Assembly: GCA_937920635.1 (NCBI GenBank)
Contig: CAKZUE010000010.1
Span: 1-43,483, forward strand
Source of the DNA: an uncultured Bryobacteraceae bacterium
GTDB taxonomy: Bacteria > Acidobacteriota > Terriglobia > Bryobacterales > Bryobacteraceae
Direction: 5' to 3'
DNA length: 43,483 bases
This document shows, one piece after another, positions 1 through 43,483 of the stretch (position 1 is its first letter; each line of letters begins with the position of its first letter). The position numbers were made by a program, and so were the translations under genes. The notes below the pieces were generated by a model. That model was not told the DNA's origin. It saw only the letters and a list, made by a program, of their open reading frames with translations, and ran no database searches.

Positions 1-668
1 TTTCGACACCAAACGCCGGATCTTGCCTGAAAAGCCGCGCAGGCGATCAATTCCTCCCGCGAGACAACGAGAGACTCAGGGAAGAAAACGAAGGACATGT
101 CCGCCTGGCGCCACTTTTCGATCATCCCCTGTTCCCAGCCGAGTTCCGCCCCCTCTCACGCCTGCGGCGCTTCAGCCGCCATGCGGATCATGCGATGGAG
201 ACAGCGGCCCATCCGGGCGCCCGGTCTGGATCTCAGACCTGCCGAGCCGTCGGACCGCGGAGTTGTCATGTCCCTGCGTGGAGCCAGCGGTGTCATGGGA
301 CGTCAGCGCCGCCGCATCCGGCTCTTCAGGCAAGTCCGCCGCGAGGCCAGCCAGTGGCAAATTGTCTCGCGGCCGCGCCCGGGGACGATCTGGATCCGGA
401 ATGCCAGCCCCGGCGCGCCTGCCCTTGCCGCCTTTGAGCCGCAAAGCATCGCGGATCGAGCTTCGTGCGCCGCTGGGCAGGGGTTTGCCTGTCTCAGAAC
501 AACTGGCGAGAGCGGGGCGAGGATGGCAGGGCTGCCCGCCGCTCGCCAAGGGAAACCTCCGGCCGGCGGGATTCTGCGCCGCCTGCCGTGATGCTGCTTT
601 TTCCACCCGACCCGCGAGTGAGCCCACAGTCACGGCCGGTGCAGCGCCTGCGCGGGCCCAGGCTCCGG
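1..668. other. Stretch with no supported gene
   Basis: No reading frame here has a recognisable domain. The longest plausible frame (97-591, plus, 164 codons) is rich in Arg, Pro and Ser, and its only purine-rich stretch (AAGGA) lies about one base from the ATG, which is too close for a ribosome site. The other long frames are opposite-strand shadows that continue into the membrane-protein gene. It could hold a decayed gene or the regulatory region of a gene to the left. Confidence 0.45.
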
Positions 669-1454
669 CTACTTCCGTTCCAGCGCGGAGTTGAGCGCGT
701 CCAGCCGCGCCAGCAGCTGGCGTTCTGTCTCGCGCGACAGCGGCACGTGCACGTCGACGGTTTCTTCCTCCCCGCGCGCGCTCAGCATCATCACCCATGC
801 CGCCAGCCCCGCCACCGTCACGCCCAGCCGCAATGTGCTCGCCGCGCGGGTCCACTGCGCCGCATCCTGATTCCGCAGCCAGACGGCGGCTGCCGAACTC
901 AGCAGATAGACGCTGAAACCGACGCCGTGCGCCAGCAGGTTCCGGCGGATCGGTGCCGGGTGATACAGCACGAATAGCGCCAGCAGCAGCAGGAACACCA
1001 GCAGAGCGCTGTACACCGTGGTTTCCAGCAGATACAGCATGCGCAGCAACCGGTAGGGCTCTCCGGCGAAACTGAACTCGGGCCAATGCAATGTGAACGA
1101 CAAAGTCAGGCTCGCGCACAGCGCCGCCAGCAGCGTGGCGCGGCTGAGCACGGAAAGGCCGCGGTAGGATCGCAGCATCGCAGCGCTCAACTCAAACACC
1201 GCCGCCGCGCGGCCGGCGATCAGCACCGGCTCCGTGAACATGACAGCAAACCCATACTGGTTCATGCTGCGCTGAAATACTTCCGGGCTGGTCAAATACT
1301 GCGTGACCCATAACGAGCGGATGAGTTGCATGAGCAGGAGCGCGAAGACGGCCGGGTAGGACGAGACGAGCCTCAGCCGCCAGAGCCGGAACACAAGCCC
1401 GGCGTGCAAGGCGATGGTGAGATACCAGAAGAGCTGTTCGGCGAACCCTGGCAA
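669..1454 (-). CDS. Seven-TM integral membrane protein, function unknown
   Basis: The 261-residue protein has about seven hydrophobic segments spread over its whole length, for example LYLLETTVYSALLVFLLLLA near residues 140-160 and a last one near 215-235. It ends in a charged, probably cytoplasmic helix (residues 240-261, ETERQLLARLDALNSALERK) that may form a short coiled coil. I see no catalytic motif and cannot name a family; proteins of this look are common as hypotheticals in Acidobacteria. It lies downstream of the small secreted peptide at 1563-1721 on the same strand, with a strong hairpin between them, so the two may be separately transcribed or linked by attenuation. Confidence 0.75.
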   Translation of the reverse strand: MPGFAEQLFWYLTIALHAGLVFRLWRLRLVSSYPAVFALLLMQLIRSLWVTQYLTSPEVFQRSMNQYGFAVMFTEPVLIAGRAAAVFELSAAMLRSYRGLSVLSRATLLAALCASLTLSFTLHWPEFSFAGEPYRLLRMLYLLETTVYSALLVFLLLLALFVLYHPAPIRRNLLAHGVGFSVYLLSSAAAVWLRNQDAAQWTRAASTLRLGVTVAGLAAWVMMLSARGEEETVDVHVPLSRETERQLLARLDALNSALERK

Positions 1455-1508
1455 GCGGTGCCTTCCCGCAGTTGATCATAGCAAAGGCGCTGGAAGCACA
1501 AACACTTT

Positions 1509-1554
1509 GGCCCGGCAGGGGTCTCCGTCTCGCCCGCGGAAGCCCTGCCGGGCC
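1509..1554 (-). terminator. Strong 12-bp inverted repeat, possible terminator or attenuator
   Basis: GGCCCGGCAGGG (1509-1520) is perfectly complementary to CCCTGCCGGGCC (1543-1554), with a 22-base loop. It sits directly after the stop codon of the small peptide gene and before the membrane-protein gene on the minus strand. No U-run follows, so it may act as a processing or attenuation hairpin rather than a classical intrinsic terminator. Confidence 0.45.
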
Positions 1555-1562
1555 TGGATTTG

Positions 1563-1721
1563 TCAACGCAGGAACAGCGGCATCTCGATGACCACGCCGC
1601 CGCCACCTGGCCTGGTCGGAGGAGGCGGGCATGGCAGGCAAGGCGGCATGGGATCGGAGGCCATGTTCACTGCCGAGATGGCCGGCAGCATCAACAGAAA
1701 AGCAAGCAGAATTCTCTTCAT
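1563..1721 (-). CDS. 52-residue secreted Pro/Cys/Gly-rich peptide
   Basis: This short frame starts MKRILLAFLLMLPAISA, a convincing signal peptide of 17 residues or slightly more. A tail of about 30 residues follows with PPCLPCPPPP (two Cys in a CxxC spacing within a proline run), then PGGGG and VVIEMPLFLR. The ATG is preceded by AAGGAG about eight bases upstream, a near-ideal ribosome site, which is the main reason to believe the gene. The mature peptide could be disulfide-bonded, metal-binding or an extracytoplasmic anchor. I do not recognise a family. A 12-bp inverted repeat follows the stop, and the 7-TM protein gene comes next on the same strand. Confidence 0.6.
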   Translation of the reverse strand: MKRILLAFLLMLPAISAVNMASDPMPPCLPCPPPPTRPGGGGVVIEMPLFLR

Positions 1722-1886
1722 CGACGACTCTCCTTGGTGGTGTGGAACGCGGGTTCCGATCGTCAGACTAGCCTGAAAAGCGGCCTCAGGCGTTCGCCCC
1801 AGGCAAAGATTTCCGCAATCAGAACAGCCGGCCCTGGCGGGTCAAAACAACCACCCGGAGAGGGGCTTTCTTTTCCGGTGAAACGG

Positions 1887-1930
1887 TATACTATGGAACC
1901 TTAGGGACGCCGCTCCTTCCGCAGGAAGGG
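1887..1930 (+). promoter_or_regulatory. Possible -10 box and leader hairpin
   Basis: TATACT at 1887-1892 matches five of six -10 consensus bases, though I find no good -35. The implied leader contains CCTTCC-GCA-GGAAGG (1915-1929), followed shortly by CCGTTTT, an arrangement that could attenuate transcription into the gene that starts at 1957 or 1975. Confidence 0.35.
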
Positions 1931-1956
1931 CCGTTTTCCCGCTACAGGACAGTCCG

Positions 1957-2403
1957 GTGTACAGGCGTATCCCCATGGAACCGCAGCCGCGCCCGGCCGA
2001 AGAGCTGTGGCGGCGGACGCTCGCCCACATCCCTTCCACGTTCGGCCGGCTCGTGTTTCTTGCGTCGCTGCTGAACGTGAACACAGGCCGCTACGAGCAT
2101 CACGGATTGTCGATGATATTCGGCGCGGAGGAGGCGAATCGGGCGCTCAGGCAAAGCCACGAAGAGGCGTTCCTAACATGGCTTTCGCTTCAATTGGAAC
2201 AGCAGAAAGCCGATCTTGAGCTCCATTTTTCAACCCTCCCGGCAGCGAAAAAGACGCTGGTGGAAAACTGGCGGCGCCTGATGCCCTATCGCACGGCAGT
2301 CCCCGCTTGGGCCAGCCAGGCGCAACGGGAGCTGTTCGAGTCGAACTTCGCCCTGCTGCTCAAACTCCTGTGGAGCGAACTCGAGTCCTTGCCGGAGCCG
2401 TGA
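1957..2403 (+). CDS. Hypothetical helical cytoplasmic protein
   Basis: The 148-residue protein looks soluble and mostly alpha-helical, with no signal peptide, membrane segment or catalytic motif. It has few Cys and many Leu, Glu and Ala. I do not recognise a family. The GTG at 1957 has AGGAC about eight bases upstream; an in-frame ATG at 1975 (MEPQPRPAEELW) is the alternative start. Its last 44 bases overlap the end of the convergent XRE regulator gene. The frame looks real because it has balanced composition and both start choices lie just after a plausible -10 box. Confidence 0.6.
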   Translation: MYRRIPMEPQPRPAEELWRRTLAHIPSTFGRLVFLASLLNVNTGRYEHHGLSMIFGAEEANRALRQSHEEAFLTWLSLQLEQQKADLELHFSTLPAAKKTLVENWRRLMPYRTAVPAWASQAQRELFESNFALLLKLLWSELESLPEP

Positions 2404-3163
2404 GCCGGCTGGCCACTCCGACCACCTGGCCAAGCACTTCCACATCGTCGGGATAGGCGAAAACCAGCGGGGGCAGGGAAGTGGAGGGGTGGGGTATGGC
2501 GATCAGATGGCCTTCTCCCAGACTGCACCAGGCGCAGAGCCAGCCGTCGCGGTGCTCCAGGAAATAGATGGGCCGGTCCAGTTCGTTTGCCCAGCCGCCC
2601 GACACGATCTTGCGGCGGCTTTCGTCGATCAGCAGGAGGCTGCCTGGCCGCAGGATGGGAAACATGAAGTAGTCTTCGGTGCCCAGGCAGGCGTACAGGT
2701 AGTTGCGTGGCTCGATGCCGCTCAGCATCATCAGCGGCAGCACCCCCCAGCCCTGAATGAAGCGGCTCAGGAATGTGGTCTTGTTCAGGTCGAAGCCGGG
2801 GTCCAGCGTCAGCGGTACCTCGACGCTGCCCGCAGCGGACTTCCACCTGGACCGGCCGAAGCCCACCAGATGCGTGCGCTCGGTCGAGACGGCGACGCTG
2901 TCGGCGGGGAGTTCGGACGGATCCGCGCCGTACCAGGAGAGCGCCTCGGCCAGGTCCAGGCGGTAAATGGCGCAGAGGGAATAGAGTTTGTACAAACCCG
3001 GGATGGCGCCGCGGTTCTCAATATCGGACAGCCGGCTGATGGGGACGAGAAATTCGTTGTTGCGGTGGCGGTCGGCGATCTGCTGGCTGAACTCTTCGAC
3101 GTCGCGGTAGCGCAGCCCGAGCCGCTCCCGGATCTGTTTGAATCTGAGTCCTGCTTCCATCAT
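2360..3163 (-). CDS. XRE-type regulator with S24/LexA-like C-terminal domain
   Basis: Residues 5-75 form a Cro/CI-type helix-turn-helix, with the recognition region around ISRLSDIENRGAIPGLYKLY. The remaining 190 residues resemble the beta-rich LexA/CI C-terminal fold, with MFPILRPGSLLLID near the place where S24 peptidases carry their GDSM-P-x-L-x-x-G-D motif. The serine expected before the Met-x-Pro is replaced (YFMFP), and I see no Lys at the usual partner position (LCAWCSL), so self-cleavage is probably lost and the domain may only dimerise or bind a ligand. The start at 3163 gives MMEAGLRFKQIRERLG; 3160 is equally possible. The gene is divergent from pheA across a spacer holding two palindromes that are good candidates for its operator. 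Confidence 0.8.
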   Translation of the reverse strand: MMEAGLRFKQIRERLGLRYRDVEEFSQQIADRHRNNEFLVPISRLSDIENRGAIPGLYKLYSLCAIYRLDLAEALSWYGADPSELPADSVAVSTERTHLVGFGRSRWKSAAGSVEVPLTLDPGFDLNKTTFLSRFIQGWGVLPLMMLSGIEPRNYLYACLGTEDYFMFPILRPGSLLLIDESRRKIVSGGWANELDRPIYFLEHRDGWLCAWCSLGEGHLIAIPHPSTSLPPLVFAYPDDVEVLGQVVGVASRLTAPARTRVRSTGV

Positions 3164-3243
3164 GGTATGATCGGGAGCGCCAGCGCCGCTGCACCTGAGC
3201 CACAATACGGGGTCTGGTGAGCGGAATCAGCGGCTACTTTGAT

Positions 3244-3265
3244 TCTGTTCCGAATTCGGAACAGA
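3244..3265. promoter_or_regulatory. 22-bp perfect palindrome, candidate operator O1
   Basis: The core TGTTCCGAATTCGGAACA (3246-3263) is a perfect palindrome and extends by TC/GA on each side to 22 bp. It lies in the divergent spacer between the XRE/S24-like regulator and pheA. A perfect palindrome of this length with a close second copy is hard to explain other than as a dimeric repressor site. The likely binder is the adjacent regulator, by inference from position. Confidence 0.7.
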
Positions 3266-3278
3266 TGCAAGGCGGCTG

Positions 3279-3292
3279 CTCCGAATTCGGGA
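3279..3292. promoter_or_regulatory. Second, imperfect palindrome copy, candidate operator O2
   Basis: CTCCGAATTCGGGA shares 12 of 14 bases with the core of the perfect palindrome (TTCCGAATTCGGAA). The two centres are 31 bp apart, close to three helical turns, so both would face the same side of DNA, as expected for cooperative binding of repressor dimers. Confidence 0.55.
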
Positions 3293-3336
3293 AAGCGCCC
3301 GCATGCTGGCAGCGCTGCCCTGCCGCGGGAACGACC

Positions 3337-4188
3337 ATGGCGACTCGGAAAAATCCGATGACGGTGGCGATTCAGGGGGAGGCCGGGGCCTTCAGCCACG
3401 AAGCCGCCCTGAAACTGCTGGGCGAGAAAACCTCCGTGCTTTCCTGTCAGCGGTTTGAAGAGGTCTTTCGAGCCCTGGCAGGCGGAGCGGCGGAAGCCGC
3501 CGTGATCCCGATCGAGAACACCTTGCACGGATCGGTGCACGAGAACTACGACCATCTGCTGAACTTCGATTTCCGGATCGCCGCAGAGCTGAACCTGCGC
3601 ATCGTGCATCACCTGATTGCGCTGCCCGGCGTGCGGCTCAAGGACGTCCGGCGGATCTACTCGCACCCGGTGGCGCTGAATCAGTGCCTGCGGTTTCTCG
3701 GCCAGCATCGGGAGTGGGAGCGCGTGCCTTTTTACGACACGGCGGGCAGTGTGAAGATGCTTGTGGAAGAACGGCTGAGGGACGCGGCGGCCATCGCATC
3801 GGAGGTGTCAGCCGGGATTTACGGCGGCCGCATCCTCAGGCGCTCGATTGAGGATGACCGGCAGAATTACACGCGGTTCTTCCTGTTGCGCCGTCCGGAG
3901 CAACCGCCGCTGGAACTGAACGAGGCGGGCAAGAAGGGATGGAAGACCTCGATTGTGTTCTCGACGCGGAACCAGCCGGGGTCTCTGTTCCGCGCCTTGA
4001 GCGCCTTTGCGCTGCGGGACCTGTCTTTGACCAAGATCGAGTCGCGCCCCTTGCGCGGCAAGCCCTGGGAGTACCTGTTCTATGTGGACTTCCTCGGCCA
4101 CCTCGAGGACGAGCGCGTCAAGCGCGCGCTCGGGCATCTGGAAGAGTTGTGCGATCTGCTGCGAGTCTTCGGCTGTTACCGCGCCTAG
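3337..4188 (+). CDS. pheA: Prephenate dehydratase (P-protein, PDT-ACT)
   Basis: This 283-residue enzyme decarboxylates and dehydrates prephenate to phenylpyruvate in phenylalanine synthesis. Residues 9-185 form the PDT domain: VAIQGEAGAFSHEAA at the start, VIPIENTLHGSV near 57-67, and the catalytic TRF motif at T179-R180-F181. Residues 204-283 form an ACT domain with the GSLFRAL loop and the ESRP motif (235-238) that binds Phe for feedback inhibition. There is no chorismate mutase domain, so mutase must be encoded elsewhere. I chose the ATG at 3337 (MATRKNPMTVAIQ), with GGGA about eight bases upstream, rather than an upstream GTG at 3217, which would put both palindromes inside the coding sequence. 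Expression may be linked to the divergent regulator through those palindromes. Confidence 0.95.
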   Translation: MATRKNPMTVAIQGEAGAFSHEAALKLLGEKTSVLSCQRFEEVFRALAGGAAEAAVIPIENTLHGSVHENYDHLLNFDFRIAAELNLRIVHHLIALPGVRLKDVRRIYSHPVALNQCLRFLGQHREWERVPFYDTAGSVKMLVEERLRDAAAIASEVSAGIYGGRILRRSIEDDRQNYTRFFLLRRPEQPPLELNEAGKKGWKTSIVFSTRNQPGSLFRALSAFALRDLSLTKIESRPLRGKPWEYLFYVDFLGHLEDERVKRALGHLEELCDLLRVFGCYRA

Positions 4189-4202
4189 GCGCTGAAGAGC
4201 GC
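4189..4202 (+). terminator. Short hairpin after pheA
   Basis: GCGCT-GAAG-AGCGC directly follows the pheA stop and is followed by TCTCTTATT. The stem is only five pairs, so this is a weak terminator at best, placed in the 18-base space between two convergent genes. Confidence 0.3.
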
Positions 4203-4206
4203 TCTC

Positions 4207-5247
4207 TTATTGGTCCTCGTCCCTTCCGTCGGTCCAGTAAAAGCGCGAGATCACCGGCAGGTGATCGCTGACTTCTTCCTTGATCCGCTTCAGCAGCCGC
4301 ACGGCCTGGGCCGATTTCCATCCGCCTGCGCGCGCCAGGGTTTCCTCCACCGGCTGCCACAGAACCACGCGCGCCGCCTCGCCCTCCACCTGCCGGAAAG
4401 ACGACAGGGTCATCGCCGTCAGGTCGATCCGCGAGAGGAACTGGTCGCTGCGGTTGCGCAGCCAGAGGTAGGAGTAATCGCTTGGGTCGTTGATCCGGCG
4501 GAACACCACCTCCCCGCCCGGCGCCTGCTCCAGATCGTGGAACGGCTTCCAGCAGGCATCGTCGGGCGGGGCGTTCCAGTCGCCGAGGATCACCGCGTCG
4601 GAGTCCGTCTTTGAAGCCTCGTCCGTCAGCCACCCGGTGAGGACTTCGGCGGACTTCAGACGCTGCGGATGGCCTTCCGCCATGGCTTTCAGGTGCACGC
4701 CGAGGATCTGGAAGTCGAACGTCTTGGTCCCGCCGCCCGGCTCGATGGCGTCCTCGCGGACGGCGAAATAGGCGTAGAGCGGGGCGCGCGTGGCGAAGGC
4801 GTCTTTGCCGTCCGCCGTGCGGTGCGTCCCCCTCGGGAAGAGATCCTCCGGGGAGATTTTCGAGCGCACATAATCGCGGTCCCACATCATGGCGATGCGC
4901 TGCTCGCCCCCGGCAATGCTGTATTCCACGCGGTAGTCGCCCGCATTGGCGGTGGTGAGAGCTTCCGCAATCGGATCCATCGCTCCCGGCTGCGCCTCCG
5001 TCCTGCCGACGACTTCCTGGAACACGAACAGGTCGGCGTTGAGAGCTTCGAGAATCTCGAAGATCAGTTGAAAGCGGTTCTGGTCGCGCAGGCGGGACTT
5101 CGACGCGCCGAACCACTCCAGGTTCCACTGCACCACGTCCAGAAACCTGTCCGTGCCGCGGTAGCGCTCCGGCACGAGCCGCGCGCCGCTGAAAGCCTTC
5201 GACAGATGGTCATTGTCCGCGGTGCTGACCGGCGGTCGAGTTGCCAT
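4207..5247 (-). CDS. Endonuclease/exonuclease/phosphatase family protein
   Basis: The 346-residue protein carries the motifs of the DNase I-like/EEP superfamily, which hydrolyses phosphodiester or phosphomonoester bonds with a divalent metal. They are QWNLEWF (N42), VFQEV (E78, metal ligand), GVHLKA (H185), LGDWN (D223, N225) and SDHLPV (D328, H329). No signal peptide is seen, so it is probably cytoplasmic. The substrate cannot be told from sequence; nucleases, sphingomyelinases and inositol phosphatases share the fold. The start ATG at 5247 has AAGGAGG-like bases just upstream. It follows lepB on the same strand but has its own likely promoter near 5355. Confidence 0.85.
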   Translation of the reverse strand: MATRPPVSTADNDHLSKAFSGARLVPERYRGTDRFLDVVQWNLEWFGASKSRLRDQNRFQLIFEILEALNADLFVFQEVVGRTEAQPGAMDPIAEALTTANAGDYRVEYSIAGGEQRIAMMWDRDYVRSKISPEDLFPRGTHRTADGKDAFATRAPLYAYFAVREDAIEPGGGTKTFDFQILGVHLKAMAEGHPQRLKSAEVLTGWLTDEASKTDSDAVILGDWNAPPDDACWKPFHDLEQAPGGEVVFRRINDPSDYSYLWLRNRSDQFLSRIDLTAMTLSSFRQVEGEAARVVLWQPVEETLARAGGWKSAQAVRLLKRIKEEVSDHLPVISRFYWTDGRDEDQ

Positions 5248-5349
5248 GAGGAATCCTCCTTCTTGTTCCCGCCCCGCCGCGGCGCCCTGCCGGCGCCGGA
5301 AACCAGCCTTCTGATATTCAAAGGGAATTTCGGCGAAAAGTCAAAGGAA

Positions 5350-5355
5350 ATTATA
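5350..5355 (-). promoter_or_regulatory. Consensus -10 box upstream of the EEP gene
   Basis: Read on the minus strand, these bases are TATAAT, a perfect -10 hexamer, about 100 bases upstream of the EEP start. The -35 region is poor (TTTCCC at 17 bp), so activity may need an activator. It lies in an AT-rich island inside an otherwise GC-rich region. Confidence 0.4.
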
Positions 5356-5364
5356 TGAATTTCT

Positions 5365-5385
5365 CCGCTTTCGGGAAAAAAGCGG
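5365..5385 (-). terminator. Hairpin downstream of lepB
   Basis: CCGCTTT (5365-5371) pairs with AAAGCGG (5379-5385) around a seven-base loop, 34 bases after the lepB stop on the minus strand. A long U-run does not follow, so it is a possible but not typical terminator separating lepB from the EEP gene. Confidence 0.35.
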
Positions 5386-5418
5386 GGAAGAAACAGGAAA
5401 GAAAACAGCCCGCGCCCC

Positions 5419-5976
5419 TTATTGGACGATTCCCAGCCGCTCCAGCGGCCAGTAAGCGAACACCGCCTTGCCGTATATGGCCCGCGCGGGCAGCGGACCC
5501 CAGTGCCGGCTGTCGTTGGAAGACGACCGGTGGTCTCCCATCACGAAATAGTGGTTCGCGGGCACCACCACCTCCGCCATGTTCGATTTGTCGCGGTAGT
5601 CTTCCGGCACATAGGGCTCGCTGATCGGGTAGCCGTTGACGAAGACGTATCCCGCGCGAACTTCCACCCGGTCGCCCGGCAGCCCGATGACGCGCTTGAT
5701 GTAACTCTTCGACGGGTCGCCCGGAAACCAGAACACCACCGTGTCGCCGCGCTGGATGCTCTCCAGCCCCAGCCGGTACACGAACTTGTTGATGAACACC
5801 CGTTCCTGGTCTTCCAGCGTCGGCAGCATGGACGTGCCTTCCACCTTCACCGGCTGATAGAGAAACAGGATCACCACCAGCGCAATGAACACCGCCAGCA
5901 CCAGATCCCGGATCCAGAAAAGGAGATGCTTCCACATGAGCGACTGCGCGCGCCCGTCCTGCCCCGATTGTTTCAT
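5419..5976 (-). CDS. lepB: Signal peptidase I
   Basis: The 185-residue membrane serine protease removes signal peptides from exported proteins. One N-terminal anchor (residues 17-40) is followed by the box with catalytic Ser49 (EGTSMLPTL), the Lys box with general base Lys94 (YIKRVIGLPGD), and the conserved GDHRSSSNDSRHWGPL. Its length fits the single-anchor bacterial type, shorter than the E. coli enzyme. The start at 5976 (MKQSGQDGRA) has AGG about nine bases upstream; an internal Met at residue 14 is possible. It is followed by a hairpin and the EEP gene and preceded by the DUF885 gene on the same strand. Abundant secreted proteins in this window would be its substrates. Confidence 0.95.
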   Translation of the reverse strand: MKQSGQDGRAQSLMWKHLLFWIRDLVLAVFIALVVILFLYQPVKVEGTSMLPTLEDQERVFINKFVYRLGLESIQRGDTVVFWFPGDPSKSYIKRVIGLPGDRVEVRAGYVFVNGYPISEPYVPEDYRDKSNMAEVVVPANHYFVMGDHRSSSNDSRHWGPLPARAIYGKAVFAYWPLERLGIVQ

Positions 5977-6064
5977 GAGAGCCTGCGATGCCGCAAGATC
6001 TTTCCGCGGATCGCCTGCCGGGACAGGAGCGCGGGAATCAGGCGAACCCCTGAGCCGCTGCCCG

Positions 6065-7864
6065 TCACCGCTGTTGCGCCGCGCCTTTTTCCGCCGCGGC
6101 GCCTTGTTCCAGAGACACGCCCAGCAGCGCGGCGACCGCCGGCACCGGCAACGCTCCCGCCAGCAGAGCGCGGCGGTGAAAATCGCCGGGGCGGAACTGC
6201 GCGCCTGCCTGCTTTTCCGCCGCTTCCCGCAGCCGCTTCCACGCCCGGAAGCCCGCGAAATATGTGGGCAACTGGCATGAGCTCAGCTTGGCGCGGCGCA
6301 GCTTGGCCACCGCCTCCTCCTTCTCCTGGAAGGTCCGCTTTGTCATCAGCTCCATCGCCTCCTCGCCGCTCATGCCCATCGTGTGCAGGCGGATGTCGAG
6401 GATGGCGTTGGCGATGGCCCGCAGCAGTTGTTTCGAGTGCGTCAGCTCCAGTTCGGGATCCCGGTTGAGGTAACCCTCCCGCACCATCAGATCCGTGGCA
6501 TACACGGCCCACCCCTCGATGTAAGCGCCGTCTCCGAACAGCGACCGCAGCAGCCGCCGCGGCGCGGGCTCCACCTGCGCGGCGTACTCGAACTGCAACC
6601 AGTGGCCGGGGACCGCCTCATGGATCGTCAGCAGGCGCAGCCCGTAATAGTTGTACTCGCGCAGCTTGGATTGCACCCGTTCCCGCGGCCAGTCCGCCGG
6701 GATCGGCGTCAGCCAGTAAAACGCGCCGAGCTCCGGCTGCAACGGCGGCGCGGGATTGAAGCCTCCCACGGCGTAAATGCCGCGCATGAACGCGGGCGTT
6801 TCGATGATCTTCAGGTTGTCGTTCGGCGGAAGCGCCACGATGCGGTCCGCGTTCGCGCGCAGGAATTCACGCGCCTCATCGAGCGTCCGCTGCGCGTCGC
6901 GGAAATACGTTTCCGGCTTCGACTGCTTCTGCGCAATTTTGTCGAGAACCTCTCCGACGATCAGATTCAGGTCTACCGGATCACGGTGCGTGGGGTAATA
7001 CTTCGAGTGCAGCGGAAGCGCCACTTTGAACATGTGCCGGCGCAGGTCGGTCATCGCCTCTTCGGCTTCTTTGAGCAGCGCCTCCGGCGTGGCGAGTCCC
7101 CGGAAGGTGAGCTCGAATTTGCGCGCGTATTTTTCTCGCCCCAGCCGCCAACCTTCGGCGCCGGCGTCGGGCAGCGCTTTGAGATGCGCGTTGAAGGCGC
7201 GCATCGCTCCGGCTGCGCGGGCGGCGGCCGCCTGATACCGCGCCCTCAGCGTTTCTGGAACTTTGGCGGGGAATTCCTTTTCGATGAGTTCGAGATTGCC
7301 GTCGTTTTCTTCGAGGGCGGTCTGCGTCCAGACGGGATTGGACTGCGCCAGGCTGGCGCGCGCCGCCTCCAGAAATGCCGGCGCCGCCTCCAGCCGGGCG
7401 ATGAGGTGCTTCCACCGCTCTTCCGCAGGCGCGTACTCCACCGAATACGGCGTGAACAGCGCCGTGCCCAGCAGCTCGACGTACAGGGTGGGATTGTTCT
7501 TCCAGTTCTGCTCGGTGTCGAGTTCGAACAGCGACGCCTCGCACAGGTTCCGCATCAGATCCAGATCCGCGCGCGCCTGCGCGTCCAGGCTTTGTTCGTC
7601 GATCCGCGAAAAACGGCTCAGCCAGTCCCGGAAGTGGCGGCGCCGCGCCTCCATGCCCGATGGCGAGACATCGTCCAGGCGTTCGTCCAGCGCCACCCCC
7701 TGGTGCGCGTGATAGCCGGCGGCGGTCGCCGACACCGGCGACAGCGCCAGCGTCGAGTGGACAAACTCCTCCGTCATGGCGCTGAAGCTCCGCGGCTCTA
7801 TCTGCTTTTTTCCGCAGGCGCCGAGGGCGAGAAGAAGGAACAGAAGAACGGCTGTGTATCGCAT
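6065..7864 (-). CDS. DUF885 family lipoprotein, putative zinc hydrolase
   Basis: The 599-residue protein begins MRYTAVLLFLLLALGACGKK, a lipoprotein signal with the lipobox LGAC, so it should be anchored on the periplasmic side of a membrane. The body matches the DUF885 family of predicted zinc peptidases, with the motif HEAVPGHWLQF near residue 415 in place of a classical HExxH. Further family-like stretches are GWAVYATDLM and DIRLHTMGMS. The substrate is unknown. The start at 7864 is set by the signal peptide; an upstream in-frame start would destroy it. The gene is divergent from a small membrane-protein gene across an inverted repeat. Confidence 0.85.
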   Translation of the reverse strand: MRYTAVLLFLLLALGACGKKQIEPRSFSAMTEEFVHSTLALSPVSATAAGYHAHQGVALDERLDDVSPSGMEARRRHFRDWLSRFSRIDEQSLDAQARADLDLMRNLCEASLFELDTEQNWKNNPTLYVELLGTALFTPYSVEYAPAEERWKHLIARLEAAPAFLEAARASLAQSNPVWTQTALEENDGNLELIEKEFPAKVPETLRARYQAAAARAAGAMRAFNAHLKALPDAGAEGWRLGREKYARKFELTFRGLATPEALLKEAEEAMTDLRRHMFKVALPLHSKYYPTHRDPVDLNLIVGEVLDKIAQKQSKPETYFRDAQRTLDEAREFLRANADRIVALPPNDNLKIIETPAFMRGIYAVGGFNPAPPLQPELGAFYWLTPIPADWPRERVQSKLREYNYYGLRLLTIHEAVPGHWLQFEYAAQVEPAPRRLLRSLFGDGAYIEGWAVYATDLMVREGYLNRDPELELTHSKQLLRAIANAILDIRLHTMGMSGEEAMELMTKRTFQEKEEAVAKLRRAKLSSCQLPTYFAGFRAWKRLREAAEKQAGAQFRPGDFHRRALLAGALPVPAVAALLGVSLEQGAAAEKGAAQQR

Positions 7865-7881
7865 GGTTCCAGCTTCAGTGT

Positions 7882-7909
7882 AGCCGGAGCGGCCTCTGCG
7901 GCTCCGGCT
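7882..7909. repeat. 9-bp perfect inverted repeat in a divergent promoter region
   Basis: AGCCGGAGC (7882-7890) is the exact complement of GCTCCGGCT (7901-7909), with a ten-base spacer, in the 86-base gap between the divergent DUF885 and membrane-protein genes. It could be an operator or a leader hairpin. A TATATA at 7924-7929 lies just to its right and may be the -10 box of the plus-strand gene. Confidence 0.45.
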
Positions 7910-7950
7910 GGCTGTGAGGCATGTATATATGGAAGCAGAGAGGTGCATTT

Positions 7951-8334
7951 ATGCAACACCCATCCGCTTCCGCTGGCGACGACCTGGGCAAGCTGTTCCG
8001 GCGGGAAAACATCCCCGCCTATCTGGCGGTGATGATCGCCTGGCTGTCTTGCTCAGCCGTGTCGGCGGCCGTTTTGAAAAGGATGCTCGCGCCGGCGTTG
8101 GCCTGGCCCGCAGCGCTTGTCTGGGCGGCGCTCACCGTCATGGCGGGCATGGCAGTCATGTTCGTCGCCAGCGCTATCAACGTCAGAAAAATGCGCGCCG
8201 GCTTCGAGCGGCTGGCGCGGGGCGAGCAGGACCCTGCGATTCCGCCCGTCTGGTGCCCCGTCCTGTCCATGGCGAGAGAGGCGGCCGTGCGCCTTCGCCG
8301 TTCGCTGCCCTCCCAGCCAGCGGAACCTCGCTAG
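7951..8334 (+). CDS. Small membrane protein with two TM segments
   Basis: The 127-residue protein (MQHPSASAGDDLGKLF start) has two hydrophobic helices, near residues 28-45 and 50-75, and a charged cytoplasmic C-terminal tail. This looks like the ATP synthase I/AtpZ type of small two-helix protein, but I see no specific motif. I prefer the ATG at 7951, preceded by AGAGGTG, over the in-frame ATG at 7921, which overlaps a likely -10 box. The gene stands alone, divergent from the DUF885 gene and convergent with the suf-like genes. Confidence 0.55.
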   Translation: MQHPSASAGDDLGKLFRRENIPAYLAVMIAWLSCSAVSAAVLKRMLAPALAWPAALVWAALTVMAGMAVMFVASAINVRKMRAGFERLARGEQDPAIPPVWCPVLSMAREAAVRLRRSLPSQPAEPR

Positions 8335-8363
8335 AACTCGCCGCGGACGCCAGCAACGCGCGG

Positions 8364-9344
8364 TCAACGCAGCAGCCCTTTGACGACGACGTCCACCGCC
8401 TCATCCTCGGACATGCCGCGCGCCATCAGCGTTTCCACCTGCTTCTTGTCGACGCTTCCGATCGCCGCTTCGTGGGTGAGCTTGGCGCGCTCGTCTACCA
8501 CGGTCAGCTTTGGAATGGCGACGGCGCGCGCCAACGGACCTTTGAGAATCTCGACGCAATCGACGTGTCCGCGCGCATGGGGCGCGTTGCCGACCGCTTC
8601 TCCGATCACCTCGCTCACGCACCGGTCCGCGGCCACCACGCGGCTCTTGGCCAGCCCGCGCGAGTTCTCGCCGTCCAGATACAGCGACTCGTTGATGGTG
8701 ATGCGGTCGTCCGATTTGCCGTAGATCCGGGCGTCCAGTTCGCACACCGCATCCTTTTGCAGGTGCGCCTGATAATCCAGCCGCAGAACTCCCACCGCGC
8801 CCTGCACCAGCTTGAAAAGGCTCTTGTAAGAGGCGCCCTCTTCAAGCTCAATGTGAGCCGTAGGCAGGACTTCCACGCCTCCTGCGGGGCCGTGATAATG
8901 GGTTTCCGCGTATTCCATGGCCGCCCCTTTCGCCACATGAATGCGGGCGTCCATGACATGTTTCACTCGAACCGCGTTTGGGAACGAGCAATGGGCGAGA
9001 AAGCTCACCCGCGCGCCTTCTCCGATGAAAAATTCCGCCTGGATTTCCTGGAGGCCTTCTTTCGGAAGCACGCCGAAACACAGATGAACGGGACCGGGCG
9101 CCTGCGTGCCTGGCTCCACGGTGATTCTGGCCCGCGCGCCCGTGGACGTCTCTTCGCCCTCGATGCGGACCCCGGGGATGCTGTGAGCGCGCAGAACCCG
9201 GTGATGGCTCACAACCAGGCTGGCGGCGCGGTCGTCCAGCAGCACCGCTGCGTCGCCGCCGCTGCTCGCATAAGAATTCGAAAGAATGGCGAATTCTGCC
9301 GATGAACCGGGCAGAATTTTCAGCTCAGCAATGGCGTCAGGCAT
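8364..9344 (-). CDS. Short SufB/SufD-type Fe-S cluster scaffold
   Basis: The 326-residue protein has the right-handed beta-helix core of SufB/SufD and its C-terminal signature: GHVDCVEILKGPLARAVAIPKL, then KLTHEAAIGSVDKKQVETLMARGMSEDEA. The Cys in HVDC and the His in THEA sit where SufB has its cluster-assembly Cys and conserved His. It is far shorter than canonical SufB (about 470 residues) and lacks the long N-terminal part, which fits the single-scaffold minimal systems (SmsB-like) described in archaea and deep-branching bacteria. Its start overlaps the stop of the SufC-like gene by eight bases, so the two are translationally coupled and likely form one complex. There is no SufS, SufU or second scaffold nearby. 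Confidence 0.85.
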   Translation of the reverse strand: MPDAIAELKILPGSSAEFAILSNSYASSGGDAAVLLDDRAASLVVSHHRVLRAHSIPGVRIEGEETSTGARARITVEPGTQAPGPVHLCFGVLPKEGLQEIQAEFFIGEGARVSFLAHCSFPNAVRVKHVMDARIHVAKGAAMEYAETHYHGPAGGVEVLPTAHIELEEGASYKSLFKLVQGAVGVLRLDYQAHLQKDAVCELDARIYGKSDDRITINESLYLDGENSRGLAKSRVVAADRCVSEVIGEAVGNAPHARGHVDCVEILKGPLARAVAIPKLTVVDERAKLTHEAAIGSVDKKQVETLMARGMSEDEAVDVVVKGLLR

Positions 9345-10077
9345 AATGGACCTCCTCGCGGATAGGAACGTTTACATGCTGGCATTCCTGGCAATGATTG
9401 CGGAAAAAGCGGGCGATTGCGGCAGGATCGCCGGTTTTCAAAATGGTGCCGCCGCAGAGCGACGACGACCGGTCGGCGATGGCGGCGACCTCTTCATGGT
9501 GGGTGATCAGCAGCACCGCGGACCCGTTGCGCGCGAAGGTCCGGATCACGTCGACAATGTTGCCGATGGAAAGCGCGTCGATGCCGGAGTCCGGTTCGTC
9601 GAGGATCACCAGCCGCGGCTGCATCGCCAGCACGGACGCCAGTTCCACCCTCCGCCGCTCTCCACCGCTCAGTGTCGCATCCACCGCCCGTTTCCAGTAC
9701 TTCTCCGGACTCAAGCCCACCTTCGCCAGGCATTCCTCGGGGCTGAGAGGCTGGCTCTTCGCGTTTCGTTGAGAGAGCCGCAAGTACTCGCCGACGGTCA
9801 GCCCCTCGAAGCGGGCAGGCTCCTGCCAGGCCAGCGTGATGCCCCGCCGCGCCCGCTCGGAAATGGGAAGCCGGGTGATGTCCTCGCCGTCGAAGACGAT
9901 CCGCCCGCCCGTCGGCTGATACCCGCTCAAGCCCATCAGCACCGCCGCCAGAGTGGACTTGCCCGTCCCGTTGGCGCCGAGAATGCTGTGAATTTCCGCC
10001 TCGTGGACGCGCAAATTCAGGTCATGAAGCACCGGCTTGCCGCCAAGAATCAATTGCAGATCGGTGACTTCGAGCAT
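9337..10077 (-). CDS. sufC: SufC-type ABC ATPase for Fe-S assembly
   Basis: The 246-residue ATPase shows Walker A GANGTGKS (34-41), Q-loop Q85, signature LSGGE (136-140), Walker B LVILDEPD (156-163) and a switch His (193/194). This pattern and its length match SufC, the soluble ATPase that drives the scaffold. The start at 10077 has AAAGGAG upstream with good spacing; the frame stays open further upstream, but without homology. The C-terminus carries HCQECQH (C229, C232), a CxxC-H element I do not expect in ordinary SufC and which may bind metal. It is coupled to the SufB-like gene by overlap and lies 125 bases downstream of the ZIP gene. Confidence 0.9.
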   Translation of the reverse strand: MLEVTDLQLILGGKPVLHDLNLRVHEAEIHSILGANGTGKSTLAAVLMGLSGYQPTGGRIVFDGEDITRLPISERARRGITLAWQEPARFEGLTVGEYLRLSQRNAKSQPLSPEECLAKVGLSPEKYWKRAVDATLSGGERRRVELASVLAMQPRLVILDEPDSGIDALSIGNIVDVIRTFARNGSAVLLITHHEEVAAIADRSSSLCGGTILKTGDPAAIARFFRNHCQECQHVNVPIREEVHYA

Positions 10078-10202
10078 GGCTGGACTCCTTTCTGAAATCC
10101 GTGACCGTCCTGCCTGGATCGCGCCGGCTGCGCGCCGGCACTGGCGCCGCATCCGGCAAACTGTCGTGGCCATTTGCCTCATCCGGAAGCATGAGCCGTC
10201 TC

Positions 10203-10949
10203 CTACCCGTGGCCGCCGGCGAGCAGTCGCGCCGCGCCGAGAATCCCCACGCCTGCCAGCATCAGCACAAATTGCGCCAGCGACTCCGCCGCCCGCCTGC
10301 GCTTGTGCAGTTCCGGAACCAGATCCGCCAGCGCGATGTAGACGAAGCCGCCCGCGGCGAAGGCGATCAGGGCGAATTGCAGGTCCTGCACATAGCGCGA
10401 AAAGAAATAGCCGGCCAGACCGCCCGCGACTGCCGTCACGGCAGTCAGCAGATTGAGCCAGATGGCGCGGCGCCGCGTGAAGCCGCCGTAGATCAGCACG
10501 GCGAACTCGCCCAGCTCCTGAGGGACTTCGTGGAGAACCACCACCGCGGTCGTGACCAGGCCCAGGGCCGGATCCACCAGGAAGCTGGCGGCGATGATCA
10601 GGCCATCCACGAAATTGTGGATGCTGTCGCCGGCGAGGTTCAGGTAAGTGAAAGTATGCACATCGCACTGAGCGTTGTGGCAGTGCCGCCAGCATAGCGC
10701 CTTCTCGAGCGCGAAAAACAGAACGATGCCCGAGACAACCAGAGCGAAGGAAGACTCTCCCTGCCTCGCCGCCGCCTCGGGAATCAGGTGAAAGAACGCT
10801 CCCCCCATCAGGCTCCCGGAAGCGAAGGCGATCAGATACGCGGCGAGCCTCTTCAGAGACTCTTCCCGCAGCACCAGAAACAGGGCGCCGCTGAGCGAGA
10901 CGAGGCTGACGGCCACGGTCGCGGCGACGACGCTGAACAGCACGGGCAT
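10203..10949 (-). CDS. ZIP family divalent metal transporter
   Basis: The 248-residue inner-membrane protein has about eight hydrophobic segments. It carries the ZIP metal-site motifs HNFVDG (H111, D115) in the fourth helix and HEVPQE (H140, E141, E145) in the fifth. ZIP proteins move Zn(II), Fe(II) or related ions into the cytoplasm. The loop before TM4 carries a possible metal-capture cluster, CWRHCHNAQCDVH (residues 87-99). It starts three bases after the methyltransferase stop, so the two are co-transcribed. Iron uptake feeding the downstream Fe-S assembly genes is an attractive inference, but zinc cannot be excluded. Confidence 0.9.
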   Translation of the reverse strand: MPVLFSVVAATVAVSLVSLSGALFLVLREESLKRLAAYLIAFASGSLMGGAFFHLIPEAAARQGESSFALVVSGIVLFFALEKALCWRHCHNAQCDVHTFTYLNLAGDSIHNFVDGLIIAASFLVDPALGLVTTAVVVLHEVPQELGEFAVLIYGGFTRRRAIWLNLLTAVTAVAGGLAGYFFSRYVQDLQFALIAFAAGGFVYIALADLVPELHKRRRAAESLAQFVLMLAGVGILGAARLLAGGHG

Positions 10950-10952
10950 GGG

Positions 10953-11645
10953 TCACCGCCTTTCTTCGCCGCCACCGGACACGCGCCCCGGCCGCGGCAA
11001 AGAAGCGCCCGGCTGCGCCGGCTCGCGCTTCTGCTTCACGAACACGCTCACGAAATCCTGGTCGTGCCGCTCCACAGATCCGCCGCCGGATCGCAGAATC
11101 CGGCTCAATTCCTCGAGCCGGCAAGGGTTCTCGTAATGGATTTCGCCCCGCTGGGCGTTCAGGGAGCGAATCGCCGCCAGCCCGCGCGGGTTCAGATCCG
11201 CCACCACGAGCCGCCCGCCCGGCTTGAGCACCCGTTCCATCTCCCGCACCGTGGCCGCGCAATCCGGCATATGGTGCATCGAATCGAAAGCGAAAACAGC
11301 ATCAAAACTGCCTGAGCGAAACGGGAGTTGCGCCGCATCGGCAACGGCCAGCCGAGACCGCCCGGCCACGGCCGCCCCCGCCCCCTGGAGCGACTCCCGG
11401 GCTCGGAGGACAACCGGAAACTGGATGTCCACGGAGGTCACAATCGCGCCGCTGCGGGCGATCGCCGCCGCCATCAACCCGCCGCCGGTGCCGACATCCA
11501 GCACCCGCAGCCCCGCGAGGGAACCCGCCAGCCGCAGGCATTCCGCGCGGGCGGCGAGCGTGTCGAAGCCGCAATTCTGTTTCAGCCACTCCGTATCGTT
11601 CTGAATGGGGATGGCGGTTGACGGCTTGAATTCCGCAGCGGGCAC
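10953..11645 (-). CDS. Class I SAM-dependent methyltransferase
   Basis: The 230-residue protein has motif I VLDVGTGGG (residues 48-56), an acidic residue at the end of strand 2 (SVDI), the post-motif DAAQLPF and the SFDAVFAFDSMHHM stretch typical of UbiE/Methyltransf_11 enzymes. The GTG at 11645 has a perfect AGGAGGTG ribosome site. It lacks the extra Cys residues of ArsM arsenite methyltransferases, so I would not call it ArsM despite the ArsR gene upstream. The substrate is unknown. It sits immediately upstream of the ZIP gene. The 249-base gap to the ferredoxin gene leaves open whether it shares that transcript. Confidence 0.85.
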   Translation of the reverse strand: MPAAEFKPSTAIPIQNDTEWLKQNCGFDTLAARAECLRLAGSLAGLRVLDVGTGGGLMAAAIARSGAIVTSVDIQFPVVLRARESLQGAGAAVAGRSRLAVADAAQLPFRSGSFDAVFAFDSMHHMPDCAATVREMERVLKPGGRLVVADLNPRGLAAIRSLNAQRGEIHYENPCRLEELSRILRSGGGSVERHDQDFVSVFVKQKREPAQPGASLPRPGRVSGGGEERR

Positions 11646-11894
11646 GGCCCACCTCCTGGGCGGCTGTGAGAGGCCGCTGCTGCTCCCTGCCAGTGACGGC
11701 CGGGATCGCGTGCGACGCGCGGTTCCGCAGCAGCCCCCCGGCTGCCAATTGCCCTTCTTCCGTTCCCCGCGGCGGGACCGGCACTCGCCGCGCGCGGGAA
11801 TTTTCCGGGGCTCAGAAGAGCCCCCGGATTGCGCCCCGCAAATGCCGGACGGATTTCCCGGCCGCGTGCGCTCGCCTGGCGATACCCGCCCCGC
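11646..11894 (-). other. Intra-cluster gap with a GC hairpin
   Basis: I see no gene here. CCGGGGCTC (11805-11813) pairs with GAGCCCCCGG (11818-11827), with one bulged C and an AGAA loop. No U-run follows on the minus strand, so termination is uncertain. The gap may hold a promoter for the methyltransferase/ZIP/suf genes, but no clear hexamers are visible. Confidence 0.4.
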
Positions 11895-12203
11895 CTACTG
11901 TACGACGGGCAGTCCTTGCCCTTGCTGCTGTGCCCGTTCCTCGGCGATCAGGCGCCGCAGCGTGGCCTTGAACTCCTCCATCGGCGGGAAGGAGATCGCC
12001 TCCGACGGGCAGATTGCGGCGCAGGCGTCGCAGCCGACCACGCAATTGTACGGACGCGCCACCACGGGGACGCCCAGCGCCTCGTCCCAGTCGAACACGT
12101 TGTTCTTGCAGAACTGAATGCACTCCTGGTCGTGGATGCATCGGTCCGCGTCGATCGTGGGATACCAGGGAATCTTCTCGCGCGGAACTCTCAGATTCGA
12201 CAT
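11895..12203 (-). CDS. Ferredoxin with seven cysteines and odd first motif
   Basis: The 102-residue protein has a C-terminal motif C54-x3-C58-x2-C61-x3-C65-P that supports a [4Fe-4S] site, and an N-terminal motif C22-x5-C28-x3-C32. That makes seven Cys rather than the eight of a 2[4Fe-4S] ferredoxin, and the first motif recalls seven-iron ferredoxins (Cx7Cx3C) with a shorter spacing. A [3Fe-4S] plus [4Fe-4S] pair, or a single cluster, is possible. Residues 78-102 form a helical tail. GAGGAG precedes the ATG. It lies ten bases after the HdrA-like gene and is probably its electron partner. Confidence 0.85.
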   Translation of the reverse strand: MSNLRVPREKIPWYPTIDADRCIHDQECIQFCKNNVFDWDEALGVPVVARPYNCVVGCDACAAICPSEAISFPPMEEFKATLRRLIAEERAQQQGQGLPVVQ

Positions 12204-12213
12204 GGCCGGCTCC

Positions 12214-12657
12214 TCACTGAGCGGTGCTTCCGGGCAGCTCCGAGCATTCGCACCCGGCCAGCAGTTCCTCGGGCGTCAATTCACGCCCGGCCTCCCGTTG
12301 CAGGAGTTCCTCCACCTTCGCTTTCACCCGCTCCAGCACGCCGTCGTTGTCCGTCATGCGGATGTCGACCGGAATAAAACGCTCCTGCGGGAACCCGGTC
12401 TGGCGCAGCACGCGGCGGAACAGCTTGTCCTGCGCCTGCGGCGCGCAGGCGGCGCTGATGACCCAGGTGTCGGCATCCGAATTTTTCAGAATGTCCGCCA
12501 ACACCTGATTGCCGCCCTGCCCGCAGGTTTGCGGGTGCAACGCCACGTAGGTGACGTCCAGCTCGCTCTCCACCTGGAACGGCAGGGTGTTGAAGTTGGT
12601 CTGTTTGAAGGAATCGCACAGGCCTTTGCAGTTGCACATCAGGACTTTGATCTTCAT
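12214..12657 (-). CDS. HdrA N-terminal-like cysteine protein
   Basis: The 147-residue protein resembles the N-terminal domain of heterodisulfide reductase subunit A. It has a first motif LMCNCKGLC (C8, C10, C14), then LHPQTCGQGG (C45), then WVISAACAPQAQDKLFRRVL (C71), which matches the AAC-P-x-x-x-x-x-L-F-R pattern of HdrA. C136 and C138 near the end are extra. There is no flavin domain, so it is a stand-alone version. A thiol/Fe-S electron-transfer or cluster-carrier role is inferred. Its ATG overlaps the arsR stop by four bases (ATGA), with AAGGAG upstream, so it is translationally coupled to the regulator and followed by the ferredoxin. Confidence 0.75.
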   Translation of the reverse strand: MKIKVLMCNCKGLCDSFKQTNFNTLPFQVESELDVTYVALHPQTCGQGGNQVLADILKNSDADTWVISAACAPQAQDKLFRRVLRQTGFPQERFIPVDIRMTDNDGVLERVKAKVEELLQREAGRELTPEELLAGCECSELPGSTAQ

Positions 12658-13034
12658 GATTTCGCTCCTTGCGATGCGATAACAGGGTTGGATTCCCTCT
12701 GCCCCTCTTCACCGGCGCGCCGCCAGTCTTCCAGCCGCGCCCGGTCGCGCCGGTACACTTCCTCGGTTTCCAGCAGCCCTCCCAGGCAAGACTTCAGGCA
12801 GTCGAACACAGGGTTGCCCTTTGCCATCGAGTACTGCACCCTCATGCCGAGCCTCCGGTCCGTGGCCAGCCCCGCGCTGCGCAGATAGGCCAGGTGCCTC
12901 GACAGCAGCGGTTGCGGCAAGTCCAGCAGGAACTCCAGTTCGCAGACGCAGAGGGGTTCCTCGAGCAGAAGATTCAGGATCCGTAGCCGGTTCGGCTCGG
13001 CGATGGCTTTCAGGACTCGGTGCAATGGCTCCAT
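12654..13034 (-). CDS. ArsR/SmtB family regulator (CVC type)
   Basis: The 126-residue winged-helix repressor carries the ArsR-type inducer site CVC (C29, C31) in helix alpha-3 followed by the recognition helix region LPQPLLSRHLAYLRSAGL. A further C79-x3-C83 pair near the C-terminal dimer helix could add ligands. CVC proteins normally respond to As(III) or Sb(III), but the downstream genes are Fe-S and metal-uptake functions, so another thiophilic signal or redox state is possible. It heads a minus-strand operon, and a GATATC-centred palindrome begins about ten bases upstream of its start. Confidence 0.9.
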   Translation of the reverse strand: MEPLHRVLKAIAEPNRLRILNLLLEEPLCVCELEFLLDLPQPLLSRHLAYLRSAGLATDRRLGMRVQYSMAKGNPVFDCLKSCLGGLLETEEVYRRDRARLEDWRRAGEEGQRESNPVIASQGAKS

Positions 13035-13044
13035 GTCTTAAAAG

Positions 13045-13096
13045 GGATATTCGGATATCCGTATAACAATGTGCCATGCTCAGCTCAGTTTGTCAA
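13045..13096 (-). promoter_or_regulatory. Promoter and palindromic operator of the first arsR operon
   Basis: On the minus strand TTGACA (13096-13091) is a perfect -35 box. The -10 is less clear (TGTTAT at 13068-13063 would give a 22-bp spacer). Between them and the ATG lies TATTCGGATATCCGTATA (13048-13065), a palindrome with a single mismatched pair and a perfect CGGATATCCG core. An overlapping repeat GGATAT-N4-ATATCC spans 13045-13060. The position just downstream of the promoter fits ArsR autorepression. Confidence 0.6.
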
Positions 13097-13428
13097 GACC
13101 CCTATGTCCTTTTTTCCGCATCCGGCGCCTTCGCCTCGATCCCCGCCCATGGATGCCCGACGGCCAGTGCCGCTGTGTCGGATTCCCGGACACCGCATGC
13201 ATGCCGCAACGCTACCACCGCAGACCCCTCCTGCGCGGCTCCGCGCACTCCGCCCTGCCGCGAGTCCCGTCTGGGTGCGGCGCCGGCGAAACAACCGCAA
13301 AAAGAGCCGTGACTGAAGGGCGCGAAGCGACCGGGGGGAGGGGTCCGCAGCCGCACCGGGGGACGCCGGCGGGGCCTTCAAGCAGCGCCGAAACGACTGT
13401 CTTGAAGTCCGCCCGCGGCACGGCCGAT
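13097..13428. other. Stretch with no supported gene
   Basis: Frames on both strands are low in complexity and rich in Arg, Pro and Ala, with no ribosome site or domain. It separates the arsR-led minus-strand cluster from the tRNA gene. Confidence 0.5.
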
Positions 13429-13458
13429 TTGCCGGGAGCGGTTCCATCCGCTTACAAT
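13429..13458 (+). promoter_or_regulatory. Promoter of tRNA-Pro
   Basis: TTGCCG (13429-13434) and TACAAT (13453-13458) are spaced by 18 bp and end 11 bases before the mature tRNA 5' end. Confidence 0.6.
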
Positions 13459-13469
13459 GGGACTTGGCT

Positions 13470-13547
13470 CGGGGCGTGGCTCAGCCTGGTTAGAGCGCCT
13501 GGTTCGGGACCAGGAGGTCGGTGGTTCAAATCCACTCGCCCCGACCA
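13470..13547 (+). tRNA. tRNA-Pro (anticodon CGG)
   Basis: The acceptor arms CGGGGCG (13470-13476) and CGCCCCG (13537-13543) pair perfectly, with the C1:G72 pair typical of bacterial tRNA-Pro. The anticodon stem CCTGG/CCAGG encloses the loop TTCGGGA, giving anticodon CGG, which reads codon CCG. The T-arm holds GGTTCAAATCC. CCA is encoded (13545-13547). No integrase or duplicated tRNA 3' end was noticed nearby. Confidence 0.97.
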
Positions 13548-13771
13548 ATCCTCCCTACCTCCCTTCTGCACCGTTCTCCGGCTGCCCGCCGGGAGCAGCG
13601 ACCTGCGCAATCCCTTCCCATGCTCCATCGCGCCCCGTCCGCCGCGGCGCGCCGCCGGAGGGATGAATCGCCGGGGGCTGCCGCTTCATCTATACGCCTT
13701 GGTGTCATGGCGCGGGCCGCTTCCCGGCGTATTCTGAGTACCAGCGGTCCTGCCACGCGGAGCCGCTTCCG

Positions 13772-14233
13772 GTGTCCGACCTGAAAACAGCAACGGGCCA
13801 GAATGTTTTCCTCTCCGGCGGCGCCCTTGCGGCGCCGCTGCGGCGCTGCGCATCTGTTTGGCTGATCCTGCTGGCGCTGCTGCTTCAGGCGCCCGGAGCA
13901 GCCGCTCTCACGCTTCGGCTGCCGGCAGGCGCCGTGTCCTGTTCCATGAGCTGCTGCCGGCGCAGCGGCGAATGCTGCTGCCGGAAGGCCCAGCCCCACC
14001 GGCCGGCCGACTCGCCGGCGTTGTCGGCCCGCGCGGGCTGCTCCGGCCACTGCCGCATGGCAGCCCTGACAGCGGGTCCCACATTCCAGCTTCCTCAGCC
14101 CCGCCGGCGCGTTGCTGCCGGCGTGTCGGCGGAACAGATCCATCCGATCCTCCGCCAGCCCGCCCTGGCACAGCCCATGCGCGGCGGCATCCCCTCCCGT
14201 TCGCCCCCCTTTTGCGTTTCGCCCCACTCGTAA
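13772..14233 (+). CDS. Cys-rich exported protein, possible copper/metal binder
   Basis: The 153-residue protein has a hydrophobic segment at residues 28-47 (signal or anchor), then a Cys cluster: CSMSCCRRSGECCCRK (C57, C61, C62, C68-70) and CSGHCRM (C90, C94, with H93 and M96). The rest is Pro- and Arg-rich. I do not recognise a family. The mixture of Cys, Met and His after an export signal, 83 bases upstream of a copper-type TonB receptor on the same strand, suggests periplasmic or cell-surface copper binding. The start is a GTG at 13772 with GGAG about nine bases upstream. The 224 bases before it, back to the tRNA, show nothing else. Confidence 0.55.
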   Translation: MSDLKTATGQNVFLSGGALAAPLRRCASVWLILLALLLQAPGAAALTLRLPAGAVSCSMSCCRRSGECCCRKAQPHRPADSPALSARAGCSGHCRMAALTAGPTFQLPQPRRRVAAGVSAEQIHPILRQPALAQPMRGGIPSRSPPFCVSPHS

Positions 14234-14316
14234 GCGGACCCTCGCGCCTGCGCGGCTGATGTGTGCGCGCTTAACACGCACCGATTCGAGAAAAATTCGT
14301 ACATCTGGAGGCGAAA

Positions 14317-16356
14317 TTGGTTAGGAATCTTGTGCCATTTCCGGTCCTGGCGGTATGCCTTTCCTGGACTGCCACAGGCCAAATCCCGGCAATGGAAGAT
14401 CTGGAGACGAAATCGGCAAGAGAAATCTTCCAGGACGGTCTGGAAGTGCGAGAGGTGCGCGAAAGCGCCGCCAGGGATATCGGGGAGGCTCTGTCGCGCC
14501 TCGATGGCGTCTGGAAACTCCGAAAAGGCGCCATTGCCAATGACGTTGTGCTGCGAGGATTTTCAGGCGGAAACCTGAACGTCCTGATCGACGGCGTCAG
14601 GATTCACGGCGCCTGCCCGAACCGCATGGATCCGGCGGCGTTCCATGTCGACTTCGCCGAGGTGGAGCGCGTCGAGCTGAGCAGGGGCGCGTATGACACC
14701 GCCAATCTCGGCAGTCTCGGCGGCAGCGTCAACATTCTGCGCAAGCGCCCCTCGCCAGGCTTCCGGCTGACGCCCTGGCTGCAGTGGGGCTCGTTCGGCG
14801 CCGTCAACCCCTCGCTGGTCGCCGCCGGAGGCTCGGAAAAGCTGGATTTCCTTGCCGGATACTCGTTCCGCCGCTCCGCGCCTTACCGCGACGGCAGCGG
14901 CAGGCGCATGACCGAGACCGGGGGCTACAGGCCTGAATTTCTCGACGATGAAGCCTACCGGATTCACACCGGCTGGTTCAATCTCCGCTTCTCGCCCGCG
15001 CAACGCCAGTCGGGAGAGCTGTCCTACACGCGGCAGGACGGCGCCAACACGCTCTACCCGTACCTCATGATGGATTCGCCCTTCGACATCGCCGACCGCC
15101 TCTCCGCCCGCTACGGCTGGCGCGATCTTCCGGGTTCGGTGCGAACCGTGCAACTGCACGCCTATTACACGCGCGTCAATCACTGGATGACCGACGAAAA
15201 GCGGCTCAGTTCGCTCAACGCCCGCGATGTCTTTTCCATGGCAACGTTCGCCCATTCGCGCACAAGCGGCGCCCGCGCCGACGTCACCTTCACCGGCGGG
15301 CTGACCGCGGGTTTTGAGGCCTTCGAACGGAACTGGAACGGGGTCAACTCGTTCCGCACACCGATAGTTGTCCGCGACCAGAACATGATCCCCAACGTGC
15401 GCTCCCGCTTCGCCGGCGCCTATCTGGACTGGAACCAGGTGTTCAGCGACAGGATGCGCTTGGGTGCCGGCGCGCGGCTCGACAGCGGTGCCACCGAGAG
15501 CTTGGGCGTGCTCAACTCGAACCTCTTCTCAGCCTACGGCGTCCCGCAAGCCCCCCACCGGCGCGACACCCTCCCGTCGGCCAACGCCCGCCTCGCTTTG
15601 AACCTCGCCTCGGGTGCGGAATGGTTTCTGGGCGCAGGCTCGTCCGTCCGTTTCCCTGACGCGCAGGAGCGCTACTTCCAGCTCCAGCGCATGGGCGCTG
15701 ACTGGATCGGCAATCCGGCGCTGCCCGCCAGCCGCAACGGCGAAATCACGACCGGGCTCAACCTGCGGCACAGGGGCGCCTACGTCAAGCCCCTGTTGTT
15801 CTACAGCTCTTTGGATAATTTCGTCATCGTCGTCAACCGTCCGCGCGCCGCCGCCGCGCCGGGTGTCATGAATCCGGCGGCCCGCTCCTACGAAAACGTT
15901 AGCGCGCGGCTCTACGGCGGAGAGATCAGCTATGCCGTCCCCGCCGCTTCACGTTGGATCCTCTCCGGCGGCGCCTCCTACACGCGGGGCTCCAAAGACC
16001 CCATCCCCGCGCTGGGCATGTTGGACACCAATCTGCCTGAAATTCCGCCGTTGCGAGCTCGATCCTCGCTCCGCTACGGCACCCGCATCTGGTGGGCGGA
16101 AGCCGAGGGCATCGCCGCTGCCGCACAACGACGCGTCGATACAGGCCTTCGCGAAACGCCCGTGCCCGGCTACTTCCTCGCGAGTCTCCGCGCCGGCATC
16201 CACGCCGGACGCTACATTGCCGCTGCCGGCATCGAGAACCTCTTCGACCGGCGGTTCGTCGAGTACCTGTCCTTCCAGCGGGATCCGTTCCGTACCGGCG
16301 CGCGGCTGCCCGAGCCGGGGCGCACCCTGTATCTGAACGTGAGTTACACGTTCTAG
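14317..16356 (+). CDS. TonB-dependent copper receptor (OprC/NosA type)
   Basis: The 679-residue outer-membrane protein has a plug with GEALSRLDGVWKLRK, NDVVLRGFSGGNLNVLIDG and VERVELSRGAYDT, then a 22-strand-type barrel ending in the aromatic terminus NVSYTF. In the plug, IHGACPNRMDP gives C100-x3-M104, and H289-x-M291 (NHWMTDE) lies 189 residues later. Pseudomonas OprC binds copper with a CxxxM and an HxM pair about 180 residues apart, so the ligand set is conserved. The start is TTG at 14317 with TGGAGG six or seven bases upstream, giving a signal peptide MVRNLVPFPVLAVCLSWTAT. The Cys-rich exported protein upstream is a likely partner. No copper regulator is adjacent. Confidence 0.9.
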   Translation: MVRNLVPFPVLAVCLSWTATGQIPAMEDLETKSAREIFQDGLEVREVRESAARDIGEALSRLDGVWKLRKGAIANDVVLRGFSGGNLNVLIDGVRIHGACPNRMDPAAFHVDFAEVERVELSRGAYDTANLGSLGGSVNILRKRPSPGFRLTPWLQWGSFGAVNPSLVAAGGSEKLDFLAGYSFRRSAPYRDGSGRRMTETGGYRPEFLDDEAYRIHTGWFNLRFSPAQRQSGELSYTRQDGANTLYPYLMMDSPFDIADRLSARYGWRDLPGSVRTVQLHAYYTRVNHWMTDEKRLSSLNARDVFSMATFAHSRTSGARADVTFTGGLTAGFEAFERNWNGVNSFRTPIVVRDQNMIPNVRSRFAGAYLDWNQVFSDRMRLGAGARLDSGATESLGVLNSNLFSAYGVPQAPHRRDTLPSANARLALNLASGAEWFLGAGSSVRFPDAQERYFQLQRMGADWIGNPALPASRNGEITTGLNLRHRGAYVKPLLFYSSLDNFVIVVNRPRAAAAPGVMNPAARSYENVSARLYGGEISYAVPAASRWILSGGASYTRGSKDPIPALGMLDTNLPEIPPLRARSSLRYGTRIWWAEAEGIAAAAQRRVDTGLRETPVPGYFLASLRAGIHAGRYIAAAGIENLFDRRFVEYLSFQRDPFRTGARLPEPGRTLYLNVSYTF

Positions 16357-16497
16357 CGGGCGCGCTCCCAGGAGGCGGCGCGTGGGCAATCGGCTCTCGA
16401 TTTGGCCGCACTCTGTGGGCTTCAGCGGCAGAGGGAACCTCTCCGGCTCCCACTAGGCTTCCGTAAAATGATGTAATCGCATGACTTTTGTAACTTC

Positions 16498-16534
16498 TTG
16501 CAACAGTGCAGAATAGCTGCTACGATATCGGATA
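16498..16534 (+). promoter_or_regulatory. Promoter and operator of the arsEFG operon
   Basis: TTGCAA (16498-16503) and TACGAT (16521-16526) are spaced by 17 bp. The predicted transcription start lies near 16533, only about five bases before the arsR ATG at 16538. CGATATCG (16523-16530) overlaps the -10 box, and GATAT-CGGATA (16524-16534) resembles the palindrome before the arsR gene at 13034. TTGTAAC (16488-16494) and TTGCAAC (16498-16504) form a direct repeat with a ten-base period. Confidence 0.6.
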
Positions 16535-16537
16535 GTC

Positions 16538-16867
16538 ATGCCCGATTTGAGGAGCCTCCGCATCCGGACGGCCCGTCTGCTGAAGGCGATGTCGCATCCG
16601 ATGCGCATCTGGATCCTGGAGGAACTCGCACAGTCCGGCGAGCGGTGCGTGTGCGAACTGGCACGGCTCTGCGGCGCGGACGACTCTACGATTTCACGCC
16701 ACTTGACTCAATTGCGCGTTGCTGGACTGGTCGCCGACGAGCGCCGTGGTCCGCAGGTGTTCTACCGGCTCTCGGGACCCCATGCGCCTCGCCTGCTGGA
16801 AGCCGCCCGGGCGGCTTCTGCGCGCGAGACGGTGCCGTCCGTGGAGGAGTGGTTAGGAGTCTGCTGA
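16538..16867 (+). CDS. arsR: ArsR family regulator of the ars operon
   Basis: The 109-residue winged-helix repressor has the As(III)/Sb(III) site CVC (C37, C39) in GERCVCELARLCGADDSTISRHL, a nearby C45 that could complete a three-thiol site, and a terminal C109. Binding of trivalent arsenicals releases such proteins from DNA. No Shine-Dalgarno is visible and the predicted transcript starts about five bases upstream, so translation may be almost leaderless. It is followed within 19 bases by the arsE-like gene and is the first gene of the arsEFG operon. Confidence 0.93.
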   Translation: MPDLRSLRIRTARLLKAMSHPMRIWILEELAQSGERCVCELARLCGADDSTISRHLTQLRVAGLVADERRGPQVFYRLSGPHAPRLLEAARAASARETVPSVEEWLGVC

Positions 16868-16886
16868 AAAGGAGAAAGGGACGAAA

Positions 16887-17144
16887 ATGGCTGCTACGCC
16901 GCTGCAATTCAAGATCTTGGGACCTGGATGCATCAATTGCAAAAGACTGGCGGAGAATACCGAAGCCGCCGCCCGCGAAATGGAGCTGGCTTACGAGCTG
17001 GAAAAAATCACCGACATCAAGCAGATGATGAGCTTCGGCATCCGCCGCACGCCGGCTCTGGTGGTCAACGGCAAGGTGGTGGTGGAAGGACGCGTCCCGC
17101 CGCCGCAGGAGCTGATGTCGGTGCTCGCGCAACAGATGGCCTGA
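16887..17144 (+). CDS. Small thioredoxin-fold protein, ArsE-like
   Basis: The 85-residue protein is a thioredoxin-fold domain with GPGCINCKR (C15, C18), the cis-Pro region RRTPALVVNGKVVVEGRVP, and the short length of the redox-active disulfide protein 2 family. In arsEFG clusters a protein of this kind accompanies ArsF and ArsG, where the set reduces nitroaromatic arsenicals and exports the aminoaromatic product. AAGGAG precedes the ATG. It lies between arsR and arsF with short spacers. Role assignment rests on the gene order. Confidence 0.8.
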   Translation: MAATPLQFKILGPGCINCKRLAENTEAAAREMELAYELEKITDIKQMMSFGIRRTPALVVNGKVVVEGRVPPPQELMSVLAQQMA

Positions 17145-17160
17145 GCCGGGAGGAGCTTTC

Positions 17161-17673
17161 ATGGCGTGGAAAAGCCTGATCAAGTATCCGCTGCTCGCCT
17201 TCGTCGCCATCAGCGTGGTGTTCAACCTCTGGCAATTGGTGCAAAGCGGCTCGCCGGCGGCGGAAGCCGCCGCTGCCGCTCCTGCCGCCGCGGTGGCAGC
17301 CGCGGAAACAGCCCTCCCTCAGACCCGTCCCGGCGAGAACAAGATCCTCGTCTACTACTTCTACACCTCGGTTCGTTGTCCCACCTGCCGGCAGATTGAA
17401 GTCCAGACCGAAGAGGTGGTCAAAACCGCGTTCGCCGAGGCGCTGGGCAAAGGCTTGATCGAGTGGCTTCCTACCAACGTGCAATTGCCGCAGAACCGGC
17501 ACTTCGTCCGCGACTACGAGCTGTTCACCAAGTCCGTGGTGATCGTGCGCCTCAAGGACGGCCAGCAGGCGGAATGGAAAAACCTGGAAAGAGTCTGGGA
17601 GCTGGTCTCTGACCGGAGGATGTTCTCCCGGTATCTTCAGGAAGAAATCCGCGGCTATTTGAGGAAGCTATGA
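17161..17673 (+). CDS. arsF: ArsF-like membrane-anchored thioredoxin-fold protein
   Basis: The 170-residue protein has one N-terminal anchor (residues 7-27), an Ala-rich linker (31-52) and a domain with YYFYTSVRCPTCRQIE (C73, C76). This matches the ArsF family named as a nitrophenylarsenical nitroreductase subunit. The CPTC motif should lie on the periplasmic side if the N-terminus is inside. GGGAGGAG precedes the ATG. Its stop overlaps the arsG start by four bases (ATGA), so the two are translationally coupled, consistent with a working pair. Confidence 0.85.
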   Translation: MAWKSLIKYPLLAFVAISVVFNLWQLVQSGSPAAEAAAAAPAAAVAAAETALPQTRPGENKILVYYFYTSVRCPTCRQIEVQTEEVVKTAFAEALGKGLIEWLPTNVQLPQNRHFVRDYELFTKSVVIVRLKDGQQAEWKNLERVWELVSDRRMFSRYLQEEIRGYLRKL

Positions 17674-18365
17674 CGGAGGGAATTCTGCTGGGCTACGGCG
17701 CCGCGCTCTGGCTCGGCGTGCTGACCTCCGTCAGCCCCTGCCCGCTGGCGACCAACATCGCGGCCATCTCCTGGCTCACCAAAGGCGTCCACTCGCCCAG
17801 GCTGGTTTTCGCCGCCGGGGCGCTCTACACCATCGGCCGGGCGGTTGCCTACGTCGCTCTGGCCTGGCTCCTCATCGCAAGCCTTTTTTCCGTGCCGCAA
17901 TTGTCTCAGATTTTGCAGACGCACATCAATAAATGGCTCGGTCCGCTGCTGATTCTGGTGGGAATGTTTTTGCTCGGATTGCTCGAATTCCGTTTCTCCA
18001 TGCAGCTCTCCGGCGGCCGGCTCGAGCAGAAGCTCTCTGACAGCGGCGTCTGGGGGGCCGGGCTGCTGGGCATGCTGTTCGCGCTGTCGTTCTGCCCTGT
18101 TTCGGCGGCCCTTTATTTCGGCAGCCTGTTGCCCCTGGCCGTGCAGCACCAGTCCACGCTGGGGCTTCCGGCGCTGTTCGGCATCGGGACAGGGCTGCCG
18201 GTGCTGGCGTTCGCCTGGCTGCTGGCGGCGGGGGCGCGTTCGATGAGCGCCGCGTTCGACCGCCTGTCGGCGCTGGAGCGCTATGCAAGGCCGGCCACGG
18301 GTGTGGTGTTCGTGCTCATCGGGATTTACCTGTCGCTCGTCCACATCTACGGCGTTCAGGTGTGA
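17670..18365 (+). CDS. arsG: ArsG-like aromatic arsenical efflux permease
   Basis: The 231-residue integral membrane protein has about six helices in a DsbD/CcdA-like twofold arrangement, with paired motifs SPCPLATN (C24) and SFCPVSAA (C142). This is the pattern of the ArsG family, proposed to export trivalent aminobenzylarsenicals. A general thiol-electron transporter (CcdA-like) is the alternative. The flanking arsR, arsE-like and arsF genes favour ArsG. It overlaps arsF by four bases and is followed by a universal stress protein gene with a strong ribosome site. Confidence 0.85.
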   Translation: MTEGILLGYGAALWLGVLTSVSPCPLATNIAAISWLTKGVHSPRLVFAAGALYTIGRAVAYVALAWLLIASLFSVPQLSQILQTHINKWLGPLLILVGMFLLGLLEFRFSMQLSGGRLEQKLSDSGVWGAGLLGMLFALSFCPVSAALYFGSLLPLAVQHQSTLGLPALFGIGTGLPVLAFAWLLAAGARSMSAAFDRLSALERYARPATGVVFVLIGIYLSLVHIYGVQV

Positions 18366-18388
18366 CCCCCGGCGAGAGGAGGCAAGCG

Positions 18389-19309
18389 GTGCTCGACAAA
18401 ATTCTGATCGCCTCGGATCTTTCGGCCGCCTCCGATTCCCTCATCCGCTGCGTGGCGGGACTCAGGCGGCTGGGCGCGCGGGAGGCGCTGCTGGTCCATG
18501 CGCTCTGCATGCGTCACTACCGGGATATGCGCGGCGTGGTGGAGCCGATGATCGAGCCGCGTCTGCGCGCCCAGGCGGAGATGCTGGAGCGGGCGGGCAT
18601 TGCGGCAGCTACAGAAGTGCTGCCCGGGCAGGCCTGCGAGGAGATCCTGCGGGCGGCGGCGGACTCCGGAGCCCAGGCCATCGTCATGGCCACCCGCAGC
18701 GGCTCCCTGGCCCATGATCTGCTTGTCGGCAACACCGTGCTCCGCGTGTTGGGCCGGACCGGCAAACCTGTGCTGGTGATGCAGGCCAGAGAGCACGATC
18801 CGCACTGGTCCTGCTGCCGCGAGACCGGCGCCTGGTTCGGCGACAACGTGCTCCACCCGACGGATTTTTCCGATACCGCGGAGCTGGCCTTTGACTTCGT
18901 CCGCCGCCTGTCCTCTGCTGGCGCCTCGCGCGTGACGCTGCTGCACGTGCAGCGCCCCGCGCACAAGCCCGGGACGCTGCCGCGGGAAGAGCAGAACCGC
19001 ATCGACGCCGCCCGTCTCTCCCGGCTCGCCGAGGAGCTGCGCAGATGCGGCTGCGCGCAGGTGGAAGCACTGCTCCGGGAGGGCGATCCCGGCGAGGAAA
19101 TCCTGCGCGCGGCCGGCGGGCTGGGCGCCACCATGATCGTGATGGGCACGCAGGGCCATGGCCTGATGCATGAAGTGTTCCTGGGCAGCGTCAGCCACCA
19201 CGTCCTGCGGCATGCGCCTGTGCCGCTGCTGCTGTTGCCCGCGGCTCATCACGAAACAGCCGCCGGGGAAATGGAATCCGCATCCGCGCCGGAAAGGAGG
19301 AACTCATGA
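18389..19309 (+). CDS. Tandem universal stress protein (UspA x2)
   Basis: The protein of about 306 residues has two UspA domains, roughly residues 1-140 and 155-290. The second keeps the nucleotide loop MGTQGHGLMHEVFLGS (G-x2-G-x9-G-S); the first has ATRSGSLAHDLLVGN, lacking the first Gly, so it may not bind ATP. I chose the GTG at 18389 (start LDKILIASDLS) because GAGAGGAGG precedes it, rather than a GTG at 18362 overlapping arsG. It shares layout and sequence with the Usp encoded at 20400-21272, for example VEPMIEPRLRAQAEMLERAG versus KREIQPRLEQQAALLREAG. It overlaps proC by four bases (ATGA) and so belongs to the ars operon. Confidence 0.88.
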   Translation: MLDKILIASDLSAASDSLIRCVAGLRRLGAREALLVHALCMRHYRDMRGVVEPMIEPRLRAQAEMLERAGIAAATEVLPGQACEEILRAAADSGAQAIVMATRSGSLAHDLLVGNTVLRVLGRTGKPVLVMQAREHDPHWSCCRETGAWFGDNVLHPTDFSDTAELAFDFVRRLSSAGASRVTLLHVQRPAHKPGTLPREEQNRIDAARLSRLAEELRRCGCAQVEALLREGDPGEEILRAAGGLGATMIVMGTQGHGLMHEVFLGSVSHHVLRHAPVPLLLLPAAHHETAAGEMESASAPERRNS

Positions 19310-20139
19310 CGGGGCCGTCATTGGCTGAGAGAGACTACGCGTTTCTCGGCTCCGGCATCATCGCCGGGGTGTTCGCGGAGCGCATGGCGCGGGCGGCCGT
19401 TCCGCCGGCGAGAATCTGCGTCTCCGACATTGCGCCGGAAAAAGCGCAGGCTCTCGAGCGCCGGCTTGGCGTGCGCGCCGCGCGAGACAACTCTGAAGCC
19501 GCTGCCGCCGGCGATGTCGTTTTCCTGTGCGTGCCCCCCAACGTGGTGAAAGCAGTCGTCGAAGAGATCCGCGGCGTGCTGCGGCCGGGCGTGCTGCTGG
19601 TCTCGCTGGCCGCGGCGGTCCGCACGGAGTGGATCGAGCAGAGCGCAGGCGGAGGCGTGAAGGTGCTCCGCATGATCCCCAACACGCCCTCGTTGATCGG
19701 CGCCGGCATGAATCCGCACTGCCTGGGCCGGCACATCACGGATGCGGATCTGCCCTTTATCGATGCGCTGCTCGACTTGTTCGGTGCAACCGTGCGCGTT
19801 CCCGAGGACCAGATGGATGCCATCACCGCCTTGACAGCCGTCGGCCCCACGTATGTCTTCCCCGTCATGCAGTCGCTGCGGGACGCCGCAGCCGGCGCCG
19901 GACTCGACAGCGATACGGCGCAGCGCGCCGCGGCGCAGACCGTGCTGGGGGCGGCGCGGCTGGTGCTGGAAACCGGGCGTGCGCCCGAGGATCTGAAGGG
20001 GATGATCGGCACGCGGACGCTGGCCGAGGACGCTGCCCGCGAACTCTTTCTCCAGGCTTACCAGGAGGCTCTGCGCAAATTGCAGGCCGCCTCCTCCCGG
20101 CTCGCCGCCGCCTGGCAGGCGCCGGGTCCTCGGAATTAA
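19306..20139 (+). CDS. proC: Pyrroline-5-carboxylate reductase
   Basis: The 277-residue enzyme reduces pyrroline-5-carboxylate to proline with NAD(P)H. It shows the Rossmann start YAFLGSGIIAGVFAERM, VFLCVPPNVV, the conserved MIPNTPSLIGAG, and the C-terminal helical signature DAITALTAVGPTYVFPVMQSL and LKGMIGTRTLAEDAA. Its length matches the family. It overlaps the Usp gene by four bases, so it is translated as the last gene of the arsR-arsEFG-usp transcript, which is unusual for a proline synthesis gene. It may be a second copy serving stress-linked proline or thiol needs rather than the housekeeping enzyme. Confidence 0.93.
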   Translation: MTGPSLAERDYAFLGSGIIAGVFAERMARAAVPPARICVSDIAPEKAQALERRLGVRAARDNSEAAAAGDVVFLCVPPNVVKAVVEEIRGVLRPGVLLVSLAAAVRTEWIEQSAGGGVKVLRMIPNTPSLIGAGMNPHCLGRHITDADLPFIDALLDLFGATVRVPEDQMDAITALTAVGPTYVFPVMQSLRDAAAGAGLDSDTAQRAAAQTVLGAARLVLETGRAPEDLKGMIGTRTLAEDAARELFLQAYQEALRKLQAASSRLAAAWQAPGPRN

Positions 20140-20158
20140 ACGGATCGCGCCTGCGGCG

Positions 20159-20383
20159 TCAGTTTCCGCCGCCGCAACAGGATGGCCCGCCGCAGCCGCC
20201 GGCGCCGAAACTCGGACCGCCGGGCGCCCCGCCCAGAATGGCGGCCAGGGAGATGACGCGCTCGCTCTCTTCCGAGCCGCATTCAGGGCACACCGTCTTC
20301 AGGCCTTTAGCGTATTCCGACATGCTGGCGCGAATCTCGTACTCTTTGCCGCATTTCCGGCAGCGGTACTCATAAACAGGCAT
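20159..20383 (-). CDS. FmdB-type zinc ribbon protein
   Basis: The 74-residue protein opens MPVYEYRCRKCGKEYE with C8-x2-C11 and pairs it with CPEC (C32, C35), the zinc-ribbon pattern of the FmdB family of putative regulators. The tail is Gly-rich with CGGPSCCGGG, an unusual extra Cys cluster. AAGGAG precedes the start. It lies 16 bases downstream of the Usp gene and would be the last gene of an acr3-usp-fmdB transcript. Confidence 0.9.
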   Translation of the reverse strand: MPVYEYRCRKCGKEYEIRASMSEYAKGLKTVCPECGSEESERVISLAAILGGAPGGPSFGAGGCGGPSCCGGGN

Positions 20384-20399
20384 CCGTTTCTCCTTAATT

Positions 20400-21272
20400 T
20401 CAGCGTAACGCGGGAACCAGCAGAACCGGCAGCGGCGCCAGGCGCGCCACCTGGTTCGCCACGCTGCCCAGGAAAATCTCGGCCAGGAAGCCGCGTCCCT
20501 GCGCGCCCATCACGATCAGGGAAAAGTCCCCGCCGCGGGCCCGGTTCAGGATTTCCTCGATGGGGTGGCCGTAGGGGATCTCCGTGGCCACCTGCTTGGC
20601 GCCGCACTGCTCCAGCCGCAGCTTCATGCCCGCTAGCCGCTCCGCGTCGATCTCGTTGAACTCTTCGAGGCGGTGCTTCAGATGACGTTCGATCCGGCTC
20701 TTGTCCTGCACATGGAGCAGCGTCACGTCCGAATTCGCCTCGCGCACGATGTGCTCGAGGAACACAAAGGCGTGCTCCGCGTTGTCGGAGAAATCCGTCG
20801 GAAACAGAATGCTGCGGAACATCCCCTGACAGGCGGCGCGGCAGCGCAGCCCTCCGTCCTCCTCCATCAACTGGATGCGGATCAGCAGCATCGGCAACTG
20901 AAGCCGGTGCAGAAGCTCGCTGGCGGTGGAGCCCAACAGCTTGTCGCGCGCCAGCGACGCCCCGTGGGAGCCTGCCACCAACAGCTTCGCTTCGCTTTCC
21001 CGCGCGATACGGTGCAACTCCTCGGCAGGGAAGCCCAGCGGCGTTTCGATCGTCACTTCGAAACCCGCCTCGCGCAACAGCGCCGCCTGCTGTTCGAGCC
21101 GCGGCTGGATCTCCCGCTTGAGCGGCTCGTACAGCCCGCCCACGTCCCTGACGTGAAACACATGGACGAGGGTGGCGCGCCGGCTGCCCACATGAGCCAG
21201 CCCCTTTACGCAATCCATGATCCGGTCGCTGGCTTCCGAAGCGTCAGTGGCCACAAGGATGTGCGACAACAT
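20400..21272 (-). CDS. Tandem universal stress protein (UspA x2)
   Basis: The 290-residue protein has two UspA domains (about 1-135 and 150-290). Both keep nucleotide loops: AGSHGASLARDKLLGST in the first and MGAQGRGFLAEIFLGSV in the second. It is a paralogue of the Usp encoded at 18389-19309, which lost the first loop Gly. It starts 12 bases after the acr3 stop on the same strand, so it is probably co-transcribed with the arsenite pump and may sense energy or stress state for that operon. Confidence 0.92.
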   Translation of the reverse strand: MLSHILVATDASEASDRIMDCVKGLAHVGSRRATLVHVFHVRDVGGLYEPLKREIQPRLEQQAALLREAGFEVTIETPLGFPAEELHRIARESEAKLLVAGSHGASLARDKLLGSTASELLHRLQLPMLLIRIQLMEEDGGLRCRAACQGMFRSILFPTDFSDNAEHAFVFLEHIVREANSDVTLLHVQDKSRIERHLKHRLEEFNEIDAERLAGMKLRLEQCGAKQVATEIPYGHPIEEILNRARGGDFSLIVMGAQGRGFLAEIFLGSVANQVARLAPLPVLLVPALR

Positions 21273-21284
21273 GGTGGAGCCCTC

Positions 21285-22367
21285 CTACCGAGCTGCCTTC
21301 GCGGGCGTAAACCAGTGCCGTGTGCGCACGCAGACGGCGCAGACCGACAGCATCACCGGAACTTCGATGAGCACGCCGACCACCGTGGCCAGCGCCGCCC
21401 CCGAACCCGGTCCGAACAATGCAATGGCGGTGGCGACGGCGAGCTCGAAGAAATTGCTCGCGCCGATCAGCGCGCCCGGCGCCGCCACTTCATAATTCAC
21501 CTTCAACACCCGCATCAAACCATAAGTCAGCGAAGAGTTGAAGTACACCTGGATCAGAATGGGCACGGCGATCAGCACCACGTGCAGGAATTTGCCCGTG
21601 ATGTTGTCCGCCTGGAAGCCGAAGATCAGCACCAGCGTCGCCAGCAGCGCCGTCATGCTGACCGGCGCGAAGCGCGGCAGCAGCTCCTGCTCGAACCACA
21701 CCGCTCCGCGCCGCCCGATCAGCCAGCGCCGCAACAGCACGCCGACGGTGAGCGGGATGACGATGAACACCACAACCGAATAGACCAGCACCTGGAACGG
21801 CACCTCGAGATTCGACGCGCCGCTCACCAGAAATCGAACGATCGGCGCGAACAGCACCAGCATGATCAGGTCGTTTACCGACACCTGCACCAGCGTGTAT
21901 GCAGGGTCTCCGTCGCTCAGATAGCTCCACACGAACACCATCGCCGTGCACGGCGCCGCCGCCAGGATGATGCTGCCGGCGATGTACTGGTCCGCGTCCG
22001 CCGTCGAAATCCACGGCGCAAACACCACGCGGAAGAAAAACCACGCGAACAGCGCCATCGAGAAGGGCTTCACCAGCCAGTTGACGATCAGCGTGACGAT
22101 CAGGCCGCGCGGCCGCCGCCCCACGTCACGGATGGCGGCGAAGTCCACCTTCATCATCATCGGGATGATCATCAGCCAGATCAGCACCGCGATCGGCACG
22201 TTGATCTGGCTGCCCGCGCCGAACTCCAGCTCGCGCAGCGCTGCCACCGCGTCCGGCGCCAGCTTGCCCAGCAGCACTCCCGCCACCATGCAGATGGCCA
22301 CCCACAGGCTCAGATAGCGCTCAAAAGCGCCCAGGCGTTTGGTGACGGCCGCCTCTTGCTGTTCCAT
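21285..22367 (-). CDS. acr3: Acr3-type arsenite efflux permease
   Basis: The 360-residue inner-membrane transporter has ten predicted helices and the family hallmarks WLMIIPMMMKVDF, AAPCTAMVFVWSYL with the essential Cys (C140), and IGASNFFELAVATAIALFG with the conserved Glu. It exports As(III) driven by the proton motive force. No arsenate reductase (arsC) is found in the window, so the operon handles arsenite directly or relies on a reductase elsewhere. It heads an acr3-usp-fmdB set and is divergent from the third arsR. Confidence 0.96.
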   Translation of the reverse strand: MEQQEAAVTKRLGAFERYLSLWVAICMVAGVLLGKLAPDAVAALRELEFGAGSQINVPIAVLIWLMIIPMMMKVDFAAIRDVGRRPRGLIVTLIVNWLVKPFSMALFAWFFFRVVFAPWISTADADQYIAGSIILAAAPCTAMVFVWSYLSDGDPAYTLVQVSVNDLIMLVLFAPIVRFLVSGASNLEVPFQVLVYSVVVFIVIPLTVGVLLRRWLIGRRGAVWFEQELLPRFAPVSMTALLATLVLIFGFQADNITGKFLHVVLIAVPILIQVYFNSSLTYGLMRVLKVNYEVAAPGALIGASNFFELAVATAIALFGPGSGAALATVVGVLIEVPVMLSVCAVCVRTRHWFTPAKAAR

Positions 22368-22458
22368 CGTTCAGAAAGCCTCTCCTTCTCTGGATGAATG
22401 TTCGGTTCCCCGGACGCCACAGCCTGCGGCTGCGGCCGGGAGCCGCCGCCAACCTTCG

Positions 22459-22488
22459 AGTTTACTAGAAATACAGCAGGATCGGCAA
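22459..22488 (-). promoter_or_regulatory. Possible acr3 promoter
   Basis: On the minus strand TTGCCG (22488-22483) and TAAACT (22464-22459) are spaced by 18 bp, about 90 bases upstream of the acr3 start. The AT-rich patch stands out in the GC-rich divergent spacer shared with the third arsR. Confidence 0.35.
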
Positions 22489-22557
22489 AGGACGCGGACC
22501 GCAGCGGCCGGCCGGCGGCGCGGCGCGCTGTCACGATTTCTTCATGCGCGCATCCGC

Positions 22558-22914
22558 ATGAATGACATGTTGACCAGCCCGCTGCCGGAATTCTTCAAGG
22601 CCCTTTCCGAGCCGACGCGGCTGCGGATCCTGCGCCTCCTGATCGATCAGCCGCATTGCGTCTGCGAAATGGAAGAAGCGCTCGGCCTGCCGCAACCGCT
22701 GCTCTCGCGTCATCTGGCCTTCCTGCGCCATGCCGGGCTTGTCGAGGGACGCCGCGAAGGCGTGCGCGTGCAATACCGGCTGCGCGAGAATGACGCCACC
22801 CTGCGGACATTTCTTCCTGCGCTCCGCCGTGCGTTTGCGGCGGAGGAACAATCCATGCCGGCCCCATCCAACTCAGACGCGCTTCTTGAGGCAAGCCTTG
22901 GGAGATTTCGATGA
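22558..22914 (+). CDS. ArsR family regulator of the RND operon
   Basis: The 118-residue repressor has the CVC inducer site (C34, C36) in PHCVCEMEEALGLPQPLLSRHLAFLRHAG. Its recognition region is nearly identical to that of the arsR at 13034 (LPQPLLSRHL), which suggests shared or similar DNA sites, while the arsR at 16538 differs there. Start at 22558 (MNDMLTSPLPEFFKAL); no clear Shine-Dalgarno. It overlaps the MFP gene by four bases (ATGA), so regulator and efflux pump are translated together. It is divergent from acr3 and may control both directions. Confidence 0.92.
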   Translation: MNDMLTSPLPEFFKALSEPTRLRILRLLIDQPHCVCEMEEALGLPQPLLSRHLAFLRHAGLVEGRREGVRVQYRLRENDATLRTFLPALRRAFAAEEQSMPAPSNSDALLEASLGRFR

Positions 22915-24053
22915 ATCCAGAAAACCCCGAATTGCCGCAACCGCAAGAGACCCAGCGCGCGCCGGCGCGCTCCCTTTTCAGGAGCACGGTCCGCATCCTG
23001 CTGCCTTCCATCGCCATCGTCGTCCTGATGCTGTGGGTGCTTGGCGTCTTCCGCCGCGGGCGGATCGAGCCGGCCAGTCTGCCCGCGCCGGTGCAGGCTG
23101 CCGCCAATATCGCCACCGCGCCAGTGGAAACGCTCACGCTGCCAGCGCAACAGGAAGTGACCGGCACGGTGCGCGCCGAGCAGGTGGTGACTCTGTCATC
23201 GCGGGTCACGGCCGTGATCGTCGAGACCCGCGCCGCCGCCGGACGCCGCGTCTCCGCCGGCGAGGTGCTGGTGATGCTCGATGACCGTGATCTGAAAAAG
23301 CGGCTCGAGCAGGCGCAGGAGGCCGTGCGCGGCGCGGAAGCAACGCTCGCGCAGGCGCAGGCCGACTTCGAACGCGACCGGCGTCTCTTCGAGCAGCAGG
23401 TGATCCCCGCCTACGACTTCGAGCACACCCGCACCAACGTGCGACTGGCCGAGGCCGCCCTGGCGCGGCTCAGGCACGCGGTGGAAGAGGCCGAGGTGAG
23501 CCTCTCCTACGCCGTGATCCGCAGCCCGGCCGCAGGCGTCATCCTCGACCGGCTGGCCGAACCCGGCGACCTCGCCGCCCCGGGCCGCCCGCTGCTCACC
23601 CTTTACGACGAGCGGCGTCTCTGGCTGGAAGCCAGCGTGCCCGAGCAGTTGCTGGCCGGCTTCCGCGTCGGCCAGTCCCGCACGGTCCACATCGATGCCG
23701 TCGGGCGCAACGTCACGGGCCGCGTGGCGGAAATCGTGCCTTCGGCCGATCCGGCGGCGCGCGCGGTGGCCGTGCGCGTCAGGCTCGATCAGACGGCGGG
23801 CATCGTGCCGGGCATGTTTGGCCGCCTCGCGGTCTCGCTGGCGCCGGAAACCGTCATCGCCGTTCCCGCCGCCGCGGTGATCCGCGCCGGACAACTCGCC
23901 ATGGTGGATGTCGTCGATCAGGGCCGCCTGATGCGCCGCTCCGTGCAGTTGGGGCGCTTGATCGGAAACCGTTATGAGGTGCTCAGCGGGCTTGCCGAAG
24001 GCGAGCAGGTGGCCTTGCAGCCCGCGCCCGCAGCAGGCGGAGTCGCGCGATGA
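22911..24053 (+). CDS. RND efflux periplasmic adaptor (MFP)
   Basis: The 380-residue protein has a single N-terminal anchor (about residues 27-46), then the lipoyl-like half VTGTVRAEQVVTLSSRV, a coiled-coil hairpin rich in Ala, Glu and Arg (about 125-195), the second lipoyl half VIRSPAAGVILDRLAEPGD, and beta-barrel and membrane-proximal domains. It joins the inner-membrane pump to the TolC channel. Gene order arsR-MFP-RND-TolC with four-base overlaps shows a complete pump under one regulator. There is no His/Met-rich metal-binding tail as in CusB. Confidence 0.93.
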   Translation: MNPENPELPQPQETQRAPARSLFRSTVRILLPSIAIVVLMLWVLGVFRRGRIEPASLPAPVQAAANIATAPVETLTLPAQQEVTGTVRAEQVVTLSSRVTAVIVETRAAAGRRVSAGEVLVMLDDRDLKKRLEQAQEAVRGAEATLAQAQADFERDRRLFEQQVIPAYDFEHTRTNVRLAEAALARLRHAVEEAEVSLSYAVIRSPAAGVILDRLAEPGDLAAPGRPLLTLYDERRLWLEASVPEQLLAGFRVGQSRTVHIDAVGRNVTGRVAEIVPSADPAARAVAVRVRLDQTAGIVPGMFGRLAVSLAPETVIAVPAAAVIRAGQLAMVDVVDQGRLMRRSVQLGRLIGNRYEVLSGLAEGEQVALQPAPAAGGVAR

Positions 24054-27000
24054 GCGAGCCCCACGATTCCTTCACCATCCGCATTGTCCGGAAGTTCCTC
24101 GAATCGAATCTTTCGGTCGTCCTGATTCTGCTGTCGCTGGCTGCGGGCATTCTCGCCCTTGTTGTGACGCCGCGCGAGGAGGAGCCGCAGATCGTCGTCG
24201 CCGCGGCCAACGTGATGATCTCCTTCCCAGGCCGCACGGCGGAAGAAGTGGAGCAGCTCGCCGTCACGCCCGTCGAGCGGATGCTCTATCAGATCCCCGG
24301 AGTGCAATACGTCTATTCGCGCTCCATGTCCGGCCAAGGCATCGTGACCGTGCGCTTCTTCTCCGGGCAGCCGCTGGAGCCGAGTTACGTCAAACTCATC
24401 CGCAAGCTCAACGAGAACATGGACCGCGTGGTCCCCGGCGCTGCGTGGGTCGTCAAGCCCGTGGATGTCGACGACGTGCCGGTGGTCACCTTCACGCTCA
24501 CCAGCGCCGGGCGCGATGACTATGAGCTGCGCCGCATCGCCGACGAGCTGGCCGTGCGGCTCCAGTCGGTGAAAAACGCAGGCGTGGCTTACGTCGTCGG
24601 CGGGCGTCCGCGCGAGCTGCTCGTGCGCCCTTCGGCCGCGCGCATGGCCGCTCATGGCGTTGCACCGCTTGACCTCCAGCGGGCCATTCAGGCGGCGAAC
24701 TCGAGCCTCGCGGCAGGCTCGTTCGACCGCAGTGATACGGCCGTGCGCGTGCGTGCCGGTGATTTTCTCGCCGCCGCGCGCGATCTGCGCAATCTGGTGG
24801 TCGCCGTCTGGAACGGCAGGCCCGTCTACCTGGGGGATGTGGCTGAAGTCACCGACGGTCCCGGCGAAACGCTCGATTATGTCCGCTTCCATCGCGGTCC
24901 CGCCTGGAACCGCCACCCGCAGGATTTCCCGGCGGGCACTTCGCTGACGACTGGCGTTACCGGGACATTCCCTCCCGCCGGCTTGCCTGCCGTCACCATC
25001 GCCGTGGCCAAGCAGCGCGGTTCGAACAACGTCTGGGTGGCGAACGATCTGATCGCCCGCATGCAGGAGCTGCGCAAAGAACTTGTGCCGGCGGACGTGG
25101 AAGTGGCTGTGACGCGCAACTACGGCTTCACTGCCAACGGCAAGGTGGAGGAGCTCGAAGAAGGGTTGCTCGTGGCCATCGCCGTGGTCATGGCGCTGCT
25201 CATCATCGGTCTCGGCTTCCGCCAGGCCGTTGTGGTAGCCGTGGCCGTGCCGTGCGTCTTCGGGCTCACGCTGATCCTGAATTACTTCTTCGGCTTCTCG
25301 ATCAACCGCATCACCCTGTTCGCGCTCACCATCGCGCTCGGCCTGCTGGTGGACGATCCCATCGTCGATGTGGAAAACATCCACCGCCACTTCCAACTGC
25401 ACGGCAAATCCACCCGCGAGATCGTGCTGGAGGCGGTGAATGAAGTCCGCCCTCCCCTGATCGCCGCCACCTTCGCCGTGATCTTCTCGTTCCTGCCCCT
25501 GCTGCTGGTCACCGACATGATGGGCCAGTATCTGCGGCCCATGGCGGTCAACGTGCCGGTCACGATGCTGATGTCGCTGGTGGTCTCTTTCACGATCACT
25601 CCCTGGCTCGCGTATCACCTGCTGAAGAACCATTCCGGCGGCGGGCGCGCCGCGGCCGGGGACCGCTTTGCGTCTCTCCCGCGCCGGTTCTTCGAGCGCA
25701 CGCTGATGCCGATGATCCGCCGCCCGGCGCTCGGGCGGCTCTTCCTGCTGCTGGTTTTCGTGCTCTTCATCGGCAGCGTGCTGCTTGTGTTGACACGGCG
25801 GGTCCGCGTCAAGCAGCTCCCCTATGACAACAAGGATGAGCTGCTGCTCGTTCTCGATCTGCCGCGCGGCACGACGCTCGAGCGCACCGATGCCGTGGCG
25901 CGCGAGTTCGAACAGTTCCTGCACACCGTGCCCGAGGTGACCGATTTCGAGGCGTATGTCGGCACGGCTTCGCCCGTGGATTTCAACGGCATGATGCGGC
26001 AATATTTTCAGCGCCGCGCGCCCCACCGCGCCGACATCCGCGTCAACTTCATCCACAAAACCGAACGCGTCCATCCCAGCCATTCTCTCGCCCTGCGCCT
26101 GCGCGCCCCGCTCGAGCAGATCGCGCGCCGCCACGGCGTGAAGCTCAAGATCGTCGAATTGCCCGCCGGCCCGCCGGCCATGTCGACGCTCGTGGCCGCC
26201 GTGTATGCCGGACCGGCCAACTCGTACGACGATCAGATCCAGGCGGCTGCGCTTCTGAAACGCCGCCTGCGCATGGAACCAGGCGTCGTCGACATCGACG
26301 ACACCGTGGATGAGGACCAGATCCGCTACACGTTTGAAGTCGACCGCGAGAAGGCGGCTCTGCAAGGAGTCTCCACGGACGAAGTGGCGCGCACCGTCGC
26401 TCTTGCCAGCGGCGGGCAGACGGCGGGAATCCTGGAAGCCCCGCAGGAGCGCGCGCCCGTGCGCATCACGCTCTGGCTGCCGCGCGCCGTCCGCTCCAGC
26501 CGCACGGACCTCTCGCAGATCTACGTGCGCGGCGCCGGCTCGAAACTGGTCCCTCTCTCCGAGCTCGGCCGTTGGAAGCAGGAGGCCGAAGACCGCACCA
26601 TCTATCACCGCCAACTCGAGCGCGTCGTGTATGTGACGGCCGAGATGGCCGGGCGCCCGCCCGTGGAAACGATCCTCGACCTGCGCGCCGACGAGGTCCG
26701 CAACCGCCCCGCGCCGTTCGTCGACGAAGCGGCAAGGCCGCGCCCGCTCGCCTCCCGCACCATGTTCCGCAAGGGCGGCGGCGTCGCCTGGCAGCTCCCG
26801 CAGGGCGTCACCGTGCGCTGGTGGGACGAGGGCGAGATGTACATCACCATGAACCTGTTCCGCGACCTCGCCTTCGCGCTGCTGGGCGCTCTCGCCGCCA
26901 TCTACGTCATCCTGATGAACCAGACCGGCTCTTACAAGCTGCCGCTGGTCATCATGCTGGCCATTCCACTCATGGTGATCGGCGTGCTCCCGGGCATCTG

Positions 27001-27442
27001 GCTGCTGAACCAGTTCGGCGAGCGGCAGGTGGGCGGCTATCTGAATCCGGTGTTCTTCTCCGGCCCCGCCTTCATGGGCATGATTGCGCTGGCCGGCATC
27101 GTCACGCGCAACTCGATCATCATCGTCGACTTCATCCATCTCGCCCTGATGCGCGGACTTTCGTTGTCCGACGCGATCCTCGAAAGCGTCTCCGTGCGCC
27201 TGCGCCCCATCCTTCTTACCTCTGGCGCGGCGGTGCTGGGCGCGCTGCCCATCACCATCGACACGGTGTTCGGCGGAATGGCCTGGTCGCTGATCTTCGG
27301 CCTCGTCGTTTCCACTGCGTTCTCCATCTTCGTCGTGCCGCTGGTTTATTTCCTGCTGTATAACGGCAAGCCGGATCTTGGCCTGCCGGACTCGATCCGG
27401 CGGAAACTCGCCGGCCATCTGCCCGCGGCCGGAGCCGTCTGA
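24050..27442 (+). CDS. RND efflux permease
   Basis: The 1130-residue inner-membrane pump has 12 helices in two halves, with the first periplasmic loop after residue 40 and the second after about residue 590. The proton-relay helix shows GLLVDDPIVDVENIHRH near residue 435, with the Asp pair of hydrophobe/amphiphile (AcrB-like) pumps; metal pumps of the CusA type lack that arrangement. It is about 80 residues longer than usual, with extra sequence in the second porter part. The substrate is unknown; arsR linkage suggests an arsenical or another thiophilic toxin. It overlaps the MFP gene by four bases. Confidence 0.95.
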   Translation: MSEPHDSFTIRIVRKFLESNLSVVLILLSLAAGILALVVTPREEEPQIVVAAANVMISFPGRTAEEVEQLAVTPVERMLYQIPGVQYVYSRSMSGQGIVTVRFFSGQPLEPSYVKLIRKLNENMDRVVPGAAWVVKPVDVDDVPVVTFTLTSAGRDDYELRRIADELAVRLQSVKNAGVAYVVGGRPRELLVRPSAARMAAHGVAPLDLQRAIQAANSSLAAGSFDRSDTAVRVRAGDFLAAARDLRNLVVAVWNGRPVYLGDVAEVTDGPGETLDYVRFHRGPAWNRHPQDFPAGTSLTTGVTGTFPPAGLPAVTIAVAKQRGSNNVWVANDLIARMQELRKELVPADVEVAVTRNYGFTANGKVEELEEGLLVAIAVVMALLIIGLGFRQAVVVAVAVPCVFGLTLILNYFFGFSINRITLFALTIALGLLVDDPIVDVENIHRHFQLHGKSTREIVLEAVNEVRPPLIAATFAVIFSFLPLLLVTDMMGQYLRPMAVNVPVTMLMSLVVSFTITPWLAYHLLKNHSGGGRAAAGDRFASLPRRFFERTLMPMIRRPALGRLFLLLVFVLFIGSVLLVLTRRVRVKQLPYDNKDELLLVLDLPRGTTLERTDAVAREFEQFLHTVPEVTDFEAYVGTASPVDFNGMMRQYFQRRAPHRADIRVNFIHKTERVHPSHSLALRLRAPLEQIARRHGVKLKIVELPAGPPAMSTLVAAVYAGPANSYDDQIQAAALLKRRLRMEPGVVDIDDTVDEDQIRYTFEVDREKAALQGVSTDEVARTVALASGGQTAGILEAPQERAPVRITLWLPRAVRSSRTDLSQIYVRGAGSKLVPLSELGRWKQEAEDRTIYHRQLERVVYVTAEMAGRPPVETILDLRADEVRNRPAPFVDEAARPRPLASRTMFRKGGGVAWQLPQGVTVRWWDEGEMYITMNLFRDLAFALLGALAAIYVILMNQTGSYKLPLVIMLAIPLMVIGVLPGIWLLNQFGERQVGGYLNPVFFSGPAFMGMIALAGIVTRNSIIIVDFIHLALMRGLSLSDAILESVSVRLRPILLTSGAAVLGALPITIDTVFGGMAWSLIFGLVVSTAFSIFVVPLVYFLLYNGKPDLGLPDSIRRKLAGHLPAAGAV

Positions 27443-27456
27443 AACGGAGCATCCCC

Positions 27457-28842
27457 ATGTCACACTGCTTTTGCCTGAGCCGAGCTCTATTGTGGGTCAC
27501 AGTCCTTTCCGCGAGCCTCGCCGCGCAGGAGCCCGTGACGCTGGCAGGGGCCGTCCGCCATGCGCTTGAGCACTCGCCGAAGCTCGCCGCGGCCCGCGTG
27601 GAAACGGCGCGCCGCCATGCAGTGGCGGCTTCGGCCCGCTCGCCCCTGCTGCCGCAGGCGGATCTGTCCGGCGCGGCGTCGGTGTCGCGCTTCGACCGCG
27701 GATACCCGGCCGGCGCGCCGCCAGCGCTGCTCCGGTTCGATCAGACACTGTTCACCGGCGCCGCCGATCTGCGCTGGCTCGTGTGGGACTTCCGCAAGAC
27801 AGAGCTGGAACTGGACGCTGCAAGGGAGCGCATCCAGGCTTCGCGCGTGCTTGAGGACCGCCGCAGGCAGGAGATCGTGTTCGACACGGCCAGGAGCTTT
27901 CTGGAGGCGATGGCGTATCAGGACCTCATCGCAGCAGCCGAAGCCCGCATCCGCAGCATGCAGTCGCTGCTGGACCGCACGGAAAAGCTTGTTGAAGGGG
28001 GGCGCGCCGTTCCCACAGACGCGCTGAAAGTCCGCACGCGGCTGGCGCAGATCGAGAGCGAACGGGCGGCGCTCGAAGCCGGGCGTCAGGCGGCTCTCAG
28101 TGCGCTGGCCGCCGAAATGGGCTTCACCGGGCCGGATCTCCCGCGGCTCGCCGACTCGGCCGCGCCCGCCGCGGATTCGCCTCTTCAATCCGAGGTGACG
28201 GAGTTGCTGCGCGTGGCGGAACAGGAGAGGCCCGAGTTGCGCGCACTCGATTTGGAAACACGATCCGCTGAGCGTGTCGCGCAGGCGGCGCGCAAGGCTC
28301 TGCTGCCCCGCGTCGATCTGCGCGCCTCTGCCTCGGGCACGGCGTCGGCCTCGCCGCTCGGCTTCGGGCAGATGCTGGCCAAAGTGCTGCCCGCTTTCGC
28401 TGGGACTCCGGCCTCGGCGGGCAACGGCATCGCCGACTGGAGCCTGGGCGCGCAGATCACGTTTCCTCTCTTCGACGGCGGCCGCCGACGCGCCCAGATC
28501 CGGGAAGCGCAGTCACGGCTCGAACTGTCCCGCCTCGAGCGCCAGCAGGCGCAGCTCCGCGTGCAGCGCGAAGTCCGCACCGCGGCCGCCAATCTGCAAA
28601 GCGCCCGCGCCCGCGTCGAGGCCCTCCGGAATTCCGTGGCCGAAAGTGAAAGAATTCTCCGTGATGAACGCCTGAAATTCGAAGCCGGCCGCAGCGTCAT
28701 CAATTTTGTCCTGGACGCCGAAAGCGCCCTGCTTATGAACCAGAGCCTGCTGGCGCAGGCGCGCCGCTCCGTCCTCATCGCCGAACTGGCCCTTGAACTG
28801 AGCACCGGCCGCCTGGACGCCGGCAAAATCCCTGGCCAATAA
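27457..28842 (+). CDS. TolC-family outer membrane channel
   Basis: The 461-residue protein begins with a signal peptide (about residues 1-24, ending SASLAAQ) and has two OEP repeats, each with long Ala/Glu/Arg-rich helices, for example VTLAGAVRHALEHSPKLAAARVE and LSRLERQQAQLRVQREVRTAAANLQ. It provides the outer-membrane exit of the RND pump encoded just upstream, 14 bases after its stop. No lipobox Cys follows the signal, so it is not lipidated like CusC. Confidence 0.93.
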   Translation: MSHCFCLSRALLWVTVLSASLAAQEPVTLAGAVRHALEHSPKLAAARVETARRHAVAASARSPLLPQADLSGAASVSRFDRGYPAGAPPALLRFDQTLFTGAADLRWLVWDFRKTELELDAARERIQASRVLEDRRRQEIVFDTARSFLEAMAYQDLIAAAEARIRSMQSLLDRTEKLVEGGRAVPTDALKVRTRLAQIESERAALEAGRQAALSALAAEMGFTGPDLPRLADSAAPAADSPLQSEVTELLRVAEQERPELRALDLETRSAERVAQAARKALLPRVDLRASASGTASASPLGFGQMLAKVLPAFAGTPASAGNGIADWSLGAQITFPLFDGGRRRAQIREAQSRLELSRLERQQAQLRVQREVRTAAANLQSARARVEALRNSVAESERILRDERLKFEAGRSVINFVLDAESALLMNQSLLAQARRSVLIAELALELSTGRLDAGKIPGQ

Positions 28843-29085
28843 ATCGCCGCGCCGCAGGCTTGTCCTGCTGCTGTTTGTGCAGAATAGCAACGGACGGCGC
28901 CGGGAGGCCACGCCGCGGGTGCGCGTTTTGTGGACCGGCGGGGCAACGCCCGCGGCCCCCATAATTTCCCACCGCCATGAATGATGGGTTCGCTTCCGGC
29001 GGAAAACAGGGTAAGATTCGTTTTAGATTCGCAGGAACTGCTGGGCTGGATTCACGCACCAATGTGCCACGGAACACTCATTGCC

Positions 29086-30858
29086 ATGACCGTGCGCTGC
29101 ACGCTGAAGAGAACACAGAACCGAAACGGCTGTGGCGCCCGCGCGCGCGGGCAAGCCGGGGCGGCGCGCCCCCAGGCACTCCTTCCCGGAATGCTCATTC
29201 TCGCGCTGTGCGCCACTGGGCCGGCGGTCCGAATCGAAGCGCAGAACAGCCCGCCGGGCGCCGTCGTCGAGGGTGTCGTCGTATCCTCCATGACGGGCGA
29301 GCCCGTAGTGCGTGCTGTCGTGCAACTCATGTCCTGGAAGGATCCGGATCGGGCCGACCCTTCCCAGCCCTTCTCGCCTGAGCCGGTGACTCTCGCCACG
29401 CGGACAGACGCGGCCGGGAAGTTCCGGTTGGAGGGGGTGCCGGCGGGCCAGTGGAGCATCATGGTCTCCAGGAACGGCATGCTGTCGGCAAAGCCCGGAC
29501 CCGGCCTTTCGCCCCGCGACTTCACCATCCGGGCGGGCGACGAGTTGCGCGGCTTGCGCTACGCCCTGATGCCGCAGGCGGTGATTTCCGGCACGGTTCT
29601 GGATGAAGATGGCGATCCGGTCCAGGGCGCGTACGTGATGGCCGCCCGCCCGCCGGCGCGCAGCGGCGCGTCTCTGCGCCATCCGGTTCCTGCCGTGAAG
29701 ACGGACGACCGCGGAGAATACCGGCTGCCCGGCCTGCCGCCAGGCGCTTATCTGGTCTATGCACAGCGCCTCGGCGGCCGCGTTTTCTCGCCGGACGGAA
29801 AACAGTGGATTGTGCCTCCCGCATTTCATCCAAACGGCATAATGCTGGAGCGCGCCGTTCCGGTGCGCGTGCAGGCGGGGCAGGAGCTCAGGGGCATCGA
29901 CATCGCCATGCGCCGCCTGCCGGCGCATCACATCTCCGGCCGGGTTCTCCTGGAAGACGGCCAGCCGGTAAACAATGCCTCCGTGTCCGTCAAGGACGCT
30001 GTCGGCGGCCTGATCGCAGGAGGCGCGTCCGTCGCCACAACCTCGTCAGGCCAGTTCCGGACACCGCCGCTTCCCGCAGGACGATACAAATTGGAGGCCA
30101 GGCTGGCGGATCCGGGTCAGATGAGCGCGCGCCGCCTGGCGTGGGTGGACGTCGAGTTGGGAGATGAGGACCTGCGCGATGTGGAGTTGCGGTTCACGCC
30201 CCCCATCACGCTGCGCGGCAGGGTCCGGTTCGACGGTCCGGGCAGTGAACAGCTCACATCCAAAATTGAGGAATTGCGCGCGCTGATGGCTATGGCCGGA
30301 GACTCCTCCTGGCTGGAGTATTCTGAGGCGGCCATCGGCCCGGACGGGAGCTTCAGCATCAGGATCCCTGCCCCGGGCCGCTACGAGCTCAACGTCAGCG
30401 GAGCGCTGATGGCGCAGCAGGCGTATGTGGCTTCGATCCGCACTGCGTCCGGCGCCGACGTCAGCGAAGGGCTCAACATCACCGCCGAAGCGCCGGAACC
30501 CATCGTCATCACGCTCCGCGCCGACGGCGCCCGCGTCATCGCCCAGCGTCCGGCGGCCCAAGATCCGGCGGAAGAGTGCAACCCCTACCTGGCAATTCTG
30601 GCACGTAATCACGCGGACCGGCCCGGCGAAGTGCTCCGCCGCCGGATCGTAACCGTTAACTCCTCCGGGCGCACGGAATTCCGGAATCTCCCGCCGGGCG
30701 AGTATTTCGCCTTTGGCCTGTGCGGCGAGCCCAGTGAGCAGATCTATTCCGGCGAGTGGCTGGAATCGATTTCCAGCAAAGCGGCGGCCATCCGGCTCGA
30801 AAGAGGGGAAACCAAAACCGTCATCCTGCCGGATGTGCCGCCGCCGGACGTCCCATGA
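29086..30858 (+). CDS. Secreted carboxypeptidase-regulatory-like domain protein
   Basis: The protein of about 590 residues has a long basic leader, then a hydrophobic segment LLPGMLILALCATGPAVRIEAQ. Repeated beta-sandwich modules of the CarboxypepD_reg type follow: VVEGVVVSSMTGEPVVRA, VISGTVLDEDGDPVQGAYV, ISGRVLLEDGQPVNNASV, and blocks such as TDDRGEYRLPGLPPGAYLV. It should lie in the periplasm or on the surface; no enzyme motif is seen. The start is uncertain: ATGs at 28981, 29062 and 29086 are in frame and none has a good ribosome site. It is paralogous to the protein encoded at 31016-32755. The 243 bases before it hold no gene. Confidence 0.8.
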   Translation: MTVRCTLKRTQNRNGCGARARGQAGAARPQALLPGMLILALCATGPAVRIEAQNSPPGAVVEGVVVSSMTGEPVVRAVVQLMSWKDPDRADPSQPFSPEPVTLATRTDAAGKFRLEGVPAGQWSIMVSRNGMLSAKPGPGLSPRDFTIRAGDELRGLRYALMPQAVISGTVLDEDGDPVQGAYVMAARPPARSGASLRHPVPAVKTDDRGEYRLPGLPPGAYLVYAQRLGGRVFSPDGKQWIVPPAFHPNGIMLERAVPVRVQAGQELRGIDIAMRRLPAHHISGRVLLEDGQPVNNASVSVKDAVGGLIAGGASVATTSSGQFRTPPLPAGRYKLEARLADPGQMSARRLAWVDVELGDEDLRDVELRFTPPITLRGRVRFDGPGSEQLTSKIEELRALMAMAGDSSWLEYSEAAIGPDGSFSIRIPAPGRYELNVSGALMAQQAYVASIRTASGADVSEGLNITAEAPEPIVITLRADGARVIAQRPAAQDPAEECNPYLAILARNHADRPGEVLRRRIVTVNSSGRTEFRNLPPGEYFAFGLCGEPSEQIYSGEWLESISSKAAAIRLERGETKTVILPDVPPPDVP

Positions 30859-30879
30859 TCCGCCGCCGCGGCAAGACAC

Positions 30880-30916
30880 GCGCGCGCCGCCGGTCCTGGC
30901 ATGAAACGGCGCGCGC
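30880..30916 (+). terminator. 10-bp GC inverted repeat between the paralogues
   Basis: GCGCGCGCCG (30880-30889) pairs perfectly with CGGCGCGCGC (30907-30916) over a 17-base loop, about 20 bases after the stop of the first paralogue. No U-run follows, so it may stabilise or partly terminate the transcript. Confidence 0.4.
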
Positions 30917-31015
30917 CATTCGCGCGTCTCGGCGTCAGGAGGGCTGACCTCTACGAAATCTGAAGGTACGATGATCGAGAGCAGTTTCTGGGACAGGAGC
31001 AGGAGATTTGCACCC

Positions 31016-32755
31016 ATGCGTTTCCGACATCCGGCCGAATTCCTTTGCATCGCCGCCTTCATTTCGTTGGCGGCGTTGCGCGCCCAGGACTTGCCGGCGG
31101 AGCCCAAAGGCGTTTCCGTCTCCGGTACGGTCATCAACTCCCAGACCCGCGAGCCGGTGCGCCGCGCCGAAGTGACGCTGATGCCCGCGCCGGACGCGGC
31201 GGTGCAGGGCGCCCCGGGTGCTGGAGGCGCCCGACTCACCCTTGCCCCCGCTACAGGCCCCCAGCCAGCCGGCGCTGCAAAGCCCGCGCCGCGCACCGTG
31301 GTCACCGGTCCCGATGGCACGTTCCTGTTCGAGAACGTCGCCGAGGGAACCTACCGCATTTACGTCCGGCGCGAGGGCATGGTGGCCGGCCGGCCCGGTC
31401 CCGGATTGTCTCCCCAACTGATCCGCGTCTCCGCCGGCACACCGGTCACTGGCCTGCGCTATTCGCTCACGCCGCAGGCCGTCATCTCCGGCCGTGTTCT
31501 GGATGACGAAGGCGAACCCGTGCAGGGCGTTCAGGTCATGGCCCTGCGCCGCGCGCCTCCGGAAGCGCGGTCTGAGTATGCGCCCCTCGGAGGCGGTGTT
31601 CAAACCGATGACCGGGGCGAATACAGGCTGCGCAACCTGCCGCCCGGGAAGTATCTCGTGATGGCCACGCCCATGGGGCAAGGGACCATGCAACCGGTGG
31701 AGCGCCAGCGCACGGCCCTGGTGGCCGCCTTTCACCCCGACGCTGCTTCGCCGCAGCAGGCCGTCGGGGTCAGCGCCGGCGCCGGGGTCGAGACAGCCAA
31801 CGTCGACATCCGTTTGCGCCGCGCTCCCGTGCGGCGCGTCTCGGGCAAAGTGTTTCTGGAAGACGGCAAGCCGGCCGAGCGGTTCATGGTGACCACGCTC
31901 GACCGCCACGCTCCCATGCAGTTGCTGATGTTCAGCCGCATGGCCATGGGCTCCGAACCCGGCTCCTTCGTGCTCGAAGCCGTGCCCCAGGGCAGCTACA
32001 CCCTGACGGCGCGGCTCATGGATTCTCAGAACCCTATGGCGCAGCGCGTTGCGATGGCGCAGGTGGAAGTCGGCGACAAGGATATCGAGGGCGTCGAAAT
32101 CCGCTTCCTCCCGCCCTTCACCCTTCGCGGACAGATCCGCGTGGAAGGGCCGGGCGCTGAAGGGCAGAAGCCCCAATTCGGCACTTTTCAGATCACCGCC
32201 ACGCCTGTGAGCCCCGGGATGTCTTTCGGCCAGGCGGCCGTGAAAGAGGATGGCTCGTTCGAGATGACATTGCACGCTCCGGACCGCTACCGGCTGATGC
32301 TCTACCAGGGCGCATCCCCGCAGCTTTACCTGGCGTCGATCCGCACCTCAGGCGGCGGCGATGCCACCCGGGAGATCGACCTCACCAGCGGCGCGCCTGA
32401 GTCTGTCATCGTGACCCTGCGCGCCGACGCCGCGCGCATCATCGCGAAAAGGCCGCAGGCGGAAAAGCCGGACGAGTTGTGCCAGCCTTACTACGCAGCG
32501 GTTTTCCCCGTGTCTGAGCAGGAACGCCTCCTTCGCCGGCCCACCGCGCAACCGGTCGATGACAGCGGCCAGGCGGTGCTGTTTCCTGTCGCGCCGGGCG
32601 AATACTATGTCTTTGGCCTGTGCGCAGCGGATCTCATGTTCATGTCGAATCCCGACCTGATCGAGTCGATGTCTCAGCAGGCCGAAAAAATTCGCGTGCA
32701 GCCCGGCGAGCAGAAGACGATCACTTTGAAAGACGTGCCGCTGCCGGAAGCGTAA
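31016..32755 (+). CDS. Secreted carboxypeptidase-regulatory-like domain protein, paralogue
   Basis: The protein of about 579 residues starts MRFRHPAEFLCIAAFISLAALRAQ-D, a clear signal peptide, with AGGAGA ten bases upstream of the ATG at 31016. It has the same module order as its upstream neighbour. Shared stretches include PQAVISG-VLD-G-PVQG, TDDRGEYRL-NLPPGKYLV, a central FLEDGKPAERF module and the C-terminal APGEYYVFGLC block followed by a PGEQKTITLKDVPLPEA end. The pair looks like a tandem duplication with strong divergence. It differs by a Pro/Ala-rich insert near residues 60-90. No enzymatic motif is seen; an adhesion, polysaccharide-binding or scaffold role is possible. Confidence 0.85.
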   Translation: MRFRHPAEFLCIAAFISLAALRAQDLPAEPKGVSVSGTVINSQTREPVRRAEVTLMPAPDAAVQGAPGAGGARLTLAPATGPQPAGAAKPAPRTVVTGPDGTFLFENVAEGTYRIYVRREGMVAGRPGPGLSPQLIRVSAGTPVTGLRYSLTPQAVISGRVLDDEGEPVQGVQVMALRRAPPEARSEYAPLGGGVQTDDRGEYRLRNLPPGKYLVMATPMGQGTMQPVERQRTALVAAFHPDAASPQQAVGVSAGAGVETANVDIRLRRAPVRRVSGKVFLEDGKPAERFMVTTLDRHAPMQLLMFSRMAMGSEPGSFVLEAVPQGSYTLTARLMDSQNPMAQRVAMAQVEVGDKDIEGVEIRFLPPFTLRGQIRVEGPGAEGQKPQFGTFQITATPVSPGMSFGQAAVKEDGSFEMTLHAPDRYRLMLYQGASPQLYLASIRTSGGGDATREIDLTSGAPESVIVTLRADAARIIAKRPQAEKPDELCQPYYAAVFPVSEQERLLRRPTAQPVDDSGQAVLFPVAPGEYYVFGLCAADLMFMSNPDLIESMSQQAEKIRVQPGEQKTITLKDVPLPEA

Positions 32756-32815
32756 TGGCGGCGCGCGGCGAATTCCGCGAGGATCAGCAGCCCCGTTTCC
32801 GCGCACAATAGAGGA

Positions 32816-34537
32816 ATGACGCGCAGGCTGTTCCTCACCTGTCTTCTGCTGGCCGCATCGCTGGCGGCGCAGCGGCTCGCCATCACCGGCGCCCAGGTCA
32901 TTGACGGCAGCGGCGCCCCGCCGCGCCCCATCGCCGTCCTCATCGACGGAGACCGCATCGCCGCCGCCGGCGAGAACCTCGCCATCCCCGCGGGCACGTC
33001 CGTGATCAAAGCCGATGGCCACACGCTGCTGCCAGGACTGTTCGAACTGCACACGCACCTGCTGGCCACCGGTGGCGCAAAGGACGTCGACTGGGCCAAG
33101 GCGCTCAAGCTCTATCTCGCGCATGGCGTCACCACGGTGGTGGATCTGAGCACGTATCCTGAGCAATTCGAGCCCATGCGCCGCCTGCTCGCCGCCGGGC
33201 TGGAAGCCCCGCGCGTGCACATGGCGGCGCGCTTCACCACGCCGCTCGGCCACGGCATGGAGGGCGGGCGCGGCGACTTCCACACGCAGCTCGCCCTCAC
33301 GCCGCGCGAAGCCCGCAACGGCGTGCGCCGCATCGCTCCCTATCAGCCGGACCTGATCAAAGTCTTCACCGACGGCTGGCGCTACGGCGCCGCCCCTGAC
33401 ATGACCTCCATGGAAGAAGACACCCTGCGTGCGCTGGTGGAAGAGGCGCACAAGCTCGGCCTCAAAGTCGTCACTCACACCGTCACCGTGCGCCGCGCCC
33501 GCGAAGCCGCCCGCGCGGGCGTTGACATCATCAACCACGGCATCGGCGACGGCGTGCTCGACGAAGAAACCGTCAAACAGATCCGCGCCTCCGGCGCCGG
33601 CTATGTGCAGACGCTTGCCGTGTACGAGCCGCGCGGCGCCAGGGAGATCCCTGCGCGCCAGCGGCGCTGGGCGCACCTGATGGCCAACTGCGCCCTGGCC
33701 CGCTCCTCGGGCCTGCTTGCCGGCGTGGGCACCGATGCCGGCATGCCCGGCACGCCGCACGGCGAATCCACCCTGCATGAGCTCGAGCTCATGGTCAATT
33801 GCGGATTCACGCCGCTCGAGGCGATCGCCGCCGCTACCAGCGTCAGCGCGCGCCTGCTCGGCACGGAAGACCGCGGCCGCATTGAGGCTGGCAAGCTCGC
33901 CGACCTCGTGCTCGTCGAAGGCAACCCCGCGGAACGCATCAGCGATATCCGCCGCGTCCGGCGCGTCTGGCTCGGGGGCAGGGAAGTGAACCGCGAACCG
34001 TTGCTCGCCGCCATCGCAAAGCCCGGCCCCTCGCCGCTTCCGCTGAACGGCGGCGCGGCGCCGGAACTGCTCGATGACTTCGAATCGGAAAACGGCCGCT
34101 CCCGGCTCGACACGCTCTGGGTGAACCGCACCGATGCGGGGCTCGACTTCACCCGCATGAGCTATCAGCGCACGCCCCGCGCCTCCGGCGGCCATTGCCT
34201 CACCGTGCTGGCCGAGATGAGCGACAAGGACCGCCCTTTGGCCGCCATGGTGCTGCCGCTCTCCAAAGGCGCCGTGCTGCCCGTCGACTTGAGCGCCTGG
34301 CAGGGCGTCGAGTTCGAGGCGCGCGGCGGCGGCGCCTACCAACTGCTTGTGCGCTGGCGCGGCGGCGAAGCCCAGGCACCGTTCGACGCCCCGGCTGCCT
34401 GGCAGCGTGTTCGCATCCCTTTCACCGCCTTCGGAAAGCCGGACCTGAAAGAAACAATTTCACTGGAATTTGTCATCTCCCGCCCCGCCGGCCAGAAAGC
34501 GTTTCTCGAACTCGACAACGTGAGGCTCTACCAGTGA
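32816..34537 (+). CDS. Secreted amidohydrolase with C-terminal CIA30-like domain
   Basis: The 573-residue protein has a signal peptide (MTRRLFLTCLLLAASLAAQ), then an amidohydrolase barrel. Its ligands are HTH (H79, H81) in LLPGLFELHTHL, a Lys in PDLIKVFTDG, His in KVVTHTVTV and IINHGIGDG, and Asp in VGTDAGMPG; this set fits the binuclear imidazolonepropionase/prolidase-like subgroup. From about residue 415 a separate beta-sandwich region follows (LLDDFESENGRSRLDTLW up to AFLELDNVRLYQ) that resembles the CIA30/CBM11-type domain. The substrate is unknown; a cyclic amide or dipeptide is plausible. GAGGA abuts the ATG. It overlaps the Nudix gene by four bases. Confidence 0.88.
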   Translation: MTRRLFLTCLLLAASLAAQRLAITGAQVIDGSGAPPRPIAVLIDGDRIAAAGENLAIPAGTSVIKADGHTLLPGLFELHTHLLATGGAKDVDWAKALKLYLAHGVTTVVDLSTYPEQFEPMRRLLAAGLEAPRVHMAARFTTPLGHGMEGGRGDFHTQLALTPREARNGVRRIAPYQPDLIKVFTDGWRYGAAPDMTSMEEDTLRALVEEAHKLGLKVVTHTVTVRRAREAARAGVDIINHGIGDGVLDEETVKQIRASGAGYVQTLAVYEPRGAREIPARQRRWAHLMANCALARSSGLLAGVGTDAGMPGTPHGESTLHELELMVNCGFTPLEAIAAATSVSARLLGTEDRGRIEAGKLADLVLVEGNPAERISDIRRVRRVWLGGREVNREPLLAAIAKPGPSPLPLNGGAAPELLDDFESENGRSRLDTLWVNRTDAGLDFTRMSYQRTPRASGGHCLTVLAEMSDKDRPLAAMVLPLSKGAVLPVDLSAWQGVEFEARGGGAYQLLVRWRGGEAQAPFDAPAAWQRVRIPFTAFGKPDLKETISLEFVISRPAGQKAFLELDNVRLYQ

Positions 34538-35085
34538 AACGGCGCGAAGACCTCCTCCGTCTGCTGCGCGCGCACACCCCCTGGGACGGCCGCGAAGCCG
34601 CCATGCTCGCCCGCATCATCGCCTTCGTCGAAGCCCGCGATCACTGCTTCGAGCGCAGCCTTCTGGAAGGCCACGTCACCGGCTCGGCGTGGGTCGTCAA
34701 CCCGGAGCGGACCCACGCGCTGCTTGTGCACCACCGCCGCCTCGACCGCTGGCTTCAGCCCGGCGGCCATTGCGATGGCGACCCCGATGTGCTCGCAACC
34801 GCACTCCGCGAAGTGCTCGAGGAGACCGGCATTGCGGCGCAACCCGTCACCCCGGCGGTGTTCGACGTTGACGCCCACGACATCCCCGCGCGAGGCGCCG
34901 AGCCCGCTCACGTCCATTACGACATCCGCTTCCTCGCCGAAGCGCCGCTGTCGCAACAGCCGGTGGTCAGCCCGGAGTCGCGCGATGTCCGCTGGGTGCC
35001 GCTCGACGGGATTTCACAACTGGGCGCCGATGAGTCCGTGCTGCGGCTGGTGGCGAAGACGGTGTCCGCTCCCCATCGCCGTTGA
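34534..35085 (+). CDS. Nudix hydrolase
   Basis: The 183-residue protein contains the Nudix box GGHCDGDPDVLATALREVLEETGI (core REVLEETGI), where the first Glu of GX5E is replaced by Pro but the metal-binding REVxEE Glu residues remain. Flanking LLVHHRRLDRWLQPGGH and a WVPLDGI segment match a common stand-alone Nudix family. It should hydrolyse a nucleoside diphosphate-type bond; the substrate is unknown. The GTG at 34534 overlaps the amidohydrolase stop (GTGA), indicating translational coupling. Its last bases contain the -35 box of the antiporter promoter. Confidence 0.9.
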   Translation: MKRREDLLRLLRAHTPWDGREAAMLARIIAFVEARDHCFERSLLEGHVTGSAWVVNPERTHALLVHHRRLDRWLQPGGHCDGDPDVLATALREVLEETGIAAQPVTPAVFDVDAHDIPARGAEPAHVHYDIRFLAEAPLSQQPVVSPESRDVRWVPLDGISQLGADESVLRLVAKTVSAPHRR

Positions 35086-35110
35086 CAGCGGCGGACCGGA
35101 GACATAGGAT
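35082..35110 (+). promoter_or_regulatory. Consensus promoter of the antiporter operon
   Basis: TTGACA (35082-35087) is a perfect -35 and TAGGAT (35105-35110) a good -10, spaced by exactly 17 bp. The -35 overlaps the Nudix stop codon. The predicted transcript starts near 35117, giving a leader of about 134 bases before the antiporter ATG. Confidence 0.75.
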
Positions 35111-35127
35111 GAAAGCGTAAAGTTCGA

Positions 35128-35232
35128 AAGCGGTGGAGTCCGCTTCCCGCCGTTGCCAACAACGGCCAATGACTCCTGCAGTGGGTGGGCTGCAGAGTTG
35201 TTGGCCAGCCCGGCAGCCCCCCTCGACAACTC
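35128..35232 (+). promoter_or_regulatory. Structured leader RNA, candidate cation riboswitch
   Basis: Hairpin 1 is AAGCGG-TGGAGT-CCGCTT (35128-35145). GGAGTC of its loop (35135-35140) is exactly complementary to GACTCC at 35171-35176, a likely pseudoknot. Hairpin 2 is CCGTTG-CCAA-CAACGG (35150-35165). Hairpin 3 pairs TGCAG (35177-35181) with CTGCA (35190-35194) and can extend, using ACTC/GAGT and GGCCAA/TTGGCC, out to 35164-35206. GAGTTGT (35195-35201) can instead pair with ACAACTC (35226-35232) or, through AGTTGT, with ACAACT at 35243-35248 beside the start codon, a possible translational switch. The architecture and the downstream antiporter suggest the nhaA-I (lithium) or DUF1646 (sodium) riboswitch classes; this is from memory and needs a covariance-model test. 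Confidence 0.65.
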
Positions 35233-35250
35233 GAAGCAAGGAACAACTGG

Positions 35251-36459
35251 ATGGAACAGGTCTGGTTCGTCGCGGCGCTCTGGCTGCTGCTGGCGCTCAT
35301 CGCGGTGCTTGCCGCGCATTGGACGGGCATTTCCACGGCCCTGTCCGAGATCGTCGTCGGCACCGTGGCGCAGCTCATCATCGGCATGCTGCTCGGCCGT
35401 GAGGCATTGGGCGCAAAGGCGGGCTGGATCACATTTCTGGCGGGCACCGGCGCTGTCGTGCTCACATTCCTGGCCGGCGCCGAGCTGGATCCCGACGTGT
35501 TCCGCATGAAATGGAAAGAAGCGCTCGGCGTCGGGCTGGCCGGCTTTGTGGCTCCTTTTCTGGGCGCCGCGCTCATCGCCCGCTTCGCCCTGGGCTGGGG
35601 CTGGATGCCGTCGTGGCTGGCTGGCGTGGCGCTTTCGACCACATCGGTCGCCGTCGTCTACGCCGTCATGCTCGAACTCGGCTTCAACCGCACCGAATAT
35701 GGCAAGGCGATCCTGGCAGCCTGCTTCGTCAACGATCTCGGCACGGTGCTGGCGCTCGGCTTCATCTTCGCCCCATTCACCTGGAAGACGCTTGTATTCG
35801 CCGCCCTCTGCGCCGCCGTCCTGTTCGCATTGCCTTTCCTGACGCGCTGGTTCTTCGACCGTTACGGCGGGCGCGTCTCGGAGATGGAGACCAAGTATCT
35901 GCTCTTCCTGCTGTTCGGAATGGGCGGCGTGGCGGCGTGGGCCGGCAGCGAAGCCGTGCTGCCCGCCTACCTGATTGGCATGATGCTGGCAGGCACCGTC
36001 GGCCGGGATCATTTCCTGGTGCGGCGGCTGCGCACGCTCACGTTCGGACTTCTGACGCCTTTCTACTTCATCCGCGCCGGCAGCTTCGTCTCGGTCCCGG
36101 CGTTGATGGGCGCGCCGCTGGTGTTCTTCGCCCTCTTCGGAGCCAAGATGATCTCCAAGCTGGCGGGTCTGCTGCCGGTCATCCGGGCCTTCGGTTACGC
36201 GCGCAAGGAAGGGACGTATTATTCCCTCATGATGTCCACCGGCCTGACCTTCGGCACCATCTCGGCGCTGTTCGGCCTGAATCACGGAGTCATCGATCAG
36301 AACCAATACTCGCACCTCGTGGCGGCTGTGATCGGCAGCGCTGTCATTCCCACGGCCATCGCCAACGCGCGGTTCCTCCCCGTGCACCTGCTGCCGGAGG
36401 AAGAGCGGCGGCTGCGCGAATCCACTTACGGGGAACCGGAAGGAGAGCTGGATGACTGA
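35251..36459 (+). CDS. CPA2-type monovalent cation/proton antiporter
   Basis: The 402-residue integral membrane protein has about 12 helices and CPA2 signatures VVLTFLAGAELDPDVF and LAGVALSTTSVAVVYAVMLELG. The ion-binding helix reads ACFVNDLGTV, with the N161-D162 pair that usually marks electroneutral exchange rather than the DD of electrogenic NapA/NhaA types. It probably exports Na+, K+ or Li+ against H+. The start ATG has AAGGA eight bases upstream. There is no C-terminal RCK/TrkA regulatory domain; instead DUF190 genes follow 30 bases later. It is preceded by a consensus promoter and a structured leader. Confidence 0.9.
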   Translation: MEQVWFVAALWLLLALIAVLAAHWTGISTALSEIVVGTVAQLIIGMLLGREALGAKAGWITFLAGTGAVVLTFLAGAELDPDVFRMKWKEALGVGLAGFVAPFLGAALIARFALGWGWMPSWLAGVALSTTSVAVVYAVMLELGFNRTEYGKAILAACFVNDLGTVLALGFIFAPFTWKTLVFAALCAAVLFALPFLTRWFFDRYGGRVSEMETKYLLFLLFGMGGVAAWAGSEAVLPAYLIGMMLAGTVGRDHFLVRRLRTLTFGLLTPFYFIRAGSFVSVPALMGAPLVFFALFGAKMISKLAGLLPVIRAFGYARKEGTYYSLMMSTGLTFGTISALFGLNHGVIDQNQYSHLVAAVIGSAVIPTAIANARFLPVHLLPEEERRLRESTYGEPEGELDD

Positions 36460-36489
36460 TGCAAGTTTGTCTTCCTGCAAGGAGGCGCC

Positions 36490-37221
36490 ATGCTGAAACG
36501 CGGACCGGCGAAAAAAGTGACCATCTACATCAACGAAGACGCGCAGCACCACGCCACGGCGCTGCACGACGCCATCATGACCTATCTGCTCAACCACGGC
36601 GTTTCAGGCGCGACGTCGACGCGCGCCTACGCCGGCTTCGGCTCCAGCCATATGCTGCACACGCCGAAGATCGAGGTGCTCTCGCAGCACCTGCCCCTGC
36701 GCATCGAGTTCATTGAAACGCCCGAGAAAGTCGAGGAGGTCCTGCCGACCCTGCACGAAATGGTCAGCGACGGCCTCATCGAAGTCCAGGACACCTTCGT
36801 CGTCAAGGCGGTCCGGAAGAGCCCGAAACCCCAGCCGAAACTGCCCCACCAGAAGAAACAGGGGCCGGCCAAACTGTTGCGCGTGTTCCTCGGCGAGGCC
36901 GACCGCTGGCACGGCGAGCCGCTCTACGACGCCATCGTGAAAAAGCTGCGGATGCTCGAAATCGCCGGCGCCACCGTTTACCGCGGCATCCTCGGCTACG
37001 GCGCCAAAGGCCATGAACACAGGCGCAGCTTTTTCCACCCCACCCGCGACCTGCCGGTGATGATCTCCGTCATCGACGAGCCGCGCAAAATTGAGGAAGC
37101 CGCGCAGGCGATCGAAGAAATGCTTGACGACGGCCTCATCGTCATTTCCGATGTCGAGATGGTGCGCCTGCTGCGCAGCGCGGCGATGGAGGAAGGCCAT
37201 GCTGGCGACGCAACCCGCTAA
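36490..37221 (+). CDS. Double DUF190 (PII-like) protein
   Basis: The 243-residue protein contains two DUF190 domains: residues 8-105 (KVTIYINEDAQHHATALHDAI to DTFVVK) and residues 125-235 (LLRVFLGEADRWHGEPLYDAIV to ISDVEMVRLL), joined by a Lys/Pro/Gln-rich linker. DUF190 proteins have the ferredoxin-like PII fold and are often encoded beside CrcB fluoride channels or cation transporters, so a ligand-dependent regulator of the antiporter is the natural inference. The second domain keeps the AGATVYRGILGYG core, while the first is more divergent (SGATSTRAYAGFG). AAGGAGG precedes the ATG. It overlaps the next DUF190 gene by 23 bases. Confidence 0.9.
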   Translation: MLKRGPAKKVTIYINEDAQHHATALHDAIMTYLLNHGVSGATSTRAYAGFGSSHMLHTPKIEVLSQHLPLRIEFIETPEKVEEVLPTLHEMVSDGLIEVQDTFVVKAVRKSPKPQPKLPHQKKQGPAKLLRVFLGEADRWHGEPLYDAIVKKLRMLEIAGATVYRGILGYGAKGHEHRRSFFHPTRDLPVMISVIDEPRKIEEAAQAIEEMLDDGLIVISDVEMVRLLRSAAMEEGHAGDATR

Positions 37222-37552
37222 GCTTCTCCGCATCCACATTTCGGCGAGCGACCGCTATCAGGGAAAGCCGCTTTATGAGGCCATCGTCGCCCGCTGCCGA
37301 GAGCTCGGAATTGCGGGCGCCACCGTGTTCCGCGGCCTCGAAGGCTACGGGGAAACCGCCACGCTGCACAAACATTACCTGGCGCGCGCCGAGGAGCCGG
37401 TGCTGGTCGCCATCGTCGATACCGCGGACGCCATCGAGCGGCTGCTGCCGCAGGTCGAACCCATGATCGATACGGGCCTCATCGCCATCTCGGCGGTCGA
37501 GGTGATCCGCGTGCAGAAGCGCCCTGATGCCGGAGCACCGCGGCAGCGTTGA
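37199..37552 (+). CDS. Single DUF190 (PII-like) protein
   Basis: The 117-residue protein is one DUF190 domain (AKLLRIHISASDRYQGKPLYEAIV, GIAGATVFRGLEGYG, EPVLVAIVDTADAIERLL, LIAISAVEVIRV). It closely resembles the second domain of the upstream double protein, pointing to duplication. PII-like proteins act as trimers, so one double and one single protein could form a mixed three-domain or higher assembly. Start ATG at 37199 overlaps the double gene by 23 bases, and its end overlaps the ATPase gene by 26 bases, so the three are translationally coupled. Confidence 0.88.
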   Translation: MLATQPAKLLRIHISASDRYQGKPLYEAIVARCRELGIAGATVFRGLEGYGETATLHKHYLARAEEPVLVAIVDTADAIERLLPQVEPMIDTGLIAISAVEVIRVQKRPDAGAPRQR

Positions 37553-38273
37553 GACCGGAACCGCCGCGTCCGGCGCGCTCCCGCTGATCGGGAGGCGGCG
37601 GGAATTGCAGGCGCTGGGCGCGTTGTTCGCACACGGCAGCCGCGTGCTCGTGCTCGGCCCCCGCGGCATCGGCAAGACGCGCCTGATTCAGGAATCCGCG
37701 GCCGCCGGCGGCATTTCTTTGCTCAGTCTAGGCGCGCGCGGCTCTCTGCATGAGTTTCTGCAAGAGCTGCTGCCCCTGGCGGGCCTTGAAACAATTCCTT
37801 CCGATTCTGTTCGGACTCTTTCCAGCCAGGCGCTCCAGTCCCGCGTGCTCGCCGCCCTGCAAGCGCGCCCCCGCTGGCTCTGGATCGACGATCCCGCGCC
37901 CGCCGGAGCGCGCCTGTACCGCTTCCTCCAGCGCGTGCTCTGGATCCAGGGCTGCGGCCTCGCCGTGTGCGCGCAGAACCGGGAGCAGCTCGGCTATCTC
38001 GGGCGTCTGTTATGGGACCCGCGCGAAGAGGTGCGCTTGCGCCCGCTTGCCCGCCGCGATGCGGCCAGGCTCGTGGGGGAAGCCATGAAGGCATCGGGCC
38101 TGGAAAGCCGCGGCTGCTCCGAAGAATTCCGCCGGCAGGTTCTGGACGCCGCCGCCGGAAACCCCGGACGCATTGTGACGTTGTGCCGTCTCGCGGCCCA
38201 GCCGCAATACTGGCATGGCGGCCGCCTGATGTTCGCGCCGCTCTGGATCGACACGCTCACGCAACTGGCTTGA
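37527..38273 (+). CDS. AAA-type P-loop ATPase (AAA_16/ORC-like)
   Basis: The 248-residue protein starts with LIGRRRELQALGALFAHG, the usual entry to AAA_16/STAND-type ATPases, and has Walker A LGPRGIGKTRL (G44-K50-T51), Walker B RWLWIDDP near residues 115-120, and a sensor-like region LAVCAQNREQLGYLGRLL. A winged or helical end follows (SEEFRRQVLDAAAGNPGRIVTLCRLA). No receptor or effector domain is attached. It overlaps the DUF190 gene by 26 bases and so belongs to the antiporter operon; its role there is unknown. Its end overlaps the convergent dynamin-like gene by 17 bases. Confidence 0.75.
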   Translation: MPEHRGSVETGTAASGALPLIGRRRELQALGALFAHGSRVLVLGPRGIGKTRLIQESAAAGGISLLSLGARGSLHEFLQELLPLAGLETIPSDSVRTLSSQALQSRVLAALQARPRWLWIDDPAPAGARLYRFLQRVLWIQGCGLAVCAQNREQLGYLGRLLWDPREEVRLRPLARRDAARLVGEAMKASGLESRGCSEEFRRQVLDAAAGNPGRIVTLCRLAAQPQYWHGGRLMFAPLWIDTLTQLA

Positions 38274-40338
38274 CCGCATCCTCTCCGGCATGCGGAGGCT
38301 CTGGCGTTTCCGACGGCCCCTGGCGGTCGAGCTCCCTCAGCCAGCGCTCGAGACGCTGCCTTTGCTCCGCCTCCATTCCGCCCGCCGAGAGAGTGCGCGC
38401 GATCTCGGCGCGGAACACGCCCGCCTCCGCGTCGTACCGCTGCTGGAGCCATTCGATCTGTCTTAGCAGCCACGATTCCAGGCTGCGGGCATATGTATTC
38501 AGGGTCTGCCACGCCGCACCGCCCGCCTGTCTCTCCAGCGACGCCGCCGCCAACCACCGCCCGGCCCAGGGCAGCGCGGCGGCCGCCGGCAGGCGCACCT
38601 CTTCGGGCAGCGAATCCAGAGACGGGACGGGCAGGCCGCGCACCTGATCGCAGGAGAATTCTTCGGCCGGCGGCTCGGCGCCCGGCCGCATCACGCGGCG
38701 CGACACATCCAGCGCTGCCGACAGACGGGCGCAGAGCTGCTGAAGCCGCTGGAGGAGTTCCTGGGCTGCACGGCTGCAAACCTGCGCAGCCGCGGTCCGC
38801 AACGCCGCAGCGCAGGCGGCGCCGTCGCGCTCGAGGCGCCCGCTCAGGATCTGTTCCAGGGCCTGCCCCAACACGGCCTTGCCCTCTTCCCGCAGCCTGT
38901 CCAGCGCCGATATCCCCTCGCGCTTGGCCAGCTCCAGTTCGGCCGACGCGCGCCGTAGCGTGTCCTCAATCCGCTCGAGCTCGGCGCGCGGAATCCCGCC
39001 GCCCGTTCCCTCCAGGCGCCTGCGCAGAGCCGCCGCTACGGATGCGCGCAGCAGGTGCGCCTTGCGATACAACGACTCGGCGGCCAGCTCTTTGTGCTGC
39101 TCAAGAACAGGGGCCAGTTCTTTCCGCCGCCATCCCTCCAGCAAGGCGGCATGCGCCGCGGCCGTGCTGACAGCGGCGACCGGCAACTCCGCACCCAGTT
39201 CGCGCCGCAGCGCCTCCGCCGTGTACCGCATCGCCCGCTCGAGATCCGTTCCGCTGGCCAGATCGGCTTTGCTCAGCAACACCATGGCCCGCGTCCCCGA
39301 CCTTGTCAGCAGGTCCACGGTGGCCAGGTCTTCCTCGTTCAAAGGAGTCACTGCCGCCACCAGCACCAGTCCCAGGTCGCATTGAGGCAGATACGAGATC
39401 GTCTCCGCCGCCCCCGCCGTTGCCAGTGAACCCAGCCCCGGCGTGTCCACAAACACCACCCCGTCCTGAAGAATCGGGCTCGGCAGCCTCACCGCCAGCC
39501 GGAACACTCCGCGCCGGTTGGCTGGATTCATCTCTTCTGTTGCGAAGAGCGGCAACTGGTCCACCGGAAATTGCTCCACGCGCCCGCCCGCGAAATGCAC
39601 CGTCAGCCCCGGCGCCTCGCCATACAGGATGCGCACCGGCACGGCCGTCACCGGAGTGACGCCCACCGGCAGCACCTCCGTCTCCAGCAGGCGGTTCAGC
39701 AGTGAAGACTTGCCGGAGCTCACCCGCCCGAAAACCGCCAGTTCAAAAGCGGGCCTTTCGAGCTTCTCCACCAGCCGCATGAGCGAAGGCCGGAATTCGT
39801 GGAGATCAGCTTCCCGGATGACCTGGTCCAGGGTTCGCAGCATCCCGCCTATCTCTCCGCCTGCCGGTGCGTGCGCCAGCCGCTCTTCCAGGTCTGCGCC
39901 CGCGCCGCTGCGCAGTTCGGCCTCCAGCATCGTTACCAGCGACTCAAGTTCATTGGTGACGCCTCGCAGCGCGGCTTCGCCGTCCGCATCCAGCTCCCCG
40001 TAACCCCGCAAGTGCTCCGGCGCCATCTCGTGGATGGCCACGCGCACAAAGGCCAGCGTCACCAGAATCGAATGCAGCGCGCTGAGATGCGGGCGTCCGG
40101 CGGACCCCGCAACCGCCGCCTCCAGAAACCTTCCAAGCTGGCGGCGGAACTGCGCGATCGACGAGCGCAGCAACCGCGCCTGCTGCGGCGTCACATCGGG
40201 ATGGTATCGCCGAAACAGGCGTCCTTCCGCTGCGCCGGCCAGGATGTTTTCGATATCGGCGAGGAGTTTGTCAGCATACTCGGCGTTGGCCAGGATGCGC
40301 CGTTGCTGAGAATCATTCAAGAATGTTGGAGCCGCCAT
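38257..40338 (-). CDS. Bacterial dynamin-like GTPase
   Basis: The 693-residue protein has a helical N-terminal part (1-190), then a GTPase domain with G1 GRVSSGKS (204-211), G2 VTPVTAVPV (T228-T231 region), G3 DTPGLG (298-303) and G4 SKAD (356-359, in place of T/NKxD). Long Ala/Glu/Arg/Leu helices follow (about 420-680), as in bacterial dynamin-like proteins that remodel or protect membranes. A hydrophobic stretch near LPAAAALPWAGRWLAAA may contact membrane. It has no partner dynamin gene next to it, unlike paired systems. It runs convergent to the antiporter operon. Confidence 0.88.
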   Translation of the reverse strand: MAAPTFLNDSQQRRILANAEYADKLLADIENILAGAAEGRLFRRYHPDVTPQQARLLRSSIAQFRRQLGRFLEAAVAGSAGRPHLSALHSILVTLAFVRVAIHEMAPEHLRGYGELDADGEAALRGVTNELESLVTMLEAELRSGAGADLEERLAHAPAGGEIGGMLRTLDQVIREADLHEFRPSLMRLVEKLERPAFELAVFGRVSSGKSSLLNRLLETEVLPVGVTPVTAVPVRILYGEAPGLTVHFAGGRVEQFPVDQLPLFATEEMNPANRRGVFRLAVRLPSPILQDGVVFVDTPGLGSLATAGAAETISYLPQCDLGLVLVAAVTPLNEEDLATVDLLTRSGTRAMVLLSKADLASGTDLERAMRYTAEALRRELGAELPVAAVSTAAAHAALLEGWRRKELAPVLEQHKELAAESLYRKAHLLRASVAAALRRRLEGTGGGIPRAELERIEDTLRRASAELELAKREGISALDRLREEGKAVLGQALEQILSGRLERDGAACAAALRTAAAQVCSRAAQELLQRLQQLCARLSAALDVSRRVMRPGAEPPAEEFSCDQVRGLPVPSLDSLPEEVRLPAAAALPWAGRWLAAASLERQAGGAAWQTLNTYARSLESWLLRQIEWLQQRYDAEAGVFRAEIARTLSAGGMEAEQRQRLERWLRELDRQGPSETPEPPHAGEDAVKPVA

Positions 40339-40532
40339 GCCTTTTCGTTCCCGAACCGCAATTCCTGGCCTGGCGCCGGATTGCGCCTTGCGGGCCGTCT
40401 TCCGGCGGGATAGGAGTCATCTGCCCGGCCAGCGGGCCATTTGCGGCGAACTCCAACGCCTTCCATTTCATTCTGGCTGAAGGCGCCGGCATGAACAAGG
40501 CCCGGCCGCACGGTTAATAGATTCGTGTTATT

Positions 40533-40557
40533 GACGGAACCGCCGTCGTTATGACGG
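40533..40557. repeat. GACGG/CCGTC/GACGG inverted-repeat triad
   Basis: GACGG (40533-40537), CCGTC (40543-40547) and GACGG (40553-40557) are evenly spaced by ten bases, so the middle copy can pair with either side. It lies just upstream of the large plus-strand gene, in the 229-base divergent spacer that otherwise shows no gene. It may be an operator or a leader switch. Confidence 0.4.
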
Positions 40558-40567
40558 AATGGTCAAG

Positions 40568-43483
40568 ATGAAGCTCAGGGGGCTGTTGATCGGTTCGGCG
40601 CTTTGCGCCTTCCTCGCCTTCGTGATCGCCGGTTTCGGCCAACCCGGCGCCGAACAGCGCGAGGAGCGCTTGCAGCGCCTCCGCACTCTCGGCAAAGCCT
40701 ACTACGAAAACCCCACCACCCAGAACGAAGCCGTCGAACAATTCCGCCTCGTCGTCGAGATGAACCCCGACTCTCTCATCGACCGGCTCAACTACGGTCT
40801 CGCCCTCCTTCGCGCCGGCAAGGTCGCCGACGGCGTCCACATCCTGGAGGAAGTCCAGAAGAAAGACCCCTCGATCCCCCACACCTGGTTCAACCTCGGC
40901 ATTGAATACAAGCGCATGGGCGAGCCGCTCAAGGCCATCGCTCAGCTCGAGCAGATGGCGCGGCTCGTCCCCGATGAGCCCATCACGCACTACAACCTCG
41001 GTGTGCTGTACAAGGCCGAAGGCCGCATCGAGGAGGCCAACGCGAAGTTCGAGCTTGCGGCGAAGCTGGATCCGAATTTCGCCGCTCCGCATTTTCAGCT
41101 CTTTAATTATTACCGCCAGCGTGGAGAGCAGGAGAAAGCCAAAGAGAAACTGGCAAAATTCCAGGACTTGAAGCGCCGCCATGAAGATGCGGGCACGGGA
41201 AATGAAGACGTCGAGTGGAGCCTCTATTCCGAGATTTATGAGGCCGTGCAACCCGCTCCGCCTGAGGCTCCGCCGGCTGAGGTGCGCTTCTCCTCTACGG
41301 CTCTCCCCGGCAGGGCGGGAGCGAATCCGCGCTTCGTTGTGCTCGACTACAACGGCAGCGGCCAGGCCGACCTGCTGCTGGCCTCCTCCGCCGGCCTGCA
41401 ATTGTTCCTCCGGGGCTCGCAGCCCCTCGAACAGCCCGCCTTCGCGGCGCTGAAGGACGTGATTGGCGCCTTCGCCGGCGATTTCGACAATGACGGCCGC
41501 CCCGATCTCTGCGTCCTCACTGTCTCCGGGCCGGTGGTCCTGCACAACACGCCAAAAGGCTATGAAGTGGCGAAATTCACGCTGCCGCAGGGCCGGTTCG
41601 AATTCGCCGTCTGGGTGGATTACGACCACGATTACGATCAGGACCTGCTGTTATTGGGTGAAAAAATAGTCCTGCTGCGGAACGAATTGCCCCAGGGTTT
41701 CTCCGACCGCACCCGTGATATCCCCTTCGTCTCCGGCAAGGCCATCGAGGCCGCCGTCACGCGGATGATCCCGGACACCAAGTCCCACGACCTGATCGTC
41801 AGTTATGAGGGGCGCGGCGCCATGCTCTATCGCGACCGCCTCGGCGGCTTCTTTGACGCCGTGGAACTGTCTGCCATCCCCGCTGGCGCCCGCGGTCTGG
41901 CGGTTGCGGATCTCGATAACGACTCCGCCTTTGATCTCGTCTGGCGGGGCGGAGCCGCGCTGAACCGCCACGGCAGGCTTGAGCCAGTCTCGTGGGATGA
42001 GACGGATGCCTCCGTTCTGCTCGATGCCGAGAATCGGGGCGTCGCCGACGTAGTCGCTTCCGGACGCGTCCTTCGAAACGCGGGCAAAGGCCGCTGGGAA
42101 AGCCCTCGCCCTGCCGCCGGCCTCCCGGAAAAGGCTCAAGCCTATGCCGCCGCCGATTTCGACGGCGACGGCCTCGCTGACATCGCCGCAGTGGACGCCG
42201 AGGGCCGCGTCCTCCTGCTCCACAACGAAACGAAAACGCCTCACCGCTGGGTGCGCGTCCACATCACCGGCGTCAAGAATCTGAAGCTCGGCTACAACTC
42301 GGAAGTGGAGATCAAGGCTGGGCCGTTCTACCAGAAGCAGCTCTACCGCGGTGTGCCGCTGCTGTTCGGCCTCCGCGACATCTCGGACATCGACACCGTT
42401 CGCATCACCTGGCCCAACGGCCTGATTCAGAACGAGGTGAAGCAGAAGGCCGGCGCAACCCTGAAATTCCAGGAAGCCCAGCGCCTCTCCGGCTCCTGCC
42501 CCATGATCTGGACGTGGAACGGGCAGGGCTTTGAATACATCACCGACGTGCTGGGCGTCGCCCCGCTCGGCGCCTCTGCCGGCGACGGCCAGTATTTTCC
42601 TGTCGACCACGACGAGTATGTCTGGATCGAGGGCGGGCGCCTTCAGCCCCGCAATGGCAGGCTCGAGGTCCGCATCACCGAAGAGCTTGCCGAAGTCAGC
42701 TACCTCGATCAGATCGAGCTGATCGCCGTGGACCACCCCGCCGAAATCGAGATCTTTACCAACGACAAGTGGAAGTCGCCTCCGTATCCCGAATTCCGCC
42801 TCTTCGGCGGCGCGCGCCGCATCTACCCGGCGCACGCGCTGCTCGACGGCCGCGGCGACGTCACCGAACGTCTTCTGCGCCGCGACCGCCGCTACGTCGA
42901 CAGCTTCTCCCGCGACTTCCGGGGCGTTGCCCGGAAGCACTCCATCGAGCTCGACTTCGGCCAGGCGGCGCCGTCCAACCGCGCCGTGCTCGTCCTCAAC
43001 GGCTGGGTCGATTGGGCCGACGGCTCCACCTTCCTTCAGCAGGCGCAGTCGACTCCGGAAGGGCTCATGCCGCCGCGGCTGGAAGCGAAGAATGAGCGCG
43101 GCGAATGGGTCACCATCCTTGAAGACATGGGCATGCCCGCGGGCAAGCCCAAGACCATTGCCGTCGATCTCACCGGCAAGTTTCCTTCGGCGTCGCGGCA
43201 GCTCCGCATCGTCACCAATCTCGCGCTGTACTGGGACGAGGCTTTCCTGCTCGAAGACTCCGCCGAGCCGCCCGCCCGCCTCAGCACGGCGCGCCCTCTG
43301 GCGGCGGATCTGCACTTCCGCGGCTTCTCGAAAAACGTTGTCCATCCATTGCGCCTCCAGCCCGAGCAGTTCTTCTACGAGCCAGTCTCCCTGCGCGCTC
43401 CGTGGAACCCCACGCCGGGCCGTTACACGCGCTTCGGCGACGTTATGGAGCTGATCACCCACATCGACGACCGCATGGTGATC
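40568..43483 (+). CDS. Secreted TPR plus FG-GAP/ASPIC (CRTAC1-like) protein, partial
   Basis: At least 972 codons are open from ATG 40568 to the right edge, so the C-terminus is missing. After a signal peptide (MKLRGLLIGSALCAFLAFVIAGFGQ), residues 30-190 hold TPR-like repeats (NYGLALLRAGKVADGVHILEE, TWFNLGIEYKRMGEPLKAIAQ, HYNLGVLYKAEGRIEEANAKF). FG-GAP/VCBS beta-propeller blades follow with calcium-type loops (DYNGSGQADLLL, DFDNDGRPDLCV, DFDGDGLADIAA), then an ASPIC/UnbV-like segment near residues 565-620 (YRGVPLLFGLRDISDIDTVRITWPNG). A further beta-rich region ends the visible part. It is probably a surface or periplasmic interaction protein, a type common in Acidobacteria. The ribosome site is weak. 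The gene is divergent from the dynamin-like gene. Confidence 0.9.
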   Translation, partial: MKLRGLLIGSALCAFLAFVIAGFGQPGAEQREERLQRLRTLGKAYYENPTTQNEAVEQFRLVVEMNPDSLIDRLNYGLALLRAGKVADGVHILEEVQKKDPSIPHTWFNLGIEYKRMGEPLKAIAQLEQMARLVPDEPITHYNLGVLYKAEGRIEEANAKFELAAKLDPNFAAPHFQLFNYYRQRGEQEKAKEKLAKFQDLKRRHEDAGTGNEDVEWSLYSEIYEAVQPAPPEAPPAEVRFSSTALPGRAGANPRFVVLDYNGSGQADLLLASSAGLQLFLRGSQPLEQPAFAALKDVIGAFAGDFDNDGRPDLCVLTVSGPVVLHNTPKGYEVAKFTLPQGRFEFAVWVDYDHDYDQDLLLLGEKIVLLRNELPQGFSDRTRDIPFVSGKAIEAAVTRMIPDTKSHDLIVSYEGRGAMLYRDRLGGFFDAVELSAIPAGARGLAVADLDNDSAFDLVWRGGAALNRHGRLEPVSWDETDASVLLDAENRGVADVVASGRVLRNAGKGRWESPRPAAGLPEKAQAYAAADFDGDGLADIAAVDAEGRVLLLHNETKTPHRWVRVHITGVKNLKLGYNSEVEIKAGPFYQKQLYRGVPLLFGLRDISDIDTVRITWPNGLIQNEVKQKAGATLKFQEAQRLSGSCPMIWTWNGQGFEYITDVLGVAPLGASAGDGQYFPVDHDEYVWIEGGRLQPRNGRLEVRITEELAEVSYLDQIELIAVDHPAEIEIFTNDKWKSPPYPEFRLFGGARRIYPAHALLDGRGDVTERLLRRDRRYVDSFSRDFRGVARKHSIELDFGQAAPSNRAVLVLNGWVDWADGSTFLQQAQSTPEGLMPPRLEAKNERGEWVTILEDMGMPAGKPKTIAVDLTGKFPSASRQLRIVTNLALYWDEAFLLEDSAEPPARLSTARPLAADLHFRGFSKNVVHPLRLQPEQFFYEPVSLRAPWNPTPGRYTRFGDVMELITHIDDRMVI

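Follow-up and report, generated by a model that had tools for sequence, protein, structure and literature searches.

A probable fluoride-type riboswitch of a divergent acidobacterial subtype before a cation/proton antiporter gene

What does a pseudoknotted leader RNA in front of a cation antiporter gene respond to? The question is raised by one locus of the window, by which we mean the whole stretch of DNA analysed, 43,483 nt from an uncultured Bryobacteraceae bacterium (contig CAKZUE010000010.1). An earlier note, made from the sequence alone, had described this leader as a structured, pseudoknotted riboswitch for Na+, Li+ or another ion. A structured ion-type riboswitch leader is borne out by a match to the fluoride (crcB) aptamer, RF01734. 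Na+ or Li+ as the ligand is not, since the fluoride aptamer matches over its full length and homologous leaders covary as fluoride aptamers. From these comparisons of sequence, the leader very probably belongs to a divergent acidobacterial subtype of the fluoride riboswitch, as regards both class and ligand.

The fluoride-type aptamer and its gene run

The gene behind the leader encodes, as had been said, a cation antiporter, related to NapA and KefC, which we take to be CPA2-like. It is the first gene of a run that meets a convergent dynamin-like gene, and it is preceded by a promoter-like site:

35082..35110, + strand: sigma-70-type promoter-like site, TTGACA (35082-35087), 17-nt spacer, TAGGAT (35105-35110); 10 of 12 consensus matches
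35251..36459, + strand: cation/proton antiporter, 402 aa (PF00999, 4e-34; nearest solved relatives NapA, 4bwz, 2e-12, and KefC)
36490..37221, + strand: tandem DUF190 (PII-like) protein (PF02641, 6e-63, two stretches)
37091..37552, + strand: frame with a single DUF190 domain (PF02641, 7e-30, residues 44-138), true start downstream of 37091
37527..38273, + strand: AAA-type ATPase, last gene of the run (PF13191, below the curated cut-off)
38257..40338, - strand: 693-aa dynamin-like GTPase, transcribed towards the antiporter run (PF00350, 4e-22; relatives IniA, GTP-binding protein 5owv and BDLP)

The DUF190 domains behind the antiporter suggest a PII-like partner of fluoride-related transport. The consensus promoter claimed earlier, with its perfect -35 and 17-bp spacer, is the sole such site in 34950-35350 (shuffle mean 0.0, 50 shuffles) and would place the transcription start near 35117. 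Directly before the aptamer, a -10-like hexamer (TAnnnT, at least 4/6) is found in 37/65 homologous leaders versus 1/65 control stretches.

A relaxed Rfam scan of 501 bases against all families gave a full-length RF01734 match at 35120-35185 (24.9 bits, E 9e-5), covering positions 1-64 of 64 with no non-standard pairs; with the whole genome searched (4.15 Mb, 91 contigs), E was 1.7e-4. The score lies below the curated cut-off of 34, and a default Rfam scan therefore misses this aptamer. At curated thresholds, the sole match within the window is a tRNA gene at 13470-13544 (+). The parts of the aptamer are as follows:

35120..35185, + strand: fluoride-type aptamer, G10-C38 variant; the same leader precedes the antiporter in 5/5 genomes of the genus examined
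35129-35132 with 35141-35144, + strand: stem P1, with an extra pair 35128-35145; nt8-nt19 and nt6-nt21 covary
35135..35140, + strand: 5' pseudoknot strand GGAGTC, partner 35171-35176; pairing exact, with covariation
35149..35166, + strand: stem P3 (pair listing; 27-leader alignment)
35169..35177, + strand: retained A40 (35169), U41 (35170) and U48 (35177); the linchpin pair A40-U48 is invariant (111/111 aptamers)
35171..35176, + strand: 3' pseudoknot strand GACTCC, also used by the anti-aptamer hairpin (pair listing)

Two hairpins that had been drawn at 35128-35145 and 35150-35165 thus correspond to P1 and to P3, which extends to 35149-35166, and the complementarity noticed between GGAGTC and GACTCC is exact and is the six-pair fluoride pseudoknot (nt12-17 with nt42-47). 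In a 27-leader alignment, P1, P3, the pseudoknot and nt10-nt38 jointly are paired in 94.2% of cells. The covariation that the earlier note had proposed to look for is there, in the form expected of fluoride aptamers: P1, the pseudoknot and nt10-nt38 all covary across homologous leaders, and compensated versions of the pseudoknot occur in other lineages (L118, L123, L138, L140, L144, L147). Geometry alone is not above chance, as a loose two-stem plus pseudoknot descriptor found 2 matches in the window (the antiporter leader and 40404-40469) versus 0-2 per shuffled window (mean 0.7, 10 shuffles). Taken as sequence plus structure, the aptamer is more than a chance match, judging from the RF01734 E-values and the orthologous leaders in other genomes.

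An aptamer lies upstream in 74/80 homologous antiporter loci, taken from genomes with named records, and within 260 nt in 67/80. The 74 comprise 73 same-strand RF01734 matches no more than 1.5 kb away, 66 of which lie at 260 nt or less, and L073, which Rfam missed. An RF01734 match is missing upstream in seven of the 80 homologs: L073, L092, L111, L114, L117, L143 and L125, whose start lies 40 bases from the end of the contig. G030_C5_642921, which seems to stand before the remnant of a broken antiporter gene, was not counted as an antiporter leader. Of the genomes that carry a close homolog of the antiporter, 77/79 have an RF01734 match at E <= 0.001 (39/40 and 38/39), and leaders of G-C-type antiporter orthologs exceed the Rfam cut-off in G024 (44.0) and G034 (36.5).

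The same evidence bears on a Na+/Li+ riboswitch of the nhaA-I, nhaA-II or DUF1646 type acting on the antiporter by translation. Such a switch would suit the antiporter downstream and the pseudoknotted leader, and Li+ and Na+ riboswitches governing transporter genes exist, according to the available portions of PMC9646797 and PMC9337991. However, the nhaA-I and nhaA-II (Li+), DUF1646 (Na+) and yybP-ykoY (Mn2+) models against which the leader was to be checked are absent from the 11 matches listed for 34900-35400 at E values of up to 10, and the fluoride aptamer accounts for the stems and the pseudoknot and is common to CrcB, enolase and dynamin leaders. We regard a Na+/Li+ switch as extremely improbable here.

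The nt10-nt38 tertiary pair

The window aptamer differs from the canonical one at nt10-nt38, a tertiary pair that presumably adjoins the fluoride site. A second aptamer of the window, that of the dynamin-like gene, differs at the same place:

35133, + strand: nt10, G where the canonical letter is A; its partner nt38 is C at 35167; covarying tertiary pair
40404..40469, - strand: U10-A38 variant of the fluoride-type aptamer, the second in the window, heading the dynamin-like gene; 30.8 bits (under the cut-off), genome-wide E 2.1e-6

In the available part of PMC10687018, nt10-nt38 is a reversed Watson-Crick pair, canonically A-U. This A10-U38 is replaced by G-C in the window antiporter leader and by U-A in the dynamin leader. 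Both leaders are present in 5/5 examined genomes of the genus.

Across 111 distinct aptamers, the pair is A-U in 59, G-C in 34, U-A in 15, A-C in 2 and G-U in 1, so that 108/111 carry one of the first three types. Watson-Crick letters stand there in 97%, versus 42% in shuffles (0/2000 as high), and nt10-nt38 is the top pair by corrected mutual information over 47 anchored columns (P3 and its loop left out). Two matches judged by eye to be chance ones (G019_C92, G031_C5) were left out of the 111, as was a MAFFT alignment (A3, 46 aptamers) that, in our reading, misregisters P3 of the window type. The 127 distinct cores over all loci comprise G-C 50, A-U 42, U-A 30, G-U 2, A-C 2 and A-A 1, and the 73 antiporter-upstream aptamers A-U 48, G-C 22, U-A 2 and A-C 1. 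Because aptamer sequences are related by descent, none of these type counts gives a number of independent changes; replacement must have been of at least two kinds, one to G-C and one to U-A. On the sequence evidence, the pair is kept by covariation though its letters differ, as with G-C in the window.

The replacements are concentrated by lineage. A pattern blind to nt10 and nt38 gave 57 matches in 27/120 genomes of the order, and a reversed control gave 0. The same kind of search in the Cupriavidus phylum gave 2 matches in 299 genomes, too sparse for comparison, and RF01734 matches were therefore used instead (42 in 33/200 genomes of that phylum). Of these 42, 30 were compared, one top match per genome; these 30 Pseudomonadota aptamers are A-U in 28 and A-C in 2, with no other type, a set whose ranking by score biases it towards canonical A-U. 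Records with G-C are titled Bryobacteraceae, Bryobacterales, Solibacteraceae or Acidobacteria with a less exact name, L068 being the exception, and those with U-A are titled Acidobacteria. The L068 record (DYJN01000033.1) is titled Arcobacter sp., a label that is probably wrong, as its length is that of G003 C158, a contig of the window's genus.

An altered pair near the ligand, concentrated by lineage, together with unexpected target genes, could mean that the leader descends from a fluoride aptamer whose specificity was lost or changed, the nt10-nt38 swap and the change of G39 to A having adapted the site to a different anion or ion. But the swap is compensated rather than broken, A40, U41, U48 and the pseudoknot are retained, and CrcB too is headed by a G-C type (L042). 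We consider a change of ligand very unlikely and keep to fluoride.

A limited search met no description of nt10-nt38 covariation. It took in the available parts of the original crcB-motif paper and of PMC13273304, a 2026 covariation study on this riboswitch class whose accessible text has 0 occurrences of "reversed" or "A10". As far as we searched, neither the tertiary-pair swap nor the link to dynamins has been described, and the antiporter link is already known.

Predicted competing hairpins and the output step

Downstream of the pseudoknot, the leader can fold in two ways that exclude each other in prediction:

35164..35206, + strand: predicted anti-aptamer hairpin, 18 pairs, one bulge, -28.3 kcal/mol; proposed ligand-free fold
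35181..35224, + strand: predicted alternative hairpin, GGGTGGGCTGC with GCAGCCCCCC, possible only once 35164-35206 opens; proposed fluoride-bound downstream fold
35226..35232, + strand: ACAACTC, second partner of GAGTTGT 35195-35201 (sequence, duplex test)
35238..35242, + strand: AAGGA, probable Shine-Dalgarno (sequence)

The hairpin at 35177-35194 does extend to 35164-35206, as had been suggested, and in doing so takes the P3 3' side and the pseudoknot strand, so that the aptamer is excluded. We propose that the riboswitch controls the antiporter-DUF190-DUF190-AAA gene run in the following way. Fluoride, as an Mg2+ cluster, would hold the aptamer (P1, P3 and the pseudoknot) in a locked state; here G10-C38 would stand where A10-U38 is canonical, and the A40-U48 linchpin would be retained. 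The locked aptamer would keep GACTCC and the P3 3' side out of the 18-pair hairpin, the downstream RNA would fold as 35181-35224 and the genes would be expressed. When fluoride is absent, the long hairpin at 35164-35206 would form and expression would be low.

The anti-aptamer side of this model recurs in relatives. In local folds, with any partner counted, the pseudoknot-strand positions are paired at 4/7 or more in 69/70 antiporter leaders; L084 has only 3/7 paired, and the fold of L089 is a different small hairpin. This leader set excludes aptamers more than 260 nt away, and the folds exclude G025, which ends at a contig edge. In the 27-leader alignment, the hairpin pairs in 81.9% of cells versus 35-48% when slid; its pairing is not clearly above letter shuffles (38/500 as high), with two-sided changes in 5 cells only. 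The predicted hairpin thus is conserved rather than covarying in the aligned leaders.

The two downstream partners reported for GAGTTGT were found at 35226-35232 and 35243-35248. In the window, the hairpin 3' strand forms a more stable duplex with the sequence downstream than it does after shuffling (z -2.34, 200 shuffles), and the same holds for Bryobacteraceae-type leaders (n=25, mean z -1.38, z < -1 in 13). Acidobacteriaceal-type leaders (n=26, mean z 0.03) and others (n=10, mean z -0.21) are not above shuffles. Downstream re-pairing as a general feature was therefore rejected, being seen in Bryobacteraceae-type leaders only.

Simple occlusion of the ribosome site was not supported either, as two accessibility computations gave no consistent effect. 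The opening energy of the site in the window is 4.87 versus 4.48 kcal/mol between the two folds, no convincing difference; the mean difference is 0.38 kcal/mol in 25 Bryobacteraceae-type leaders (16/25 positive), 0.07 in 23 acidobacteriaceal-type leaders and 0.03 in 16 others. Long-spacing leaders (>100 or 125 nt) were left out of the re-pairing and opening-energy sets, and L127 out of the latter. Whole-leader accessibility on ten leaders was mixed, with the window Shine-Dalgarno unpaired at 0.61 versus 0.59.

A search for intrinsic terminators in 34950-35350 found 0 terminator-like sites. In the window, the 8 bases that follow the final pairing partner of the pseudoknot strand contain 3 T, short of a U-run (at least 5 T in 8). 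A U-run does follow the hairpin at the same place in L116, L120, L137, L139, L141, L145 and G030, and a competing hairpin with a U-run is the terminator arrangement described for the fluoride riboswitch class in the available parts of PMC11077080 and PMC13273304. Our inference is that the leaders of Acidobacteriota either derive from the terminator type or run parallel to it, but act without intrinsic termination. Given the missing U-run, output by translation or by Rho action seems more likely than intrinsic termination.

The absent U-run and the lack of a convincing ribosome-site effect would also fit a decayed or constitutive remnant, an inherited aptamer-like sequence that no longer switches. 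Against this, the aptamer core is retained in the five genus genomes and across the 27 leaders, the anti-aptamer hairpin folds in three of those five genomes and is readable in the other two, and most acidobacterial leaders that have no U-run keep long hairpins at the anti-aptamer place. A remnant accordingly has very little probability in our view, and a working fluoride switch remains the preferred reading.

Genes behind the aptamers, and known systems

RF01734 matched 45 times in 22/61 genomes (the window's own and 60 relatives), two of these being judged chance matches; the strict filters of this search missed the antiporter leaders of G002, G003 and G004, which the pattern blind to nt10 and nt38 found. 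The first gene behind the 45 matches is dynamin-like in 20 and an antiporter in 7. CrcB genes follow the aptamer as well, Pfam-confirmed in four cases (L065, L066, L035, L042), and other aptamer-headed genes encode enolase, MutS, outer-membrane efflux and NADH-dehydrogenase-type proteins. CrcB, enolase and MutS are known fluoride or crcB-motif genes in the available parts of PMC11139923 and PMC2864571. Genome G022 has eight matches, including L049, L040, L041 and L042, before MutS, outer-membrane efflux, NADH-dehydrogenase-type, CrcB, DUF190 and dynamin genes.

Viewed from the dynamin side, ten genomes hold 22 Dynamin_N matches at E < 1e-18; two or three partial matches per genome (20-31 bits), probably other GTPases, were not counted. 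An aptamer directly precedes 16/22 of these genes, including 10/10 full-profile ones in the five genus genomes, and four more start within 1.7 kb downstream of a same-strand aptamer. The remaining two are G022 C52:944, about 5.5 kb downstream of a same-strand aptamer, and G016 C190, with none near. The third fluoride-type aptamer of the window's genome (G000) also belongs to this group:

G000:C22:71294-71359, - strand: L047, G-C type (43.6 bits)

L047 heads a second dynamin-like gene (about 590 aa), behind which lie genes for thiamine phosphate synthase and an amino-acid permease. Genomes of the genus have one CrcB gene each, located elsewhere and with no adjoining RF01734 match; in G000 the single CrcB match is at 97343-97690 of C17, with no RF01734 match near.

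Around the 80 antiporter loci, tblastn over up to 4 kb per side gave DUF190 in 46, Usp in 43, dynamin in 41, CrcB in 36, AAA in 18 and enolase in 17, as raw counts. Full-text searches found no paper joining the fluoride riboswitch with dynamin, or fluoride with COG1993, and none that, judged by title and abstract beginning, joins fluoride or crcB with DUF190 proteins.

These genes invite a wider proposal, which we put forward tentatively and would rate at slightly less than an even chance. Acidobacteriota would have a fluoride-riboswitch subtype of their own, marked by a joint exchange of both letters of the tertiary pair next to the fluoride site (A-U to G-C or U-A) that altered affinity or kinetics. 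This subtype would drive a regulon in which, among the relatives searched, the gene of a dynamin-like membrane GTPase stands first most often, and membrane remodelling or protection would be a new arm of bacterial fluoride resistance. Part of the subtype escapes default scans, so the number of fluoride regulons in this phylum, a large one in soil, is probably underestimated. With its covariation, the nt10-nt38 pair offers a natural test of which parts of the fluoride pocket must stay conserved, and the tie to fluoride sensing would give dynamin-like GTPases and DUF190 proteins a testable physiological setting.

The window leader shares with the fluoride riboswitch RF01734 its P1, P3, six-pair pseudoknot, A40-U48, U41, fluoride-type gene position and competition between aptamer and anti-aptamer. 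It differs in G10-C38, the change of G39 to A, the sub-cut-off score and the lack of a U-run after the competing hairpin. The Enterobacter cloacae FRM fluoride operon (ppaC, uspA, eno, gpmA, crcB, orf5249; available parts of PMC5533749) is likewise a multi-gene fluoride set, and Usp, enolase and CrcB lie near many relatives here; its named genes include no dynamin-like or DUF190 gene, orf5249 being undescribed in those parts. Na+/H+ antiporters under fluoride riboswitches are known, C. difficile CD0656-7 among them (PMC11477304 and PMC11139923, as far as their available text goes), and the proposed control of the window's cation/proton antiporter resembles theirs. What differs in the window is that a NapA/KefC-like antiporter comes first in its run, that DUF190 genes follow it and that a dynamin-like gene is its neighbour.
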